A DNA stretch of 58,100 nt. Source: Chloroflexota bacterium (GTDB taxonomy: Bacteria > Chloroflexota > Dehalococcoidia > CAUJGQ01). The stretch lies in contig CAUJGQ010000034.1 in NCBI GenBank assembly GCA_963170165.1, positions 1-58,100 of the forward strand. The letters are read 5' to 3'. Shown here in pieces: positions 1 to 58,100 of this stretch (position 1 is its first letter; every line of letters begins with the position of its first letter). Made by a program: the position numbers and the translations under genes. The notes beneath the pieces are model-generated. The model did not search any database. It was given only the letters and a program-made list of their open reading frames with translations, and was not told where the DNA came from.

Positions 1-336
1 AAGGACAAGGCGGGCCGGCCCGACATCGACGCCTTCGAGACGGCGATGCGCCGGGACAAGCGCACGCGGGGCTACTTCGTGTCGTTTGACTACACGCGCG
101 ACGCGCACCAGGAGATGCGGCGGGCGCTGGGCGACGGGCTGGAGATCATCCCCGTGACGGTCGATGAGATTCTGGCCGATGAGGAGCAGGTGTACGGCAC
201 ACCGCCAGCCGAGCTGAGCGTGGCGCAGCTGCGCAAACAGGCATTGCCGGAGCCGGTCGCGCCCGTCCCGCAGGCGGTGATCGAGCGGGCCGGCGGCGGT
301 CAGGCAACCCGTGCGCGGCGGGTGGCCAGCGGCTAG
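1..336 (+). CDS. C-terminal fragment of a DNA methylase / nuclease-domain protein (partial, 5' end outside window)
   Basis: The frame is open from base 1, so the gene starts upstream; about 111 residues are visible, ending in TAG. The visible part has a block (KAGRPDIDAFETAMRR, then RGYFVSFDYTRDA and the tail LEIIPVTVDEIL) that resembles the restriction-endonuclease-like C-terminal domain attached to N4/N6 site-specific DNA methylases in phages and prophages, a domain in which an internal helix precedes 'GY.(V/I).F..T..A' and a final 'VTV..(I/L)L'. The catalytic methylase part would lie outside the window. It precedes a scaffold-like phage gene on the same strand, which fits a prophage setting. 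Family assignment is from remembered motif pattern only; it could also be a free-standing nuclease domain. Confidence 0.5.
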   Translation, partial: KDKAGRPDIDAFETAMRRDKRTRGYFVSFDYTRDAHQEMRRALGDGLEIIPVTVDEILADEEQVYGTPPAELSVAQLRKQALPEPVAPVPQAVIERAGGGQATRARRVASG

Positions 337-404
337 GGACACGCTTCCGGCTCATGCCGGAGCATCAGAACGTACGTGCTCACCAAGAGAGCAATCATCA
401 ACCG

Positions 405-422
405 GCCGCCCTGTGGGGCGGC
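405..422 (+). terminator. Hairpin between the two phage-like genes
   Basis: GCCGCCC and GGGCGGC form a 7-bp stem with a 4-base loop in the 151-base gap after the methylase-like gene. No T-run follows, so it may be an attenuator or merely a GC-rich inverted repeat. Confidence 0.3.
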
Positions 423-487
423 GGTGTTGTTACCCACCACACCGCACCCGGCCGGGCAATGCCGGGGGAGTGAGGAGAGGACCGGAC

Positions 488-1132
488 ATGGCAGAGCAGG
501 CAGGCACCAGCAGCAGCGCCCCGGCAGCAGAACCCCAGACGGCAGCGCACACCAACCCGGAGCCGGCGACTCCACCGCAGCAGGCCACGGCCGGACAGCA
601 GGCAAGCGGCAGCCCCACGCCGGCGCCGAGCCGCGCCTTCAGCCAGGAGGAGGTCAACTCCTTTCTGGCCGCCGAGCGGCGCAAGTGGGCAGAGAGCGAA
701 GAGCTCAAGGGGCTGCGCGCCAAAGCTCGCCGCGCGGACGAGCTGGAGGCAGCCCAGCTCACCGAGTCGGAGAAGCTGACCCGCCGCGCGACGGAAGCCG
801 AGGCACGGGCAAGCGAGCTTGAGGCCCGCTACCGTGACGCCGCCATCCGGGCACGGTTTGCCACCTCCGCCCTGGCGGCGGGCATCCCGGCCGAGCGCAT
901 CGACGCCGCCTACAAGCTGGCGGACCTCGGCGGCGTCTCACTGGGTGAGGACGGCAACGTCACGGGTGTGGACGAGGCGGTGCAGGCCTTGCCGGAGTGG
1001 CTGCGCGTGAGCGCCGCACCGGCCACGCGACCGGCGCCGGACATCAGCGCCGGGGCAGGGGGGCACGGGACAGCCGCCATCGACCCGGCGGCGCGCGAAG
1101 CGGATATCCGCCGGCGCTTCCGGCTGTCGTAG
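488..1132 (+). CDS. Phage scaffold / GP20-like minor structural protein
   Basis: 214 residues. The ATG at 488 is preceded by a GAGGAGAGG ribosome site. Residues 1-50 are low-complexity Ala/Pro/Thr/Gln; then comes FSQEEVNSFLAAERRKW, a motif like the start of phage GP20/scaffold proteins ('t.eevn.i...er.k'), followed by a charged coiled coil (about residues 65-125, rich in Ala, Glu, Arg) and a C-terminal part containing 'AAGIPAERIDAAYKLAD' and 'VTGVDEAVQALPEWL', typical of capsid-assembly scaffolds that describe a residue-numbered 'G(I/V)..e.id.a..l.d' segment. Scaffolds direct procapsid assembly and are normally followed by the major capsid gene. Here the next frame is cut short by the selC junction. 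Confidence 0.65.
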   Translation: MAEQAGTSSSAPAAEPQTAAHTNPEPATPPQQATAGQQASGSPTPAPSRAFSQEEVNSFLAAERRKWAESEELKGLRAKARRADELEAAQLTESEKLTRRATEAEARASELEARYRDAAIRARFATSALAAGIPAERIDAAYKLADLGGVSLGEDGNVTGVDEAVQALPEWLRVSAAPATRPAPDISAGAGGHGTAAIDPAAREADIRRRFRLS

Positions 1133-1190
1133 CCGGAGGGAACAGGGCACAGGGGAGCGGCACGCGCAGGCGCGAGCACGAGCAGGAGCG

Positions 1191-1274
1191 GCACGCGAAG
1201 ACGCGAAGCCGCGAAGACGAGTTGGGTGGGGACCATGACCAATACCAACTTCGCGTCTTGGCGCCTTCGCGTGA
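1191..1274. repeat. Imperfect palindromic repeat (CGCGAAG-type, REP-like)
   Basis: The left arm at 1192-1225 contains three close copies of CGCGAAG followed by GAGTTGG; the right arm at 1245-1273 reads CCAACTTCGCGTCTTGGCG and so on, complementary to the left arm with a few mismatches. The arms flank about 20 bases. The layout resembles the dispersed 'CGCGAAGNCGCGAAG' palindromes found between genes in many GC-rich bacteria. It lies between the scaffold gene and the truncated downstream frame. Confidence 0.55.
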
Positions 1275-1324
1275 GGCTCCCCGGTCCCCACAAGGGGTCA
1301 GCAGGCCAGTAAGGAGCAGCACAA

Positions 1325-1510
1325 ATGGCAGCGTTTGCAGGGACGGCGGCGGACATCCGGCCGCTGGGGCCGGAGCCGGTGACGAGCCCGGTAGGGACAA
1401 TTGGCCCTTGGCCGCCACAGGACCCGCCTAACGAATCTAAAAGAAGTGGCGGGAGCGCATGGGAGTCGAACCCACCCACGACGGCGCGGGCCGCCGTGCA
1501 ACGGTTTTGA
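1325..1510 (+). pseudogene. Start of a phage structural-type gene cut off at the selC junction
   Basis: An ATG at 1325 follows AAGGAGCAGCACAA, a good ribosome site. The first 35 or so residues (beginning MAAFAGTAADIRPLG) look like the N-terminus of a phage capsid or decoration protein, expected directly after a scaffold gene. The frame then runs into the 3' end of the tRNA-Sec gene on the other strand at 1447 and stops inside it at 1510, so the last 20 codons are antisense tRNA and not protein. I interpret it as a gene truncated by integration or by loss of the rest of the element. The phage identity of the fragment is inference. Confidence 0.4.
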
Positions 1511-1544
1511 AGACCGCGGAGACCACCGGGCCCCCTCCGCTCCC
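1447..1544 (-). tRNA. selC: tRNA-Sec (UCA anticodon)
   Basis: On the minus strand the sequence starts GGGAGCGG and ends CGCTCCC-G-CCA, giving a 7-8 bp acceptor stem with encoded CCA at 1447-1449. The anticodon loop is CTTCAAA on a CGGT/ACCG stem, so the anticodon is TCA, which decodes UGA. A long variable arm (ACGGCGG ... CGCCGTC) and a T arm with GGGTTCGACTCCC follow. Length (98 nt), long acceptor and extra arm match bacterial tRNA-Sec and not a suppressor or tRNA-Ser. Its presence means the organism inserts selenocysteine; a likely user is the rhodanese at 36969-37820. The 3' end coincides with the end of the prophage-like segment. selA, selB and selD are not in the window. Confidence 0.93.
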
Positions 1545-1580
1545 AGCCGAGCGTAACAGCCCGGATCTGGCAAGGACAAG

Positions 1581-2558
1581 CTAAGGATGAGGCGCAGCAG
1601 CCGGTGCCGCCGCAGCGCCCGCTTCACGACTACTGGACTCACCACGCTCCTGGTCGCTCAGATAGTGGTCCGCGCGGATGGCAGCGGTGACACCGTCACC
1701 CGTGCTGGTGGCCACCTGCCGTGCAGAGTCAACCCGTACATCGCCCGCCGCGAACAGCCCTGGCACCGCTGTCTCCATCCACCGGCTCACGGGGATGTGG
1801 CCGCCGGTATCGAGCTTCAACATCCCGCCAAGGAAGCCGGTGTTGGGGTGCTGTCCGATGAAGATGAACACTGCCCCTGCGGACAGCGCACGTCTCGCAC
1901 CGGTCTTGACATTGCGGAGTTGGGCGCCGGTGACGCTGTCCTCACCCTCAATCGCCTCAACCACCGTGTCCCAGATGAAGGAGATCTTGGGTTCGGCGAA
2001 GGCGCGCTCCTGCAGGACCCTGCTAGCGCGTAGCGTGTCCCGCCGGTGCACGATGTATACGGCACGGGCGTAGCGGGTGATGAACAGCCCCTCGTCCAGA
2101 GCTGCGTCACCCCCGCCCACGACGATCACGTCCTGTCCGCGGAAGAACGCGGCATCACAGGTGGCACAGTAGGAGACGCCGCGACCGGTGAGCCGGTCTT
2201 CGCCGGGGACGCCCAGGCGGTTGTAGTCGGCCCCGGCGGTGATGATGACAGCGCGGGCCGGCGCATCTCCAGCAGCGGTCCGCAGCCGAAAGCCTCCCGC
2301 CACCTGCTCCAGCGCGGTGACGTCGGCGTACGACGTTTCCAGGCCATACTTCTCCGCCTGGCGGAGCATGGCCTGTCCCAGGTCAAAGCCGTTGACGCCG
2401 TCCGGGAATCCGGGATAGTTCTCGACCAGGCTGGTGAGCGCGATCTGTCCGCCGGTAACCTTGCGCTCCAGCAGTAGGGTTCGGCGGGTGGCACGCGCCG
2501 CATACAGGCCGGCCGCCAGACCGGCCGGCCCGCCACCGATGATCGCGATGTCGTACAT
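1581..2558 (-). CDS. trxB: Thioredoxin-disulfide reductase
   Basis: 325 residues. This cytoplasmic FAD/NADPH flavoenzyme reduces thioredoxin. The N-terminus has the FAD dinucleotide motif IIGGGPAGLAAGLYA (residues 5-20), the redox-active pair CATC in SYCATCDAAFF (about residues 130-140), the NADPH motif VVGGGDAALDEG, and the C-terminal FAD motif GLFAAGDVR. The ATG at 2558 was chosen over an in-frame ATG six codons upstream because the Rossmann strand starts right after it and GAGGCAGCT precedes it. The last 25 or so residues are an Ala/Pro/Ser-rich tail beyond the usual family end. It lies 81 bases downstream of trxA on the same strand, so the thioredoxin pair is probably co-transcribed under the promoter at 3050-3072. 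Confidence 0.93.
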   Translation of the reverse strand: MYDIAIIGGGPAGLAAGLYAARATRRTLLLERKVTGGQIALTSLVENYPGFPDGVNGFDLGQAMLRQAEKYGLETSYADVTALEQVAGGFRLRTAAGDAPARAVIITAGADYNRLGVPGEDRLTGRGVSYCATCDAAFFRGQDVIVVGGGDAALDEGLFITRYARAVYIVHRRDTLRASRVLQERAFAEPKISFIWDTVVEAIEGEDSVTGAQLRNVKTGARRALSAGAVFIFIGQHPNTGFLGGMLKLDTGGHIPVSRWMETAVPGLFAAGDVRVDSARQVATSTGDGVTAAIRADHYLSDQERGESSSREAGAAAAPAAAPHP

Positions 2559-2580
2559 AGCTGCCTCGAAACGCAAAGCA

Positions 2581-2607
2581 GAGACCCGGGCATCGGCCCC
2601 GGGTCCC
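2581..2607 (-). terminator. Hairpin between trxA and trxB
   Basis: GACCCGGG (2583-2590) and CCCGGGTC (2598-2605) form a perfect 8-bp stem with a 7-base loop in the trxA-trxB gap. There is no T-run, so partial attenuation or mRNA stabilisation is more likely than full termination. Confidence 0.45.
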
Positions 2608-2639
2608 TGCGATCGTGAGATTACACCGGGACGAGAAGG

Positions 2640-2966
2640 CTAGCCGAGCACAGCATCCAGCCGCTTCTTCAGGTCGCTCTTGGGCCGAAAGCCGACGATC
2701 TGCCCCTGCATCTCGCCACCCTTAAAGACCATCAGCGTGGGGATGCTGCGGATGCCGTAGCGGGAGGAGACACCGGGATTCTCGTCAGTGTTGAGCTTGT
2801 AGAAGCTGACCTTCCCCTCATACTCGCCGGCCAGCTCTTCCACGATTGGGGCCACCATCCGGCAGGGGCCACACCAGGGCGCCCAGAAGTCCACAAGTAC
2901 CGGCGTGCCGGACTTGATTACATCGCTCTCGAAGCTCTGGTCGGTGACTTCCTTGACTTTCGCCAT
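2640..2966 (-). CDS. trxA: Thioredoxin
   Basis: 108 residues. A single thioredoxin fold with the canonical active site WCGPC in VDFWAPWCGPCRM (about residues 25-37) and the cis-Pro loop RSIPTLMVFK. It is a general cytoplasmic disulfide reductant recycled by the adjacent TrxB. The ATG at 2966 has GGAGAAGGCGAG just upstream and gives the usual family length; the frame is open further upstream, but that part crosses the promoter. It is divergent from the CsoR-type regulator gene, with the operator between them, so its expression is probably linked to copper. Confidence 0.95.
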   Translation of the reverse strand: MAKVKEVTDQSFESDVIKSGTPVLVDFWAPWCGPCRMVAPIVEELAGEYEGKVSFYKLNTDENPGVSSRYGIRSIPTLMVFKGGEMQGQIVGFRPKSDLKKRLDAVLG

Positions 2967-3049
2967 CTCGCCTTCTCCGCTTTGTGCTTGCCGCACCGGC
3001 GCCCGCCCGCGCGAATTGACGGCAGCTACCGGGTCCACTACCATCCTTC

Positions 3050-3072
3050 CATACCCCCCTAGGGTATGTCAA
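3050..3072 (-). promoter_or_regulatory. trxA promoter with embedded CsoR-type operator
   Basis: CATACCCCCCTAGGGTATG (3050-3068) is a perfect 7-bp inverted repeat around a 5-base spacer and matches the TACCC-N-GGGTA layout of CsoR/CstR operators. On the minus strand a consensus -35 TTGACA (3072-3067) abuts and overlaps it, and a weak -10 (AAGGAT, 3048-3043) lies 18 bases on, so the operator fills the trxA promoter spacer. The csoR-type gene starts 41 bases away in the other direction, so autoregulation is also likely. Confidence 0.72.
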
Positions 3073-3108
3073 GGGCCGGCCGGCGCGCGGGCCGAAAGGG
3101 TAGGCGCC

Positions 3109-3399
3109 ATGCAGCAGGAACAGACCGAGCTCACCGTCACGCGCCTCCGCCGGATCGAAGGGCAGGTGCGCGGGCTCCAGCGCATGATAGAGGAGCACCG
3201 CGAGTGTGAGGATGTGCTGACCCAATTGATGGCGATCCGCAGCGGGCTCGAGCAGGTGTCGCTGCTCCTGCTCAATGAGCATGTTGAACACTGCCTGCTC
3301 GGTGAGGCAGGTGTCAGTCAGGAGACGATGCAGGCCTTGCAGCAAACGTTGAGGATGTGGGCTCGGTTCGGCGCACCCGCCTCCCAGTTGCCGGATTAG
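3109..3399 (+). CDS. csoR: CsoR-type copper-sensing repressor
   Basis: 96 residues. This all-alpha CsoR/RcnR family protein contains the signature LRRIEGQVRGLQRMIEE. The metal ligands are at C33, H58 and C62 (spacing C-x24-H-x3-C), the same pattern as the Cu(I) site of Mycobacterium CsoR; a sulfide-sensing CstR would lack the His. Apo-repressor binds the operator and Cu(I) releases it. The start codon ATG at 3109 is the first that keeps the family length; an upstream extension of the frame covers the operator. No copper ATPase or chaperone lies beside it, and the adjacent divergent gene is thioredoxin, so copper-linked thiol homeostasis is the inferred role. Confidence 0.88.
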   Translation: MQQEQTELTVTRLRRIEGQVRGLQRMIEEHRECEDVLTQLMAIRSGLEQVSLLLLNEHVEHCLLGEAGVSQETMQALQQTLRMWARFGAPASQLPD

Positions 3400-3412
3400 T
3401 ATGGCGGCTGCC

Positions 3413-4402
3413 CTACCGGCCGCTGTGCCTGATGGCGCCGACCACATCGCCCGCCACCGCATCGCGAGCCGCGCGCACGGCGTTGAAGATCGCATGTGCG
3501 TCGCTGCGTCCGTGCGCCACAATCGACACGCCCTCCACGCCCAGCAGCGGCGCGCCGCCGTATTCACGGTAGTCAACCCGGGCGCGGACGGTGCGGAATG
3601 CCGGGCGCAACACGGCCGCCGCCAGCTTGAACTGCAGCTTGCTGGTGAGCGCAACGCGCAGCTCCTCCAGGATGGACTCGGCTACTCCCTCTGCCATCTT
3701 GATCGCGACATTGCCAGTAAAGCCATCGGTGACGATGACATCGGCCATGCCACTGGGGATGTCCTTGCCTTCGATGTTGCCGGTGAAGTTCAGCCCTGGC
3801 AGATCCTTCAAGGCGCTGTGCGTCTCCTGGATCAAGCTGCTGCCCTTACTGGCCTCCTCCCCGATGGAGAGCAGCGCCACCCGCGGATTGCGCCAGCCGA
3901 GCGCACGCTGAGCATACGCCTGTCCCATGCGGGCAAACTGGACCAGGTATTGTGGCTTGGCCTCGGCATTTGCGCCGGCATCCAGGATCAGCACACGCCG
4001 GCCACCCAGGGCCGGGAACACCGCCGCCAGCGCCGGCCGCTCGATGCCGCGGATACGCCCCAACACCAGCACTGACGCGGCCATCATCGCACCGGTGTTG
4101 CCGGCCGAGACGAACGCCGCTGCCCGCCCCTCCTTGACCTCACGCAGCCCGACGTTGATACTCGCGCCTTTGCGACGGCGGACCGCCTCTGCGCCATGTT
4201 CGTCCATGGCGATCACGTCGTCGGCCGGCACGACGCTGACGCCTGCTGGTACATCGGTCAGCGCTGCCAGCACGCCCTGGATGGCGTCCGGCCGGCCGGT
4301 CAGTGCCACTTCGACCCCCAGACGCCGCGCCGCCGCCACCCCGCCCCGCACCACCTCCACGGGCGCATGATCTCCCCCCATCGCGTCCAGCGCGATCCGC
4401 AT
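3413..4402 (-). CDS. plsX: Phosphate acyltransferase PlsX
   Basis: 329 residues. PlsX makes acyl-phosphate from acyl-ACP for the PlsY route of phospholipid synthesis. Visible family motifs are ALDAMGGDHAP at the N-terminus, FVSAGNTGAMMAAS in the middle, ILDAGANAEAKP, and VTDGFTGNVAIKMAEG near residue 225, then EYGGAPLLGV near the C-terminus. Length is normal. It is the last gene of a minus-strand run with the methyltransferase 4 bases upstream, and it converges on the CsoR gene with a 13-base gap. The usual partners fabH, fabD and acpP are absent here. Confidence 0.95.
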   Translation of the reverse strand: MRIALDAMGGDHAPVEVVRGGVAAARRLGVEVALTGRPDAIQGVLAALTDVPAGVSVVPADDVIAMDEHGAEAVRRRKGASINVGLREVKEGRAAAFVSAGNTGAMMAASVLVLGRIRGIERPALAAVFPALGGRRVLILDAGANAEAKPQYLVQFARMGQAYAQRALGWRNPRVALLSIGEEASKGSSLIQETHSALKDLPGLNFTGNIEGKDIPSGMADVIVTDGFTGNVAIKMAEGVAESILEELRVALTSKLQFKLAAAVLRPAFRTVRARVDYREYGGAPLLGVEGVSIVAHGRSDAHAIFNAVRAARDAVAGDVVGAIRHSGR

Positions 4403-4406
4403 CGCG

Positions 4407-5306
4407 TTACTCCTTGATCAGCGCGAGCATGCGGCGGCTGTCCGCCGTGAACGGCGCGCGGTCGTAGTCACCCCAGATATCGGCCAGGTGCAGCCCTGCC
4501 GCCTGCACCAGCAGCGGCAGTTCGCCGGGAGCGATGAATCGCAGCGAGAACTCAGCGGACAGCCGCCGCACGACGCCGCCGGTCCCGATGACATCGATGA
4601 GATGCGTGACCGTCCGCACCTGCCGGGCGGCGTCGGCGACAAACGTGGTGAAATGCTGCACGCGCTCTCCACTCGGGCTCTCACCGCTCCACGCCAGTTC
4701 CAGCGGCCGCACGCCGGGCTCCCATGCTCCCCACTCACCGCCCAACGCCGGGAGATCGAGCACGATGCAGCCACGGGGCGCCAGGCACCCGGCCGCCAGC
4801 CGCAGCGCCTGCAGCTGTTGCTCCTGCTCCGTCAAGTGGAGGAAAGTGTCATGCGCGCAAATGACCAACCCGAATCGGCGGGCAAGCCGGTAATCAGTCA
4901 TTCCGGCGCGTACCAGCTCAACGCTGGTGTGTGCCGCTTCCGCCCGCTGCCGGGCGATGGCAAGCATCGCTTCGGACTGGTCGATGCCGGTGACGGTGTA
5001 CCCCATCATTGCCAGCGGCACCAGCAGCCGGCCGGTGCCCGTGCCCAGCTCGAGCACATCGCCGCCGCTTCGTTGCGCAAGGTCCGCGTACAGGTCGAGG
5101 TCGTCGCCGGCCTCCGGCGCCAGCAGGTCGTAGTAGGGGGCGAGAGCGGCATAGGGGTCGGTCACGGCAGGCGCCGGCTGCCGGATTGCGGCGGAGCGCT
5201 CCACGCGGGCAGCCGCCTTCATCTTCACCGGCCGCCCCTGCCTGGTCAACGCAGAACGGGAGCGTCGAGACCGACCGCTCCCGGTTGAACTGCGTCGCGG
5301 CGCCAT
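4407..5306 (-). CDS. Class I SAM-dependent methyltransferase
   Basis: Up to 299 residues. The Rossmann core is clear: YAALAPYYDLL leads into motif I VLELGTGTGRLLVPLA, motif II VTGIDQSEAMLAIARQ, and post-motif LVICAHDTFLHL, followed by GCIVLDLPAL. The C-terminal half is a beta-rich cap of the type found in Methyltransf_11/25 proteins with unknown small-molecule substrates. The first 45 residues are basic and of low complexity, so the true start may be the ATG at 5222 (MKAAARVE). It starts 4 bases after the stop of the lectin-like gene and ends 4 bases before plsX, so the three are likely one transcript. The substrate is not known. Confidence 0.8.
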   Translation of the reverse strand: MAPRRSSTGSGRSRRSRSALTRQGRPVKMKAAARVERSAAIRQPAPAVTDPYAALAPYYDLLAPEAGDDLDLYADLAQRSGGDVLELGTGTGRLLVPLAMMGYTVTGIDQSEAMLAIARQRAEAAHTSVELVRAGMTDYRLARRFGLVICAHDTFLHLTEQEQQLQALRLAAGCLAPRGCIVLDLPALGGEWGAWEPGVRPLELAWSGESPSGERVQHFTTFVADAARQVRTVTHLIDVIGTGGVVRRLSAEFSLRFIAPGELPLLVQAAGLHLADIWGDYDRAPFTADSRRMLALIKE

Positions 5307-5309
5307 CCC

Positions 5310-6398
5310 TCAGGCGACGTCGCGGCCAGGGGAAGACTCACCACTCATGGCGGCGGCACGGGGATCGGGGCGCGACAAGAGATCGTTGCGGCTGCGCACG
5401 GAACGGCCCGCGGATGGACGGGTTCGCTCCTGCCGAAACACGAACTCGCGCGTCCCCATGAACACTCGCGAACCATTGGTCAATCGCTTGGAGATGACAA
5501 CCGCCAGATCATCGACCAGCAGCCTACCGGCGTCTTTGCCTTGTTCCAGCCGCACGCCGCCGTCCTCCGTGGGCGTCAGCTGCGCCCAGATCCCCTGAAC
5601 GCCGAAGTCGATGTCCGCATCCGGTCCGCCGACGGTGAGTGATCGTTTGGGCCGCCGCTCCCCCTGCAACAGCCGCAGCCGCGCCGGGGCCAGCCACGCC
5701 GATGACTCGAGCCGCGCCGACTCATCGAAGCGAGGATTGCCGGCGAACAGACCGAGCACCTGGTCTCGCTTCAGCCAGCCCAGCACCCCGCCGGCCAGCA
5801 GCACCAACAGGCCCACTACCGGCAGCAGCGGAAAGCCGCCGCCGTCTGACGCACGGGGCGCGGGCGCGGCGACGGGAGCCGGCTCCGGCGCGGCCGTGGC
5901 CACCGCCACCGGCGGCGCGGTGGTCGCCACCGGCTGAGCTGTAGGCGGCGGCAGCGGCAGTTGCACGGCGACGCTGAAGCCGCCGACATTGTCGAAGTAC
6001 TGCCCCGGGCAATCGTTGTACAACACCATCACCGGGCCAGGGCCGGTGAGCGGTGTCCGCGCCGTGACGCTGATGGCGGCGCCCTCGCCGGTGCGGGCGA
6101 GCAGCGCGCCGACGGGGGCGTTCTCTATGAACAGCTTGCAGTAGGTGCCGCCGGCCCCGGCCGGTCCCCAGTCCTGGCCCGGCTCCCAGCCGGCGGAACC
6201 AGTGGCCGTGAGAATCGCGGTCTCATCCGCACCGAGGGTGATGCCGGTATTGACCCAGCCTTCCTTGGTGGGATCCACCTGGATGGTAGCCGGTTGCGGA
6301 CGCTGCGCCTCTACCGGGGCGAGCGCCAGCGCGGCCCCAAGTAACGCAACCATGCCAGCGACAGAACTCAAAGCGGCGCGTCGTTCGTACGTGTTCAT
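5310..6398 (-). CDS. Exported lectin-like domain protein with TM segment and FHA-like tail
   Basis: 362 residues. The ATG at 6398 opens a signal peptide (about residues 1-32, hydrophobic core SSVAGMVALLGAALALAP). Residues 38-155 form a beta domain with NTGITL, SAGWEPGQDWGP and LYNDCPGQYFDNVGGF; the last two recall the calcium/galactose-binding PA-IL (LecA) fold. A Pro/Ala/Thr-rich linker follows (160-200), then a TM helix (LLPVVGLLVLLAGGVLGWL, near 210-230) and a cytoplasmic beta domain with TVGGPDADIDFG and SRVFMGTREFVF that resembles a degenerate FHA fold. The predicted topology is outside lectin-like, inside FHA-like, which would suit signalling. Both domain calls rest on short motifs and need structure prediction. 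It heads the operon with the methyltransferase and plsX. Confidence 0.6.
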   Translation of the reverse strand: MNTYERRAALSSVAGMVALLGAALALAPVEAQRPQPATIQVDPTKEGWVNTGITLGADETAILTATGSAGWEPGQDWGPAGAGGTYCKLFIENAPVGALLARTGEGAAISVTARTPLTGPGPVMVLYNDCPGQYFDNVGGFSVAVQLPLPPPTAQPVATTAPPVAVATAAPEPAPVAAPAPRASDGGGFPLLPVVGLLVLLAGGVLGWLKRDQVLGLFAGNPRFDESARLESSAWLAPARLRLLQGERRPKRSLTVGGPDADIDFGVQGIWAQLTPTEDGGVRLEQGKDAGRLLVDDLAVVISKRLTNGSRVFMGTREFVFRQERTRPSAGRSVRSRNDLLSRPDPRAAAMSGESSPGRDVA

Positions 6399-6479
6399 GA
6401 CAGCGGTATCATCGGCGCGCCGGCAGCGGGGTATGAGGGGCCGCGGCGATTCTGGGAACGCAACATGCACGAACCTGTA

Positions 6480-6509
6480 ATGACACCTTTCCTGAGCCGG
6501 TGCTACACT
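6480..6509 (+). promoter_or_regulatory. Probable sigma-A promoter for the processing protease
   Basis: ATGACA (6480-6485), an 18-base spacer and TACACT (6504-6509) lie 48 bases before the start codon in a gap between divergent genes. Confidence 0.5.
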
Positions 6510-6556
6510 CGGGAAACTCCATCGGCAGGGGCCCCTCGGAATACGGAGCAAGGCAC

Positions 6557-7858
6557 ATGACGATTCCGGCAGATGTCGAGCACTCCCCGCACGACCCGCC
6601 GCCCCCGTCACGCCAGCGTGGGGAGGCGGCCGTGCGCTGGACCATCATCGGCCTGCTGATGGTGATGGTCATCGGCCTGTCGTTCGGTCTGGGTTTCGGC
6701 ACACGCGTCTTGCTGGACCGCGACTCTCCAACAGACGCCAAGTCGCCGGTCGGGGTGCTGCGCGAAGACGGCGCTCCTGACTTCCGGGTGCTCGACGACA
6801 TCTACGCCGCTGTCAAGAACAACTACATCGACGGCGAGAACCTTGAGGCCGAGGTGCTGCGCACCGGCGCCATCAACGGCATGCTGAACGCTGTCGGCGA
6901 TCCGCACCAGGTCTACCTGACCAAGACCCAGGCCGAGCTGGACGACACCGACCTGCGCGGACAGTTCGAGGGTATCGGCGCGACCGTGGATCAGAAAGGC
7001 GGCGAGATCGTCATCGTCCGCCCCTTTAAGGGCTCACCGGCCGAAGCCGGCGGCGTCAGAGCCGGCGACGTAATCCTGGCGATCAACGGCGAGTCCACCA
7101 AGGCCATGACCGACAAGGACGCGGTACGCAAGATCCGCGGCAAGAAGGGCACCGAGGTCAAGATCCGGGTGCGGCATACCGATGGCAAAGAGCAGGATCT
7201 GACCATCGTCCGCGATGAGATCAAGCTGCCCAGCGTCCAGTCAGACCGCGCCCAGGACGCCAACGGTACCCCCGTGGACGACCTCGCGTATGTGCGCATC
7301 GAGCAGTTCACGGCCCGCACCTCCGATGAGCTGAAGACCTACCTGCAGTCCATCGAGGGCAAGGGATACAAGGGGCTGATTCTCGACCTGCGCAATAACC
7401 CGGGCGGCCTGCTCAGCAGCGTGCAACAGGTTGGCTCCCAGTTCATGCGCGATCAGCCGCTGTTGATTGAGCAGTATCGGGGCGGCAAGGAAGAGGTGCT
7501 GCGCACCCGCGGCTCCGGCCTGGCGGCAGATCCGAACTTCAAGGTGGTGGTGCTGGTCAATCACAACAGCGCCAGCGCCTCGGAGATCCTGGCCGGCGCC
7601 TTCAAGGACAACAAGCGCGGCCTGGTTATCGGCGAAAGCACGCTCGGCAAGGGTACCGTCAACCGCTTCTACGACCTGTCCGACGGCGGCAAGGTGTATG
7701 TCACCGTTGGCCGGTGGCTGACGCCCAAGCGGGACCAGATTGAGGGTAAAGGCATCAAGCCCGACATCGAAGTGCGGGTGGGCGACAACGAGAACCCGCT
7801 CGACTACTTCAATTCGGTCATGTTCCGGGCGGTGGACCTGCTGCGCAACGGCAGCTAG
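6557..7858 (+). CDS. C-terminal processing peptidase, S41 family (membrane-anchored)
   Basis: 433 residues. The ATG at 6557 has ACGGAGCAAGG before it. One N-terminal TM helix (about residues 30-52, TIIGLLMVMVIGLSFGLGF) anchors the protein with the catalytic part outside. A PDZ domain spans about 115-200 (GIGATVD, SPAEAGGVRAGDVILAING). The S41 protease domain has LILDLRNNPGGLL, NHNSASASEILAGAFKD with the nucleophile Ser in SASASE, and GESTLGKGTV with the general-base Lys in LGKG. Family members (CtpA/Prc) process or degrade exported proteins with exposed C-termini. It is followed by smpB after 77 bases on the same strand. Confidence 0.93.
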   Translation: MTIPADVEHSPHDPPPPSRQRGEAAVRWTIIGLLMVMVIGLSFGLGFGTRVLLDRDSPTDAKSPVGVLREDGAPDFRVLDDIYAAVKNNYIDGENLEAEVLRTGAINGMLNAVGDPHQVYLTKTQAELDDTDLRGQFEGIGATVDQKGGEIVIVRPFKGSPAEAGGVRAGDVILAINGESTKAMTDKDAVRKIRGKKGTEVKIRVRHTDGKEQDLTIVRDEIKLPSVQSDRAQDANGTPVDDLAYVRIEQFTARTSDELKTYLQSIEGKGYKGLILDLRNNPGGLLSSVQQVGSQFMRDQPLLIEQYRGGKEEVLRTRGSGLAADPNFKVVVLVNHNSASASEILAGAFKDNKRGLVIGESTLGKGTVNRFYDLSDGGKVYVTVGRWLTPKRDQIEGKGIKPDIEVRVGDNENPLDYFNSVMFRAVDLLRNGS

Positions 7859-7935
7859 GATCAGGTACATCACGCTGGCCCAACGAGGGAACGCGGTCAG
7901 GAGCGCCGCTTCCCTCGTTCGTTGTGGGGGCGCCC

Positions 7936-8424
7936 GTGGCCAAAGCAGCGACCAAGAGCAAACCCAAGGCAGAGCCGCCGCGCAACATCGCCGTCAACCG
8001 CAAGGCCGGCTTTGATTACGAGCTGCTCGACCGGTTTGAGGCCGGCATCGTCCTCACCGGCACCGAGATCAAGTCCATCCGTGAAGGAAAGGTGAATCTA
8101 CGCGAGGCCTACGCCCGTTTCCAGCGGGGGGAGCTGTGGCTGCTGGGCTGTCATATCTCTCCGTACCAGCCGGGCAGCTACCAGAACCACGAGCCATCTC
8201 GCGACCGCAAGCTGCTGCTGCACAAGGACGAGATCGCCCAGCTGGCCGAGGCGCTCAACCAGAAGGGACTGACGATCATCCCCACCCGCATGTACTTCGT
8301 CCGCGGCATGGCCAAGGTGGAAATCGCGGTTGCCCGCGGCAAGAAGAAGTACGACAAACGTGCCGGCGAGGCCGAGCGCGACGCCAAACGCCAGATCGCC
8401 CGCGCGTTGCGCCGCGACCGTTAG
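7936..8424 (+). CDS. smpB: SsrA-binding protein SmpB
   Basis: 162 residues. SmpB binds tmRNA and delivers it to stalled ribosomes. Recognisable segments are NIAVNRKAGFDYELLDRFEAGIVLTG (given here as its start NIAVNRKAGFDY), GTEIKSIREGKVNLREAY, LLGCHISPY, RDRKLLLHKDEI and the tail GKKKYDKR followed by a basic C-terminus that enters the ribosomal A site. The GTG at 7936 (MAKAATK) was chosen because a run of five G lies 5 bases upstream and homologues begin this way; a GTG at 7924 is the alternative. The tmRNA gene itself is not in the window. A strong bidirectional terminator follows. Confidence 0.95.
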   Translation: MAKAATKSKPKAEPPRNIAVNRKAGFDYELLDRFEAGIVLTGTEIKSIREGKVNLREAYARFQRGELWLLGCHISPYQPGSYQNHEPSRDRKLLLHKDEIAQLAEALNQKGLTIIPTRMYFVRGMAKVEIAVARGKKKYDKRAGEAERDAKRQIARALRRDR

Positions 8425-8448
8425 TCGCGCGGGCCGGTGGCAGAGCCA

Positions 8449-8515
8449 GATCCGGAGAGCAGACCGGCGCCCCCACGTCATCCGGTGATGGGGGCGCCGG
8501 TCTGCCTTCCGGATC
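8449..8515. terminator. Very stable bidirectional terminator between smpB and the L25 gene
   Basis: A perfect 17-bp stem (8459-8475 with 8489-8505, starting GCAGACCGGCGCCCCCA) has a 13-base loop and is extended outward by GATCCGG/CCGGATC pairing. It sits between two convergent genes and would serve both strands. Confidence 0.85.
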
Positions 8516-8524
8516 GGGCTAGCC

Positions 8525-9169
8525 TTAGTCTTCGGTCTCCTCATCGCCGCGTTCGCGGCCAACGACCGGTACCTCATCGGCGGCCACTGCTTCGCCCGCC
8601 TCCTCTTCCGCCACCCGCACGGTAACCGATACCACTACGACATCAGGGTCCGCCAGCACGGTGACGCCGGCCGGGACGCGCAGATCGCGCACATGGATAG
8701 ACTGGGCAGCGCTGAGCAGGCCGGAGACATCGACATCAATGCGCGAGGGGATGTCCGCCGGCAGGCACTCGACTTCGAGCTGCTCCAGGTCCTGAATCAC
8801 GACTGCACCGGCCGTATCGAGCACCGGCGCCTCGCCCGTCAGCACGAGCGGCACACCGACCTTCAGCTTCTCGCGCATCGACACCTGGAGGAAGTCCACG
8901 TGGAGCAGCTGCGAGTTGATGGGGCGGCGCTGCACATCGCGCACCAGCACCGCACGGGGTTCCTGTTCGCCATCAATGCTCACGCTGATCAGGGACGTGT
9001 GCCCGGCGCGGCGCAGGAGCAGACCTAGATCGTGAGTGTCAACCTCGATGGCGGTCGACAGCACGTTGTGACCGTAAATATTCGCGGGTGTGATGCCCGC
9101 GCGCCGCAACTGCGCAACCTTTTTGCCCGACACCGACCGCGGCCGGGCGATGAGCTTCAGTTCTGCCAT
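8525..9169 (-). CDS. rplY: 50S ribosomal protein L25 (CTC/TL5 type)
   Basis: 214 residues. L25 binds 5S rRNA. The N-terminal domain shows GKKVAQLRRAGITPANIYG, and HVDFLQVSMREKLKVGVPL marks the join to the C-terminal TL5/CTC beta domain (LEVECLPADIPSRIDVDVS). The tail is acidic. The two-domain, roughly 200-residue form is the one usual in thermophiles and Chloroflexota, as opposed to the 95-residue E. coli form. The ATG at 9169 follows GAGGAGGAACGCGCGAAC. A small unknown gene ends 20 bases upstream and is probably co-transcribed. Confidence 0.94.
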   Translation of the reverse strand: MAELKLIARPRSVSGKKVAQLRRAGITPANIYGHNVLSTAIEVDTHDLGLLLRRAGHTSLISVSIDGEQEPRAVLVRDVQRRPINSQLLHVDFLQVSMREKLKVGVPLVLTGEAPVLDTAGAVVIQDLEQLEVECLPADIPSRIDVDVSGLLSAAQSIHVRDLRVPAGVTVLADPDVVVVSVTVRVAEEEAGEAVAADEVPVVGRERGDEETED

Positions 9170-9189
9170 GTTCGCGCGTTCCTCCTCGA

Positions 9190-9561
9190 TTAGCCGATCC
9201 GCAGTAGCTTCAGCAGCCTGCGTCCCAGGACGATGCCGATACCAATGCCAGCGGCGGTCTTCCAATCAACCAGCGTCCGCACCTCACCCCGCACCCGTGG
9301 GGCGAGCAGCAGCACGGTGCGCACGTTTGCGAGCCGGACGTCACGCCCGGCGATGGCGAACGCCTGCGAGTGCTCCACGTCCACGGCGGAACCGCCGGCC
9401 AGAGCCACCGACGACCGCCGAATCGCGACGGATTCCGCCGCCACGTGTTGCAGCGCCGAGGTCCGCACCTCGACATCGCCAGCCGTGACGGAGCGCACCG
9501 CCGCGGCCCGCACCCGAACCTCACCCGCGACGATGGTGGTGCCGTGTTCTTGGCGTTCCAT
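9190..9561 (-). CDS. Small repetitive beta-rich protein with C-terminal membrane helix (unknown)
   Basis: About 123 residues from the ATG at 9561 (an upstream GTG at 9615 would add 18). I do not recognise a family. The middle shows a repeating alternation of the type V-x-V-x-x-S-x-V and V-x-A-x-x-V-x-V (VRVRAAAVRSV, VEVRTSALQHV, VAIRRSSVALA, VDVEHSQAFAI), which suggests short beta strands stacked as in a parallel beta-helix, as in bactofilins. The end has DWKTAAGIGIGIVLGRRLLKLL, a Gly-spaced amphipathic or membrane-seeking helix. It lies directly upstream of the L25 gene on the same strand. Codon use and lack of better alternative frames support it as a real gene. A polymer-forming or envelope role is only a guess. 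Confidence 0.65.
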   Translation of the reverse strand: MERQEHGTTIVAGEVRVRAAAVRSVTAGDVEVRTSALQHVAAESVAIRRSSVALAGGSAVDVEHSQAFAIAGRDVRLANVRTVLLLAPRVRGEVRTLVDWKTAAGIGIGIVLGRRLLKLLRIG

Positions 9562-9771
9562 CACCGCCCGCCCTTCTATCCGCCAGTACGCCCCAGGCAG
9601 GTCCGCCAGCGGCACGCTCGCCGCGGGGCTGCTGGGGCGATGTATCTCCGGCCGCGCGCAGTCGCGAACACCGGCCGGCAGGCCACGCAGTGGTGATACT
9701 CCGCATCACGGTAGCAACGGCACGCAGAAGCGGTCAAGCCGCCCAGTGCGGCCGGCTGGTACTCTGCTGGT

Positions 9772-10797
9772 ATGCGTCTATCAGACTTCGATTATGCATT
9801 GCCACACGAGCTGATTGCCCAAACACCAGCGGAGCCACGCGACAGCGCCCGGCTGATGGTGATCAACCGGACGGCTGGTGACATCCGTCATCGTATCTTT
9901 CACGACATCACCGACGAGCTGCGGCCTGGCGACCTGCTCGTCATCAATGACACGCGGGTGCTGCAGGCGCGGCTCTACGGCCGGCTGGCAGACACCGGCG
10001 GACAGGTTGAAGTGCTGCTGCTGCGCGACACCGGCGGTGGCGTTTGGCAGGTGATGGCCCGCCCCGCCCGCCGCCTGCGTGCCGGTCGCATAGTCGTCTT
10101 TGCCGGCGCCGGTGAGCAGGTGGAGGCGCAGGTGGTAGAGCTGCTGGCGGGCGGTGAACGCTTGCTGTGCTTCCCCGCCGGCGTTGATCCGCAGCGCTTC
10201 GGCGCAACGCCACTGCCGCCGTATATCACTGCCGCCGGGACAGACAGCGAACGTTACCAAACCGTCTACGCCCGCGCGCCTGGTAGCGCCGCCGCGCCGA
10301 CGGCCGGGCTGCACTTCACACCAGAGCTGCTGGAACGCATCCGCCAACGCGGCGTGGCTAGTACAGCCGTGACCCTGCACATCGGCGCCGGGACATTCCG
10401 GCCGGTGACGGTGGACGATCCGCGCCGGCACGAGATGCACGCCGAGTACTACGAGCTGACGCAGGAGGCCGCTGAGGCCATTAACCAGGCGCGGTCCCGC
10501 GGCGGCCGGATCGTTTGCGCGGGCACGACATCGGTGCGTGTGCTGGAACAGGTGGCCAGTGACGCCGATGGTGTGGAACTGCGGGCGGCTTCCGGCTGGA
10601 CGCAAATCTTCATCTATCCTGGCTATCGCTTCCGGTTGGTGGACGCGCTGATTACAAACTTCCACCTGCCCCGTTCCACACTGTTGATGCTGGTGAGCGC
10701 CTTTGCCGGCCGCGAGCTGACGCTGCATGCATACGCCGAGGCCGTCGCGCAGCGCTACCGCTTCTTTTCATTTGGCGATGCGATGCTGATCACCTAA
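9772..10797 (+). CDS. queA: S-adenosylmethionine:tRNA ribosyltransferase-isomerase
   Basis: 341 residues. QueA transfers the ribosyl part of SAM to preQ1-tRNA to make epoxyqueuosine. It begins with the family hallmark LSDFDYALPHELIAQTPAEPRD and continues with LLVINDTRVLQARLYG, the strongly conserved APTAGLHFTPELL, THIGAGTFRPV-type segment (TLHIGAGTFRPVTVDD), HAEYYELT and ITNFHLPRSTLLMLVSAFAG. Length is normal. A -10-like TACTCT ends only 6 bases before the ATG and there is no Shine-Dalgarno, so the transcript may be leaderless. It converges on, and overlaps by 8 bases, the aminotransferase gene. Confidence 0.96.
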   Translation: MRLSDFDYALPHELIAQTPAEPRDSARLMVINRTAGDIRHRIFHDITDELRPGDLLVINDTRVLQARLYGRLADTGGQVEVLLLRDTGGGVWQVMARPARRLRAGRIVVFAGAGEQVEAQVVELLAGGERLLCFPAGVDPQRFGATPLPPYITAAGTDSERYQTVYARAPGSAAAPTAGLHFTPELLERIRQRGVASTAVTLHIGAGTFRPVTVDDPRRHEMHAEYYELTQEAAEAINQARSRGGRIVCAGTTSVRVLEQVASDADGVELRAASGWTQIFIYPGYRFRLVDALITNFHLPRSTLLMLVSAFAGRELTLHAYAEAVAQRYRFFSFGDAMLIT

Positions 10798-11884
10798 CCG
10801 GCGCGTTGAGACGGGCGGCAATCCGGCGGCAACCCTCCGTCAGGTCGCACCCCTCGGCCACACCGCCGATTCGCAGATGCCGGTCCGACCCGAAGAAGTG
10901 ACCGGGCACGACCTGGACACCATCCTGCTCGCGCAGCGATGTAGCGACTGCCCCGGAAGACAGACCCGCAGGCAGCTGCAGAAACGCCGTGATGCCCGTG
11001 TCCGGCGGAGAGAGCGCTGCCGCCCCCCAGTCCGTCGCAGCCAGCGCCGCGCGCAAGGCGGCGGCAGCGGCGCAGGCTCGGGCATCCAGTTCGGCCGCAT
11101 GGCCCAGTGCGGAGGCCGCCAGATACAGCGTTGCCGGCGGGGCGTTGACACCGAGCAGGTCAAACACCGCTGCACCGCGATGCACCAAGTCAGGGGCGCC
11201 TGCTACCCAGCCGCAGCGCAACGCGCTCAGCCCCCAGCCCTTGGTCAGGCTGCCGATACTGAGCACCCGCTTGGACTGCGCGGCCCACGCCGGCGCGGCG
11301 CCGGCGCCGCGAAATGGCGCGAAGATCTCATCAACGACCAGAAAGGCGCCGGCCCGTTCGACCGCGGCGATCAGCGCTGCCCGCTCCGGCAGAGAAATGG
11401 AAGCGCCGGTGGGGTTGTGAGGATCGGTGATGGCCAGCACGCCGGCGCCGCTCTCCCGCAGTGCAGCAGTGACGTGCGCTGGGTCCAGCCGCCAGCCATC
11501 ATCCTCCACCCGCGGCACGCGCACCGGCACGCCGCCCAGGAACTGCACCACCCGCTCCATCGCCCGATAGGCCGGCTGCTCCACCAATACCGCAGAGCCG
11601 CGCTCGACGAGGGCCGCCAGCGCCACGAACACACCTTCGCTGGCGCCCGAAACCGGCAGCAGCGCCGAGCCCAACGCGCCGATGTACGGCAGCAGCCGCT
11701 CGGAGAACGCCTCCCGCGCCGCAGCCGGAGGTTCGAAGACACGCCGGCTGCTCAGATCAACGGCGAACGGCAGCGGCGCCGGCGCGGGCAGGCCGCTGAC
11801 ATGCATCGGGAACGGCGCGCCCGGGGCGACATGCTTGGCCCAGTGCATATACTCGAACGGACGAAAGGGCAGGGATGCGGCCAT
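10790..11884 (-). CDS. PLP-dependent class I/II aminotransferase
   Basis: 364 residues. This fold-type I enzyme has the hallmark DPHNPTGASISLPERAA, VVDEIFAPF with the pyridoxal-N1 Asp, and SLTKGWGLSALRCGWV with the Schiff-base Lys in LTKG; the C-terminal Arg lies in HLRIGG. The N-terminus (FEYMHWAKH) resembles aspartate/aromatic-type aminotransferases that begin with 'ym.w.k'. The start is the ATG at 11884 after GAGGTCTGCGCC; the longer frame upstream is Arg-rich and probably not translated. The substrate cannot be read from the sequence. It converges with queA. Confidence 0.85.
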   Translation of the reverse strand: MAASLPFRPFEYMHWAKHVAPGAPFPMHVSGLPAPAPLPFAVDLSSRRVFEPPAAAREAFSERLLPYIGALGSALLPVSGASEGVFVALAALVERGSAVLVEQPAYRAMERVVQFLGGVPVRVPRVEDDGWRLDPAHVTAALRESGAGVLAITDPHNPTGASISLPERAALIAAVERAGAFLVVDEIFAPFRGAGAAPAWAAQSKRVLSIGSLTKGWGLSALRCGWVAGAPDLVHRGAAVFDLLGVNAPPATLYLAASALGHAAELDARACAAAAALRAALAATDWGAAALSPPDTGITAFLQLPAGLSSGAVATSLREQDGVQVVPGHFFGSDRHLRIGGVAEGCDLTEGCRRIAARLNAPVR

Positions 11885-12040
11885 GGCGCAGACCTCGAAC
11901 CGAACGCTATCAGAGAGCCGGGCGCACAGGCAAAGCAGCGGCCGGTCCTCCGGCAGCGGGGAGCCAGAGGACCGGCCGGGCCGGAACACCGGAGGGCGGC
12001 CAGAGCGCAGCCGGCGTTGATCGCCGCTCGTCGCTCCGTG

Positions 12041-12238
12041 CTACATGCGGGAGCGATCACCCGCAGCCAGCGCATCTTCGATCTCAAGGCGCAGGCGGCG
12101 AGGTACGGAGCGCGTCAGCCCCAGCTCGCGGGTGTAGCAGCGTAGGCAGATGTACCGGCCCGCTGCCAGGCCCAGGGCGACATCATCGGGTTCGGCTGGG
12201 TACTTGCACAGCCGGCAGACGGTTCTCTCAGTCATCAT
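12041..12238 (-). CDS. Small zinc-ribbon protein (four-Cys)
   Basis: 65 residues from the ATG at 12238 after AAAGGAGTCCGGCC. Two CxxC knuckles (VCRLCKYPAE and ICLRCYTREL) about 24 residues apart predict one structural zinc site. The C-terminal third is a basic amphipathic helix (SVPRRLRLEIEDALAAG). No catalytic signature is visible. It lies 46 bases downstream of another zinc-ribbon gene on the same strand, so the two are probably one transcript. Function is unknown; such proteins often bind nucleic acid or act as adaptors. Confidence 0.72.
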   Translation of the reverse strand: MMTERTVCRLCKYPAEPDDVALGLAAGRYICLRCYTRELGLTRSVPRRLRLEIEDALAAGDRSRM

Positions 12239-12284
12239 GGCCGGACTCCTTTCGGGCCACGCTGGTTGAGCAGCGGCGCCACGG

Positions 12285-12515
12285 CTATGACGCCGCCAGC
12301 ATGCGATGGTCAACAAAGCCACGCCCACCGCAGCGCAGGCACACCATGCGCTTTTCCACCAGCCGGAACTGGTTCGGCACGTCGCGCTCCACCAGGCGCA
12401 GGCGCTTGCCGTTCCACTCCACCTCACCGAGTAGCCGGCCGCAGGCCAGACAGACGATGTCACCCCGTTCGCGCGCCATGCTGCCACTCCCGTCGTTCGG
12501 CGGTGGGGCACTCAT
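12285..12515 (-). CDS. Small zinc-ribbon protein, paralogue of the 26.6-kb gene
   Basis: 76 residues from the ATG at 12515 (GGGGAG just before); an internal ATG gives 64. The Cys knuckles are VCLACGRLLGE and VCLRCGGRGFVDH, separated by a short charged segment. The same CLxCGRxL ... CxRCGGRxFV layout recurs in the protein at 26630-26875, so the window carries two members of one small-protein family. Upstream on the minus strand, TTGGTG and TAATTA (near 12550 and 12530) give a possible promoter. Function unknown; the single zinc-ribbon fold is the only prediction I can support. Confidence 0.75.
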   Translation of the reverse strand: MSAPPPNDGSGSMARERGDIVCLACGRLLGEVEWNGKRLRLVERDVPNQFRLVEKRMVCLRCGGRGFVDHRMLAAS

Positions 12516-12619
12516 GCTCCCCTACCTGCCGTAATTATCGGCGGGCAGGGTCACACCAATATATCCATCGGGTCCGGAAATCTCACAGCAGCATCACGGG
12601 CAGCCGAGCGCGGACCAAA

Positions 12620-13570
12620 TCAGGGATGATCCGGGCGGCGCACCACACCGGGCCGCATCGCCCGCGGCAGGTGCGTGACGGAATGGCCGTAGCGTTCCAG
12701 CGTCAGCCGCACGAAGTTGGCCACTGCCGGCAGGTCCGCACCGTTACGGCGGCGAACCAGGCAGGTCGTGCGATTGATTTCCGGCAGCCCGGCGACCTGC
12801 AAGCGCACGAGCCTGCCATCTGCCAGTTCATCCTGCACGGCCTCGTTGGGCACCAGCGCCACGCCGTAGCCGGCCAGTGCCGCGGCCGTGACTGCCTCAT
12901 GGCTGTCGAACTCCATCGCCACGCGCGGGTATGCGCCTGACTCCTCCAGCGCCGCCTCCACCAGCGTGCGAAATCGAGACGGCGCCTGGTAAAGAATCAT
13001 GTCGAGCTCGGCGATCTCCTCCAAGGGCAGTGGCGCGGGCAACGTTGCGGCCACCTGCGGCGCGGCCACCAGCACCACCGGGTCATCAAACAGGGGGATG
13101 CAGTCCAGCCGGGGATGGGCGATGGGGGCACTGAGCAGGCCCACGTCGGCGTTGCCGTCAATCAGGCGGTCGAGCACACCATCGGTGCGGCCCGACCATA
13201 CCTGAACCCGCACCAGCGGATAGCGGCGCCGGAACTCGGCGAGCAGGCTGGGGAGCGTGAACAGCCCAACCGTCGTCACCGCGGCCACCGACACCTGGCC
13301 GCGCTCCGGGTGCGACAGCGACAGCACGTCCAGCCGGGCGCGCTCCATCATCGCGGAGATCCGGCGGGCATGGCCATACACGACCTGACCGGCGGGCGTG
13401 GGTGTCACCCGCCGTCCTGCTCGTTCCAGCAGCGCCGCGCCAAATTCGGCCTCCAGCGATGCAACCTGGCGCGTGACCGCCGGCTGGCTGAGATTGAGCA
13501 GCTCACCGGCGCGGGTGAAGCTGCCCAGCTCGACCACCCGCGCAAAGGTCACCAATTGTTGCAGCAGCAT
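12620..13570 (-). CDS. LysR-type transcriptional regulator
   Basis: 316 residues from the ATG at 13570, which follows GAGGTGTGG. The N-terminal winged helix shows LVTFARVVELGSFTRAGELLNLSQPAVTRQVASLE (start LVTFARVVELGSFTRAGE), the standard LysR DNA-binding signature. Residues 90-300 form the periplasmic-binding-type effector domain (VGLFTLPSLLAEF, DVGLLSAPI, AVTAAALAGYGVALVP). A TGC-N7-GCA site lies 10 bases upstream of its start. It is divergent from korAB with a 200-base gap, so korAB is the most likely target along with itself. The effector is unknown. Confidence 0.92.
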   Translation of the reverse strand: MLLQQLVTFARVVELGSFTRAGELLNLSQPAVTRQVASLEAEFGAALLERAGRRVTPTPAGQVVYGHARRISAMMERARLDVLSLSHPERGQVSVAAVTTVGLFTLPSLLAEFRRRYPLVRVQVWSGRTDGVLDRLIDGNADVGLLSAPIAHPRLDCIPLFDDPVVLVAAPQVAATLPAPLPLEEIAELDMILYQAPSRFRTLVEAALEESGAYPRVAMEFDSHEAVTAAALAGYGVALVPNEAVQDELADGRLVRLQVAGLPEINRTTCLVRRRNGADLPAVANFVRLTLERYGHSVTHLPRAMRPGVVRRPDHP

Positions 13571-13579
13571 GCCACACCT

Positions 13580-13596
13580 CATGCACATGAAGCATG
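13580..13596. promoter_or_regulatory. LysR-type binding box between lysR-type gene and korA
   Basis: CATGCACATGAAGCATG is a 5-bp inverted repeat with a 7-base centre and fits the T-N11-A rule (T at 13582, A at 13594). It is placed just upstream of the regulator start, where autoregulatory sites usually lie. Confidence 0.6.
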
Positions 13597-13770
13597 GGCA
13601 GGATAGCAACAATGCATTGGAATAATCGAGGCACGCTCCGTAGGGTGGAAGAGAGTCCATGGCGTCCGCGCTGCCGCATGGCTTCAGCCGGCAGACGGCC
13701 CGCTCGAAATCGACACTGGAAATACCCGCACGTGCGGTTTCATCAGTCTAACAAGGGAGGGTAGGAAGCG

Positions 13771-15537
13771 ATGCTTGAGGAGATCGTCTTCAAGATCGGC
13801 GGTGAGCAGGGACAAGGCCTCGACTCAACCGCAGACACCTTCGCCACGGTGATCAACCGGCTGGGCTACTGGGTGTACTACTACAAGACGTTCCAGTCCC
13901 GCATCAAGGGCGGTCACACCGATTTCACGATCCGTCTGGGGCGCGAGCGCGTGCTGGCTGCGGTACCGCGCGTCCATGTGCTGGCCGCAGTCGATCAGGA
14001 AAGCATCGACCTGCTCTCCGGCGAACTGGTGGAAAACGGCCTGCTGCTGGCCGATGCCCACTTCAAGCCGACCGCCCCGTCCGGCACCGACCTGATCGCC
14101 TTTGATATGACCGGCATCGCCCGCGAGCTGGGCAACCCCATCTACCGCGGCATGATCGCCATCGGCGCCTCCGCGGCGTTGCTCGGCATCCCGCTGGATG
14201 GCTTCAAGCAGTACGTCGCTGAGCGCTTCCGCCGTCGCAGTGAGGACATCGTCCAGGCTAACTGGTCGGCGCTGGAACGCGGCGCTGAGGAGGCAATGAA
14301 GCTGGCTGGCAGCCGCACCTTCCACATGGCGCCGCCGCCGGCCGAGGCAGGTGAGCGCATCCTCATCGCCGGCAACGAGGCCATGACGCTGGGCGCAATG
14401 GCGGCCGGCTGCCGCGCCGTATTCGCCTACCCCATCACTCCTGCCTCTGAGGTGCTGGAGACCGCGACCAAGTACTTCCCACGGATCGGCGGGCTCGCGG
14501 TGCAGATGGAAGACGAGCTATCGGCGCTGGCCGCCTGCGTCGGCGCGAACTTCGCCGGCGTGCGGGCGATGACCGCCACCTCCGGCCCGGGCATCTCCTT
14601 GATGCAGGAAAACCTGGGCTGGGCGGGCATCTGCGAGATCCCGGTAGTGGTCATAGACACGCAGCGCGGTGGTCCCAGTACCGGGATGCCGACAAAGGTG
14701 GAGCAGTCCGACCTGTTTGCCCTGACACTCGGCGGCCATGGTGAAGCGCCCCGCATCGTCCTCGCCCCCGGCACCATCGATCAGGCCTACGGCGACGCGG
14801 CGCTGGCCTTCAATCTGGCCGACAACTACCACTGTCCCGTGCTGATTGCTTCTGACCTGGGATTGGCGCACTGGAAGGCCTCGGTGCCGCCGTTCAAGGC
14901 AACGGACGTGCAGATTGACCGCGGCCCGCTGGCGAACACCGATGAACTGGTCAACCTTGGCCGCGACGTCTTCCAGCGCTACGCCCGTACCCCCAGCGGG
15001 GTTAGCCCGCGGTCGTTCCCCGGCCAACCACACGGTCAATACCTCGCCTCCGGCGCCGAGCACGGCCCCACCGGCAAGGTCACGGAGAATGCTGCCAACC
15101 GCCGGTACATGATGGACCGCCGCCTCAGCCGCCAGAGCGGCACGCTGATGCTGGGCGGCGAGCCGGTGGCGGGGGTGGAGTATCGCGGCGACGACAAGCC
15201 TGAGGTGCTGCTCATCTCCTACGGCTCCACCATCGGCGCCGTGTGGGAGGCCGCCACGCTCTTGCGGGCTGACGGCATGCGGGTTGGTGTGGCGCAGATC
15301 CGTGTCATTCAGCCGCTCCCCGTCCGCGATTTGCAGGCGCTGATTGACGGCGCCGGTCATACGTTTGTCATCGAACACAACGCGCTGGGCCAGCTCGCCT
15401 TCCTCATGCGCGGGCACGGCGTCCACGGCCGCGTCGGCTCGATCTTGAAATACGACGGTACCCTGTTCCTGGCTGATGAAGTCGCCGGCCGCATCAAGGA
15501 TGCCCTGCTGAGCGAAGGCGCCACGGCCGCCGGCTAG
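13771..15537 (+). CDS. korA: 2-oxoacid:ferredoxin oxidoreductase, fused gamma-alpha subunit
   Basis: 588 residues. Residues 1-185 are the gamma domain (VFKIGGEQGQGLDSTADTFA; FQSRIKGGHTDFTIRLG), and the rest is the alpha/pyrimidine-binding domain (GNEAMTLGAMAAGCRAVFAYPITPASEVLE; given by its start GNEAMTLGAMAAGCR, then TATSGPGISLMQE and QRGGPSTGMPTK). Together with the beta subunit it converts 2-oxoglutarate or a related 2-oxoacid plus CoA to acyl-CoA, CO2 and reduced ferredoxin. AGGGAGGGTAGGAAG precedes the ATG. The ferredoxin site itself is not in this subunit. Substrate preference (2-oxoglutarate versus branched chain) cannot be fixed from sequence alone. Confidence 0.93.
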   Translation: MLEEIVFKIGGEQGQGLDSTADTFATVINRLGYWVYYYKTFQSRIKGGHTDFTIRLGRERVLAAVPRVHVLAAVDQESIDLLSGELVENGLLLADAHFKPTAPSGTDLIAFDMTGIARELGNPIYRGMIAIGASAALLGIPLDGFKQYVAERFRRRSEDIVQANWSALERGAEEAMKLAGSRTFHMAPPPAEAGERILIAGNEAMTLGAMAAGCRAVFAYPITPASEVLETATKYFPRIGGLAVQMEDELSALAACVGANFAGVRAMTATSGPGISLMQENLGWAGICEIPVVVIDTQRGGPSTGMPTKVEQSDLFALTLGGHGEAPRIVLAPGTIDQAYGDAALAFNLADNYHCPVLIASDLGLAHWKASVPPFKATDVQIDRGPLANTDELVNLGRDVFQRYARTPSGVSPRSFPGQPHGQYLASGAEHGPTGKVTENAANRRYMMDRRLSRQSGTLMLGGEPVAGVEYRGDDKPEVLLISYGSTIGAVWEAATLLRADGMRVGVAQIRVIQPLPVRDLQALIDGAGHTFVIEHNALGQLAFLMRGHGVHGRVGSILKYDGTLFLADEVAGRIKDALLSEGATAAG

Positions 15538-15584
15538 CGCAAGACGCACATGACGGCGGGTACAACACCCGCAAGGGGAGAGCA

Positions 15585-16469
15585 ATGACGACCCAACAAC
15601 CGGCCTACAAAATCTCGGATTACCGAACCGACGAATCGTCGTGGTGGTGCCCGGGCTGCGGTGACTTCGGTGTACTGGCGGCACTACAGAAGGCGGTGAT
15701 GGAACTGGCGATCGCGCCAGAGAACGTCGCCATCGTGGCGGGGATCGGCTGCTCCGGCAAGATCGGCAACTACATCAACTCGTATAACATCCACACCACC
15801 CACGGCCGCACCATGCCGGTTGCGCTTGGAGTAAAGCTGGCCAACCGCGAACTGACCGTCATCGCGGCCGGCGGCGATGGTGACGGCTACGCTATCGGCA
15901 TGGGCCACTTCGTCCACGCCCTCCGCCGCAACCCCAACATCACCTACGTCGTGATGGACAACCAAATCTACGGCCTGACGAAGGGACAGGTCTCACCAAC
16001 GTCGATGGAGGGATTCGAGACGCGCAGCACGCCCGCGGGCTCGATTGAGCATCCCATCCGTCCGCTGCAAATGGCCATCGCCACCGGCGCAACGTTTGTC
16101 GCGCAGGGTTTCTCCTCCAAGCAGAAGCAACTGGTGGAGATCTTCAAGCAGGCGATCACGCATCGAGGCTTCTCCCTGGTCAACACCATCAGCCCGTGCG
16201 TGACCTTCAACAAGGTCAACACCTACGACTATTTCAAGACCGAGCTGACCGACCTGGAAACCATCGCCGGCTATGACCCCACCAACCGGACCATGGCGAT
16301 CGAGACGCTCATGGCGCACCATGAGCGCGTCACCGGGATCATCTATCGCAAGCCAGAGTCGGTGCCGTTTGAGGACCGGCTGCCCGGTTTCCGCGCCGAT
16401 GGTCTCGCCACCCGGCCGCTGGAGCTGAACGAGCGCGAGTTCGACCAGATCGTCATGAGCTATCGATAG
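15585..16469 (+). CDS. korB: 2-oxoacid:ferredoxin oxidoreductase beta subunit (TPP-binding)
   Basis: 294 residues. WWCPGCGDFGVLAAL near the start carries Cys ligands of the [4Fe-4S] cluster (CPGC; further Cys in GIGCSGK), and the thiamine diphosphate motif is GDGDGYAIGMGHFVHALRRN, ending in VVMDNQIYGLTKGQVSPTS. A third cluster Cys is in NTISPCVTFNK. It follows korA by 47 bases with GGGGAGAGCA before its ATG, so the two form an operon, possibly controlled by the divergent LysR protein. Electrons would pass to a ferredoxin encoded elsewhere. Confidence 0.95.
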   Translation: MTTQQPAYKISDYRTDESSWWCPGCGDFGVLAALQKAVMELAIAPENVAIVAGIGCSGKIGNYINSYNIHTTHGRTMPVALGVKLANRELTVIAAGGDGDGYAIGMGHFVHALRRNPNITYVVMDNQIYGLTKGQVSPTSMEGFETRSTPAGSIEHPIRPLQMAIATGATFVAQGFSSKQKQLVEIFKQAITHRGFSLVNTISPCVTFNKVNTYDYFKTELTDLETIAGYDPTNRTMAIETLMAHHERVTGIIYRKPESVPFEDRLPGFRADGLATRPLELNEREFDQIVMSYR

Positions 16470-16471
16470 GC

Positions 16472-16501
16472 TTCCAGACCGGCGCTGGGATTTGGTACAC
16501 T
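16472..16501 (+). promoter_or_regulatory. Possible promoter for the A-type Fe-S carrier gene
   Basis: TTCCAG (16472-16477), an 18-base spacer and TACACT (16496-16501). The -10 is good, the -35 poor. Confidence 0.35.
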
Positions 16502-16538
16502 GGTGGCTGTGTAAACCCACGAGGGGAAAGGACGCCCG

Positions 16539-16886
16539 ATGACGACCACGTCGGTGATCACCGTCTCTGATACCGCCGCTGAGAAGGCCAAGGCCGTTCT
16601 GGAGCAGCGCGGCAAGCCCGAGGGCGCCCTTCGCCTGTTCGTGGCGGGCGGCGGCTGCTCCGGTCCACGCTACGGCATGGCGCTGGCCGACAGCGCCGAG
16701 GCCGAGGACACCATTTTCACCCATGGCGGTGTCACGTTCCTGATTGACGCGGAATCCCTGCCGTACGTGCAGGGAGCCGAGATTGACTTCGTCGATGAGG
16801 AAGTCCGCTCCGGCTTCACCATTTTCAACCCGCTCCAGCAGCAGGGCGGCGGCGGTGGCTGCGGCGGCGGCTGCTCCTGCGGCTAA
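16539..16886 (+). CDS. A-type iron-sulfur carrier (HesB/IscA/ErpA family)
   Basis: 115 residues; AGGGGAAAGGACGCC precedes the ATG. The fold is recognisable from [36 protein letters not shown] with the first cluster Cys, and the segment [20 protein letters not shown], ending in the Cys-rich tail CGGGCSCG, a Gly-expanded version of the usual CGCG. It would carry [2Fe-2S]/[4Fe-4S] clusters to apo-enzymes. The location after korAB, a cluster-containing enzyme, is consistent. All cluster positions are Cys codons; none is TGA. A terminator hairpin follows. Confidence 0.9.
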
Positions 16887-16908
16887 CCGCCACGCTCCGG
16901 CTTCATCC

Positions 16909-16936
16909 ACGGGCAGGCCAGCTGACGCCTGCCCGT
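16909..16936 (+). terminator. Intrinsic terminator after the Fe-S carrier gene
   Basis: ACGGGCAGGC and GCCTGCCCGT form a perfect 10-bp stem with an 8-base loop, followed by TTCGCATTTC. It lies 24 bases before the next start codon. Confidence 0.75.
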
Positions 16937-16959
16937 TTCGCATTTCATCGGAGGCGCGC

Positions 16960-18015
16960 ATGCCCGCCATCGCCGTGGACCTGTACTCGGACACACAGAC
17001 CCGCCCCACTGCCGCCATGCGCCGCGCCATCGCCGATGCCGAAGTCGGCGATGAGCAGCGCGGCGAAGATCCGACCGTAAACCGGCTGCAAGAGCGGGTC
17101 GCCGAGCTGCTGGGAAAGGAGGCGGCGCTCTTCTTGCCGTCAGGGACAATGTGCAACGAGATCGCGCTCAAGGTGCACACCCGCCCCGGTGACGAAGTAG
17201 TGGCCGACCGCACCGCCCACGTCATCAACTATGAGGCCGGGGCGCCCGGGTTGATCTCGGGTGTGATGTTCTCGGCGGTGGACGGCGAGCGTGGGGTGTT
17301 TACCGCGGAACATGCGGCGGCGGCCATCCGGGCAGGCAGTCGTTACGACCCGCCAACCCGGCTGTTGTGGGTTGAGAACACCAGCAACCTGGGTGGGGGC
17401 ACCGTGTGGCCGCTTGAGATCGTAACGCAGGTCTGCGCGGTGGCGCGGGGGCGCGGTATCGCCACCCATCTGGACGGCGCACGGCTGCTTAACGCGGTGG
17501 TGGCCTCCGGCGTCAGCGCCGCCGCCTTCGCCGCGCCGTTCGACTCAGCCTGGATCGACTTCACGAAAGGGCTGGGCGCGCCGGTGGGCGCCTGCCTGGC
17601 AGGATCGCGGGCCTTCATCGAGGAGGCATGGCGCTACAAGCAGGCGCTAGGAGGGGCGATGCGCCAGGCCGGGATCATCGCTGCCGCCGGCCTGTACGCG
17701 CTGGACTACCACGTGCAGCGGCTGGCCGATGACCACGTCAATGCCCGCCGCCTGGCTGAGGGGCTGGCAGTGCTGCCCGGCATCGATATCGACCCAGCCA
17801 CCATCGAGACCAACCTCGTCTTCTTTGATGTGGCGCAGACCGGCATGGACGCCCAACAGTGGGTGGCGCGGCTGGGCGAGCACGGCGTACGGATGGGCGC
17901 CATGGGTCCGGCGCGCGTTCGGGCGGTGACGCACCTAGACGTGGACGCTGCCGGTATCGAGCAGGCGCTGGCCGCCGCCCGCGCCGTCCTGGCGCCTGCG
18001 CCCACGGGGGGCTAA
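16960..18015 (+). CDS. Low-specificity threonine aldolase (beta-eliminating lyase family)
   Basis: 351 residues. This PLP fold-type I enzyme splits threonine/allo-threonine to glycine and acetaldehyde. The start [17 protein letters not shown] follows CGGAGGCGCGC and matches family N-termini ('idl.SDt.T.Pt'). Visible motifs are [51 protein letters not shown] with the pyridoxal Asp, and [12 protein letters not shown] with the Schiff-base Lys. The length is normal. The gene is separated from the carrier gene by a terminator, so it probably has its own promoter or relies on readthrough. The longer open frame to the left overlaps the previous gene and was not used. Confidence 0.93.
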
Positions 18016-18129
18016 GCCCGGAGCACCCACCGTCTCAGCGGCAACACCTGGCGGTCCCCTGTCGGACTTTGCCCTACACGCTTGGTCCTTTCTCCCTACA
18101 GACCGGAATCTGAGGGACCCCTACGGTAA

Positions 18130-18147
18130 TTGTGCAATCGGGCACAA
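18130..18147. promoter_or_regulatory. Inverted repeat just upstream of the multicopper oxidase gene
   Basis: TTGTGC-AATCGG-GCACAA is a perfect 6-bp inverted repeat 20 bases before the start codon and next to the ribosome site. It could be an operator for a regulator of copper or nitrogen-oxide response; the factor is unknown. Confidence 0.4.
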
Positions 18148-18167
18148 ACTCGGAGGTAAGGACCACC

Positions 18168-19295
18168 ATGGGATTCAACACATCCCGCCGCTCGTTCCTC
18201 GCCAAGCTGGGTATTGGCGTTGGCAGCATCGGTGCAGTGGCGGTGGCCTGCGGCAAGAGCGGCGACTCCTACAATGACCGCGCCGCCGACTATCAGAAGT
18301 TCAAGGATGAGCGCGCTGCGGCCGTAAGCGCCAATGGCAGCGCTGGCACCGGTAGCAGCGGTGGGCACGGTACAGCCCCGGTGGTCCAGGCCCAGGGTCA
18401 CCTGGACTGGCGCGAGATGGACCGCATGCACAAGAAGGGCGTCGAGGACTTCGTCGCCAACGCCAGCAAGCCGTCGGGCAAGTACGGGGGCCAGCCACTC
18501 GACTTCAAGATGGAAGGTGACGTTAAGGTGTTCAACCTGAACGCCGTCGCCACCAAATGGGAGGTTCGCCCCGGAGAGACAAAGGACGTCTTTGCCTACA
18601 ACGGTGTCCTGCCCGGGCCGGAGATCCGCGTCACCGAGGGCGAGAAGGTCCGCATCGTCTTCAAGAACGAGCTGCCGGAAAGCACTGCGATTCACTGGCA
18701 CGGTCAGAAGGTGCCAAACAATCAAGACGGCGTGCCGTTCGTGACGCAGCCGGTGATTGAGCCCGGCGCCACCTATACCTACGAGTTCGTCGCCAACCCG
18801 TCCGGCTCACACATGTACCACTCGCACCACAACGCCATGGAGCAGGTGGGCAAGGGTCTGCTCGGCGCCTTTATCGTTGATCCGAAGGATAAGAGCAAGC
18901 ATCCCAAGTACGACAAAGAGTACACCATGGTGCTGAACGACACGCTGCTGGGCTTCACGCTCAACGGGAAGTCGTTCCCGGCTACGCTACCGCTGACTGC
19001 CAAGCTCGGTGAGAAGGTGCTCGTTCGCTACATGAACGAGGGGCTGATGAACCACCCTATGCACCTGCACGGTATGCCGTTCCAGGTCGTCGCCAAAGAC
19101 GGCTGGCTGTTGCCACAACCGTACATGGCCGATACGCTCGACGTCGCTCCCGGTGACCGCTTCGACGTGATCATCGACTGCGACGCGCCCGGCTTGTGGG
19201 CATTCCACTGCCACACCCTGTCCCATGCCGAGTCGCCGCAAGGCATGTTTGGCCTGGTCACCGTCTTGATTGTCGAAGACCCCAACAAGGCGTAG
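18168..19295 (+). CDS. Tat-exported multicopper oxidase (two-cupredoxin type, lipoprotein-like signal)
   Basis: 375 residues; GGAGGTAAGGACCACC precedes the ATG at 18168. The signal is Tat type (SRRSFLAKLG) and ends AVAVAC-G, so the mature protein may be lipid-anchored at C28. Residues 30-110 are a Ser/Gly/Ala-rich linker. All four copper motifs are present: HWHG, HMYHSHH, HPMHLHG and HCHTLSHAESPQGM, supplying a type 1 site (final Cys with Met ligand) and the trinuclear site. The size fits two-domain multicopper oxidases and not three-domain CueO. Nitrite reductase NirK lacks this motif set. It precedes NnrS and a hemerythrin-type gene; its substrate (Cu(I), phenols or other) is not known. Confidence 0.88.
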   Translation: MGFNTSRRSFLAKLGIGVGSIGAVAVACGKSGDSYNDRAADYQKFKDERAAAVSANGSAGTGSSGGHGTAPVVQAQGHLDWREMDRMHKKGVEDFVANASKPSGKYGGQPLDFKMEGDVKVFNLNAVATKWEVRPGETKDVFAYNGVLPGPEIRVTEGEKVRIVFKNELPESTAIHWHGQKVPNNQDGVPFVTQPVIEPGATYTYEFVANPSGSHMYHSHHNAMEQVGKGLLGAFIVDPKDKSKHPKYDKEYTMVLNDTLLGFTLNGKSFPATLPLTAKLGEKVLVRYMNEGLMNHPMHLHGMPFQVVAKDGWLLPQPYMADTLDVAPGDRFDVIIDCDAPGLWAFHCHTLSHAESPQGMFGLVTVLIVEDPNKA

Positions 19296-19330
19296 GCTCC
19301 GAGTCTCATCACCGTGCCTGCGTTCCAGAC

Positions 19331-19377
19331 CCGCCACCGCTCCCGCGCACCCCGCCGGGAGCGGTGGCGGCATTTTC
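19331..19377 (+). terminator. Strong intrinsic terminator after the multicopper oxidase
   Basis: CCGCCACCGCTCCC (19331-19344) pairs perfectly with GGGAGCGGTGGCGG (19357-19370) over 14 bp and is followed by CATTTTC. Confidence 0.88.
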
Positions 19378-19435
19378 GGCCACGATCGGCGGGCGCTGCC
19401 GCAGCGAACTGTCAGGGTTTGCCCCGCGCCATGGA

Positions 19436-19452
19436 ATATCGCGCCGCGATAT
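19436..19452. promoter_or_regulatory. Perfect 17-bp palindrome upstream of nnrS
   Basis: ATATCGCG-C-CGCGATAT lies 37 bases before the NnrS start codon, after the previous terminator. The position and symmetry suggest an operator for the nnrS-hemerythrin transcription unit. It does not match FNR/NNR (TTGAT-N4-ATCAA) boxes; the factor is unknown. Confidence 0.5.
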
Positions 19453-19489
19453 GTTGAAATGAAGCAGGGTCGCCTGCGGGGAGAACACG

Positions 19490-20827
19490 ATGGCAACGAT
19501 CACCGGCCCGGCCGTCCCGATGCGCCCGCCTGTCGCGCGTGACGATCGCAGCTTCCCGTGGTATGTCGGGGCAGCGCTCGGCATCGCCGTGTTGGGCGGG
19601 TTCGTGCTGGCGCTGCTGCTGCCGCTGGCGGCCGTCCTGCAGTGGGACTGGGGAGTGCGCTGGCGGGCTCTGGCCCAGGCGCACGGCCACCTGCAAATCG
19701 GCGGCTGGCTGGGCCTGTTCATCGCGGGCATGGCGCTACGTTTGGCGCCCCGCTTTGCCGGGCGGCCGCTGGCACTCGCCCGGCTGACACCGCTGGCGCT
19801 GGCGCTGCTGATCGCCGGGTTACTCGGAAGGGCGGTGGCACAACCGCTGCTCGATGTGCCCGGGATGCGCGCGCTGCTCCTGGCCGGCGCCGTCGCTGAA
19901 CTGGCGGGGTGTGGCATCGTCACGCTGGCGCTCCTACGGACGCTGGCTCCGGCGGTGCGGACGCTGACCCCGGCGCCGCTGCTGATGCTGGGCGCCACCG
20001 GCCTGGTCGCGCAGGCGCTACTGGCGGCGGTGTGGCTGCCGGCCATCCACGCAGACTATCCGGCGCTTCCCAGCGACCGCAACGGCGCGCTGCTGACGGT
20101 GCAGTTCTTCGGGTTTGTGCTGCCGTTCGTCTTGGGCGTGTCGTTCCGAGCGCTGCCGACGTTCTTCAAGCACACGGCGCCGTCGCCCCGGCGTGCGGCG
20201 CTGATCGCCGCCGCGCTGGGACTTGGCGCCGGTCTGACGGCAGCCGGCTCCCTGCTCACCCCCGGATCGGGCGCCGCGCGTACCGGCGGAGCCGGGATGC
20301 TGCTGATCGCCGTCGCCGTTGTGACGGCGATCGCGCACACCGGTGTCTGGAAGCACGCGGAGCGGCTGCGGCCATCCGCGCGCGGCGCAGCGCTGCTGAT
20401 TCGCACCGGTTACGTATGGCTATCGGTGGCGGCGCTGTGGCTGCTCTGGGACGGGGCGGGCGCCCTGGTCAGTGGTGACCCCGTGCCGGCGGCCCATGCC
20501 GACGGTATCCGGCACGTGCTGGCCCTGGGTGTGTTCACGATGCTGGTGTTCGGTATGGGACAGCTGATGCTGCCATGGCTGGCCATGCGCCGGCAGCGGC
20601 CCGGAGGCTACCGCGGTGAGACGTGGACCCTATGGGCGCTGCTGTCCTCCGCCACTGTGCTGCGCGTGACCGGCTCGCTGCTCGAGGCGCGGGGCGCCGG
20701 CACCGATCGCTACTGGTGGGTAGCAGCAGCGGGCACGCTCGGCCTGGCCGCCATCGCCTTCTTCGCCTTCACGCTATTGCACGCCCGCCGCGCACCCAAA
20801 CCAGAGATACCGGTAATCGTGCGATGA
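19490..20827 (+). CDS. nnrS: NnrS family membrane protein
   Basis: 445 residues, strongly hydrophobic with about 12 predicted TM helices. The family mark is the His-rich first helix pair: AQAHGHLQIGGWLGLFIAGMALRLAPRF (start AHGHLQIGGWLGLF). Later His residues (IRHVLALGVFTMLVFGM) are also family-like. NnrS proteins are heme- and copper-containing and protect against nitrosative stress, often beside denitrification or NO-responsive genes. Start: ATG at 19490 after GGGGAGAACACG. Its TGA overlaps the ATG of the hemerythrin-cupin gene (ATGA), so the two are translationally coupled. Confidence 0.82.
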   Translation: MATITGPAVPMRPPVARDDRSFPWYVGAALGIAVLGGFVLALLLPLAAVLQWDWGVRWRALAQAHGHLQIGGWLGLFIAGMALRLAPRFAGRPLALARLTPLALALLIAGLLGRAVAQPLLDVPGMRALLLAGAVAELAGCGIVTLALLRTLAPAVRTLTPAPLLMLGATGLVAQALLAAVWLPAIHADYPALPSDRNGALLTVQFFGFVLPFVLGVSFRALPTFFKHTAPSPRRAALIAAALGLGAGLTAAGSLLTPGSGAARTGGAGMLLIAVAVVTAIAHTGVWKHAERLRPSARGAALLIRTGYVWLSVAALWLLWDGAGALVSGDPVPAAHADGIRHVLALGVFTMLVFGMGQLMLPWLAMRRQRPGGYRGETWTLWALLSSATVLRVTGSLLEARGAGTDRYWWVAAAGTLGLAAIAFFAFTLLHARRAPKPEIPVIVR

Positions 20828-21750
20828 TGGCACCTCCCGACCCGATTGCCGTTCTGCTGGAAGAGCACCGAGAGGCATACGTGCTGTTCGATGCGCTCAC
20901 CGCGGCGCTGGACGCGCTCGACCGCGATGGTCCCCAGGGGCTCACTGCCGCGCTGGTTGAATTGGAGCGGACTCTCGCATTCCTGCATACCGGCCTGGAA
21001 ACGCACATTCGCAAAGAAGAACAACCACTATTCGTTCCCCTGCGAGCAGCACTGCCGGCGGATGATCGGCTGATCGAGGAGATGCTGGCCGAGCACGACC
21101 AGGCGCGGATGAAGCGCGATGACCTGCGTGACTTACTCGATGATCTGCTCAGCGGTCACGACGACGTGCGGGCCGAGCGGGGTGAACTAGCACTGGCGCT
21201 GGCGGGGGCGGAGCGCTCACCAGAGGGCCTGGCTGCGGTAAAGCGCTCCGCCCGCACGGTGCTGCGTACGCTGCACGTCCACTTTCAGAACGAAGAAGAG
21301 ATCGTGTTTCCGCTCGCCAACGAGCTGCTGTCAGCGGAGCAGATGGCGGAAGCGGGACGGGCCATGGTACAGATTGACCTCGAGGAGGAAGCGACCATGC
21401 ACCCAGCCACCGATCAGGCGCCTCTCATTCTGAACATTCCGGCCGAGCTAACGAAGCTGCGCGCCACCGCCGCGCTCGAGCGCGACGGCCGGACCGCAAC
21501 TACCCTGCTGAAGGATGGCCCGCTGCGGATTCTGTTGGTGGCGCTGCGCAAGGGCGGCCGGCTGCTCGAGCACCCCACGCCGGGCCGGGTCGGCATCCAG
21601 GTGTTCGAGGGCGATGTGACGCTGCGTGCCGGCGACGCAGAGCACCGGCTCACCAGTGGCGACGAGATTTTGCTGACGCACGGGCAGAGGCACACGGTCG
21701 ATGCGCACGCAGACAGTGCCCTCTTGCTGCACTTCGTCCTGCCATCATAG
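20824..21750 (+). CDS. Hemerythrin-like domain fused to a cupin domain
   Basis: 308 residues. Residues 10-190 show a hemerythrin HHE-type pattern with metal-ligand His/Glu in LLEEHREAYVLF, FLHTGLETHIRKEEQPLF, EEMLAEHDQARM and LHVHFQNEEEIVFPL, similar to YtfE/RIC di-iron proteins that repair nitrosatively damaged Fe-S clusters. From about residue 200 a short cupin follows (VGIQVFEGDVTLRAG, HRLTSGDEILLTHGQRHTV). An internal ATG at 21396 marks the junction, so an ancestral two-gene arrangement is possible. It overlaps nnrS by four bases. The joint location with NnrS supports a nitrosative-stress role, which is inference. Confidence 0.78.
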   Translation: MMAPPDPIAVLLEEHREAYVLFDALTAALDALDRDGPQGLTAALVELERTLAFLHTGLETHIRKEEQPLFVPLRAALPADDRLIEEMLAEHDQARMKRDDLRDLLDDLLSGHDDVRAERGELALALAGAERSPEGLAAVKRSARTVLRTLHVHFQNEEEIVFPLANELLSAEQMAEAGRAMVQIDLEEEATMHPATDQAPLILNIPAELTKLRATAALERDGRTATTLLKDGPLRILLVALRKGGRLLEHPTPGRVGIQVFEGDVTLRAGDAEHRLTSGDEILLTHGQRHTVDAHADSALLLHFVLPS

Positions 21751-21836
21751 CTGGGCGCCGGCGGTGGCGCGGTGCGAACGCGCCTTACCAGCGGTGGCCG
21801 CTGTACCGCTTCGCCACCCTTGCACAGCCGGGCAAC

Positions 21837-22940
21837 CTAGGATGCCTGGCGCGCCGCCATCATCGCCTGGGCCGCCAGCTGCGGCGCCGGCAGGCTGGCC
21901 AGGGTGACCGTGTGCTCATACAGCGGCTTGGCCGCAGCGTTGCGTTGCTCCTCGTACCATGCCAGCGCTTCCATCAGGTCGCGCTTCCCGCCCAACCCTT
22001 CCGTCAACGCGGTGGCCAGGAAGTCCACGTCACGCCAGGCATCGGACATGCCCGTGCCGGTGATCGGGTCCTTCAGATAGCCGGCGTCGCCAACCAGCGC
22101 CCAGCCGGGACCGAACGGCTTGCGGAACACGTTCTCGATTTCGGCCTCGCCGTCGAATCGCTCCACCCGCTGGGCGGCCCGTACCCGCTGCCCGAGTTCC
22201 GGCGAAATGCTGTCCATCGCCAGCAGGAAGTTGCCCTCGATGTCTTTGCGGAACTCCTCGAAACCGTCGTGCCGGAACTCCAGGCCGGCACAGGTGAGGC
22301 CGTCATTGGTGGGAAATAGCAGTGCAACCTGACCTTCACGGACATAGATCTCTGCCGTGTCGCCCAGCGGCAGGTCACGATAGTACGAGTAGTAGCCACT
22401 CGTGAAGGACGGCCGGACATCGTACACATCCGGTTTGACCGTGCGCGCAACGAACGAGCGCCGGCCGTCGGCGCCGATGACGATGCGCGACCGCTCCTCG
22501 ACCACGCCTCCAGAACGATCACGGCCGCGGATGCCGGTGACCGCGCCGTCTTCGACGATCAGCCCCTGTACGGAGAAGCCTTCGCGCAGCTCGGCGCCCG
22601 CGGCAACCGCAGCCTGCGCGAGGATGTGATCGAGTACCGTCCGGCGTGGACACAGCGCCTCACTCACCTCACCGCCAGGAACAACGGGCACCGTCATCCG
22701 GGTAAAGCCGAAGTCCACGGCGGTGTTGCGGATGGGCGGGCAGCCGCTGGCAAGGACCTGATCAAGCACGCCCCAGCGGCGAAGGTAAGCCAGCCCCCAC
22801 GGATGCAGGTAGTGCGTGGACATGATGTCGCTGGGAAAGGTGGAGCGGTCTACGAGCAATACGCTGAAGCCCTGGCGGGCCAGCAACATCCCCAAAGGGG
22901 CGCCTGCACAACGGGCGCCCACTACAGTCACGTCGTACAT
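21837..22940 (-). CDS. FAD-dependent oxidoreductase (PHBH / geranylgeranyl-reductase-type fold)
   Basis: 367 residues; GGGGAGAGCATCGCC precedes the ATG. The N-terminal FAD motif is a variant, VVGARCAGAPLGMLLARQG, and the second FAD motif is GDAGYLKDPITGTGMSDAW. A segment VLLVDRSTFPSDIMSTHYLH follows the first strand. It belongs to the group of monooxygenase-like flavoproteins related to p-hydroxybenzoate hydroxylase and geranylgeranyl reductase; the substrate is not readable. It is divergent from the NuoI-like gene, sharing a 231-base gap. No cofactor-linkage His or Cys is evident. Confidence 0.8.
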   Translation of the reverse strand: MYDVTVVGARCAGAPLGMLLARQGFSVLLVDRSTFPSDIMSTHYLHPWGLAYLRRWGVLDQVLASGCPPIRNTAVDFGFTRMTVPVVPGGEVSEALCPRRTVLDHILAQAAVAAGAELREGFSVQGLIVEDGAVTGIRGRDRSGGVVEERSRIVIGADGRRSFVARTVKPDVYDVRPSFTSGYYSYYRDLPLGDTAEIYVREGQVALLFPTNDGLTCAGLEFRHDGFEEFRKDIEGNFLLAMDSISPELGQRVRAAQRVERFDGEAEIENVFRKPFGPGWALVGDAGYLKDPITGTGMSDAWRDVDFLATALTEGLGGKRDLMEALAWYEEQRNAAAKPLYEHTVTLASLPAPQLAAQAMMAARQAS

Positions 22941-23091
22941 GGCGATGCTCTCCCCTGCTCCGCGCTCATCCGGTACTTGATTTCCCGGTTCCCCATGCTA
23001 CGGAGTCGCGTGCCCGTGATCATACGGTGTCAGACTGCGCATGACCAGGGGTGCGGCCAGCACCGTGCTTGTGCGCCGCTGCGCAAACGCC

Positions 23092-23121
23092 TTCACCGTA
23101 AGAATGCGCATCCGGTACGAT
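23092..23121 (+). promoter_or_regulatory. Probable promoter for the NuoI-like / NuoG-like genes
   Basis: TTCACC (23092-23097), an 18-base spacer and TACGAT (23116-23121), 51 bases before the NuoI-like start codon. Confidence 0.45.
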
Positions 23122-23171
23122 GACGGTGGCGCGCTGTGCGCCGCCAGCAGGCTCCGCCAGGGAGACGCCCT

Positions 23172-23654
23172 ATGTACGGTAAGGGGATCGCCAAGGGATT
23201 GGCGATGACAGCCAAGCACCTGTTCCGTAAGCCGGTAACAGTGCAGTTCCCCGAAGAGACCCGGCCGATTCCAGCCCGAGCGCGCACCAACCTGCTGTGG
23301 TTCGACGAGCGATGCACCGGCTGTTCGACCTGCGCCCAGGCCTGCCCCGACGGCTGCATCCTGGTGCAAACCGCCCCCAATCCGGACGGCACATTGGAGA
23401 AAGTCCGGTACGAGATTGACTTCCGGCTATGCATGTACTGTGGTCTGTGTGCCGAGGCGTGCCCGTACGAGGCAATTCAGGTTGGTGGCCGCCTCGATGA
23501 CGCGGTGTACGTGTTTGACAACATGTACCGTGACAAGCACGCGCTGACCGTGTTTGCGCGTGACTACCTGGCCAACAACCACTGGACCTACCCCAACGGC
23601 ATGAAGGCGCCCTTCGGCAACGACCGGGCCGAGGCCGTGACGAAAACCGAGTAA
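23172..23654 (+). CDS. NuoI-like ferredoxin, two [4Fe-4S] clusters
   Basis: 160 residues; GGGAGACGCCC precedes the ATG at 23172. The N-terminus GLAMTAKHLFRKPVTVQFPEE is the NuoI (complex I 23-kDa) signature, with R-rich linker and then two CxxCxxCxxxC-type cluster motifs: CTGCSTCAQACPDGC and CMYCGLCAEACPYEA. NuoI passes electrons in complex I from NuoG to the quinone-near cluster. Here the only neighbours are the NuoG/FdhA-like protein downstream and no membrane Nuo subunits, so this is likely an orphan electron-transfer module (paralogue of the real NuoI). The C-terminal 40 residues are Asn/Lys-rich and not part of the clusters. Confidence 0.88.
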   Translation: MYGKGIAKGLAMTAKHLFRKPVTVQFPEETRPIPARARTNLLWFDERCTGCSTCAQACPDGCILVQTAPNPDGTLEKVRYEIDFRLCMYCGLCAEACPYEAIQVGGRLDDAVYVFDNMYRDKHALTVFARDYLANNHWTYPNGMKAPFGNDRAEAVTKTE

Positions 23655-23741
23655 CCGTCCGCGCCTTGCCGGCTGGGCGCCGTGTTACCCACGAGCACAC
23701 GTGCCCGGAAATGCGCAGCACGTACGCGAAGGATGTACGCA

Positions 23742-26459
23742 GTGGCGACGATCACGATTGACGGCAAGACCGTGACCTGCCCGGATGGCGCAACACTGCT
23801 CGAAGTCTGCAAAGACGCGGGCGCGTACATGTCGGCACTGTGCTACATCGATGGCCTGCCGCCGTACGCCGGCTGCCGGTCTTGCCTGGTCGAGGTGGAA
23901 GGCGGCCGCGGGCTGCAACTGTCTTGCACCACCAAGGTCACTGACGGCATGGTAGTGCGCACCACCACAGACGAAGTCCGTGAGGGGCGTAAGGCGGTCG
24001 TTTCCATCATCCTCGCCAACCACTCCGATCGCTGCCTCACCTGCCATCGCCGCGAGCATTGTCACCCCGGCGACATCTGCCTGCGCGACGACGTCGTCAC
24101 ACACCGCTGCGTCACCTGCCCCAAGAACTATCGCTGCGAGCTGCAAGCCACCTGCGAGATGGTGGGCATGTCCTCCTACGAACCGTGGGAGGGTGAGGCA
24201 CGCTCGTTCTACAGCATGCCGGAGCACCCCCCGGCCGACCGGGCCAACCCTTTTCTCGAGTTCGACCCGAAGATGTGCATTATCTGCACGCGCTGCGTCC
24301 GCGCTTGCGACGAACTGCGCCACACCGGCGCCATCACCCTGGCCGGTCGTGGCTTCTCGACTCGCATCGCCTTCGGCGCCGGTGGCCGCATCGATGAATC
24401 CAACTGCGACTACTGCGGCGCCTGTATCGATGTCTGCCCCACGGCCACGTTGCTGGAGTCGCCGCACAAGTGGACATCCCGCCCGGATGCCTGGGTGGAG
24501 ACGGTCTGCCCGTACTGCTCGGTCGGCTGCACCATCAAGCTGGCGGTCAAGGATGGTAGGGGCGTGATGGTTCGCCCCAGCAAGATCAACCCCGTCAGCT
24601 GGGATCAGATCTGTGTACGCGGCCGCTTCCACTATGACGCGCTGAAGGCGCGCGACTATCTCAAGTCCCCGCTCATCCGCCGGGGTGACGTGATGGCGCC
24701 CATCTCGTGGGATGAGGCTATCGCCACCACTGCCACCCGCCTGGCCGAGATCATCCGCCAGCACGGCGCAAGTGCCGCCGGTGTGCTGGCCGGGCCGCTG
24801 CTGATGAACGAGGAGGCGTACACGGCCCAGAAGCTGGCGCGCGCCGTGCTAGGTACCAACAACATCGACTCCACCAGCGGCGCCGTCGCGCGGGCCACGG
24901 CGGCGGCGGTGCGGGGCGCCTTCGGTACCGAAGCCCTCCCGGCCGACATGACCAGCTTCCGTACCGCAACACACATCCTCGTCGTGGGTGACGACCTAGA
25001 GCAAGCGCATCCGGTTGCAGCACTGCGCCTTAAGGACGCCGTTACCTACAACCGCGCCCGACTGGTGACCGTCTCCCCACGCTGGACGGAGATGGTGGAC
25101 TTCGCCGGCGCCTGGCTGCGACCAGCCCCTGGCGACGAAGGAGCCACGCTCAGCGCCCTGGTACGAGCACTCCTGGGAGATCCCGAGCGGCGGCAGGCCC
25201 TCACGGCATCTGGCGTTGGTGGCGTCGCCCAGTTTGCCGGAGGCGCGACCAGCGACCTGGATGGCTTTGCTGATGCGCTGGCGATCCTGCGCGAAGCCGC
25301 CGCCATGGGCGAGCAGGCGCGTGTTGCCATCGTCTTCGCCCCCACGCCGGTCAACGCCTGGATGCAGGGTGAGATCGCCCGAGCCGCTGCTAACCTGGCA
25401 ATCGCCGTCTGCGGACCAGAGCGCGCCGCGGAGTCGCTGTTTGTCATGCCGCCGGACATCAACAGCAACGGCCTGCGCGACCTGGGCGTCACGCCGGACA
25501 TGCTTCCCGGTCATCAGCCGGCAGATGATGCACAGGCTCGCACAAGTCTCGAGCGGAGCTGGGGCGGTTCGATCCCGGCTTCGGCCGGTCAGACGCTGGC
25601 ACAGATGCTCGCGGCGGCGCGCGCGGGTACGCTCAAGGCGCTGGTGGTCATCGGCGACAACCCTTTGCTGACCTCCCCGGACAAGGCGGGGGTTCGCGCC
25701 GCACTGGAGGCGCTCGACCTGCTGGTGGTGATTGACGCCACCATGACGGATACCGCCGAACTGGCGCACATTGTCCTGGCCGACGCCGATGTGTACGGCA
25801 AGGCCGGCAGCTACACCACCGCAGACCGGCGGGTGCTGCGCCGGAACGCGGCCACGGTACCGGCAGGCGCCGCACGCCCCGCGCTCACCACACTCGCAGC
25901 ACTGGGCACACGCCTGGCCGCCGAGCGTGGCCTGAACATCAGCTTCGCAGGCGAACCACAGGCGGTGATGGCCGAGATCGCCGCGCTGACGCCGCTGTAT
26001 GCCGGCAGCCGGTACGACGAAATGCTGCAGAGCAGCCGGCAGCAGATGTTCGATGGTGCGGCCGGCCGGCCGGCGCCGCAGTTGATCCAGCTCGGCGACC
26101 GCACCACCCGGCAACCGGATGCCCTGGGCCTGGCGCTGATGACCGGCCGCGGCCAGTTCACCAGCCTGGAGGCCGCGGCCCTCCACCGCCGTGACGCCGA
26201 CAAGCTGCACCGCGAGGAATACCTGGAAGTCAGCCCCGAGGATGCGCAGCGCTTGGGCATCAATGACGGCGATGAAGTGACTCTCCAGAGCGAGCAAGGC
26301 GCACTCACCATGCGCGCCCGTGTGACCGACGCCCAGCCGCAGGGAGCGGTCTGGGCGCCGCTCCTGTGGGATGGCGGCGCGGTCACCGCCCTGCTGGGCG
26401 CGGAGAACGGCCCCGCCCCGCAGGTGCAGGTGCGGGTGCGTACGCCGGCGCGCGCCTGA
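23742..26459 (+). CDS. NuoG/FdhA-like molybdopterin oxidoreductase-fold protein lacking the Mo-ligating Cys/Sec
   Basis: 905 residues from the GTG at 23742 (after GAAGGATGTACGCA; an ATG at 23733 is the alternative). The N-terminal [2Fe-2S] ferredoxin has C34, C45, C48 and C62. A His/Cys motif follows, apparently twice: H94-C98-C101-C107, then H121-C123-C126-C132 ending in CELQ. Two [4Fe-4S] motifs come next (CIICTRCVRAC; CDYCGACIDVC), then a third (CPYCSVGC) at the head of the molybdopterin domain. The usual Mo-ligand position, (H/D)-x-C/U, reads NNIDSTSGAVARATAAAV, with no Cys or Sec and no in-frame TGA. So it resembles NuoG, in which the Mo site is dead, but with formate-dehydrogenase-like full length. 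Role: probably electron transfer with the NuoI-like protein. A C-terminal molybdopterin-binding domain is present. Confidence 0.85.
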   Translation: MATITIDGKTVTCPDGATLLEVCKDAGAYMSALCYIDGLPPYAGCRSCLVEVEGGRGLQLSCTTKVTDGMVVRTTTDEVREGRKAVVSIILANHSDRCLTCHRREHCHPGDICLRDDVVTHRCVTCPKNYRCELQATCEMVGMSSYEPWEGEARSFYSMPEHPPADRANPFLEFDPKMCIICTRCVRACDELRHTGAITLAGRGFSTRIAFGAGGRIDESNCDYCGACIDVCPTATLLESPHKWTSRPDAWVETVCPYCSVGCTIKLAVKDGRGVMVRPSKINPVSWDQICVRGRFHYDALKARDYLKSPLIRRGDVMAPISWDEAIATTATRLAEIIRQHGASAAGVLAGPLLMNEEAYTAQKLARAVLGTNNIDSTSGAVARATAAAVRGAFGTEALPADMTSFRTATHILVVGDDLEQAHPVAALRLKDAVTYNRARLVTVSPRWTEMVDFAGAWLRPAPGDEGATLSALVRALLGDPERRQALTASGVGGVAQFAGGATSDLDGFADALAILREAAAMGEQARVAIVFAPTPVNAWMQGEIARAAANLAIAVCGPERAAESLFVMPPDINSNGLRDLGVTPDMLPGHQPADDAQARTSLERSWGGSIPASAGQTLAQMLAAARAGTLKALVVIGDNPLLTSPDKAGVRAALEALDLLVVIDATMTDTAELAHIVLADADVYGKAGSYTTADRRVLRRNAATVPAGAARPALTTLAALGTRLAAERGLNISFAGEPQAVMAEIAALTPLYAGSRYDEMLQSSRQQMFDGAAGRPAPQLIQLGDRTTRQPDALGLALMTGRGQFTSLEAAALHRRDADKLHREEYLEVSPEDAQRLGINDGDEVTLQSEQGALTMRARVTDAQPQGAVWAPLLWDGGAVTALLGAENGPAPQVQVRVRTPARA

Positions 26460-26491
26460 CGCGATGCCATTCTGCCACGGGAGATCAGCCG

Positions 26492-26517
26492 GAGCCGGGC
26501 GAACCGCCGCCCGGCTC
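26492..26517 (+). terminator. Intrinsic terminator after the NuoG-like gene
   Basis: GAGCCGGGCG and CGCCCGGCTC form a perfect 10-bp stem with a 6-base loop, followed by TTCGCTGCT. Confidence 0.75.
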
Positions 26518-26629
26518 TTCGCTGCTGCATCGATCCGGGTTTCGCCGGATGCGCGGCCGTCCGGTGGGTTCGAGACCCAGAGTGAACTGAACTGCAAGTG
26601 CTCTGCCCAGGGCGGAGAGAGGAGCCGGC

Positions 26630-26875
26630 GTGAACATCCTGCGCAGCCAATACGGGGAGATTCACTGTCTGATGTGCGGGCGGTATCTCGCGGACATCGA
26701 AGCGGACGCAAACGGCCGGATGAAGCTGGGACGGGCACGCAACGGCGAGAACCCGGCCCGCTCAGTGTGGGTGAAGGCGGGCAGGCTGCACTGCGCTCGC
26801 TGCGGCGGTCGCGCCTTCGTTGAGTGGGATCTGATGCCGTCCGGAGCGGCGGCCGAGTTCAAGCAGGCTGCCTAA
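26630..26875 (+). CDS. Small zinc-ribbon protein, paralogue of the 12.3-kb gene
   Basis: 81 residues from the GTG at 26630 after GAGAGAGGAGCCGGC. Two knuckles, HCLMCGRYLAD and HCARCGGRAFVEW, follow the same plan as the protein at 12285-12515 (CLxCGRxL ... CxRCGGRxFV), but with about nine more residues between them. One zinc site is expected. A hairpin follows the stop codon. The gene stands alone between the NuoG-like and HpaB-like genes, with its own ribosome site. Function unknown. Confidence 0.78.
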   Translation: MNILRSQYGEIHCLMCGRYLADIEADANGRMKLGRARNGENPARSVWVKAGRLHCARCGGRAFVEWDLMPSGAAAEFKQAA

Positions 26876-26893
26876 GACGGGGCGCCGTGACGT

Positions 26894-26928
26894 CAGGGCC
26901 GCTCGGTTCCTCCTGCCGGGCGGCCCTG
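26894..26928 (+). terminator. Hairpin after the zinc-ribbon gene
   Basis: CAGGGCCGC and GCGGCCCTG form a 9-bp stem around a 17-base loop. It lacks a T-run, so termination is only moderately supported. Confidence 0.45.
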
Positions 26929-27029
26929 GTGTGACTTGACCCGGCCCGACGCCGATGCTCCAATGGCCGCAAGCCAACCGCCGCTCGGCCGGCCGCGGGT
27001 CCTCGGTCGCGGCGCAGGAGCAGCGAGCC

Positions 27030-28472
27030 ATGCCACTCCGCAGCCCCGAACAGTATCGCGCCGCGCTGCGCGACGGTCGCACCGTCTACTACCGTGGTCA
27101 GTTGGTCGATGACGTCACCGCTCACCCCGTTATCGGCATCGCGGTCAATCATGCCTGCATCGACTACGCCATGGCGGAGGAGCCAGAGTTCCGCGACCTG
27201 GCGTTAGTGGAGGGACCCAACGGCCCGTACTCCCGCTATTACAAACTGCCTGAGAGTGCAGACGATCTGCTCCAGCGATCAGCCCTGATCGAGCAGGCGA
27301 CGGCGCTTGGGCGGACGCTGGTGGTGCTGATCAAGGAGATCGGCACCGACGCCCTCTTCGGCCTGCACGTTCTCTCGAAGCAGGTCGATGCCACCCTGGG
27401 TACGGGATATCATCCGCGTGTGCGGGCCTTCTACGAACACTGCCGCGACAACGACCTGGCGCTAGCCGTCGCTCAGACCGACGTCAAGGGTGACCGCTCC
27501 CGCGGCCCTTCTGACCAGGAGCACCCCGACTACTACGTCCGCATCGTCGAGCAGCGCCCAGACGGTATTGTGGTGCGTGGGGCGAAGACTCATACCTCGA
27601 ACACGACGCATGTGGATGAGGTGATCGTGCTGCCCACCCGCGCGATGGGGGAGAAGGACGCGGATTACACCGTTGCGTTCGCTGTGCCGGTCAACACCCC
27701 CGGACTGAAACTCGTTGCCAGCCCCTTTGGCTCACACGGCGAGTCGAAGGATCCCTTCGAATTCCCGATCACAGCGCGGCACAAGATGGTGGAAACCACC
27801 ACGATCTTCGATGACGTGTTTGTGCCAAACGAACGGGTCTTCCTCTGCAAAGAGTGGCAGTATGCCGGGCCGCTGGCGATTGGCTTTGTCGAGTTTCACC
27901 GCTTCACCGCTATCTCGTACAAGCTGCCGCTGGTCGATGCGCTCGTAGGCGCCGCACAGATGATGGCGGACTACAACGGCATCAGCCGCGCAGCGCATGT
28001 GCGCGACAAGCTGATTCACCTGGCATCCTATGCGGAGACGCTGCGCGCGCTCACCCATCACGCTGCGCTGAAGTGCCAGGTGCGTGACGGGATCGCGGTG
28101 CCGGACCCGCTCACGGTGAACATGGCCAAGTACCACTTCGCCCACAACTACCACGCCGCCGTCCAGGATGTGCAGGATATCGCCGGTGGGCTGTTGGTGA
28201 CTGCACCGGCCGCGGAGGACGTCTTCTCCGAAGAACTCGGGCCACTACTGGACCGCTATTACGGCGGGCGGCCGGGGGTGAGCGGGCGAGAACGGCTGCG
28301 CGCGATGAACTTCGTCAAGGATCTGACCAGTTCGGACTACGGCGGCTATCAGGAAGTACTCGCCATCCACGCCGAAGGCAGCCTTGAGGCGGAGAAACTG
28401 ATGATTGCCCGCAGCCACGACAGCCGCCGGACGGTGTCGTTGGTCCGCCAGATGGCCGGTCTCACCGGCTGA
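27030..28472 (+). CDS. HpaB / 4-hydroxybutyryl-CoA dehydratase family flavoprotein (cluster Cys missing)
   Basis: 480 residues. AGGAG at 27015 precedes the ATG at 27030. The acyl-CoA-dehydrogenase-like flavin fold of this family is recognisable from LRSPEQYRAALRDGRTVYYRG, VRGAKTHTSNTTHVDEVIVLP, GEKDADYTVAFAVPVNTPG and MADYNGISRAAHVRDKLIH. The central block resembles 4-hydroxybutyryl-CoA dehydratase (VVRGAKAHQTG...), but its [4Fe-4S] ligands are not evident: after the conserved His in FHRFTAISYK the residue seven places on is Tyr, where the dehydratase has Cys. It may therefore be a flavin monooxygenase (HpaB-type) or a cluster-free relative. No HpaC reductase is adjacent; a LON-domain gene follows. 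Confidence 0.72.
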   Translation: MPLRSPEQYRAALRDGRTVYYRGQLVDDVTAHPVIGIAVNHACIDYAMAEEPEFRDLALVEGPNGPYSRYYKLPESADDLLQRSALIEQATALGRTLVVLIKEIGTDALFGLHVLSKQVDATLGTGYHPRVRAFYEHCRDNDLALAVAQTDVKGDRSRGPSDQEHPDYYVRIVEQRPDGIVVRGAKTHTSNTTHVDEVIVLPTRAMGEKDADYTVAFAVPVNTPGLKLVASPFGSHGESKDPFEFPITARHKMVETTTIFDDVFVPNERVFLCKEWQYAGPLAIGFVEFHRFTAISYKLPLVDALVGAAQMMADYNGISRAAHVRDKLIHLASYAETLRALTHHAALKCQVRDGIAVPDPLTVNMAKYHFAHNYHAAVQDVQDIAGGLLVTAPAAEDVFSEELGPLLDRYYGGRPGVSGRERLRAMNFVKDLTSSDYGGYQEVLAIHAEGSLEAEKLMIARSHDSRRTVSLVRQMAGLTG

Positions 28473-28526
28473 GACGTGACGATGGAGGCACGCGGGCCGG
28501 CGCTTCACCCGCCCGCCCGCGCCGGC

Positions 28527-29180
28527 ATGGATACGCTGCCGTTGTTCCCGCTCAACACCGTGTTGTTCCCGGGTGCGACCCTGCCGCTGCAGATCTTCGA
28601 GCCGCGCTATCTAACGATGGTGCGGCGGTGTGTCGACGGGCAAGCGCCGTTCGGCGTGGTGCTGATCCGTTCTGGGAAAGAGGTGGGCGGGAACGCCGAG
28701 CCGTACGAGGTCGGCACGACGGCACGCATCGTCGAGGTCAAGCGCTTGGGGAGCGGCCGGCTGCATATCATCGCTCGCGGCATGCAGCGCTTTCGCATCG
28801 TCTCTACCAGCCAGGATCAGCCGTACCTGACGGGCGAGGTCGAACTGCTCAGTGACCGGGATGATGACAGCCCGCTGGCAGCCGGCGCTATGGACCGCGC
28901 CGCCACCCTGTTCCGCGAGTACACCCAGGCAGGGCTGGCGATTAATGGTGAATGGAGCCGGGAGATCGCGCTACCTGCCCGCCCGGGGGCACTGGCCGAC
29001 TTCGTGGCATCCCGGCTTGAGCTTGAGGCCGCGACCCACCAGCGCCTGTTGGAGGAGCTGTCGGTGCTGAGACGGCTGGCAATTGAGCGGCGGCTGCTCG
29101 AGCCGGCGGTGCAGGCGCGGGTCTATCAGCTCGAAGGCGCTCGTCGCGCCCGTTACGGCGCCTTTGGCGTGTGGAACTGA
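28527..29180 (+). CDS. LON N-terminal (substrate-binding) domain protein
   Basis: 217 residues from the ATG at 28527, chosen because homologues start at the MDTLPLFPLNTVLFPG block; in-frame GTG 28476 or ATG 28482 would add about 15 residues, and none has a clear ribosome site. The LON domain shows LPLFPLNTVLFPGATLPLQIFEPRY, FGVVLIRSGKEVGG and VGTTARIVEVKRL. No ATPase or Ser-Lys protease domain follows, so this is a stand-alone LON-domain protein and not Lon protease. It precedes the DUF2007 gene by one base, implying coupled translation. Confidence 0.85.
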   Translation: MDTLPLFPLNTVLFPGATLPLQIFEPRYLTMVRRCVDGQAPFGVVLIRSGKEVGGNAEPYEVGTTARIVEVKRLGSGRLHIIARGMQRFRIVSTSQDQPYLTGEVELLSDRDDDSPLAAGAMDRAATLFREYTQAGLAINGEWSREIALPARPGALADFVASRLELEAATHQRLLEELSVLRRLAIERRLLEPAVQARVYQLEGARRARYGAFGVWN

Positions 29181-29181
29181 A

Positions 29182-29511
29182 GTGGGTGATAGCGCGCGTG
29201 ACCGCAGGCGCGAGCGGCTCGTGCGGGTGGCCGTGGCAGAAAGCTCCCTCACCGCCGAGATGATTCGCGAATCGCTGGAGCAAGCGGGAATCCCCGCCAT
29301 GCTGCGCAATCTCGATGCTGCCTCGGTGACGCTCGGCGGTAGCGCTGCTGCGCCCTGGTCGGTTGAGGTGTTTGTATTGGAGCACGATGCGCCGCTGGCG
29401 TCTGCCCTACTGGGTGGCACGCCCGTTCCTGAGGCGCTTCCGCCGCCCGCCGTGGGGAGCGGGGTGCCGGCGCGGCGTCACTGGTGGCGGCGGCTGACGG
29501 GGCGCCTCTGA
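29182..29511 (+). CDS. DUF2007-type small protein
   Basis: 109 residues from the GTG at 29182, one base after the LON gene's stop. The core LVRVAVAESSLTAEMIRESLEQAGIPAMLRN, then SVEVFVLEHDAPLASALL, matches the DUF2007 layout (putative signal-transducing protein, ferredoxin-like beta-alpha-beta). The C-terminus is Pro-rich and basic (VPARRHWWRRLTGRL). The adjacent LON-domain gene and this frame probably form a small operon. Function unknown. Confidence 0.72.
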   Translation: MGDSARDRRRERLVRVAVAESSLTAEMIRESLEQAGIPAMLRNLDAASVTLGGSAAAPWSVEVFVLEHDAPLASALLGGTPVPEALPPPAVGSGVPARRHWWRRLTGRL

Positions 29512-29514
29512 CAC

Positions 29515-30327
29515 CTACTGCACGATCTGTTCGATGGTCTCAAATGCGTAACCGGCATCGCGCAGGCCCTTGATGATCGCGGGCAGTGCCGGGCCATCCT
29601 GCGACTGCGCGCCTACGTGAAAGACGTAGATCGCTCCTGGCTGGGCCATGCGCAGGCAGCGATCAATGATCTGCCCGGCCGAGTAGCGCATCCAGCCGCC
29701 TGAGTCCACCGTCCACAGCACGTTGTACTGATACCCTACCGCGCCGATGTCCCGCAGCACCGAGCCATCGGTATCGCCGTACGGCGAGCGGAAGAACGGC
29801 GCCGTCTCTGCTCCCGTCAGGTCACGGATGACTTGCTCGGTGCGCTGGATTTGCCACCAGCGCCGCGCCTGGCTCTGCGGGCCTCGGCCCGTTGACAGGC
29901 CGGTGAACGAATCGTGGTCATAGGAATGGTTGATCAGACGATGGCCCTCTCGCACCATGCGGACTACCAGGTCGGGATGCTGCTCCGCCCACACCCCGGT
30001 CATGCCAAAGCTGGCCGGTATACCGAGGTACAACAGCACATCGAGGATGTACTCGGCGTAACCGCGGTCCGCCCCGGCGTCGAACGTCAGCGCCACGGAC
30101 CGCCGCGAGGTCACCCCGCGGTCAATGGCGGCGGCCACGATGGCAGGGGCGGGGGCAACCTCCGCTACTCCAGTGCCGCCGCCGGCGACCACCGGCATAG
30201 CTGCGGTGGGAGCAGCCGCAGCCTCTCGGACGAACGCCCGTTCGGGATTCAGGCGGCGGCCAGACGCGACGAGCACGAGGCTTGCCAGAGCGGCGAACCC
30301 GATCAGCCGGGCACGGCGGGGCAGCAT
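29515..30327 (-). CDS. Polysaccharide deacetylase family protein (exported)
   Basis: 270 residues. A signal peptide or N-terminal anchor (residues 1-25, LIGFAALASLVLVASG) leads to a catalytic NodB domain: motif 1 LTFDAGADRGYAEYILD with the catalytic Asp and metal Asp in DAGAD (first His of the usual TFDDG replaced by Ala pattern), motif 2 HSYDHDSF with two metal His, and motif 3 RSPYGDTDGSV. Later VDSGGWMRYSAGQI and IYVFHVGAQSQ carry motifs 4-5. It removes N- or O-acetyl groups from cell-surface polysaccharide such as peptidoglycan or chitin-like chains. It follows the pyrophosphatase-like gene on the same strand by 2 bases, so co-transcription is likely. Confidence 0.9.
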   Translation of the reverse strand: MLPRRARLIGFAALASLVLVASGRRLNPERAFVREAAAAPTAAMPVVAGGGTGVAEVAPAPAIVAAAIDRGVTSRRSVALTFDAGADRGYAEYILDVLLYLGIPASFGMTGVWAEQHPDLVVRMVREGHRLINHSYDHDSFTGLSTGRGPQSQARRWWQIQRTEQVIRDLTGAETAPFFRSPYGDTDGSVLRDIGAVGYQYNVLWTVDSGGWMRYSAGQIIDRCLRMAQPGAIYVFHVGAQSQDGPALPAIIKGLRDAGYAFETIEQIVQ

Positions 30328-30329
30328 TG

Positions 30330-30791
30330 CTATTCTCCGTGTGCAATCACCCAGCAGCGCCGGGCATCCTCCAGTAGCTCCGCCGCAATGTCAGGGCCGG
30401 ACCAGCCGAGCAGCACGTGCCGGCGGGTGAACCATCGCCACATAGCATCCAGACGTTCGGCAGGGAGGTCGCGGATATCGCTGATACCGGCGCGCCGCGG
30501 GTCCATGGCGACCAGCTTGCTGTCGCCGTCGCTGCGTCGCAGCACGCCTATCAGCCTGACATGGAGTCGATCACCCGGCCTGCACGCCGCCTCACGCAGC
30601 AGCAGCATATCCAGTAGCTCGCCATCGGCGGGTGCGAGCGCGCCGGGGATACAGCCGTAGTGCTCCGGCGGCGCGCTCTTGTCCTGGCGCTCGAGCCGTC
30701 GCAGCCCGCCGGTCTGCTCGTCCCACTCGTGCCGGACATCATCTCCGGCGATCCACTCGACAACGACGTCAACCAGCGGCCCGGCGATCAT
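30330..30791 (-). CDS. Inorganic pyrophosphatase-like protein (divergent family I)
   Basis: 153 residues. Alignment by eye with family I pyrophosphatase: VVVEWIAGDDVRHEWD (the K/R-x-E-Y-D block), GGLRRLERQ, PEHYGCIPGALA (matching 'P.DYGFIP..L'), then DGELLDMLLL (for DGDPLDVLVL), IGVLRRSDGDSKLVAM (for IGVLRM.D...DDKI.AV). The central D of the DGD motif is Glu here, and other metal ligands are offset, so activity is uncertain. The C-terminal half (LPAERLDAMWRWF) has no match I know. It overlaps the upstream dehydrogenase by four bases (ATGA) and precedes the deacetylase. It may be a regulatory or altered-specificity paralogue. Confidence 0.68.
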   Translation of the reverse strand: MIAGPLVDVVVEWIAGDDVRHEWDEQTGGLRRLERQDKSAPPEHYGCIPGALAPADGELLDMLLLREAACRPGDRLHVRLIGVLRRSDGDSKLVAMDPRRAGISDIRDLPAERLDAMWRWFTRRHVLLGWSGPDIAAELLEDARRCWVIAHGE

Positions 30792-31813
30792 GGGATGACC
30801 GTCACCTTGAGCGCGTGGCTGCCTTTATCATCCGCCACAGCGAACGCCTCCTCCACCCGTTCCAGCGGCAGCCGGTGCGTGATGAGCGTTTCGACGGCCT
30901 GCCGGTGCGCGGCGATCAATGCCAGAGCCCGGTCAAAGTCAGCGATGCCGTCGGGAGCGCGTCCGTATGTGATTGCTCCTACCACACGGATTTCCTTCAG
31001 CACCACCGCCAGCGCGTCAATCCGCGGCGGGTGCAGGAATACACCGAGCACGCATAGCCGTCCCCCGGCGCGTAGCAGTGCCGGCGCTTGAAGCAGCGTG
31101 TCCGCCTCGCCGCCCACGGTTTCAATCGCGGCGTCAAACGGCTGCTCCCGCGCCGCTGCTGCCAGTTCGCGCGCACCAGCCTCGCTCGCCTCATACACGT
31201 GGTCTGCGCCGAACTGCCGGGCGGCGGCGATCTGATGCGGGTAGCGGGCGGCGGCCGTCACCTCGGCGCCGGCAGAGGCGGCCGCCAGAATGGACAGCAA
31301 CCCAATCGTACCGCTGCCCTGGATCAGCACCCGCTCACCTGCCTGCACCTCCGCCAGCCGGATGCCGTGAATGGCCACGGCCGCCGGTTCGGCCAGTGCC
31401 GCGGTCGTGAAAGGCAGCCCGTCCGGCAGCGGGAATAGCGCGTAGGCCGGCACGCGCACGTATTCTGCCAGCCCGCCGTCTTGCCCCGCGCCAAACAGCA
31501 CTCGACCACGACAGACCTGGTAGTCCCCCCGGAGGCAGGCGGCGCAGGCGTGGCAGCACGCCAGTGGCTCGACAACCACCCGGTCACCGGGCTGCCGGCC
31601 ACTGACGCGCTCGCCAAGTGCAGCCACCTCGCCGGCGATCTCGTGGCCGGGGATCGCGGTACGGCCGCGCGGGCCAGCGCGGTAGGTGTGCAGGTCGCTT
31701 CCGCAGATGCCGCAGGCGCGCACCCGAACGATCACCTCGTCGGGACCGGGCTCTGGTCGGGGAGCCTCCCGCACCGACACCTGTCGCACACCCGTGAATA
31801 CCGCTGACCGCAT
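30788..31813 (-). CDS. Zinc-dependent medium-chain dehydrogenase (alcohol/sorbitol/threonine dehydrogenase type)
   Basis: 341 residues. The catalytic zinc ligands are C in VRACGICGSDLHTY and H/E in PGHEIAGEV; the structural zinc loop is CHACAACLRGDYQVC. The Rossmann NAD(P) fold is GSGTIGLLSILAAASAGAEV. The length is standard for the threonine/sorbitol dehydrogenase branch. It is the first gene of a three-gene minus-strand run (overlapping the pyrophosphatase-like gene by 4 bases, then the deacetylase). The substrate cannot be told. It is divergent from the secretion-type ATPase gene with an 88-base gap. Confidence 0.88.
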   Translation of the reverse strand: MRSAVFTGVRQVSVREAPRPEPGPDEVIVRVRACGICGSDLHTYRAGPRGRTAIPGHEIAGEVAALGERVSGRQPGDRVVVEPLACCHACAACLRGDYQVCRGRVLFGAGQDGGLAEYVRVPAYALFPLPDGLPFTTAALAEPAAVAIHGIRLAEVQAGERVLIQGSGTIGLLSILAAASAGAEVTAAARYPHQIAAARQFGADHVYEASEAGARELAAAAREQPFDAAIETVGGEADTLLQAPALLRAGGRLCVLGVFLHPPRIDALAVVLKEIRVVGAITYGRAPDGIADFDRALALIAAHRQAVETLITHRLPLERVEEAFAVADDKGSHALKVTVIP

Positions 31814-31901
31814 TGCCGAGCCTCCCCGGCCACGATACTACCAGAGCGATCCGCCAAGCGGAGGCTCTGCCCGAGCGGTAGAATGGCACAGGGGATGGGG
31901 G

Positions 31902-32708
31902 ATGCAGCTGCTCAACGACATGACTCCCTGGTGGGGGATGACCGAGGGACAGCCGCGCTCGCTGGCCGAGCTGGTGGCGAACGGCACTTTGACCGTGGAT
32001 GCCGGCGCGATGCTGTGGTGGGCCATGGAGCGCGGTGTATCGCTGCTTGTGGCAGCCCTGCCCCGGCTAGCGGGGAAGACCACACTGGCCACTAGCCTGC
32101 TGCCCTTTCTGCCGCCCGATGCACGCCTCTACACAGTGGCCGGGCCACACGACCCCGTCGCACCGGGAGAGGGCGACGGGCCGCTGTATCTGCTGATCAA
32201 CGAGCTGAGCGACCATACGCCGCTGTATGTCTGGGGCGCGGCGGCACGGCGATCCTTCGCCCTCGCCGAGCGTGGCGCCCGGCTACTGGGCACGCTGCAC
32301 GCCGATGGCGCGGACCATGCGGCGGCGGTGCTGATGGGCGAACACGGCCTGCCGGCCGCGCAGGCGGCCCGGGTCGATCTGGTGGTGACGCTGCGGGCGC
32401 GGCGCACGCCGGCAGGTATCGAGCGCCGGGTCGTGCAAATCGGTCTACTGGGCGTGACGGCAGGGCGGCTCACGGCCGTGCCGGTAGCGGCGTGGGATGC
32501 CGGCCGGGCGGGAGCCACGCCCCCGCCGGAAGGCATCGCTGCGCTCGCGGCCCGCTCCGGTGTGACCGCGGAGCAAGCGCGGCGGGCCATCAACACAAGG
32601 TCAGCCGTCCTAGCGGGCCTGGTGGGGCGTCAGCAGCTAGAATGGACGAGTATGGTCGAATCTGCCCGCACCGTCGCGCGTCAAGAGGCCGATCATGCCA
32701 CGACGTGA
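31902..32708 (+). CDS. Small GspE/VirB11-type ATPase-like protein (degenerate P-loop)
   Basis: 268 residues from the ATG at 31902, after a G-run and a -10 type TAGAAT at 31879-31884. A P-loop-like segment PRLAGKTTLATSLL carries the GKT core, but the first Gly of the Walker A pattern is Ala/Pro. A Walker-B-like LYLLINELSD and the motif GTLHADGADHAAAVL, which resembles the 'T.HA' box of type II/IV secretion ATPases, suggest a truncated GspE/PilT-type domain. The usual N-terminal domain, CxxC zinc motif and partner pilus genes are absent. It may be a moonlighting or regulatory ATPase. The next gene overlaps its end by 14 bases. Confidence 0.55.
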   Translation: MQLLNDMTPWWGMTEGQPRSLAELVANGTLTVDAGAMLWWAMERGVSLLVAALPRLAGKTTLATSLLPFLPPDARLYTVAGPHDPVAPGEGDGPLYLLINELSDHTPLYVWGAAARRSFALAERGARLLGTLHADGADHAAAVLMGEHGLPAAQAARVDLVVTLRARRTPAGIERRVVQIGLLGVTAGRLTAVPVAAWDAGRAGATPPPEGIAALAARSGVTAEQARRAINTRSAVLAGLVGRQQLEWTSMVESARTVARQEADHATT

Positions 32709-33024
32709 ACGCGACCCACGCCGGGACCAGCGACGTGATGATTGGGACGATGACCGGTGGCAACCGCAACGGCGTGCCCCCAGGCGGGGCAAGGATCCAC
32801 GTTCGGCCGGACGAGAACACCGGCGACCGGCGCAGCCCGACCTCTCCGTGCCTCCGCTGATGCGGACACCGGAGCCTGTCATACTTCCGCTGGTCTGTGG
32901 TAGCTGCCGCGAGTGGTTCGCACACGATACCGGCGGGCGCGGCTCCTGCGATCATCCGGGTAGTGGCTTCTTCGCACCGTGGTCAGACACGGCAGCCTGT
33001 CAGTTCTTCAACCCCCGTCGCTAA
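32695..33024 (+). CDS. Small protein with Cys-rich C-terminus (unknown)
   Basis: 109 residues from the ATG at 32695, overlapping the ATPase-like gene by 14 bases. Residues 1-50 are Arg/Asp/Gln-rich and likely disordered. The C-terminus has LVCGSCREWFA, a spaced GSCDHPGSG and AACQFFNPRR, four Cys plus His that could bind zinc or an Fe-S cluster. I do not recognise a named family. Overlap with the ATPase-like gene implies coupled translation. Its end overlaps the SWIM gene on the other strand by four bases. Confidence 0.6.
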   Translation: MPRRERDPRRDQRRDDWDDDRWQPQRRAPRRGKDPRSAGREHRRPAQPDLSVPPLMRTPEPVILPLVCGSCREWFAHDTGGRGSCDHPGSGFFAPWSDTAACQFFNPRR

Positions 33025-33797
33025 TCAAGCGCCTTTGCCGCCTGCTGTTGCATCGAGCGGTATGCCTGTTCCAGGACGGCGCTCAGCGTTCGCCGATCGG
33101 AAATGAACGAGGGCAACCCCACGTCCCTCAATACGGCCACTCCTGCCGGCTGGCCGGAGGGAGCAGCGATCTCAGGCAGCGGGCCGGCGCCCTGCCAGAA
33201 GTCTGACGGTGACGCATCATCGGCCGGTACGACCGCAGGCGCCGCTACCGGAGCCGGACGCGCTGCACGGAGCGTCGACAGCATCGACTCGATCGGCGCC
33301 CCACACAGGATAGGCAGGATGAGCGGATTCTGTGCGATGACGTCACCGGCGTTCAAAATCACGGCGATGATGTGCTTGCACGGCCTTTCGTAGTCATCGC
33401 AGCTGCACTCCGGGTCCAGGGCGGCGAGGTCGTCGATCAGAAGTGAGCCACCGGCCCGCTGCACAAGGGCATCCACATCGGGCGGCAGCTCGCCTGCCAG
33501 CAATGCTGCCTCATAGCGGACTTCTGCGGCCATGTCCGCAACGACCTGCTCCCACAGGTCCAGCGGAAGTACGGGGATGCTCAGTCGCACGTCATAGTTC
33601 CACCAGCCACGGCCGCGCACCTGGCCGATGATCTCTCCGGTGTAGAAGTACACACGTATCACCCGGCCGGTGCGCGCGTATGATCGCCCGCGCTGCAGCC
33701 GTCCGCGATCGTCCACACCGTCCAGCAGCTTCAGCCACTGCTGCTGCCACCACCTACCAGTGATTGCCCGCCGCTGGTTACCTGGAGTTGCGATCAT
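33021..33797 (-). CDS. SWIM zinc-finger protein
   Basis: 258 residues. The SWIM signature CSCDDYERPCKHIIAV (CxCx6CxH) lies at about residues 130-145, following DDLAALDPE. An N-terminal segment with GRSYARTGRVIRV and WWNYDVRLSI resembles SWIM proteins paired with Snf2 helicases in actinobacteria and Chloroflexota. The C-terminal part is Ala/Pro-rich. The Snf2-type gene lies 4 bases upstream on the same strand (ending at 33802), so the two are a translational pair; SWIM proteins of this type are thought to assist the helicase or a nucleic-acid repair complex. Confidence 0.88.
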   Translation of the reverse strand: MIATPGNQRRAITGRWWQQQWLKLLDGVDDRGRLQRGRSYARTGRVIRVYFYTGEIIGQVRGRGWWNYDVRLSIPVLPLDLWEQVVADMAAEVRYEAALLAGELPPDVDALVQRAGGSLLIDDLAALDPECSCDDYERPCKHIIAVILNAGDVIAQNPLILPILCGAPIESMLSTLRAARPAPVAAPAVVPADDASPSDFWQGAGPLPEIAAPSGQPAGVAVLRDVGLPSFISDRRTLSAVLEQAYRSMQQQAAKALD

Positions 33798-33801
33798 CCG
33801 G

Positions 33802-36800
33802 CTACTCCTCGACCGCGCCGGCGCGCAGGCCGAGCAGATCGCGCAACTGCTCGGTACTCATCTCGGTGAGCCACGCCTCGCTGGCGCCGGTGATCGTCTC
33901 CGCCATTGCCGCCTTACGTTCAATCAGCAAGTCGATGCGCTCTTCCAGCGTGCCGGCGCAGATGAACTTGTGCACCTGCACGTTCCGGTGCTGGCCGATA
34001 CGAAAGGCACGGTCGGTAGCCTGGTTCTCCACGGCGGGATTCCACCAGCGGTCATAGTGGAACACGTGCGCGGCGCGGGTCAGGTTCAGCCCGGAGCCGC
34101 CGGCCTTGATGGAGAGGACGAAGATACGCGGCCCCTGCTCTTCCTCCTGGAAGCGGCGCACCATCGCGTCCCGTTCGAGTGCGGGGGTACCGCCGTGGAG
34201 AAACAGCACCTCCCCACTCAGCGCTTCAGTGAGATGCCGCTGCAGCAGGGCTCCCATCGCGGCAAACTGGGTAAAGACCAGCGCCCGGTCATCAACCGCC
34301 ACCACCTCTTCAAGCATCTCGGTTAGCCGCGCCAGCTTGCCGCTGCGACCTGCCAGGCGGCTGTTGTCGCTCAGCATCAGCGCGGGATGATCGCACGTCT
34401 GCTTGAGGCGGGTGAGCGCCGCCAGCACCCGCCCGCGCCGGCCAAACCCTTCACTCTCCCCAATCTGTTTCATCGCGTCGCGCACCACGGCCTGATAGAG
34501 CGTCGCCTGCTCCTTGGTCAGCGTGCAGAACACCTTCATCTCGTTCTTCTCGGGTAGGTCGCTGATCACGTGCCGGTCGGTCTTGACGCGCCGAAGGAGA
34601 AAGGGCGCAACCAGCGTCCGCAGCCGCGCCGCCGCTGCCGCATCCTGCTCCTTCTCGATGGGTACGGTGAACCGCCGCCGGAAGTCTTCGCCTGAACCGA
34701 GATAGCCGGGATTGAGAAACTGGAAGATGCTCCACAGGTCCGACAGCCGGTTTTCCACCGGTGTGCCGGTCAGTGCGGCGCGCCAGCCGGCCGGCAGCCG
34801 GCGCGCAGACTGCGCCGCCTTGGTGGAGGGGTTCTTGATGTTCTGCGCTTCGTCGAGGATCACATCTGCCCACTGGATGCCGGCCAGCGCATCAGCGTCG
34901 CGGTGGAGCAGTGGATAGGCACTGATCACGACGTCGTGGCGCGCCGCCTGCTCGGGCAATCGCTCCCGCTCGCGCTTCGCACCGTGATGGACGAGTACGC
35001 GCAGGCCCGGTGCGAACCGGGTCAGTTCATGCCGCCAGTTGCCGACCACGGAGGTGGGGCAGACGATCAACGATGGCGGGTGGGGACTGCCGGTGCGGCG
35101 GGTATGGAGTAGCAGCGCGATCACCTCAACGCTCTTGCCCAGGCCCATGTCGTCAGCCAGGCAAGCACCCAAGCCGAAGCGTCGCAAGGTCGCCATCCAG
35201 GACACGCCGGTCTGCTGGTAGTGGCGCAGTGTGCCGGTGAATCCAGGCGGCTCGACGGTCTCCTCGCGGGCGGCGCCGCTGATCTCCGCCAGTACCTGAT
35301 CAAACCACGGATCAAGGGTGACCGACTCCAGCGGCGGCCCGCTATCTGTCTCCGGCGCCAATGCCAGGTGCATGGCCGTGGCCAGGGTAGATTCGCCATC
35401 CGGACGGCGCTTGAGGAAGGCAAGCACCTGCTCAACCGCCTCCGGCTGCAACTCCACCCACTGCCCGCGTACCTGTACCAGCGGCTCTTTCATCCGAGCG
35501 AGCGCCTCAAACTCGGCGCGCGTAAGGGTGGCATCGCCCACCGCCACCTGCCAGTCAAACTGGGTGATGGCATCCATCCCAAACAGGCCATGGCCCTCTG
35601 GGCGCTCCGTCTTGCGGGCACGGCTGATATTCAGACGCACACCCAGCCGGGCCAGAAAGGCGGGCACGGTGACGGCGATGTCTTGCTCCCGCAATGCCGC
35701 CGCCGGCTGCCTGATGAAGGTGAACGCTTCAGCCGCCGTCATGGTGCAATGCTCCGGCAACGCGTCGCGCAGCCCGGCCGCGATGGCCGGTACAAGCGAC
35801 GCAGCGCGGCCCAACTCGCGCAACAGCAGGCTGGCCGGATCAACCCCATTGCGCGTAAGCACCGATAGCACCGCCGAACGCTGGTGCCAGACAGCGGCCG
35901 CCGGCACCAGCAGGCTGGGATCGTCGCGCGCCTGGAGGAAGTAGACCAGCCGCCAGGGTTCCGCAGCGCTCTCCGGTGGCTCCAGCCGCAGACTGAGCCG
36001 GAATGGCGCCGCGTGCGCATCCGGCTCGCCCAACACCGGCGAGAGCCACTGGCGCACCAGCGGCGCAATCGGGCTGAGCGAACCGGCATCGTGACGGTCG
36101 TCGCTCCCGATGCCAAGATCGGCCAGCCATGCTGCCGCGCTCCCACCCAGCCACCAGCGGCGTGGTGGGCGCACGCTTTGCACCGACTGGCGGGCGCAGG
36201 CATCGGCAATCTTGGCCAGGAAGTCACGCAGGCTCGTAGATGGGGCAGGTGGCTCATCCACAAACCGGCGGGTCAAGGCGGCAGCCGCCGGCGGCATTGC
36301 GCGGAGCAGCGCCGCGAACCGTTCCGCATCCTCAGGATGGTCCAGCAGCGGCAGCCACCGGCCCTCGTAGCGTCGCGGACTGCGCGTAATTGTCGGTACG
36401 AGCCGGCCTCGGTAGACCAGATCCAGCGCGTAGCGGTAGGCGGTGGCCCACAGAAGTAGGTCTGGCGCGACGTGGAACGGCTGCCCGCCGCCGTGGCCGA
36501 GCGCGGCAAGCAGGGCGCCGGCGTCGTGGGGCGGCAACAGCAGGGCCTCAATTCGCCAGCGAGCATGGCTGGCCTGTGGCTGCAGCTCGCCCCCTGCGTC
36601 GGGTGAGGGGAGCGGCCCCTGCTCGTTTGTTGGCAGGCTGGCATACAGGACAGCGCTCTCTGCGCCCGGTGCGGGCAGGCAGCCGGCCGCCAGTGCTGCT
36701 GCCAATTCTGGCACACGTGCGGCAAATGGGTGCAGCTTGCCCGGCGCAAGCCGTCGCGCTGCGCGCGCTGCAACGTGCTCCGGCGATTCGGCCCAGATTG

Positions 36801-36858
36801 CCAGGCGTGGCTCGCGGCCACCGACCGCGGGTAGCCATGCCCCGTGCAGCACCAGCAT
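33802..36858 (-). CDS. SNF2-family DEAD/DEAH-type helicase (bacterial SNF2-associated N-terminal domain)
   Basis: 1018 residues from the ATG at 36858, which follows GGGAGGCGGCCACC. The N-terminal 500 residues hold the bacterial SNF2-associated region (with FLARLGVRLNISR, QFDWQVAVGDATLTRAEFEAL). The helicase core then shows motif I LADDMGLGKSVEVIALLL, motif II DEAQNIKNPSTKAAQ, motif III LTGTPVENRLSDLWSIF, motif IV-type VFTQFAAMGALLQRHL, and motif VI QATDRAFRIGQHRNVQVHKF. Double-stranded DNA translocase, ATP-dependent. The SWIM gene is immediately downstream. The first 21 codons of the open frame upstream of 36858 were not used because the ribosome site favours the later ATG. Confidence 0.95.
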   Translation of the reverse strand: MLVLHGAWLPAVGGREPRLAIWAESPEHVAARAARRLAPGKLHPFAARVPELAAALAAGCLPAPGAESAVLYASLPTNEQGPLPSPDAGGELQPQASHARWRIEALLLPPHDAGALLAALGHGGGQPFHVAPDLLLWATAYRYALDLVYRGRLVPTITRSPRRYEGRWLPLLDHPEDAERFAALLRAMPPAAAALTRRFVDEPPAPSTSLRDFLAKIADACARQSVQSVRPPRRWWLGGSAAAWLADLGIGSDDRHDAGSLSPIAPLVRQWLSPVLGEPDAHAAPFRLSLRLEPPESAAEPWRLVYFLQARDDPSLLVPAAAVWHQRSAVLSVLTRNGVDPASLLLRELGRAASLVPAIAAGLRDALPEHCTMTAAEAFTFIRQPAAALREQDIAVTVPAFLARLGVRLNISRARKTERPEGHGLFGMDAITQFDWQVAVGDATLTRAEFEALARMKEPLVQVRGQWVELQPEAVEQVLAFLKRRPDGESTLATAMHLALAPETDSGPPLESVTLDPWFDQVLAEISGAAREETVEPPGFTGTLRHYQQTGVSWMATLRRFGLGACLADDMGLGKSVEVIALLLHTRRTGSPHPPSLIVCPTSVVGNWRHELTRFAPGLRVLVHHGAKRERERLPEQAARHDVVISAYPLLHRDADALAGIQWADVILDEAQNIKNPSTKAAQSARRLPAGWRAALTGTPVENRLSDLWSIFQFLNPGYLGSGEDFRRRFTVPIEKEQDAAAAARLRTLVAPFLLRRVKTDRHVISDLPEKNEMKVFCTLTKEQATLYQAVVRDAMKQIGESEGFGRRGRVLAALTRLKQTCDHPALMLSDNSRLAGRSGKLARLTEMLEEVVAVDDRALVFTQFAAMGALLQRHLTEALSGEVLFLHGGTPALERDAMVRRFQEEEQGPRIFVLSIKAGGSGLNLTRAAHVFHYDRWWNPAVENQATDRAFRIGQHRNVQVHKFICAGTLEERIDLLIERKAAMAETITGASEAWLTEMSTEQLRDLLGLRAGAVEE

Positions 36859-36921
36859 CGGTGGCCGCCTCCCGCTCGATGGTAGCCGAAAGCCCTGGCT
36901 CTGGCGGCCCGCGGTAGGCAA

Positions 36922-36951
36922 ACACCCCCGGCGGTGCTACACCGGGGGTGT
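36922..36951 (-). terminator. Terminator after the selenoprotein rhodanese gene
   Basis: ACACCCCCGG and CCGGGGGTGT form a 10-bp stem with a 10-base loop; on the minus strand TTTGCC follows. It starts 17 bases after the gene's stop. Confidence 0.75.
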
Positions 36952-36968
36952 GGCGGGATCGCCGGTGG

Positions 36969-37820
36969 TCAGGAGGCCGGCGCCGGCTCCATCACCAGCG
37001 GGGTATCATCGCGGTTGGCCCATTCGCGCATCGAGCCGTCGTACATCTTGATACGGTCGTAGCCAAGCAGGGAGAGGACGAATGCTCCGTGCGCCGCACG
37101 GATACCACCCTGTCAGTACGTGGCTACTTCCTGCTCGGGGTTAATGCCGGCCTCGCGCAGCATGGCGCGCAGCTCAGAGGCAGGCTTGAACACTCGGCGG
37201 TCATCTCGCGTCACGAAGTTCAGCCACTCCAGATGCACCGCGCCCGGCACATGCCCGGTGCGCTTGTTGCCGCGGTCGTTGGTGCCCAACCACTCCTCGT
37301 CGGTGCGCAGATCGAGGATGGCGCTGCCTTCTCGCCCCACCATCGCCTTCAGCTCGTCGATCTTGCAGACGATGGCGTCGTTGGCGGGCTTGACGGTGAA
37401 GTTGCCGGCGGCGGGCCGGGCCTGGTGGAATGTCGCGGGCCGTCCCTCGGTGAGCCAGCGATGCCAGCCACCGTTGAGCACCTTGGTATTGGTGTGGCCG
37501 TAGTAGTTCAGCACCCACCACAAGCGTGCCGCCACCAGCGCGTTGTTGTCGTCGTAGGTGACGACGGTCGTGTCGTCCGAGACGCCCAGCCGCCGCATCA
37601 ATTCCTGGAACTGCTCGGGCTGCATGACGTAGGTATCGTTGGTGGGGTCCTTGATATAGAAGTGAACCGGTAGCCCCACCGCCCCCGGGATATGCGCCCG
37701 CCGGTAAGCCTCCAGTGTGACGCAATCAATGATCCGTACCTTGGGATCGTCCAGGTGCTGCGCCAGCCAGTCTGGCTCGGCCAGCAACTCCGGGCGGGCG
37801 TACCCAGCATCCGCCGTCAT
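36969..37820 (-). CDS. Two-domain rhodanese (thiosulfate sulfurtransferase) with in-frame TGA at the catalytic Cys: predicted selenoprotein
   Basis: 283 residues from the ATG at 37820 (AAAGGAG 8 bases upstream) to TGA at 36969-36971. A conventional reading stops at an earlier TGA (37113-37115), codon 236. The sequence around it reads QEVATY-U-QGGIRAAHGAF. In two-domain rhodaneses this position is the catalytic Cys (CRxGxRA type loop), and homology continues past the TGA (LLGYDRIKMYDGSMREW, NRDDTPLV) to the normal family end. The first domain (about residues 10-125) has TYDDNNA where a catalytic Cys would be, so it is the inactive structural domain. tRNA-Sec is in the window, and a SECIS-like hairpin follows the TGA. 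Alternative: a sequencing error TGC/TGT to TGA, or a nonsense mutation. Neighbours: FkbM gene upstream by 67 bases. Confidence 0.85.
37086..37102 (-). promoter_or_regulatory. Candidate bacterial SECIS element in the rhodanese mRNA
   Basis: Minus strand: TCCGTGC-GGC-GCACGGA, a perfect 7-bp stem with a three-base loop starting GG. The stem starts 11 bases and the loop 18 bases after the UGA. Bacterial SECIS elements are short stem-loops just after the UGA with a G in the first two loop positions and the loop roughly 16-37 bases downstream, so spacing and loop fit. Confidence 0.7.
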
Positions 37821-37887
37821 CGCCTGTGCTCCTTTATCCCCGCTTGCACCGGGATGCAGGCAGTATACGGCGAACGGTGGTCCGGCG

Positions 37888-38709
37888 TTATGGGTACTGC
37901 AGCAGCGCCCGCACATCCTTCTCCGGCCGGACGAACAGGAAGTCGGCAACGTAGCCGGCAGGCATAGCATGGAGCTCAAACCGCTCGCCCACATGCGCAA
38001 GCTGGTGGCGCTGCACGTCGAAGTCTGCCAGCGGAATGAGCCCCGTCTCCGTCAGCGCGTAGCCCGTGTATCCCAGCCCAAGCAAGTAAGCAAACGTGCC
38101 GCGGATGTCCCGCTCCTGGTGCCGCTGCTCGATCTCCACCAGCAACGCGGGCCGGTCGCGCCGCAGCAGCGCCTCGGCGCCGCGCAGCGCCGCGTACTCG
38201 TGCCCCTCAACATCGCACTTGATGAAAGCCACTGGCGGTCCGCCCTCCGGCAGCAGGTCATCCAGACGGGCCAGAGGCACGGAGACCGATTCGTGGGCGA
38301 TGGCCGTACGGGCAGCCGGAACGGATAGGCTGGCAAGCGCGCCGAAACGGCGGCCCTCCGCCAGGGGAATTTGTAGATCAGCCGTGCCATCGTGGTCGGA
38401 GAGGGCGACGGCGTGCACCGTCACGTTCGCCCGCCGGCCGCGGATCGCCTCCAGAGAGGCGCGGTTGGCGGGGTCGGGCTCGAACAGGTGCACATGGCCG
38501 CTCGGGCCGGCCAGCCCTGCCAGCCGCCAAGCGTACATCCCCCAGTTGGCGCCGATATCCAGCACCGTATCGCCGGGGCGGACGAGCGTCTCCATTACCT
38601 TCAAGGGCAGATCGCCGTGGCGGCGCTCGCGCATCCAGGCCAGCCGCGCAGCCAGTGGCGGACGGTGCTGGCGCGCCACCCGGATCATCCCACCCACGAC
38701 ATCCACCAT
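37888..38709 (-). CDS. FkbM family methyltransferase
   Basis: 273 residues from the ATG at 38709 after GGGAGGGTACGAGC. SAM motif I is TVLDIGANWGMYAWRLA, then HVHLFEPDPANRASLE, and the family hallmark FIKCDVEGHEYAALRGAEALL. Class I methyltransferase that typically O-methylates sugars or secondary metabolites; the acceptor here is not known. It is followed on the same strand by the rhodanese gene (start 68 bases on), which may be co-transcribed. The N-terminal 35 residues (GGMIRVARQHRPPLA) are basic. Confidence 0.88.
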   Translation of the reverse strand: MVDVVGGMIRVARQHRPPLAARLAWMRERRHGDLPLKVMETLVRPGDTVLDIGANWGMYAWRLAGLAGPSGHVHLFEPDPANRASLEAIRGRRANVTVHAVALSDHDGTADLQIPLAEGRRFGALASLSVPAARTAIAHESVSVPLARLDDLLPEGGPPVAFIKCDVEGHEYAALRGAEALLRRDRPALLVEIEQRHQERDIRGTFAYLLGLGYTGYALTETGLIPLADFDVQRHQLAHVGERFELHAMPAGYVADFLFVRPEKDVRALLQYP

Positions 38710-38790
38710 GCTCGTACCCTCCCGCGCGAGGATATGGAGCAACGGTTGAGTGCGGCGTGACGCTGTGTGACGGTCGGGTGCCGCCGGCGG

Positions 38791-39354
38791 CTAGCGGTCA
38801 CCGTGGTGATGGATCAGGCGGTAGATGGTGTCGCGCACCTGCTGGGCGTTTGTGATCGGGCCGAAGCCACTTTCGCCGCCACTCTCCCCTGCCGTTTCAA
38901 AGCGGACGTAGCCAAGACCGTACCACTTCTTGATCAGCGTCACGTCCTGGATGCGCCACATCGGGTCGGTGTGCTCGGTGCGGTTGAGGATACCTTCGTA
39001 GGTCACGATGCGGTCCGGGTAGATGACCATGCGGTTGGTGCGGTAGACCACCCACCAGTACGCGCAGAACAGCACCGTGATCAGTGCCAGCACGCCCACG
39101 CCGATCACCGGCAGGTCCAGATACACCCAGCCGCCGAGGATGGCGATCAGCGTCACCCATACCGCCCAGATGCGCGGCCGCACCAGGTAGCGCAGGATGC
39201 TGATCCGCACCTCCACCAGCGGTGCGGTGCTCTCCCCGGTCGCGGTGGAGACCACCGGCCGCGGAGCGGCTGCCTCGGCCGGTGCGCCGCAGTTATTGCA
39301 GAACCGGGCGCGGCCCGTAAGCGGCGCACCACAGGATGGGCAGGTCGCTGGCAT
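38791..39354 (-). CDS. Zinc-ribbon / bacterial PH-domain membrane protein (DUF304 type)
   Basis: 187 residues from the ATG at 39354. The N-terminal zinc ribbon CPSCGAPL ... CNNCGAPA has two CxxC knuckles, followed by an Ala/Pro linker. Two TM helices are likely (AVWVTLIAILGGWVYLDL; VIGVGVLALITVLFCAYWWVV). Then the bPH2-like segment VYRTNRMVIYPDRIVTYEGILNRTEHTDPMWRIQDV (start VIYPDRIVTYEGILNR) fits DUF304/YdbT-type proteins, which have this 'I....I.D' pattern. Function is unknown. It precedes the FkbM gene on the same strand. The long frame upstream of the ATG is on the other strand's gene and was not used. Confidence 0.75.
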   Translation of the reverse strand: MPATCPSCGAPLTGRARFCNNCGAPAEAAAPRPVVSTATGESTAPLVEVRISILRYLVRPRIWAVWVTLIAILGGWVYLDLPVIGVGVLALITVLFCAYWWVVYRTNRMVIYPDRIVTYEGILNRTEHTDPMWRIQDVTLIKKWYGLGYVRFETAGESGGESGFGPITNAQQVRDTIYRLIHHHGDR

Positions 39355-39442
39355 GGCGGGTCCCTCCGGTGTCCGCTCGCAGTATACCGCCGCCGTGCCG
39401 TTCCCTATGCTGATGGCGTCCATCTCAGCCGGAAGGGTCCGT

Positions 39443-40567
39443 ATGCGCGCGCTGCTCCTCGTCGGTGGCAAGGCCACCCGCCTCCGCCCGCTCACCACCA
39501 CCACCCCCAAGGCGATGACGCCGGTGCTCGGCCGCCCATTCCTGGAGCATGTGCTGGCCTGGCTCCGCCGCAACGACATCGATGACGTGACCATGTTGCT
39601 CGGCTTCCTGCCCGATCCGATCCGCGCGCACTTCGGTGCTGGTCATGCCTTCGGGGTGCGGCTGTCCTACGTGCTGGAGGATGACCCGCTGGGCTCCGGC
39701 GGCGCGATCAAGCAACTGGAGGAGCAGCTCACCACACCATTCTTTGCCCTCAACGGCGACATCTACACAGACCTCGACCTACGGGCGATGGCGGCGGCAC
39801 ATAAGCAGGCAGGTGCGGAGGTATCCATCGCCCTGCACCGCGTCGCAGATCCGTCCGCCTACGGTGTGGTAGCTCTGGACGGGGAGGGCTGGGCGCAACG
39901 GTTCGTGGAAAAGCCGCCGCGGGCGGAGGCGCCCTCAGACCTGATCAACGCCGGCACCTGGCTGTTCGAGCCGTCCGCGGTCCGCCGCATCGCCGCCGGC
40001 CGCTTCTCGATGGTGGAGCAGGAACTGTTCCCAGAGCTGGCCACCGCCCGCCGCCTGTTCACCTTCCACACCCCCTGCTACTGGATGGACGCCGGCACGC
40101 CGGCCCGCTACCTCCAACTGCACCGCGACCTGCTCGCCGGCCGCGCCATCTCACCGCTGGCGATTGTGGAGCGCCCGGGTTGGCCGGGGCTGACCGTGCA
40201 GACAGCTCCCGGCGCGCCGGGCACGAACGGACCGCCGCCGGTGGTCAATGACACCGGCACACTGGCCGGTCCGGTGACGCTCGGCCCTGGCACGCGCATC
40301 GGCAACGGGGCACGCGTCAGCGGACCAGCCAGCCTGGGCGCGGCGGTCGTGCTACAGGATCGGGCCACGGTAATGGACAGCGTGCTGTGGGATGGCTGCC
40401 GCATCGGTCCGGGCGCCGTGGTCTCCGGCTCGGTGCTGGCCGCCCGCTGTGTGGTTGGCGCCGGGGCACGGCTCACCGATTGCGTCCTTGGCGACGGTGT
40501 CAAGGTCTTGCCCGGCGTCACCTTGCACGGCGCCAGCGTGGAGCCCGACAAAACCATCAGCGTATGA
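39443..40567 (+). CDS. Sugar-phosphate nucleotidyltransferase (mannose-1-phosphate guanylyltransferase type) with left-handed beta-helix
   Basis: 374 residues; GGAAGGGTCC precedes the ATG at 39443. The N-terminal nucleotidyltransferase has ALLLVGGKATRLRPLTTTTPKAM (start LLLVGGKATRLRPLT), a version of the usual GGxGTRLxPLT in which Gly is replaced by Lys-Ala; then PLGSGGAIKQLEEQ, FFALNGDIYTDLDL with the metal-binding Asp, and FVEKPPRAEAP. The C-terminal 150 residues contain hexapeptide repeats (ARVSGPASLGAAVVL, GCRIGPGAVVSGSVL) of a left-handed beta-helix. It makes GDP- or CDP-type sugar donors; the exact sugar is not readable. Confidence 0.85.
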   Translation: MRALLLVGGKATRLRPLTTTTPKAMTPVLGRPFLEHVLAWLRRNDIDDVTMLLGFLPDPIRAHFGAGHAFGVRLSYVLEDDPLGSGGAIKQLEEQLTTPFFALNGDIYTDLDLRAMAAAHKQAGAEVSIALHRVADPSAYGVVALDGEGWAQRFVEKPPRAEAPSDLINAGTWLFEPSAVRRIAAGRFSMVEQELFPELATARRLFTFHTPCYWMDAGTPARYLQLHRDLLAGRAISPLAIVERPGWPGLTVQTAPGAPGTNGPPPVVNDTGTLAGPVTLGPGTRIGNGARVSGPASLGAAVVLQDRATVMDSVLWDGCRIGPGAVVSGSVLAARCVVGAGARLTDCVLGDGVKVLPGVTLHGASVEPDKTISV

Positions 40568-40588
40568 ATCATCGGTGCCACGTCCCGG

Positions 40589-40619
40589 TTGTCACAGAAC
40601 ACGTGTTCTGTTGAGATAG
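40589..40619 (+). promoter_or_regulatory. imuB promoter with LexA (Cheo) box
   Basis: CAGAACACGTGTTCTG (40595-40610) is a perfect 16-bp palindrome containing GAAC-N4-GTTC, the LexA/DinR box of Gram-positives and actinobacteria. It sits between TTGTCA (40589-40594) and a -10-like GAGATA/GATAGT (40612-40619). Repressor binding here would block the promoter, as expected for an SOS gene. Confidence 0.85.
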
Positions 40620-40671
40620 TTGTGTCCGGCGGCCTGGCCCGCCGCGAACGCTGTACCGGCGGGCACGAACC

Positions 40672-42012
40672 ATGCGCGTGGCCTGTGTGCTGATTCCCTT
40701 CTTTATGGTGCGGATCGAGCGGCGCGACCGGCCGGAGCTGCGGCGGGTACCCGTGGTGATCGGCGGCGCACCAGGCGAGCGGCGGGCGGTGCTGGACTGC
40801 TCCTCGCAGGCGCGGCGTCAGGGGGTACGCCCGGGGATGCAACTGCGGCAGGCGCTTGCCCTCTGCCGCGACGCCGCCTTTGTGGACCCGCGCCCCGCCG
40901 TCTACCGGGCGGTGTCCGAGAGCATCCACACGCTGCTGGAGCGATTTAGCCCGCGTGTGCAGGCGGCCGAGCCCGGTTGTTTTTTGCTCGACCTCAGCGG
41001 CGGGGAGCGGCTTTGGCCGGAGGAGGAGGCGCTGTCGCACACGCTCCAGACGGAGATCCGTGCCGTTAGCCGGCTGCTGCCCTTCATCGGCATCGCCGAT
41101 GGGTCGTTCGCTGCCCGCTGTGCCGCCGGCGCCCGCGGCTGGCAGCTGGATGACAGCGGCGTAACGGGCGGGCTGTATCTAACCGAGAGCAGCCCGCGCG
41201 GTTTCAGCCGCCGGCAAGAGTTGCGCATCGCAGGTAAGCCCGGCATCCCCACCGGCCGGACCGCGGCAGAACGGCCGGCAGCACCGGGGGGAATCAGCAT
41301 CGTGCCATCCGAACACACCACCATCTTCCTCAGCGCGCTCTCGGTGGAAGCGCTGCCGGTCTCCGGTGAGATGCACCGGCGGCTGCGGCTGCTCGGTATC
41401 CGCACACTGGGGGAACTGGCAGCGCTACCGATCGGGGCGGTGCAGGCGCAGTTTGGCCCGGAAGGGCGGCGTGCGCACCTGCTCGCCCATGGCCGCGATG
41501 ACAGCCCTATCTCCCCACGTGCCCAGGACGCCGCCCCGGAAGAGCAGATGGACCTGCCCGCGCCCACTGCCGACCGCGGCATGCTGGAGCGCGCTGCCGA
41601 GATCCTGCTACGGCGCGCCTTCCGCCATCCGGAGACCGGCAACCGCCTGGCCCGGCGGCTGACGCTGAGCGTGGCGCTGGAGGATGGCCGCGCCTGGGAG
41701 CGTACCCTCACCTTCCACGACGCTACCGCTGATATCGAGGTAGCGCTGTTCGCGGTGCGCTCCCGGCTGGCGGCGCTGGAGCTGCCCGCGGCGGCGGTGG
41801 CGGTGCGTATCGCCCTGCATGACCTGGGTGGTGAGCGCGGACGGCAGGCCAATCTCTTCTCCGCCAAAGCCCGCCGCTCCGCCGAAATCGAGGAGGCGAT
41901 CCGCCATCTCCGCGCCGGATTAGGCGTCGCCCCCATTCTCCGGCTGGTGGAGGTCGAGCCCTGGTCCCGCATCCCCGAACGCCGCGCGGCGCTGACGGAG
42001 TATCACGCCTGA
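40672..42012 (+). CDS. imuB: ImuB-like Y-family DNA polymerase homologue
   Basis: 446 residues. Y-family fold: RVACVLIPFFMVRIERR at the start, VVIGGAPGERRAVLDCSSQARRQGVRPGM (start VVIGGAPGERRAV), FLLDLSGGERLW, FIGIADGSFAAR. The usual catalytic Asp at the first position is not in FFMVRIER, and only the second acidic site (LDLSG) remains, as in ImuB proteins that are inactive as polymerases but assemble the DnaE2 mutasome. A helix-hairpin-like LRLLGIRTLGELAALP follows, and the C-terminus is the ImuB-type beta-binding region. It is first in an SOS cassette under the LexA box. No ImuA is seen in the window. Confidence 0.85.
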   Translation: MRVACVLIPFFMVRIERRDRPELRRVPVVIGGAPGERRAVLDCSSQARRQGVRPGMQLRQALALCRDAAFVDPRPAVYRAVSESIHTLLERFSPRVQAAEPGCFLLDLSGGERLWPEEEALSHTLQTEIRAVSRLLPFIGIADGSFAARCAAGARGWQLDDSGVTGGLYLTESSPRGFSRRQELRIAGKPGIPTGRTAAERPAAPGGISIVPSEHTTIFLSALSVEALPVSGEMHRRLRLLGIRTLGELAALPIGAVQAQFGPEGRRAHLLAHGRDDSPISPRAQDAAPEEQMDLPAPTADRGMLERAAEILLRRAFRHPETGNRLARRLTLSVALEDGRAWERTLTFHDATADIEVALFAVRSRLAALELPAAAVAVRIALHDLGGERGRQANLFSAKARRSAEIEEAIRHLRAGLGVAPILRLVEVEPWSRIPERRAALTEYHA

Positions 42013-42105
42013 GCGAAGGGATAGGAAACAGCGCACAGAGGTTAGGGGTGAACCAGCAGCCGGTACGGCCAAGATGGCGGCCGGCAAGGGAAGGGAGAAA
42101 GAAGA

Positions 42106-42603
42106 ATGACCCGGGAGCGGGCGGCGGCAGTACGGATGGGAGCGATAACGGCGGAGGATGCGACAGCCAATCTGGCTGCGTCTACCGCCGCCCGCTCCCG
42201 GGTCCATGCCAGAACCTCCACACCAGGAGATGCGCCCGCAGCCGGGGGGCAGACGCCACTTTCCGAGCTGCGCCCTGTGAACCTGCCGGTCCCGATTGTG
42301 GTGGAGGTGGGGGCGGATGGTGAGCCGCACTGGCTGCTGTGGCGCGGACAGCGGCTACGGGTGGTGGCGGTGCTGGACCGCTGGCGGATCGACGACGAGT
42401 GGTGGCGCACGCCCATCACCCGGCTGTACCGCTACCTGCACCTGACCGGCGACCGCCTGCTCACTGTCTACCAAGACCTGGAGCGTGGCGCTTGGTACGC
42501 CCAGCGCTACCGCTTCCCCATCTCCGCCACACGACGCCCAACCGCCCGCCGCCGGCGCGGAGGCGACCGCCCGATGCCAAAGAACAGCGCAATTCGTGAC
42601 TGA
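42106..42603 (+). CDS. DUF6504-type protein of the imuB-dnaE2 cassette
   Basis: 165 residues from the ATG at 42106. The C-terminal two-thirds carries the family block WRGQRLRVVAVLDRWRIDDEWWRTPITRLYRYLHL followed by DRLLTVYQDLERGAWYAQRY (here given as its start WRGQRLRVVAVLDRWR). I recall this DUF6504 layout as the small protein between imuB and dnaE2 in actinobacteria and Chloroflexota. The N-terminal 45 residues are Ala-rich. The last nine residues (MPKNSAIRD) come from the lower-GC segment that follows and may not be original. It starts 93 bases after imuB on the same strand. Confidence 0.72.
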   Translation: MTRERAAAVRMGAITAEDATANLAASTAARSRVHARTSTPGDAPAAGGQTPLSELRPVNLPVPIVVEVGADGEPHWLLWRGQRLRVVAVLDRWRIDDEWWRTPITRLYRYLHLTGDRLLTVYQDLERGAWYAQRYRFPISATRRPTARRRRGGDRPMPKNSAIRD

Positions 42604-42951
42604 GTTTGATAGCAGCCTAGCCAACCAGAAATCCTCTACCGGCATACTGGCTCCGCGTTTGATCTCACTCACTTCGAAACAGCGACGATCCTTCGTGAGT
42701 TCCTCACCTACTGCCTGGTACGAACAGGCATATCACTTCGCACAGAGACGCGGGATGGACGGCTCGATGATTGCCGCTCTGTGGTTCACGTCCAGCCTCT
42801 TGATGTCGAGCAACGGACGGACAGCCAACGTTTGATCGCCGCACTGGGCGGATTCGGCGCCGTGGGTACGATTCATCGGCGCATACCGTCTGTACATCAA
42901 GCGCTCTATCCCCATGAGGAATTCGCTCGGACACCAACCAGCACGCCTCAT
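42541..42951 (-). pseudogene. Lower-GC broken reading frame of unknown origin
   Basis: On the minus strand a frame starts near 42951 (MRRAGWCPSEFLMGIERL), with good codon use, up to IPRLCAK, then a TGA at 42733-42735, and continues in the same frame (YACSYQAVGEELTKDRRC, then SMPVEDFWLARLLSNSVT) through to about 42575. It is less GC-rich than its neighbours. I do not recognise the protein. The TGA is probably a nonsense codon, though it falls at a UxxC-like point (U-Y-A-C). The run also meets the end of the DUF6504 gene. I interpret it as a remnant, perhaps of an inserted element. Confidence 0.4.
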
Positions 42952-42974
42952 CCCTCAGTGTCATCTGCCACTTG

Positions 42975-43003
42975 TTGTAAACGAACGTCTGTTCGCATAC
43001 TCA
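42975..43003 (+). promoter_or_regulatory. dnaE2 promoter with LexA (Cheo) box
   Basis: CGAACGTCTGTTCG (42982-42995) matches the Cheo box CGAAC-N4-GTTCG exactly. It lies in the spacer between TTGTAA (42975-42980) and TACTCA (42998-43003), with 17 bases between them, the same design as the imuB promoter. dnaE2 begins 38 bases further on. Confidence 0.88.
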
Positions 43004-43040
43004 GAGGCGCGACCGCGTAACGGCGGCGCACCGGTGGGGT

Positions 43041-46000
43041 ATGGCGACGTACGTTGAGCTACACACACACAGCGCATTCTCGTTTCGGGAGGGGGCATCG
43101 GCGCCACTGGAGCTGGTGCTGCGCGCGCGGGAACTGGGCTATCCGGCGCTGGCACTCACCGACCACGATGGATTGTACGGGTCGATGGAGTTCGCACAAG
43201 CGGCGATGGCCTGGGGGGTACGGCCGATCACCGGTGCGGAGGTGACACTCACCACCGGCCACCACCTGACGCTGCTGGCCGCCACCCGCGCAGGGTACGC
43301 CAATCTCTGCCGTCTGCTTACCGCCGCGCGCATGCACAACACCGGCCGGCCGCCACGCCGCCCAGCGGTGGCCCCCGAGATCTCGCCGGATCTGCGCCCA
43401 GCGCTGCTCGACCCGGCGCTGCTACCTGCGCACGCCCGCGGCCTGATAGTGCTGAGCGGCTGCCGTGCGGGGGAGGCCGCCACCTACGCAGCGAACGGCG
43501 ACATCAACGGTGCGGCCGAAGGATTGGGGCAGATGCGCGACTGGTGCGACCCCGGCGCCCTGTACGTCGAGCTTCAGCAGAACCTGGTCTACGGCGATAC
43601 CCCTCGCAACGCGGTATTGGTGGAGGCGGCGCGGCGGACGGGGCTGCCGGTGGTGGCGACGAACAACGTGCACTATCACCTGCGTGAGCGTAGCCGCCTG
43701 CAGGATGTGCTGATCGCCATCCGCCACCGCACCACGCTGGACGGCTCCCACCGCGTGCGGCGGCCGAACAGTGAGTTTTACCTCAAGTCCCTGGAGGAGA
43801 TGACGGCGCTGTTCCGCGATGTGCCGGAGGCGCTGGCCAATACGCTGGCGGTAGCCGAGCGCTGCACCTTCAATCTGGCAACGGACCTCGACTACAGCTT
43901 TCCGGACTACCCCAGCCCCACCGGTGAGCCGCCGGATGACTATCTCGCCCGCCTGTGCCGCGCCGAGCTACTGCGCCGCTACGGCCCGCTGGAGCCGCTG
44001 GTGCGGCAGCAGGCCATCACCCGGCTGGAGGAGGAACTGCGCCTGATCCGGATGCACCGGCTGGCCGGCTTCTTCCTGCACTACCGTGACCTGCTGATCC
44101 AGGCGCGCGAGGTGGCGAACACCGTCTACGGCCGCGACCCTACCCGCCCGCGTGACTGGCAGCCGGCCGGACGCGGGCGTGGCTCTTCGGTCGGCTCCAT
44201 CGTCTGCTACCTGATCGGCCTATCCCACATTGACCCGGTGAAGACGCGGCTGTTCCTGGGCCGCTTCCTCAACGAGGAACTGTCCTCAGTGCCGGACATT
44301 GACCTGGACTTTCCACGCAAGGTACGGGAGGAGATGTTACGGCGGCTGCTGAGCGGCGATGATCCGGAGCACGCCCGTAACCCGCACGCGGCGCTGGTGT
44401 GCGCCTTCCCCACCTATCAACTGCGCAGTGCCGTGCGCGAGATCGGTAAGGCGCTGGGGCTTCCAGAAGCGGAGCTGGACAAGCTGGCGAAGCAATCCGG
44501 CTGGACCGGCGCCGCCAATCTGGCGGAGGAGATGGCACGGCTGCCGGAGTTCCGCGAGCGGCGGCAGGCGCCGCTGTGGCGCGACCTGATCACCCTGGCC
44601 AAGGAGCTGGACGGGCTGCCCCGCCACGTCAGCCAGCACGTCGGCGGCATCATCCTCGCTGCCCGGCCGGTGGAGGAACTGGTGCCGGTGGAGCCGGCGG
44701 CGATGGCCGGGCGCTTTCTGTGTGCCTGGGACAAGGATTCGGTCGATGACGCCCGCTTCATCAAAATCGACTTCTTGGCGCTGGGAATGCTATCGCTGGT
44801 GGATGAATGCCTGGAGCTGATCCGCGAGCGGCGGGGCCAGTTCCCGGACCTGGGCCGCATCCCCCATGACGACCCGCACGTCTACGACCTGATCTGCCGG
44901 GGTGACACCCTCGGCGTCTTTCAGATCGAGAGCCGCGCGCAGATTCAGACACTGCCGCGCACCCGTCCCCGCACCATCGAAGACCTGACGGTAGAGGTAG
45001 CGATCATCCGTCCTGGCCCGATCACCGGCGGCGCGGTCAACCCCTACATCCTCCGCCGCCAGGGTCGCGAGCCGGTGGAATACGATCATCCCCTGCTGGA
45101 GCCGGTGCTGCGCGAGACACTGGGGGTGATCCTCTATCAGGAGCAGGTGCTTCAAGCGGCGATGGCGATCGCCGGCTTCTCCGCCGGGCAGGCGGAGACA
45201 CTACGCCGGGCGATGAGCCGTAAGCGCTCGCGCGAGGCGATGGCGGAGCTGTGGGAACCGTTCCGCCGGGGCGCTCTCGCCCGCGAGGTGAATGAGGCGA
45301 CCGCGGAGACGGTGTTCAACAAACTGCTCGGCTTCGCGGCGTACGGCTTCCCCAAATCCCACTCCGCCGCCTTCGCCCTGCTGGCGTATGAGTCGGCATG
45401 GCTCAAGCTGTATTACCCCGCCGAGTTCTACTGCGCCCTGTTCAACAACCAGCCAATGGGCTTTTACTCCCCTGCCGTGCTCACCGGCGATGCCCGCCGC
45501 CACGGTGTCCGTGTGCTGCACCCGGAGATTAACCGCAGCCGCTCACGGTGCAGTGTTGAAGATGCGGAGGCGGCAACCGGCAACCGGCATCCGGCATCCG
45601 GGATTGCCGCCCCGGCGGCCGATGGCGCCGTGCGACTGGGGTTGATGTATGTGCGTGGGGTGAGCGAGGAGGCGGGCAAGGCAATTATTGCGGAGCGGGA
45701 ACGCGGAGGGGCATACCGCTCGCTGGGGGAGTTCCTGCGGCGCACGGGATTGCGGCGGGAGCAGGTGGAACACTTGATCGCCGGCGGGGCGTTCGATGAC
45801 TTCGGCCTGGGCCGTCGTGAGTTGCTGTGGCAACTGGGCCTGCTGTACCGGCCGCTGCCACCGCTGGGGGCGAGTGGCGCGCCGGTGCGCCCGGTACAAC
45901 TGGCATTGGCGCTGCCGGTAAAGCAGGACATGGTGCGGCTGCCGGAGGCGGGCGCCTGGGAACGAATGGTGGATGATTACAGCGTACTGGGGCTATCACC

Positions 46001-46367
46001 GGAGCATCACCCGCTGGCGCTGATGCGGCGGGCGCTGGGCGAGGGCTACGCCACCAGCGCACTGCTGGAGCAACTGCGGGACGGCGCGGGCGTCACCGTT
46101 TCCGGGCTGGTGGTGTGCCGCCAGCGGCCGATGACCGCCAAGGGCTTCACCTTCCTCTCACTGGAGGATGAGCACGGGCTGATCAACGTGATCGTGCGAC
46201 CACCATTGTATGAGCGCCGCCGCAGCGTGATCCGCACCGAGCCATTTCTGATCGTCAGCGGCCGGTTGCAGCTCAAGGATGGCACCACGAACGTGCTGGC
46301 CGGTGAGGTGCGGCCCCTGCGCGTGCCACCGGAGCTGGCCGCGCCCCGCTCCAAGGACTGGGGATAA
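43041..46367 (+). CDS. dnaE2: Error-prone DNA polymerase DnaE2 (C family)
   Basis: 1108 residues. PHP domain at 1-210 (ELHTHSAFSFREGASAP, ALTDHDGLYG, ITGAEVTL). The polymerase core shows PDIDLDFPRKVREEML with the catalytic Asp pair, GRGSSVGSIVCYLIG, SQHVGGIILAARPVEELVP, FKSHSA-type FPKSHSAAFALLAY, and a C-terminal OB fold (VTVSGLVVCRQRPMTAKGFTF). It replaces the main alpha subunit at lesions during SOS, with ImuB. The promoter carries a LexA box. A short tandem repeat of heptamers interrupts the finger/linker region near 45572. The gene is in an SOS cassette with imuB and DUF6504. Confidence 0.96.
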   Translation: MATYVELHTHSAFSFREGASAPLELVLRARELGYPALALTDHDGLYGSMEFAQAAMAWGVRPITGAEVTLTTGHHLTLLAATRAGYANLCRLLTAARMHNTGRPPRRPAVAPEISPDLRPALLDPALLPAHARGLIVLSGCRAGEAATYAANGDINGAAEGLGQMRDWCDPGALYVELQQNLVYGDTPRNAVLVEAARRTGLPVVATNNVHYHLRERSRLQDVLIAIRHRTTLDGSHRVRRPNSEFYLKSLEEMTALFRDVPEALANTLAVAERCTFNLATDLDYSFPDYPSPTGEPPDDYLARLCRAELLRRYGPLEPLVRQQAITRLEEELRLIRMHRLAGFFLHYRDLLIQAREVANTVYGRDPTRPRDWQPAGRGRGSSVGSIVCYLIGLSHIDPVKTRLFLGRFLNEELSSVPDIDLDFPRKVREEMLRRLLSGDDPEHARNPHAALVCAFPTYQLRSAVREIGKALGLPEAELDKLAKQSGWTGAANLAEEMARLPEFRERRQAPLWRDLITLAKELDGLPRHVSQHVGGIILAARPVEELVPVEPAAMAGRFLCAWDKDSVDDARFIKIDFLALGMLSLVDECLELIRERRGQFPDLGRIPHDDPHVYDLICRGDTLGVFQIESRAQIQTLPRTRPRTIEDLTVEVAIIRPGPITGGAVNPYILRRQGREPVEYDHPLLEPVLRETLGVILYQEQVLQAAMAIAGFSAGQAETLRRAMSRKRSREAMAELWEPFRRGALAREVNEATAETVFNKLLGFAAYGFPKSHSAAFALLAYESAWLKLYYPAEFYCALFNNQPMGFYSPAVLTGDARRHGVRVLHPEINRSRSRCSVEDAEAATGNRHPASGIAAPAADGAVRLGLMYVRGVSEEAGKAIIAERERGGAYRSLGEFLRRTGLRREQVEHLIAGGAFDDFGLGRRELLWQLGLLYRPLPPLGASGAPVRPVQLALALPVKQDMVRLPEAGAWERMVDDYSVLGLSPEHHPLALMRRALGEGYATSALLEQLRDGAGVTVSGLVVCRQRPMTAKGFTFLSLEDEHGLINVIVRPPLYERRRSVIRTEPFLIVSGRLQLKDGTTNVLAGEVRPLRVPPELAAPRSKDWG
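45572..45601 (+). repeat. Tandem heptamer repeat inside dnaE2
   Basis: Four seven-base units, GGCAACC twice then GGCATCC twice, plus a partial unit. They encode an in-frame segment (ATGNRHPASG) in a loop of DnaE2. Repeats of this kind are common between genes in GC-rich bacteria, so this may be a small inserted repeat. Confidence 0.7.
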
Positions 46368-46427
46368 TGGGTAACAGATCAGTGTTCAAGATGTAACGAT
46401 ATTGTTAGACCGAATCCGGTGCCGGCC

Positions 46428-46456
46428 ATGACGTCGCAAGCGGTTATGTGTAGGAT
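46428..46456 (+). promoter_or_regulatory. Promoter of the candidate small RNA
   Basis: ATGACG (46428-46433), a 17-base spacer and TAGGAT (46451-46456). Both hexamers resemble the processing-protease promoter (ATGACA/TACACT). It points away from dnaE2 into an ORF-free stretch. Confidence 0.45.
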
Positions 46457-46460
46457 AGAG

Positions 46461-46603
46461 ACCGGCAGGAGCGGTCCGGCCGGAAACCGTCCGTCTCTGT
46501 CGGTCCTCTTGTGAGCCGCGGCGTAAGGGGCACGCCACGGATCCGCACCCAAGCCGGTTTCAGCCGTTCGCCATCTCCCAACAGGCTGAAGCCGGCTTTG
46601 GTG
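46461..46603 (+). ncRNA. Candidate structured small RNA
   Basis: The 247-base gap between dnaE2 and the next gene holds no ORF but has a promoter, then three hairpins: (1) ACCGGCAG (46461-46468) with CTGTCGGT (46497-46504), closing an inner CGGT/ACCG stem; (2) CCGCGGCGT with ACGCCACGG, 46517-46541 (one mismatch); (3) a 15-bp stem with one G-U pair, 46551-46565 with 46584-46598. The first stem begins at the predicted transcription start and the third resembles a terminator. Total length is about 140 nt. It matches no family I can name. The third hairpin could equally terminate dnaE2 or the minus-strand gene, so independent transcription is unproven. Confidence 0.42.
46551..46598. terminator. 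Terminator hairpin of dnaE2 / candidate sRNA / SH3-like gene
   Basis: AAGCCGGTTTCAGCC (46551-46565) pairs with GGCTGAAGCCGGCTT (46584-46598) with a single G-U and an 18-base loop; TTTGG follows on the plus strand. It can serve both strands. Confidence 0.65.
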
Positions 46604-46613
46604 TGTCCGCAGG

Positions 46614-47084
46614 CTACCGCCCTTCCGGGGCGAGAATGGGCAACTGCTCGACCTTGCCGCTGACGCTGACAAACACCGCCGGCAACCACCACTGGCCGCT
46701 GTCCGACAGCGTGAAGACGCGCAGCCACTCGCAGCCGGGGCTACAGGCAATCACGTGCAGTTCCTGCCCATCGACCGCCTGATTGACGGCAGGGTACTGG
46801 GTACCTGGTCCACGGCGGATGGTGGGCGCGCCGTTCACACGGGCGCTGAGGGAGAACAGCTTGGACTTGACCGCATCCGGCGGCCGCAGATCCTCAGCGC
46901 CACCAGTGCCGGGCACCCGCCCACCGGACGAACTGGCAGACACCGCGCCACTGCTCGCGCCGTCATCGACGGTCAGGCTCACGACGAATCCCGAGATCCC
47001 CACCAGCAGGGCCAGTAATACCACAATGGGGCCGAAGATCGGCCAGTTGAACTGAGGAAACCCAAATCGAATGTTCTGCGGCAC
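46614..47084 (-). CDS. Membrane-anchored protein with an SH3-like domain
   Basis: 156 residues. An N-terminal helix (FGPIVVLLALLVGISGFVVSL, about 17-38) anchors it with a Ser/Gly/Ala-rich linker. The C-terminal part APTIRRGPGTQYPAVNQAVDGQELHVIACSPGCEWLRV (start TIRRGPGTQYPAVNQA) matches bacterial SH3 (SH3b) domains ('n.R.gPgt.y.v...v..G..l.v......Wl.V'). An extra Cys pair (ACSPGC) may form a disulfide outside. Two Trp follow (GQWWLPAVFV). Likely peptidoglycan or envelope binding. It is divergent from the small gene at 47465 with a 380-base gap. Confidence 0.78.
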   Translation of the reverse strand: MPQNIRFGFPQFNWPIFGPIVVLLALLVGISGFVVSLTVDDGASSGAVSASSSGGRVPGTGGAEDLRPPDAVKSKLFSLSARVNGAPTIRRGPGTQYPAVNQAVDGQELHVIACSPGCEWLRVFTLSDSGQWWLPAVFVSVSGKVEQLPILAPEGR

Positions 47085-47321
47085 GCTCGGCCTCCTCCGC
47101 CGGCGCGGATGCGCGTGCCACCCCAGCCACCTGCCGTGTTACCCTACCAGCCCGTGCCGCGCTTCAACAACCAGAGGCACGACAAAGCAGCGCGTCACAC
47201 GGCTAGCACGCCACGAGCTATCGAGCGCATCCGGATGCAGATCGCCCGCTGTTGCCCGTGGGGGTGGCTGGACAACTCAGGACTGTTTATCGTGGCAATT
47301 GCCCCGGGGGACGCAATCCCC

Positions 47322-47349
47322 TTGCCAGCGCTCCGGCATGCGCTACGAT
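47322..47349 (+). promoter_or_regulatory. Promoter upstream of the 58-residue gene
   Basis: TTGCCA (47322-47327), a 16-base spacer and TACGAT (47344-47349). The rest of the 47085-47464 gap shows no gene I can support. Confidence 0.45.
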
Positions 47350-47386
47350 CAAAGGGATGATGACCGTCCACCGGGGACCGCCCAGG

Positions 47387-47423
47387 GGCCGCTCCAACAC
47401 CGGGTCACCCGGTAGGGGCGGCC
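47387..47423 (+). promoter_or_regulatory. Nested hairpin in the leader of the 58-residue gene
   Basis: GGCCGCTCC (47387-47395) pairs with GGGGCGGCC (47415-47423), and inside it ACCGGGT (47399-47405) pairs with ACCCGGT (47407-47413) in full. It lies between the promoter and the start codon, so it would form in the mRNA leader. No known riboswitch class is recognised. Confidence 0.35.
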
Positions 47424-47464
47424 TGTTGTCATCCGGCCGAGTGCAGCCCTTCATGGAGGGATCG

Positions 47465-47641
47465 ATGTACCGCGTCACAATGCAGCTCAGCCCCACGGAA
47501 CACGTCTCGCTGCGCGTCGCCAATCAGGACCTGGCGCGCGTGATGACCCTCGCCGCCCGGCTGGAGTTGCTTAATCCTGGCTTCCACGTCACCAGCACGC
47601 GCGAAGATGACATCGCGGTGCGCGCGGCAGGCGCCGCCTAA
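47465..47641 (+). CDS. 58-residue protein of unknown function
   Basis: ATG at 47465 after ATGGAGGGATCG, a strong ribosome site. The sequence (MYRVTMQLSPTEHVSLRV ... ARLELLNPGFHV ... EDDIAVRAAG) alternates polar and nonpolar residues in a beta-alpha-beta-like order. I do not recognise a family. Its own promoter and structured leader lie upstream, and the acyl-CoA synthetase starts 145 bases downstream. Its size is close to the lower limit for supporting a gene without homology; the ribosome site is the main argument. Confidence 0.55.
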   Translation: MYRVTMQLSPTEHVSLRVANQDLARVMTLAARLELLNPGFHVTSTREDDIAVRAAGAA

Positions 47642-47786
47642 CGCACGCTCGCTCCCCACCTGGCGCCCGCGGCCGGCCTCCGGTCGCGGGTGTTCGTTTG
47701 CCCCTGCGTTCCCCCGGCCCGCTGCCTGTGGTACCGTCACCCCGCCCGGCGGGATGCCCGTCCGCCGGGTAGGGGAGGAGCGCACG

Positions 47787-49418
47787 ATGCCAAACATGAC
47801 GGACTACGAGCAAAGCCGCCGTGAATTTCGGTGGGAGGTGCCGGAGCACTTCAACTTCGCCCGCGATGTCGTCGGTGGTTGGGCGCGTGAGCGCAACCGT
47901 TTGGCGATGGTCTGGATTGGCCCCCAAGGTGAAGAGCGCAAGCTTACCTTCCGAGACTTTGACCGGCGCTCGACGCGCCTAGCCGATGGCCTGAACCGGC
48001 TGGGCGTCAGCGCCGGTGACCGCGCACTGATCGTCGCCTCGCGCCGGCCAGAGTGGTGGGAAACGGTGCTCGGGCTGGAGAAGCTCGGCGCCGTCTCCGC
48101 CCCTGGCACGACGCTGCTCACCCCGCGCGACATGAAGTACCGGGTCGATCTCGCGCAGGCCTCGCTGGCCATCGTCGATGCCGGCAACGCACGCAAGCTG
48201 GTGCAGGTGCGGGAGGAGTGCCCAACGCTCAAGCACGTTATCGTCATCGACGGCGATGTCGAAGGCTGCCACTCCTATGAAGCGGTGCTGGCCAGCGGCT
48301 CGGAGCGGTTCGAGCCGCCCCCGACCGACGCCGATGAACCGGCGCTGCTCTACTTCACCTCCGGCACCACCGGCTATCCAAAGATGGTCGCACACAGCCA
48401 CGCCTCCTACGGCATCGGCCACCAGATCACCGGGCGCTACTGGCTGGATCTCACACCGGATGACCTGCACTGGACGTTGTCGGACACCGGCTGGGCGAAA
48501 GCAGCGTGGGGCTGCCTGTTCGGGCCGTGGTCGCAGGGGGCGGCGCTGTTTGTCCAGGACGCTACTGGCAAGTTCGACGCCGCCGAGACGCTGCGACTGA
48601 TCGAGCGTCACCAGATCACCACCTTCTGCGCACCGCCCACTGCCTACCGCATGCTGGTGCTGGAGGATCTGACAGGCTACGACCTGCACGATCTGCGCCA
48701 CTGTACCGGCGCAGGGGAACCGCTCAACCCCGAGGTGATCGAGCAGTGGCGTGCGGGCACCGGCCTGACCATCCGCGACGGCTACGGCCAGACGGAAACG
48801 GTGCTGCTGGCAGGCAATTTCCCGCCACTGGAGGTACGGCCCGGCTCGATGGGCAAGCCCGCTCCCGGCTTCGATGTAGCGGTGGTCGATGACCGAGGGC
48901 TGCCGGTGGAGCCCGGCCAGGAGGGTGATATCGCCGTGCGTGTCCGGCCTCACCGCCCGGTAGGGCTGTTCCGCGAGTACTGGAACGACCCGGCTGCAAC
49001 CGCGGGTGCGATGCGTGGTGACTACTACATCACCGGCGACCGAGCGGTGATGGACGCTGACGGCTATCTGTGGTTTGTGGGCCGCGCCGATGACGTGATC
49101 ATCTCCGCCGGGTACCGCATCGGCCCGTTCGAGGTCGAGTCCGCCTTGCTGGAGCACCCGGCGGTCGTGGAAAGCGCTGTCATCGCCAGCCCCGACGCGG
49201 TGCGAGGCGAGGTTGTCAAGGCGTTTGTCGTACTGGCGGCGGGTGCCACGCCCTCTGACGCACTGGCGCAGGAGCTGCAGGACTACGTCAAGAACATCAC
49301 CGCGCCGTACAAGTACCCGCGCGAGATCACATTTGTCACGGAACTGCCCAAGACGATCTCCGGCAAGATCCGGCGGGTGGAGCTGCGCGAGCGGGAGCGC
49401 AAGGCCAAGCTGGGTTGA
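47787..49418 (+). CDS. Acyl-CoA synthetase (AMP-forming), medium-chain type
   Basis: 543 residues from the ATG at 47787 after AGGGGAGGAGCGCACG. ANL-family motifs: LLYFTSGTTGYPKMVAHSH (A3 phosphate loop), DTGWAKAAWG, DGYGQTETVLLAGNFP (A5), YYITGDRAVMDADGYLWFVGRADDVIISAGYRIGPFEVE (start YYITGDRAVMDADG), and the C-terminal catalytic Lys in PKTISGKIRRVELR. The N-terminal YEQSRREFRWEVPEHFNFARDVV resembles medium-chain acyl-CoA synthetases (MACS). It activates carboxylic acids to acyl-CoA; the chain length is unclear. A hairpin follows. Confidence 0.92.
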   Translation: MPNMTDYEQSRREFRWEVPEHFNFARDVVGGWARERNRLAMVWIGPQGEERKLTFRDFDRRSTRLADGLNRLGVSAGDRALIVASRRPEWWETVLGLEKLGAVSAPGTTLLTPRDMKYRVDLAQASLAIVDAGNARKLVQVREECPTLKHVIVIDGDVEGCHSYEAVLASGSERFEPPPTDADEPALLYFTSGTTGYPKMVAHSHASYGIGHQITGRYWLDLTPDDLHWTLSDTGWAKAAWGCLFGPWSQGAALFVQDATGKFDAAETLRLIERHQITTFCAPPTAYRMLVLEDLTGYDLHDLRHCTGAGEPLNPEVIEQWRAGTGLTIRDGYGQTETVLLAGNFPPLEVRPGSMGKPAPGFDVAVVDDRGLPVEPGQEGDIAVRVRPHRPVGLFREYWNDPAATAGAMRGDYYITGDRAVMDADGYLWFVGRADDVIISAGYRIGPFEVESALLEHPAVVESAVIASPDAVRGEVVKAFVVLAAGATPSDALAQELQDYVKNITAPYKYPREITFVTELPKTISGKIRRVELRERERKAKLG

Positions 49419-49470
49419 GAACAAGTCGACCTGCCATGTCTATCACCCGAACGGAGTAGGACGATCATCA

Positions 49471-49498
49471 CGTATGCGTGAGAATACACGCGCATACG
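49471..49498. terminator. Hairpin after the acyl-CoA synthetase gene
   Basis: CGTATGCG and CGCATACG form an 8-bp stem with a 12-base loop, and an alternative GCGTG/CACGC pairing lies inside. There is no T-run. The rest of 49419-49800 has no gene I support, apart from the structured leader described next. Confidence 0.4.
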
Positions 49499-49559
49499 CG
49501 AGGTGCGATGGTTGAGCGGGCAACCTGATTGCCTTCAGGCTGGGTTGGGATTGCGAAAA

Positions 49560-49691
49560 CATTGCGCTATGCTGGGAGAGTCAAGCGCAGTGCTTTCGCC
49601 GGCGTCCCCGCCTGCCGGTGAGGGTTGAATGGGTCCCGCCCCGAGAGCGAGTGACGGCGCGCCGGTGTCAAAGCCGGCGCGCTTGCTTCTT
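49560..49691 (+). promoter_or_regulatory. Structured leader with intrinsic terminator upstream of the alpha/beta hydrolase
   Basis: The leader contains GCGCT ... AGCGC and CCGGC ... GCCGG stems, then GCGCGCCGG (49657-49665) pairing with CCGGCGCGC (49674-49682), an 8-base loop, and TTGCTTCTT, an intrinsic terminator 110 bases before the hydrolase start. Segments of the earlier stems could pair with the terminator's left arm, which is the layout of an attenuated leader. It is not a T-box: the ACCGCG-type antiterminator motif is absent. Confidence 0.4.
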
Positions 49692-49800
49692 AACCACACG
49701 CCGCCCCCCCAGGCGCCTTTGCGACCTGTGCTATCCTGCCTGCCAGGGGGCGGTCACCGCGCAGCCCCGTTTGTCCATTGCCGGGAGGCCGTGCCGCCCC

Positions 49801-50610
49801 ATGCCCACCGCACACATCAACGGCATCGAGCTCTACTACGAAGCGCACGGCAAGGGACCGGCGGTGGTGTTCGCCCACGGCGCGGGCGGCAACCACCTGT
49901 CCTGGTGGAATCAGGTGCCGGCCTTCCGCGACCGCTATCGCTGCATTACCTTTGACCATCGTGCCTTTGGCCGTTCGGTCGATCTGACCGGTGAGGGCCG
50001 GCAGTGGTTCGCGCGCGATGTGGAGGCGCTGCTCCACCACCTGGGCGAAACGTCGTGCGCGGTGGTGGCTCACTCGATGGGCGGTCGCACTGCCGTCGGT
50101 CTGGCATTTCGCACCAGCATCAAAGTGTGGGGCATCGTCTTCTCCGGCACCAATGGCGGCGCCGTGAACGATGAAGTGCGTGCGCTCCAGGCAGAGCATC
50201 GTCGCGGGCTACCGCCGGGATCGACGCTCTACGACCGCGCGCTGGCGCCAGCCTTTATGGCTGCACAGCCCGGGCTAACGTTCCTGTACCGGGAGATCTC
50301 GCGGTTCAACCCGCCCCGGCCGTCGGACTTCCTGGCGCCGATTGCCGGCTACTCCGGCAGCAGCGCCCCGCGGCTGGCGGAAAGCGGTATCCCCATCCTG
50401 TTTCTGGTGGGTTCGGAGGACAACGTCATCCCCGCACGGGCGATTGAGGCCGCCCACCGTGCCGTCCCGGGCTCGCAGTTCCACCTGATCCCGGACGCCG
50501 GCCATTCCAGCTACTTCGAGCGGCCGGAGGAATTCAACACCACCGTCGGGGCGTTCCTGGATCACGCGGCGGCTGCCCGCCTGGAAGACGCGCGCCAAGC
50601 CGCGGACTAA
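49801..50610 (+). CDS. Alpha/beta hydrolase
   Basis: 269 residues from the ATG at 49801, where MPTAHINGIELYYEAHGKG begins at the family start. Oxyanion segment VVFAHGAGGNHLSWWNQ; nucleophile elbow VVAHSMGGRTAVG with Ser in HSMGG; acid Asp in FLVGSEDNVIPAR; catalytic His in PDAGHSSYFERPEEF. The Ser-Asp-His triad is complete. Substrate unknown; the 'EDN.IPA..' and 'GH....E.PeeF' context is typical of fluoroacetate/haloperoxidase-like or ester hydrolases. It converges with the small gene at 50614. Confidence 0.9.
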   Translation: MPTAHINGIELYYEAHGKGPAVVFAHGAGGNHLSWWNQVPAFRDRYRCITFDHRAFGRSVDLTGEGRQWFARDVEALLHHLGETSCAVVAHSMGGRTAVGLAFRTSIKVWGIVFSGTNGGAVNDEVRALQAEHRRGLPPGSTLYDRALAPAFMAAQPGLTFLYREISRFNPPRPSDFLAPIAGYSGSSAPRLAESGIPILFLVGSEDNVIPARAIEAAHRAVPGSQFHLIPDAGHSSYFERPEEFNTTVGAFLDHAAAARLEDARQAAD

Positions 50611-50613
50611 GGG

Positions 50614-50847
50614 TTACTGCGCCGCTGGCTCTGGGTCGGCGCGGCCGGTCCACTCCAGGCCGCTGGGATCGCTCACCAATCCCCGCTCGGCCGCCAGCCG
50701 GCGCACATCGACCATGCCGATCATCGTGTCTTCACTGAGAAGTTGCCAGCCGGGAGCAGATGGCACGGCCCACGCCGTGGGGGCGCGCAGGGCCTTCATC
50801 TGCTCGGCGTTGAGATAGATACCCGGCTTGGCGTCGGGCTGCTGCAT
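50614..50847 (-). CDS. Small protein of unknown function
   Basis: 77 residues from the ATG at 50847. Core: PGIYLNAEQMKALRAPTAW, then WQLLSEDTMIGMVDVRRLAAE. It looks globular, mixed alpha/beta, without Cys. It lies downstream of the lipoprotein gene (77 bases) on the same strand. I know no family. The open frame upstream of the ATG extends into the gap but contains Cys/Arg-rich sequence typical of noncoding GC-rich DNA. Confidence 0.55.
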   Translation of the reverse strand: MQQPDAKPGIYLNAEQMKALRAPTAWAVPSAPGWQLLSEDTMIGMVDVRRLAAERGLVSDPSGLEWTGRADPEPAAQ

Positions 50848-50924
50848 GACGCACCGTCCAGCGTGTAGAGGTGGGGCGGCGCAACGACCGCTGTCAACGG
50901 TTGTAGGGAGCACGGGCGAGAGTG

Positions 50925-51671
50925 TCAAGCGGACAGGGGCGAGAACGCCTCCCGCAGGAAGTCCCGCAGCACGTTTAGCGCCTGCGCGCCGTCCGCTCCG
51001 CGTACCAGCTCGGCTCCTCTTGCCTGCCCGGGCACCAGTGCCAGCGTGCGTGGATCGCGCGCACCCTCATACAGCCTGCGGGCGATGACGGCGGCATCAC
51101 CATCGCCCAGCGCCGCCATCAACAGCACCGGGCGGTCGATGCGCGGCAGCGCGGCGGCGCTGTCCACCACGGCATCGACCGTGCGGTACTCGGATACGGC
51201 CGAGAGCGCTGCCACGCCGTTGATCTTGTCTCCGGCGGCCGCGCCAAGCACGACCGTGGCGCCCTCCCGCTCACCAATGAGCACGACCTTATCCGCCCCT
51301 CGCGAGCGCAGATAGCCAGTGGCGGCCCGCGTTGCTGCGACAGCCGGCGATGTGCCGCCATTTGCCGGGACACCCGGCAACGGCAGGTCGACGACGAGCA
51401 CCAGCGTGCCAACGCCGGCCAAGTCGCGCGCCAGCCAGTCCAGCGCCGCGCCACCAGGGCTGCCGGCCAGCACCACGCCATTTCCTGGACCGCGGCCGAA
51501 CAACCGTCCGGTGACAGCCATCCCTGCCGCCGTCTCGAATCGCACCTGCTCACCAGCAACCGGCGGCGTGGCGGTGGCTGATTGATGACCGGCAGGCGCG
51601 CCGCCGTCGCGGGTACATGCCGCAGCCAGCACGAGTAGCAGCGGAACCAGCCAGGCAGCACGGCGGCCCAT
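50925..51671 (-). CDS. Alpha/beta-hydrolase-like lipoprotein
   Basis: 248 residues from the ATG at 51671. The lipobox LLVLAAAC at residues 12-19 predicts a lipoprotein with C19. Then VRFETAAGMAVTGRLFGRG, GVVLAGSPGGAALDW, VVDLPLPGVP, KVVLIGEREGATVVLGAAAGD (in place of the G-x-S-x-G nucleophile elbow, here GEREGA without Ser) and RPVLLMAALGDGDAAVIARRL. The fold resembles dienelactone-hydrolase-like alpha/beta hydrolases, but the catalytic Ser is missing, so it may be a non-enzymatic relative. It begins 17 bases after gatA on the same strand and probably shares its transcript. Confidence 0.68.
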   Translation of the reverse strand: MGRRAAWLVPLLLVLAAACTRDGGAPAGHQSATATPPVAGEQVRFETAAGMAVTGRLFGRGPGNGVVLAGSPGGAALDWLARDLAGVGTLVLVVDLPLPGVPANGGTSPAVAATRAATGYLRSRGADKVVLIGEREGATVVLGAAAGDKINGVAALSAVSEYRTVDAVVDSAAALPRIDRPVLLMAALGDGDAAVIARRLYEGARDPRTLALVPGQARGAELVRGADGAQALNVLRDFLREAFSPLSA

Positions 51672-51687
51672 GAGCTGGACTCCAGGT

Positions 51688-53145
51688 CTAGAGCGGGGGC
51701 CGGAGGGTGTGCCAGCTGGTGGCCCGCTGGTACGCATCGGCCGCCCGCAACAGCGTGGGTTCATCGAACGGCCGGCCGATGAACTGTAGACCCACCGGCA
51801 ACCCCTCGGACATGCCGCCGGGTACCGACACTCCCGGCAGCCCGGCGATGTTGACGGGAAGGGTGAAGACGTCATTCAGGTACATCGCCACGGGGTCGGC
51901 CGTCTTCTCTCCCAGCTTGAACGCGACGCCGGGAGAGGTGGGGGTGACGATGAGATCAACCTGCTCAAAAGCGGCGTCAAACTCACGGCGGATCAGGGTG
52001 CGCACCTGCAGCGCCTTGTTGTAGTAGGCGTCGTAGTAGCCAGCGGACAGCGCGTACGTGCCGATCATGATCCGGCGCTTGACCTCATCACCGAACCCGT
52101 GCTGCCGGGTCAGCTCCATGTTCTCCCACATGGATGCGCCGGTTTGATTGGAGTAGCCGTACTTGACGCCGTCGTAGCGTGCAAGGTTCGCCGAGGCCTC
52201 GCACGGGGCGATGATGTAATACACGCCGAGGGCGGCCTCGGTGCTCGGTAACGAGATGTCCCAACGCACGGTCGCGCCCAGATCCTCTAGCGCCGCGACC
52301 GACTCAAGCAGTGCGGCGCGTACGCCGGGCTCCATGCCTTCGATCATGTACTCCTTCGGCACGCCAAACCGCAGGCCACGGATATCGCCGGTGAGCGCCG
52401 TGGCGTAATCCGGCACCGGCACCGCCGCGGAGGTGGAGTCGAGCGGGTCGTGCCCGGCAATGGCGTTCATCACCAATGCGGCATCGCGCACATCGCGTGT
52501 GAAGGGGCCGATCTGATCGAGGGATGAGGCGAAGGCGACGAGGCCAAACCGGCTAACGCGCCCGTACGTCGGCTTCAGCCCGGTGATGCCGCATAGCGCC
52601 GCCGGCTGGCGGATAGAGCCACCGGTATCGGAGCCGAGCGAGAACAGCCCTTCGCCCGCCGCCGTCGCGACCGCTGACCCACCCGAGGAACCGCCGGGCA
52701 CGCGCTCCGGATCCCACGGGTTGTGCGTTGGCCCGTAGGCCGAGTTCTCGGTGGAAGATCCCATCGCGAACTCGTCCATATTGGTCTTACCCACCGCTAC
52801 CGCGCCCGCCTCGTGCAGCCGCCGCACGACGGTGGCGCTATAGGGCGGTACGAAGCGCTCCAGCATGCGCGAACCGCAGGTGGTGGGAACACCGCGTGTG
52901 CACAGCACGTCCTTGAGCGCCATCGGAATGCCGGTGAGCGGCGTGACCTCACCGGCCGCAATGCGCCGGTCAGCCGCATCCGCAGCGGCAAGCGCCTGCT
53001 CGGCCGTGACCGTAAGGAAGGCATGGATCCGGCCATCCACGGCGGCGATGCGGTCCAGCGCCGCCTGTGTCAACTCGCGGGACGATACTTCGCGCGCTGC
53101 CAGCATGCGGGCAGCCTCGGCCACAGTCAGGTCGTGGAGCTTCAC
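51688..53145 (-). CDS. gatA: Glutamyl-tRNA(Gln) amidotransferase subunit A
   Basis: 485 residues from the GTG at 53145 (GGAG 8 bases upstream). Amidase signature: the catalytic Lys in [21 protein letters not shown], the Ser-cisSer-Lys triad in [18 protein letters not shown], and the glycine-rich [16 protein letters not shown] with the nucleophile Ser in [13 protein letters not shown]. It transfers ammonia from glutamine to mischarged Glu-tRNA(Gln) or Asp-tRNA(Asn). gatC lies immediately upstream on the same strand (28 bases). gatB is not in the window. Confidence 0.95.
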
Positions 53146-53173
53146 AGGCGTCACTCCGAAGCGGCGGTCAGCG

Positions 53174-53461
53174 TTATTCCAGCACGCGCCGCACGCGAAT
53201 GAAGTCCCCTTCACGTGCGGGGGCGTTGGCAAGCACATCCTCAACGGGGAGCGAGGGCTGCACGATATCCTCGCGCCAGACGTTCTCCAGAGGCAGGGCA
53301 AAGGTTGTCGGCGGCACGCCGGTGGTGTCGATACGGCGCAACGCGGCGAACTGATCGAGGATGTGGGATAGCTGCTCTTGGAACTTTTGCACATCGGCAT
53401 CCGTCAGCCCGATGCGGGCGAGTTGGGCGATATGCAGCACTTCCTCGCGACTCAGCGACAC
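53174..53461 (-). CDS. gatC: Glutamyl-tRNA(Gln) amidotransferase subunit C
   Basis: 95 residues from the GTG at 53461 after GGGAGGATGCCGC. Typical Gat[33 protein letters not shown] (start [15 protein letters not shown]), then [17 protein letters not shown] and PLRxD-type end with [15 protein letters not shown]. GatC bridges GatA and GatB. A -10-like TATACT on the minus strand (53496-53501) and a 6-bp inverted repeat CTTGCT/AGCAAG (53548-53567) lie in the divergent gap shared with the methyltransferase gene. Confidence 0.93.
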
Positions 53462-53588
53462 GCGGCATCCTCCCTTGGCTCAGCGGCCCGTTCGAAGTAT
53501 AACAGCGCCGGTTGTGCCACCGCGCGAATCGTCCATCAGCCTGCGGTCTTGCTACCATGACAGCAAGCTAACAGTTGTGGGCGGCGGT

Positions 53589-54347
53589 ATGGCGGTTGAC
53601 GCGCAGCGGGCGATCACGTTGGGGCACCCGAGTTATGTCTGGCGGTCCGGCCAGGACCGGCGTCTACGGCTGATTCGCAAGTTCGCACCGCTCGACGGCC
53701 GGGCAATCCTCGATATCGGTTGCGGGCTGGGGATGTATGTCCGCCGCTTTCGGAGTTTCAGCCCTCGTGTCTACGGCATGGATGTTGATGCGCCGAGAGT
53801 CAGAGAGGGCGCACACGCCGGCTTGCCCAACCTGTTCGTAGCAGCGGGCGAGCATTTGCCGCTGAAGAGTGAGTCGTTGGATGTCATCGTGCTGAATGAG
53901 GTGATCGAGCACGTCGGCAACGACCGGGACACACTTCGTGAGGCGGTGCGCGCGCTGCGGCCCGGCGGCCGGATTGTGGTCTTTGCGCCCAACCGGCTGT
54001 GGCCATTTGAGACCCACGGTGTTTACCTGGGAAGACGGTATGTGTTCGGCAATATCCCGCTGGTCAACTATCTGCCAAACGCCCTGCGCAACCGGCTGGC
54101 GCCACACGCCCGCGTCTATACCACCCGTGGCATCCGTCGCATCACGCACGGGCTGGACGCCGAGATCATCGAGCATGGTTACGTGTTCCCCGGCTTTGAC
54201 AATGTGGCGGCGCGCCGCCCGCTGCTCGCCAGGGTGATCCGTGCGGTGCTCTACACACTCGAGAACACGCCGCTGCGCACGTTCGGCCTCAGCCACCTGC
54301 TGGTATTGGAGCGACGGCCGGCCACAGTCCCCGAGGCCCGCCAGTGA
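53589..54347 (+). CDS. Class I SAM-dependent methyltransferase
   Basis: 252 residues from the ATG at 53589. SAM motif I AILDIGCGLGMYVRRF, VYGMDVDAPRVREG, then NEVIEHVGNDRDTLREAVRALRPGGRIVVFAPN (start VLNEVIEHVGNDRD), the Methyltransf_11 profile. The C-terminal part (GLDAEIIEHGYVFPGFD, GLSHLLVLERR) resembles lipid or quinone methyltransferases, but the substrate is unknown. Its stop overlaps the GTG of the PBP gene (GTGA), so the two are coupled. Confidence 0.85.
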   Translation: MAVDAQRAITLGHPSYVWRSGQDRRLRLIRKFAPLDGRAILDIGCGLGMYVRRFRSFSPRVYGMDVDAPRVREGAHAGLPNLFVAAGEHLPLKSESLDVIVLNEVIEHVGNDRDTLREAVRALRPGGRIVVFAPNRLWPFETHGVYLGRRYVFGNIPLVNYLPNALRNRLAPHARVYTTRGIRRITHGLDAEIIEHGYVFPGFDNVAARRPLLARVIRAVLYTLENTPLRTFGLSHLLVLERRPATVPEARQ

Positions 54348-56923
54348 CCCAGCGCACCTCTTCAACCCGTCACCGCGCCGCACGCGTGCGGCCCAAGGGC
54401 AAACGGGCATCGCGGCTGTTGCGCATCGTCCTGATGCTCACAGGTCTCGGCCTGCTGCTGGGGTTGTGCGGCGCCGGCGGTGCTGCCGTCGCCGGCTGGG
54501 TAATGTATCAGCGTGCCGCCGATGAGCTGGGTGATGTGCCAGCGCTGATCAACACCTCGTACGGCGGGGCCAAGATCTACGACCGCCATGGCACGCTGCT
54601 GTACGAGTTTGAGGACCAGGAGCAGGGCAAGCGTCAGTTGACCCCGGTCGGCAGCATCTCGAAGTCCCTGATCGACGCGACCGTCGCCACCGAGGATGCC
54701 AGTTTCTACACCAATCCCGGTGTCAACTTCCGCGGCCTCATCCGCGCCGGCATTGAGAACTTCCTGCCGGGTAAGGGTGAATTCCTTCAGGGCTCGGGGG
54801 GCTCCTCCATCACGCAGCAGCTCGTCAAGAATGTGCTCATCCCGGAGGAACAGCGCTACGAACGCAGCTATGACCGCAAGTACAAAGAGGCGGTGCTCGC
54901 GCTCGAGATCCACCGGCGCTACTCCAAAGACCAAGTCATGGAGTGGTATCTCAACCAGATCTACTACGGAAACCGCGCCTACGGCATCGGCGCCGCGGCG
55001 CAGCGGTACTTCGGCAAGGATGCGAAAGATCTTGACCTGGCCGAGGCGGCGCTGCTGGCCGGCATCCCGCAGGCACCCGTCTCCTACGATCCGTTCGTCA
55101 ACTTCGAGGCGGCCAAGGCGCGTCAGAGCCAGGTGCTGGACCTGATGGCGAGGCATGGAAAGATCTCGCAAGAAGCCGCCGACGGGGCGAAGGCAGCCCC
55201 GCTCAAGCTGGTCGACCGTGAACACCTGGGCAATATCCGCGCGCCACATTGGGTGTTCTACATTCAGGAGCAGCTGGTCCGCCGCTACGGAGAAGCGGCG
55301 GTCTATCGTGGCGGCCTGCAGGTGTGGACCACACTTGACCTCGAGCTCGATGAGCAGGGCCGCCGGATCGTAGACCAATGGGTGACCGAGTTCGAGAACC
55401 AGAATTGTGGCTGCCACAATGGCTCGCTGGTTGCCATTGACAACAACACCGGCCAGATTCTGGCGATGGTGGGATCCCGTGACTTCTACCGCAAAGACAT
55501 CCAGGGCGAGAACAACAACGCCACCGCGATCAAGCAGCCGGGCTCGGCCCTGAAGCCAGCCGTATTCCTGGCTGCCTTCCAGAAGGGCTGGTCGCCGGGA
55601 ACGATCGTCGTCGATGCGAGGAAGGAGTATCCCAACCCCGGCGGTAAGCCCTTTATCCCGGTAGGTCCAACCGCCAACTACAACGGCCCGGTGACGGTGC
55701 GCACGGCACTTGGCTCCTCGCTCAATGCCCCGGCCGTGGCCGCTGCCGCCTATGCCGGTGTTGCCAACGTGATCGACACCGCGCACCGGCTCGGCATCGG
55801 AACCCTCACGGACCCCTCAGACTACGGTGTCTCCATCGCCACCGGTGGCGCCAACATTACGCTGCTCGACATGACTTACATGTACACCACGCTGGCCAAC
55901 AACGGCCTGATGGTCGGTCAGGACCGAATTGAGCCAGGCGTCAGGCGCTTGGACCCGGTGTCGCTGCTTAAAGTCGTCGATGGACGTGGCCGCGTGCTGT
56001 ACGAATTCCGCGAGCCGAAGCGCGAGCAGACGGTGCCCGCGGCCCAGGCCTATATGGTTACCAACATCCTCTCCGATGACAGCGCCCGGCGGCTGATCTA
56101 CAGCCCGGGCATCTTCGGTCTCAAGGACGGCCGCCCAATTGCCGCCAAGACGGGCACGCAGCAGGGCGTCGAGGTGTCCGAGATCCGCTCCACCTGGAAC
56201 TTCGGCTATGTGCCCGACCTGTCCGTGGGCGTGTGGGTGGGCAATGCTGATGGCACACTGGTCCGCAACATCTCCAGCGCCAGTAGCTCGCTGCGGATCT
56301 GGCGCGATTTCATGCAGTACGCCGTGGACTACCTGGGCATCCCTTCACGGCCCTTCACGCAGCCCAGCGGCCTCACCCGCGGCCGGGTGACGGTCGGTGG
56401 CGCCGAAGGCTGCCGCACCGTCGACGACTTATTCCTCGCCGGCCAGGCCCCAGCCGGCGCCACAGCGATCAGCAGCGGCACACCGGCCGCACCGGCCTCC
56501 GCTACCGGTGGCGGTGCCTGCCAGACGGTAAAGATCGATATCCGTAACGGGCTGCTGGCGGGTCCGGACACGCCGGCCGAATTTACACGCGAGGTCACCT
56601 TTGTCGATATCCCGCGTGACACGCCGGGATTCGCGGAGAGTGACACGCTGCGGCTGGGCGTGCCACCGCACGAGCGCAGCACATTAACCCCGACACCGAC
56701 ACCATCGCCCACGCCCGCCCGCGCCCCGACGTTGCCACCGCGGGTGGTGACCGCAGCGCCGCTGACACCGTTCCCGACAACCACCGCGCCCGCCATCACA
56801 CCGATCCCCAGCGCGACACTGCTGCCGGCGTCACCGCGCCCGCTGGTGACGCCGGCTACCCGGCCGCCCCAGACACCGGCGGTGATTGCGCCACCATATA
56901 CCCCCACGCCGCCACGCCCGTAG
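54344..56923 (+). CDS. Class A penicillin-binding protein (PBP1A type)
   Basis: 859 residues from the GTG at 54344. One N-terminal TM helix (about 26-52). Glycosyltransferase (GT51) motifs: VATEDASFYTNPGVNFRGL with catalytic Glu, and SGGSSITQQLVKNVL, RKYKEAVLALEIHRRYSKDQVMEWYLNQIYYG (start RKYKEAVLALEIHRRY). Transpeptidase motifs: SALK in KQPGSALKPAVF (SxxK), SLN in GSSLNAPAV (SxN), and KTGTQQG (KTG). It makes and cross-links peptidoglycan at the outer side of the membrane. The last 90 residues are Pro/Thr repeats (TPTPTPSPTPA), a flexible tail as in other class A PBPs. Confidence 0.95.
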   Translation: MTQRTSSTRHRAARVRPKGKRASRLLRIVLMLTGLGLLLGLCGAGGAAVAGWVMYQRAADELGDVPALINTSYGGAKIYDRHGTLLYEFEDQEQGKRQLTPVGSISKSLIDATVATEDASFYTNPGVNFRGLIRAGIENFLPGKGEFLQGSGGSSITQQLVKNVLIPEEQRYERSYDRKYKEAVLALEIHRRYSKDQVMEWYLNQIYYGNRAYGIGAAAQRYFGKDAKDLDLAEAALLAGIPQAPVSYDPFVNFEAAKARQSQVLDLMARHGKISQEAADGAKAAPLKLVDREHLGNIRAPHWVFYIQEQLVRRYGEAAVYRGGLQVWTTLDLELDEQGRRIVDQWVTEFENQNCGCHNGSLVAIDNNTGQILAMVGSRDFYRKDIQGENNNATAIKQPGSALKPAVFLAAFQKGWSPGTIVVDARKEYPNPGGKPFIPVGPTANYNGPVTVRTALGSSLNAPAVAAAAYAGVANVIDTAHRLGIGTLTDPSDYGVSIATGGANITLLDMTYMYTTLANNGLMVGQDRIEPGVRRLDPVSLLKVVDGRGRVLYEFREPKREQTVPAAQAYMVTNILSDDSARRLIYSPGIFGLKDGRPIAAKTGTQQGVEVSEIRSTWNFGYVPDLSVGVWVGNADGTLVRNISSASSSLRIWRDFMQYAVDYLGIPSRPFTQPSGLTRGRVTVGGAEGCRTVDDLFLAGQAPAGATAISSGTPAAPASATGGGACQTVKIDIRNGLLAGPDTPAEFTREVTFVDIPRDTPGFAESDTLRLGVPPHERSTLTPTPTPSPTPARAPTLPPRVVTAAPLTPFPTTTAPAITPIPSATLLPASPRPLVTPATRPPQTPAVIAPPYTPTPPRP

Positions 56924-56947
56924 AGCGGTGGGGCGCCCGGAGTATCC

Positions 56948-57154
56948 ATGGAGTGGCTGATTCTTGTGCTCGTGGCCGGCACGCTGCTGCCGCTGGGAGC
57001 GGCGCTATGGGCGCTGACCGTCCGCTATCAGGCAAACACGCAATTCAGCTTCGCCTTGGCAATGGGGATCGGGCTGCTGGCGGGTGCGGCGGGCGGGCTA
57101 CTGGTCAGCCTGGTGGTACTGGTGGTGGCGCTTGGCCTCAAGGCGCTTCGGTGA
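56948..57154 (+). CDS. Small two-TM membrane protein
   Basis: 68 residues from the ATG at 56948 (CGGAGTATCC). Two helices: LILVLVAGTLLPLGAALWALTV and ALAMGIGLLAGAAGGLLVSLVVLVVALGL, joined by a short polar turn (RYQANTQF). No family recognised. It follows the PBP gene by 24 bases on the same strand, so co-transcription with the PBP gene is likely. Confidence 0.65.
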   Translation: MEWLILVLVAGTLLPLGAALWALTVRYQANTQFSFALAMGIGLLAGAAGGLLVSLVVLVVALGLKALR

Positions 57155-57155
57155 G

Positions 57156-57398
57156 TTAGAGCAGGCGGCGAATAGGCTTGCGGCCCGGGCGCGGGTCGTA
57201 GTTCGACTTGAACATCTCTAGTTTGTCGCGCTCGATCAGGTATTTGCCGGCGAACTTGCGCGCCGGGATCTTGCCGTCCTTGATCAGCCGGCGCAGGCTC
57301 TGGGGATGGATGCCCAGTACCTGCGCCGCTTCTACGAGGTCCAGGTGATTCTGGGTGAACTGCTCAAACGTGTCGGGCTGGTCGTAGGAGGCAGTCAA
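57156..57398 (-). CDS. Excisionase-type helix-turn-helix DNA-binding protein
   Basis: 80 residues. LDLVEAAQVLGIHPQSLRRLIKDGKIPARKFAGKYLI carries the MerR/excisionase (HTH_17) pattern: 'l...eaa..Lgvs..tvr.li..G.ipa.k.g..w.i', with K in place of W (start LVEAAQVLGIHPQSLR). The C-terminus is basic (DPRPGRKPIRRLL). The neighbouring gene at 57395 overlaps it by four bases. Likely a DNA-binding regulator or phage-type excisionase; no integrase is present. Confidence 0.8.
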   Translation of the reverse strand: MTASYDQPDTFEQFTQNHLDLVEAAQVLGIHPQSLRRLIKDGKIPARKFAGKYLIERDKLEMFKSNYDPRPGRKPIRRLL

Positions 57399-57586
57399 CG
57401 GCGGTCCTCCGAGCCGGAATGAGGGCGGCGGCCGCGGGCGGCATTCAACGCCATGGCGGCACGTTTGCGCACGGCCGCGGCATAGATACCGGCCAGCGAG
57501 CCGCCGTGCTTGTGCATGCCTTCCCGCTTGGCGGCGAGCTTCCGCGCGCGCCGCTCCTGCCGTGTGACGCCGCGGTCCTCGGCCAC
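57395..57586 (-). CDS. Small basic protein of unknown function
   Basis: 63 residues from the GTG at 57586 after GGTGAGGGT. Arg/Lys/Ala-rich (TRQERRARKLAAKREGMHKHGG), highly basic, predicted mostly helical. Its TGA overlaps the ATG of the HTH gene, so the two are coupled. The basic character suggests nucleic-acid binding. No family recognised. Confidence 0.5.
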   Translation of the reverse strand: MAEDRGVTRQERRARKLAAKREGMHKHGGSLAGIYAAAVRKRAAMALNAARGRRPHSGSEDRR

Positions 57587-57680
57587 ACCCTCACCTTGCT
57601 GATCATGAGAGTAAGCAGATTCTCCCGCCGCCGGGTGGTTCCGTCAAGCGCGGTCCCCGGCGTGCACGCGACGGCGGCCG

Positions 57681-58100
57681 TCACGCTGCCGCGCGCCGCG
57701 CCAGTTCCGCTTCGGCGGCGATGAACCCAAACGCTGCCCACTGCGGCCCGGCGTACACCCGCCGAAACCACGCCAGGGCCTCATCGTCTCGCCCGTTGTA
57801 CAGGTGCCAGTTGCCGATGCCATAGCCGGCGGTTGAGTCGTGCATCGCTGCGCTGGAGGTCTCGGGCGTCGCCAGCAGATCCTCCGGCTTGATCGACTGC
57901 TGATACAGCAACAGTAGCCGGTGGTACGCTCCGTTCTCGATGACGTCCATCTCCGGGCCAAACGGGGCGAGCGTGGCCGCTGCATCCTCCTCGCGCCCCA
58001 GGCGGCGCAGGGTCATGTACAGCCAGTGACCGGCAGCGACGCGCATGTCGTCATTGCCGGAGGCGGCCAGGCAGGACTGCCATGCGGTCAACGCCCTGCC
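57681..58100 (-). CDS. TPR-like repeat protein (partial, 5' end beyond window)
   Basis: The frame is open to the right edge, so about 139 residues of the C-terminal part are visible. Helix-rich repeats with the TPR-like layout are seen in AAGHWLYMTLRRLGREEDAAATL and GNWHLYNGRDDEALAWFRRVYAGPQWAAFGF (start GNWHLYNGRDDEALAWF); the last motif W.AFG..AAE.EL is typical of exported TPR lipoproteins. The N-terminus and any signal peptide lie outside. A TTG at 58089-58091 is not the true start. Confidence 0.68.
   Translation of the reverse strand, partial: GRALTAWQSCLAASGNDDMRVAAGHWLYMTLRRLGREEDAAATLAPFGPEMDVIENGAYHRLLLLYQQSIKPEDLLATPETSSAAMHDSTAGYGIGNWHLYNGRDDEALAWFRRVYAGPQWAAFGFIAAEAELARRAAA

Follow-up and report, generated by a model that had tools for sequence, protein, structure and literature searches.

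A perfect inverted repeat lies between a CsoR-family repressor gene and the divergent thioredoxin gene trxA in this Dehalococcoidia genome, and its core recurs at all 81 trxA-linked csoR loci found among the class homologues whose flanks were examined. On balance we favour a reading in which csoR encodes an autoregulated, CstR-like repressor that frees trxA-trxB upon oxidation or persulfidation of its two cysteines. The broader proposal – that an undescribed ‘thioredoxin-CsoR’ subfamily keeps the main thioredoxin system of mostly aerobic Dehalococcoidia within a closed thiol-redox or sulfane-sulfur feedback loop – we consider evenly balanced between right and wrong.

The window (the whole stretch of DNA analysed, 58,100 nucleotides) is contig C34 of a 4.41-Mb genome in 213 contigs, and its relevant features are listed in Table 1. 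The csoR product scores 86.6 bits against PF02583 (cut-off 22.8), which places it in the CsoR/RcnR family; alignment puts Cys33, His58 and Cys62 at the three first-shell positions of the family, Glu32 at second-shell position A and Ala76 at position B. Identities as FrmR (NCBIfam score 43.1, cut-off 133) and RcnR (34.1, cut-off 138) were rejected. trxA and trxB are presumably co-transcribed. The convergent plsX gene belongs to the conserved synteny in many loci (tblastn) and is not thought to be under the control of this operator. A selenocysteine tRNA gene (ARAGORN, anticodon TCA; 1447-1544, minus strand), the window's only tRNA, is located just downstream of trxB.

Table 1. Genes, candidate operator and promoter elements of the csoR-trxA region, in window coordinates.
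Feature	Position	Strand	Basis
trxB, thioredoxin reductase, directly downstream of trxA	1581..2558	-	TIGR01292 351 bits, cut-off 343.45
trxA, thioredoxin (WCGPC), divergent from csoR	2640..2966	-	TIGR01068 130.7 bits, cut-off 96.8
Presumed csoR -35, TTGACG	3016..3021	+	Sequence; TTGAC/TTGAA on csoR strand in 61/81 loci
Presumed csoR -10, TACCAT	3039..3044	+	Predicted from sequence; 17-bp spacer
Presumed trxA -10, AAGGAT	3043..3048	-	Predicted from sequence and base frequencies in relatives; 18-bp spacer
Candidate operator CATACCC-N5-GGGTATG, common to the divergent csoR/trxA promoters	3050..3068		Sequence; core conserved in 81/81 loci
trxA -35, TTGACA	3067..3072	-	Sequence; last two bases within the repeat; TTGAC <=12 bp 5' in 80/81
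csoR, CsoR-family repressor gene, 96 aa	3109..3399	+	PF02583 E 1.5e-24; residues by alignment
plsX, convergent with csoR	3413..4402	-	tblastn synteny; name from sequence resemblance

The repeat, CATACCC-CCCTA-GGGTATG, has two perfect 7-bp arms and is the sole match in a scan of the 58-kb window allowing up to two mismatches (0.12 expected from shuffles). A perfect 7+7 palindrome is by itself not rare in 58 kb; we regard this one as more than chance because its core is conserved between csoR and trxA across the class, and a chance repeat is ruled out by the presence of TACC-N7-GGTA in 81/81 trxA-linked loci. The initial annotation had described an exact repeat of CsoR form at these coordinates, overlapping a -35 element on the trxA strand (the final two bases of TTGACA, at 3072-3067, belong to the repeat as well) and standing near a divergent Cys-His-Cys csoR gene, and all of this holds; the distance to csoR, given there as 41 bases, is 40, counted between the repeat and the ATG at 3109. 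The presumed trxA -10 hexamer is weak in the window but is the best at the register conserved in relatives, where TAnCAT is the tendency. The transcript start of csoR predicted from TTGACG-N17-TACCAT would presumably fall at the edge of the repeat.

Of 393 genomes of the class Dehalococcoidia searched for the regulator, 136 gave a match at E <= 1e-12. Flanks were examined for 91 homologues, comprising the window, G001 (a family relative) and 89 of the highest-ranking matches (to about E 5e-18); genome G328, among the better class matches, was left out of this set, and three further loci (L013, L014, L016) bring the collection to 94. Two other genomes of the class (1.4-1.5 Mb, one contig each) have 26 and 27 reductive-dehalogenase matches, in line with its assignment to Dehalococcoidia. 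trxA is divergent from csoR in 81 of the 91 (>60 bits with the window's own TrxA as query), with trxB near trxA in most of them, and the 81 genomes are spread over 12 families; the other ten are nine Cys-Tyr-Cys proteins and one gene truncated where its contig ends (L078).

Each of the 81 csoR-trxA intergenic regions contains TACC-N7-GGTA, mostly as TACCCC-N3-GGGGTA, with flanks that drift. On the trxA strand TTGAC is found within 12 bases 5' of the core in 80 loci (none of the 81 with shuffled flanks), abutting the core in 55 and lying four or five bases away in 25. The csoR strand has TTGAC or TTGAA 18-45 bases 5' of the core in 61 of the 81 loci, versus three after shuffling, the control in both cases being one simple (mononucleotide, not dinucleotide) shuffle per locus. 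Gene order, operator-form repeat, conservation and promoter placement are thus directly observed, and the window repeat is one instance of a class-wide, two-promoter candidate operator. At one locus (L090) TACCCCGGTGGGGTA is present twice within a single csoR-trxA intergenic region, and each copy may be the operator of one of the two promoters.

What signal the repressor reads is suggested by its sensor residues. In the family fingerprint based on MtCsoR, the first shell X-Y-Z is Cys36, His61 and Cys65, and the second-shell positions A and B are Tyr35 and Glu81, a Tyr and Glu through which Cu(I) brings about DNA release in characterised members (PMC4235346). X-Y-Z is Cys-His-Cys in all 81 aligned trx-linked class proteins, the first shell of the copper sensors, and the two cysteines at X and Z are also those of the CstR type. 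This complete set makes copper a possible signal: Cu(I) bound at Cys33'-His58-Cys62 would release the repressor, and thioredoxin would be induced to protect or repair copper-attacked thiols. We think this rather unlikely. It is favoured by the CsoR form of the operator and by the best-scoring solved relative, the copper CsoR 4m1p (63.5 bits, versus 55.0 for SpCstR), but position A is Tyr in 0/81 and position B is Glu or Asp in just 9/81, so that the residues coupling Cu(I) to DNA release are missing or mostly missing; Glu follows X in 79/81. Nor does the motif imply copper, because the sulfane-sulfur sensor ScCsoR of Streptomyces coelicolor (SCO0620) uses the same operator form, persulfidation of its Cys37 releasing ATACC-n6-GGTAT sites in a response that needs Cys66 (PMC7533328).

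The retained His58 departs from the CstR pattern. Non-His residues at Y are seen in 7mq1 (SpCstR, Asn) and in the genome's own CstR-like protein (Ser), and to our knowledge CstRs generally have no His there. Since His58 is kept in 81/81 although it is not needed for persulfide sensing, a metal may be bound.

The window gene is one of three PF02583 genes in its genome, the others being on contigs C159 and C40. At C159 (L014, 4379-7630) a csoR with ‘YC’ and HxxxC precedes a P-type ATPase that carries two heavy-metal domains and looks like CopA by eye; this unit is likely the copper operon of the genome. At C40 (L013, 4747-7570) a CstR-like gene (Cys, Ser, Cys) lies near a metallo-beta-lactamase/rhodanese protein that appears CstB-like by eye, suggesting a persulfide-detoxification unit. 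With copper efflux and, probably, persulfide detoxification each under its own regulator, the window csoR would be a third, for thioredoxin. The separate Tyr-type csoR-copA unit counts against copper sensing in the window, as do the neighbours of the trx-linked genes: copA adjoins the other csoR, whereas the window gene is flanked by trxA, trxB and plsX, and a CopA query found no copper ATPase beside the trx-linked csoR genes at the class loci examined.

In the whole genome the 19-bp form occurs once, and a search for further copies near copA or copZ, as proposed in the initial annotation, yielded no second perfect copy; the site at the copA-linked csoR is degenerate (TACCCCTAGGGAGTA). The perfect TACCC-N5-GGGTA core is found twice, each time just upstream of a CsoR-family gene, the second being the CstR-like gene of C40; this count is not above chance but the location is. 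Cross-talk between the C40 site and the window operator is possible. Allowing up to one mismatch gives 66 sites, versus 86 for a control pattern, and we therefore claim no wider regulon.

Homologues elsewhere are informative about the ligand His. A wider scan of genome contigs (80 named loci) placed TrxA within 3 kb in eight, all without Tyr at position A, although two of the eight (L106, L107) are apparently among the class loci counted above. A search of the phylum (400 genomes, 30 loci) recovered TrxA beside non-Tyr homologues in other arrangements, either csoR followed by trxA on one strand (L210, L211, L213, L216) or trxA followed by csoR (L215, L225, L227), and one gene divergent from trxA with Gln for the His (L208). 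Other trx-linked homologues have Tyr (L127, L160) or Arg (L175) in its place and keep both cysteines. Thiol chemistry is preferred over copper mainly because in trx-linked homologues the cysteines stay and the His does not, although within the class, unlike among some of these homologues, the His of trx-linked proteins is invariant. Nine class CsoR-family proteins also have Tyr in place of the ligand His (L092, L097, L098, L100-L105); most of eight such loci inspected by eye are near molybdopterin oxidoreductase/formate-dehydrogenase-like genes.

A maximum-likelihood tree of 114 rows, divided at its midpoint, separates the trx-linked proteins, the Cys-Tyr-Cys group, SpCstR (7mq1) and the genome's own CstR-like protein from the copA-linked CsoRs, GtCsoR, SlCsoR, MtCsoR and InrS. 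Support at the root fork is moderate, not firm (93/78), and L160, a trx-linked protein with a long branch, is an exception, being placed with the copper CsoRs. The trx-linked class proteins thus appear, with moderate support, to group with the persulfide sensor CstR, for which SpCstR is the sole reference in the tree. Among the rows of the tree, Tyr at position A is present in 48/49 copA-linked and 0/41 trx-linked ones; of these 41, 27 are drawn from the 81 divergent class proteins and 14 are others.

The carriers of the trx-linked gene are mostly COX1-bearing. COX1 (PF00115) is present in 222 of the 393 class genomes, including 74/81 trx-csoR carriers versus 148/312 others (Fisher p 3.7e-14, without correction for kinship), and matched in 0/9 genomes with the Cys-Tyr-Cys form. 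This association fits an oxidant-facing role; however, organisms with COX1 possess copper enzymes too, so that it speaks for copper sensing as well and does not separate oxidant from copper. The initial annotation had predicted copper-responsive thioredoxin and thioredoxin reductase expression, and one part of that survives, namely a CsoR-type operator that would be placed for control of trxA(-trxB) and is conserved across the class. The copper signal itself is not well supported in view of the missing Tyr, the mostly lost Glu, the separate csoR-copA unit and the apparent grouping with CstR.

Improbable, too, is a Cys-His-Cys site responsive to Ni(II), Zn(II), Cd(II) or an aldehyde, on the model of the family members InrS and FrmR. 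The ligand pattern is reported not to predict the metal, and InrS, which lacks the Tyr, binds Ni(II) via the same three residues (PMC4235346), but in the tree InrS sides with the copper CsoRs, the window's own neighbours include neither a metal exporter nor a formaldehyde gene, and the regulated genes are thiol reductases. There is very little to commend a repeat that is simply a promoter feature or a site for another regulator, with CsoR acting elsewhere: it does overlap promoter elements, and its operator role is read from sequence, but the core is kept in 81/81 loci while the flanks drift, and cores resembling it precede both of the genome's other CsoR-family genes as well as many csoR genes linked to copA.

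For the preferred thiol-responsive, CstR-like reading we infer repression, autoregulation and a thiol-type inducer. The reduced repressor would occupy 3050-3068, where it would fill the space behind the trxA -35 and overlap the csoR transcript start, and would so repress both trxA-trxB and its own gene. Oxidation or persulfidation of Cys33 and Cys62, which are opposed across subunits in solved relatives, would make the repressor let go; TrxA and TrxB would then be made and would reduce thiols or sulfane sulfur, whereupon the repressor, itself reduced once more, would reclose the promoter – a negative-feedback thiol homeostat.

If true, this would provide a concrete thiol-stress switch for a large, mostly uncultured class, and would extend the CsoR family from metal and sulfide clusters to the core thioredoxin system. 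The natural series Cys-His-Cys, Cys-Tyr-Cys, Cys-Arg-Cys and Cys-Gln-Cys, with or without the second-shell Tyr, could also illuminate how one fold shifts between copper and thiol chemistry. The initial annotation had considered a CsoR-thioredoxin pairing to be less described than one with copper genes. In the literature searched, which is incomplete for subscription papers, we found nothing on a CsoR-family regulator devoted to trxA-trxB and no described thioredoxin regulator in Dehalococcoidia. A term search of the gut CsoR meta-regulon paper (PMC4938975) gave no mention of thioredoxin.

Several characterised systems share parts of this arrangement. CstR of Staphylococcus aureus, YrkD and SpCstR resemble the window CsoR in fold family and in the positions of the two sensing cysteines, and SpCstR is on the same side of the tree, although it has Asn where the trx-linked class proteins have His. 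In CstR-type regulators sulfane sulfur relieves repression, and it is this behaviour that we propose for the window CsoR; their targets are sulfide/persulfide oxidation genes, unlike the dedicated trxA-trxB of the window. The YrkD cluster of Bacillus licheniformis is described as including a predicted thioredoxin, YdfQ (PMC9918477). ScCsoR is likewise a two-cysteine, CsoR-like sensor that is autoregulated through its ATACC-n6-GGTAT operator, as proposed here, but it controls a persulfide dioxygenase, a rhodanese and a sulfite transporter, and the window regulator thioredoxin instead (PMC7533328). The B. subtilis CsoR regulon is reported to be induced by allicin and polysulfane (PMC6943732).

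TTHA1953 of Thermus thermophilus is a CsoR-family protein which, as proposed for the window CsoR, has a thioredoxin-led target promoter: the thioredoxin gene soxW (TTHA1422) is the first gene of a TTHA1953-controlled promoter and is 113-fold up in the mutant (PMC10318464). Its disulfide-linked form binds less DNA, but NaHS is without effect, which counts against the preferred reading; it differs in being a sox pathway regulator that is not adjacent to its targets and has the motif TACNNTACNNNNGTANNGTA (PMC10318464). The Cu(I)-sensing CsoRs of Mycobacterium tuberculosis, Geobacillus and Streptomyces lividans have the same fold, Cys-His-Cys set and GC-rich TACCC/GGGTA-type operator, and differ in having the second-shell Tyr (and Glu) and copper efflux genes as neighbours.

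Thiol sensing with thioredoxin feedback is also known from unrelated regulator families, including sigma-R/RsrA, which controls trxBA in Streptomyces. Another is E. coli OxyR, a thiol-sensing regulator of trxC and grxA with thioredoxin feedback (PMC6831875). The proposed switch would be a functional analogue of such OxyR- or RsrA-type control, and a natural counterpart of a synthetic circuit built in E. coli, in which a trxA-trxB operon under CstR control subjects sulfane sulfur to negative feedback (PMC6831875).

Follow-up and report, generated by a model that had tools for sequence, protein, structure and literature searches.

A predicted selenocysteine form of a two-domain rhodanese, with its SECIS hairpin inside the coding sequence, in a Chloroflexota genome

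We analyzed a gene on the minus strand of a 58,100-nucleotide stretch of Chloroflexota DNA (hereafter, the window; all positions are those of the whole stretch unless a locus is named). The gene (36969..37820, minus strand) very probably encodes a two-domain rhodanese of the SseA/COG2897 type in which hairpin-directed decoding of a UGA codon places selenocysteine (Sec) at residue 236 and which likely functions in sulfur transfer; this reading is the best explanation of the data considered below. Insertion of Sec at codon 236 appears almost certain, judging from the codon, the hairpin, their conservation among homologues, and the genes of the Sec machinery. The gene is a further case of a Sec rhodanese type predicted since 2005, not a new type.

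The reading frame starts with ATG at 37820, with an AGGAG Shine–Dalgarno motif 8 nt upstream. Translation with TGA read as Sec gave a protein of 283 aa and bore out what an earlier note on this DNA had described: the TGA at 37113..37115 (minus strand) is codon 236 and is followed by 47 further codons up to a normal stop, a second TGA (36969..36971, minus strand); homologues end at similar positions. The Pfam Rhodanese model (PF00581) matched the protein with an E-value of 5.5e-39, with one domain in each half. The N-terminal domain (37449..37775, minus strand) is non-catalytic by alignment with the Thermus thermophilus rhodanese 1UAR, the sequence YDDNN replacing the Cys loop. The C-terminal domain (37014..37358, minus strand) has the single TGA inside and carries the catalytic residue and the active loop U236-Q-G-G-I-R, which is the arrangement of a two-domain rhodanese.

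Among solved structures, 1UAR was the closest by sequence (E = 4.4e-53), and its active-site Cys aligns with codon 236. An AlphaFold model, calculated with Cys placed at residue 236, had a pLDDT of 95.5, and its best PDB match was again 1uar (TM 0.89). In the model, strand 231–235 leads into the loop 236–239 and then the helix 240–251, so that the modelled position of residue 236 is that of the rhodanese active loop. Three other two-domain rhodaneses were encoded in the same genome, all of them with Cys; Sec is therefore special to the rhodanese of the window. The genes flanking it, for an FkbM-type methyltransferase and an SNF2 helicase, include no operon partner that would indicate a pathway.

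A hairpin of the SECIS type (37086..37102, minus strand), UCCGUGC-GGC-GCACGGA, was identified by folding and is supported by conservation and compensatory changes. It spans nucleotides 11–27 after the TGA, with a perfect 7-bp stem and a 3-nt loop starting with GG, in agreement with the note's description, and its apical loop lies 17 nt past the UGA. With 7 bp, the loop GGC, and 17-nt spacing, it falls within the published limits for bacterial SECIS elements (PMC13188914). The 38-nt stretch containing the hairpin had a folding energy of −14.3 kcal/mol; against dinucleotide shuffles, the energy of the hairpin gave z values of −0.9 to −2.1, too little to be informative for a single sequence. We also generated synonymous recodings, in which the protein sequence was fixed and codons were sampled from the usage of the window. 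Against these, the folding energy of the stretch was average; the six core pairs arose by chance in 4.7% of the recodings and all seven in 1.1%. The argument of the note that an error would not create such a hairpin is thus weak when made without a comparison of homologues. In one GC-rich sequence, the hairpin is modest evidence by itself; the comparison across homologues is decisive.

For that comparison we gathered 101 distinct homologous stretches that include codon 236, the stretch of the window being counted among the TGA forms. Codon 236 was TGA in 61 of them and TGC or TGT in the other 40, and together with the alignment to 1UAR these homologues support the proposal that Sec occupies the position of the catalytic Cys; both the Cys homologues and the Sec homologues that the note had named as a check were found, the latter numerous and with a conserved SECIS element. 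The conservation counts given here take in closely related sequences, and for a few loci the same species may have been sampled in two collections. The five inner stem pairs were kept in 61/61 TGA forms and 0/40 Cys forms, and the loop was GGC or GUC in every TGA form. Codon choice within the stem was invariant among TGA forms: R241 was CGT in 61/61, A242 was GCG in 60/60, A243 was GCG in 54/54, and H244 was CAC in 60/60. Cys relatives, by comparison, use several codons in the stem region, and only 1 of 26 close Cys forms encodes R241 as CGT. Codons immediately outside the stem were variable in TGA and Cys forms alike.

Compensatory double changes were observed at two stem pairs: C-G to G-C in 9/57 sequences and G-C to U-A in 1/57. 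The latter sequence (L096) replaces Ala by Ser together with His by Asn. The covariation score of the stem exceeded those of all 500 shuffles and of the slid controls. Since the hairpin sits within the coding region, its outer stem pair joins codons 240 and 245. Residues 240/245 in the 61 TGA forms were I/G (46), V/A (9), I/V (4), V/G (1), and L/G (1), never I/A, which is the commonest combination in the Cys forms (10/40). A 28-nt pattern of the SECIS element had matches in 13 of 400 Chloroflexota genomes, one in each and all inside this rhodanese gene: 12 were genes already aligned and the thirteenth lay within a rhodanese match of genome G137. The reversed pattern had no match in the same 400 genomes. 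One contig carried two Sec rhodanese genes close to each other (L085:4087 and L085:5703), each with the TGA and the hairpin.

These data bear directly on whether the TGA could be a sequencing error or a nonsense mutation in what is really a Cys rhodanese or a pseudogene. In favour of such an origin, the assembly is a draft and the nearest relatives in the tree are all Cys forms. However, the gene of the window has the SECIS element of distant TGA forms, which none of its Cys neighbours has, the frame downstream of the TGA is intact and family-like, and the genome holds a full Sec system; we consider an error or nonsense mutation extremely improbable.

The Sec system was encoded as follows. The gene for tRNA-Sec (selC, anticodon TCA; 1447..1544, minus strand), reported in the note, was recovered by ARAGORN and by Rfam (RF01852, 70.1 bits, cut-off 47). 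Genes for SelA (503 bits), SelB (318 bits, above the cut-off), and SelD (355 bits), which the note had proposed to look for, were all found in the genome, a draft of 213 contigs, on contigs other than that of the window. The selD gene (L118:1483-2500) has an in-frame TGA of its own at codon 17, in MTRDQVRLTTMVSCGGU; the TGA of SCGGU is at the site of Sec in known Sec-type SelD proteins. Both selB and tRNA-Sec were present in 12/12 tested genomes with a TGA form of the rhodanese, and the four tested genomes lacking selB (G226, G146, G202, G098) all had Cys forms.

Adjacent to the tRNA-Sec gene of the window (1447-3044, minus strand), genes for a thioredoxin (CGPC) and then a thioredoxin reductase were found, the tRNA-Sec following 37 nt after the reductase. 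In 9 of the 16 genomes examined, this one included, tRNA-Sec had a thioredoxin gene no more than about 1.5 kb away; a reductase match near tRNA-Sec was found in the window alone among these 16. The window also encodes a 925-aa ORF (23682-26459, plus strand) similar to the formate dehydrogenase alpha family, although its 359 bits fall short of the family cut-off. It has no in-frame stop and so does not seem to be a Sec form.

A tree of 99 proteins required at least 5 changes between the Sec and Cys states, far below the number in shuffles. The gene of the window grouped, with strong support (100/97), with 20 Cys forms, including that of Tepidiforma, and no other member of this group was a Sec form. 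The placement in Thermomicrobia suggested by the note proved wrong: rhodaneses from genomes of the same class group with those of Tepidiforma and SAR202-type Chloroflexota. The nested position raises the question of whether Sec was retained from an ancestor, or was re-gained from Cys or brought in when the catalytic domain was swapped by recombination. By parsimony, retention of Sec with two losses costs the same as one loss with one re-gain, and the SECIS element shared with distant Sec forms favours retention or recombination over new invention. The diagnostic residues are those of the Cys clade by 10 to 1 in the N-terminal half and those of the Sec clade by 4 to 0 in the C-terminal half, which hints at a mosaic gene, as would be expected after recombination; separate trees of the two halves, however, both placed the gene beside the Cys clade, with no significant conflict. 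Re-gain or recombination is, in our estimate, a possible though doubtful origin of the Sec form of the window.

Sec rhodaneses were also found in records outside Chloroflexota: some labelled Binatota, among them two assembled chromosomes (L058, L072), two labelled Deltaproteobacteria (L060, L063), and one of Tectomicrobia (L102). Those included in the tree, the Binatota forms among them, nest within the Chloroflexota forms, which suggests inter-phylum transfer; for the records that are fragments, errors of binning are the likely alternative. A megablast search with one Cys relative found no match among phages.

Sec rhodaneses of this type have been predicted repeatedly. A Sec COG2897 rhodanese was among 15 new selenoprotein families predicted from the Sargasso Sea, with three sequences and a drawn SECIS element (PMC1088965, 2005); it was predicted again in GOS data, with eight sequences assigned to cd01449 (PMC2398784, 2008), was listed as COG2897 SseA in a 2022 review (PMC9312934), and appears as "rhodanese-like form 4" with the motif UxxG in a 2026 review (PMC13188914). 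Rhodanese is not mentioned in the deep-Sep paper (PMC12013277). In the literature found, these proteins stand as predictions, without biochemical tests. The gene of the window shares with the published form 4 the two domains, an active-loop Sec whose sequence UQGG conforms to UxxG, and, directly downstream, a bacterial SECIS element; we found no feature separating it from the published Sec COG2897 rhodaneses, the likeness being judged from published descriptions of motif and architecture.

1UAR and the SseA, CysA2, and CysA3 proteins of M. tuberculosis have the same two-domain fold (TM 0.87–0.89), but carry Cys at the position of Sec236 and the loop CRIAER or CRIGER instead of UQGGIR. The "rhodanese-related (seleno)protein" family NF041203 (CxU) shares a rhodanese domain and Sec and differs in Sec motif or architecture; the protein of the window scored 35.3 bits against its cut-off of 115, with the match in the N-terminal domain. 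The same holds for the TsoB rhodanese/DsbD fusion (UxxxxU) and the other forms in PMC13188914, which have a rhodanese domain and Sec, with a different Sec motif or architecture. The 3-mercaptopyruvate sulfurtransferase of E. coli, SseA (1URH), belongs to the same two-domain rhodanese family; with the corresponding equivalog model (NF008557) our protein scored 142.8 bits, below the cut-off of 250.

From the fold and the active loop we infer sulfur transfer as the activity of the protein. SelB carrying Sec-tRNA-Sec would bind the hairpin, which begins 11 nt past the UGA, and deliver Sec at this codon. The residue lies at the tip of the C-terminal active loop, in the place of the catalytic Cys of relatives. 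Sec236 would then most likely accept sulfane sulfur from thiosulfate, a persulfide, or a similar donor, forming a selenenyl persulfide (Se-S-H). By the chemistry of the family, this sulfur would be handed on to a thiol acceptor, and thioredoxin is a plausible reductant. The hairpin, being inside the coding sequence, at the same time dictates the choice among synonymous codons and some of the residues in the active-site helix.

Concerning gene context in other genomes, no gene family was common to the Sec loci overall. In 15 loci of one SAR202 branch (e.g., L087:1483-2643), the next gene downstream of the Sec rhodanese, on the same strand, is arylsulfotransferase-like (PF05935). It is absent beside the rhodanese of the window, and it therefore does not explain the function there.

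Two other roles for a Sec-containing enzyme were weighed against sulfur transfer. The enzyme might act mainly as a thiol/selenol oxidoreductase or peroxide scavenger, with Cys152 (37365..37367, minus strand) resolving oxidised Sec236. Most selenoproteins of known role are indeed oxidoreductases (PMC2398784, PMC9312934), and Cys152 is commoner in Sec forms (39/59) than in Cys forms (4/40); it is missing, however, from the remaining 20 of the 59 Sec forms, and the protein has the active loop and two-domain layout of sulfurtransferases, so that this role seems unlikely to us. The enzyme might instead handle selenium itself, for example by delivering selenide as perselenide to SelD, given that selenium binds to both rhodanese and mercaptopyruvate sulfurtransferase in vitro and that the two have been debated as selenium carriers (PMC8538045, PMC9369223). 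Many of the selB-bearing Chloroflexota examined lack this Sec gene, though, the sel genes of our genome lie on other contigs, and the proposal is circular, requiring a selenoprotein for selenoprotein synthesis; we judge it very improbable.

Alongside the preferred assignment of sulfur transfer, the counts for Cys152 allow a more speculative proposal, namely that this residue may be a second redox residue. If true, Sec236 would work with Cys152, which accompanies Sec in the main clade, and the rhodanese scaffold would carry a thioredoxin-linked selenenyl-sulfide redox enzyme; a lineage that lost Sec would have lost Cys152 as well and returned to plain sulfur transfer. We put this forward as a long shot.

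For the family, the TGA forms provide an example of an RNA element within a coding region strict enough to freeze codons and to couple two residues of the active-site helix. The 61 Sec and 40 Cys stretches, with a few switches on one tree, offer natural Sec/Cys pairs of about 65% identity with which to ask what selenium contributes to sulfur transfer.
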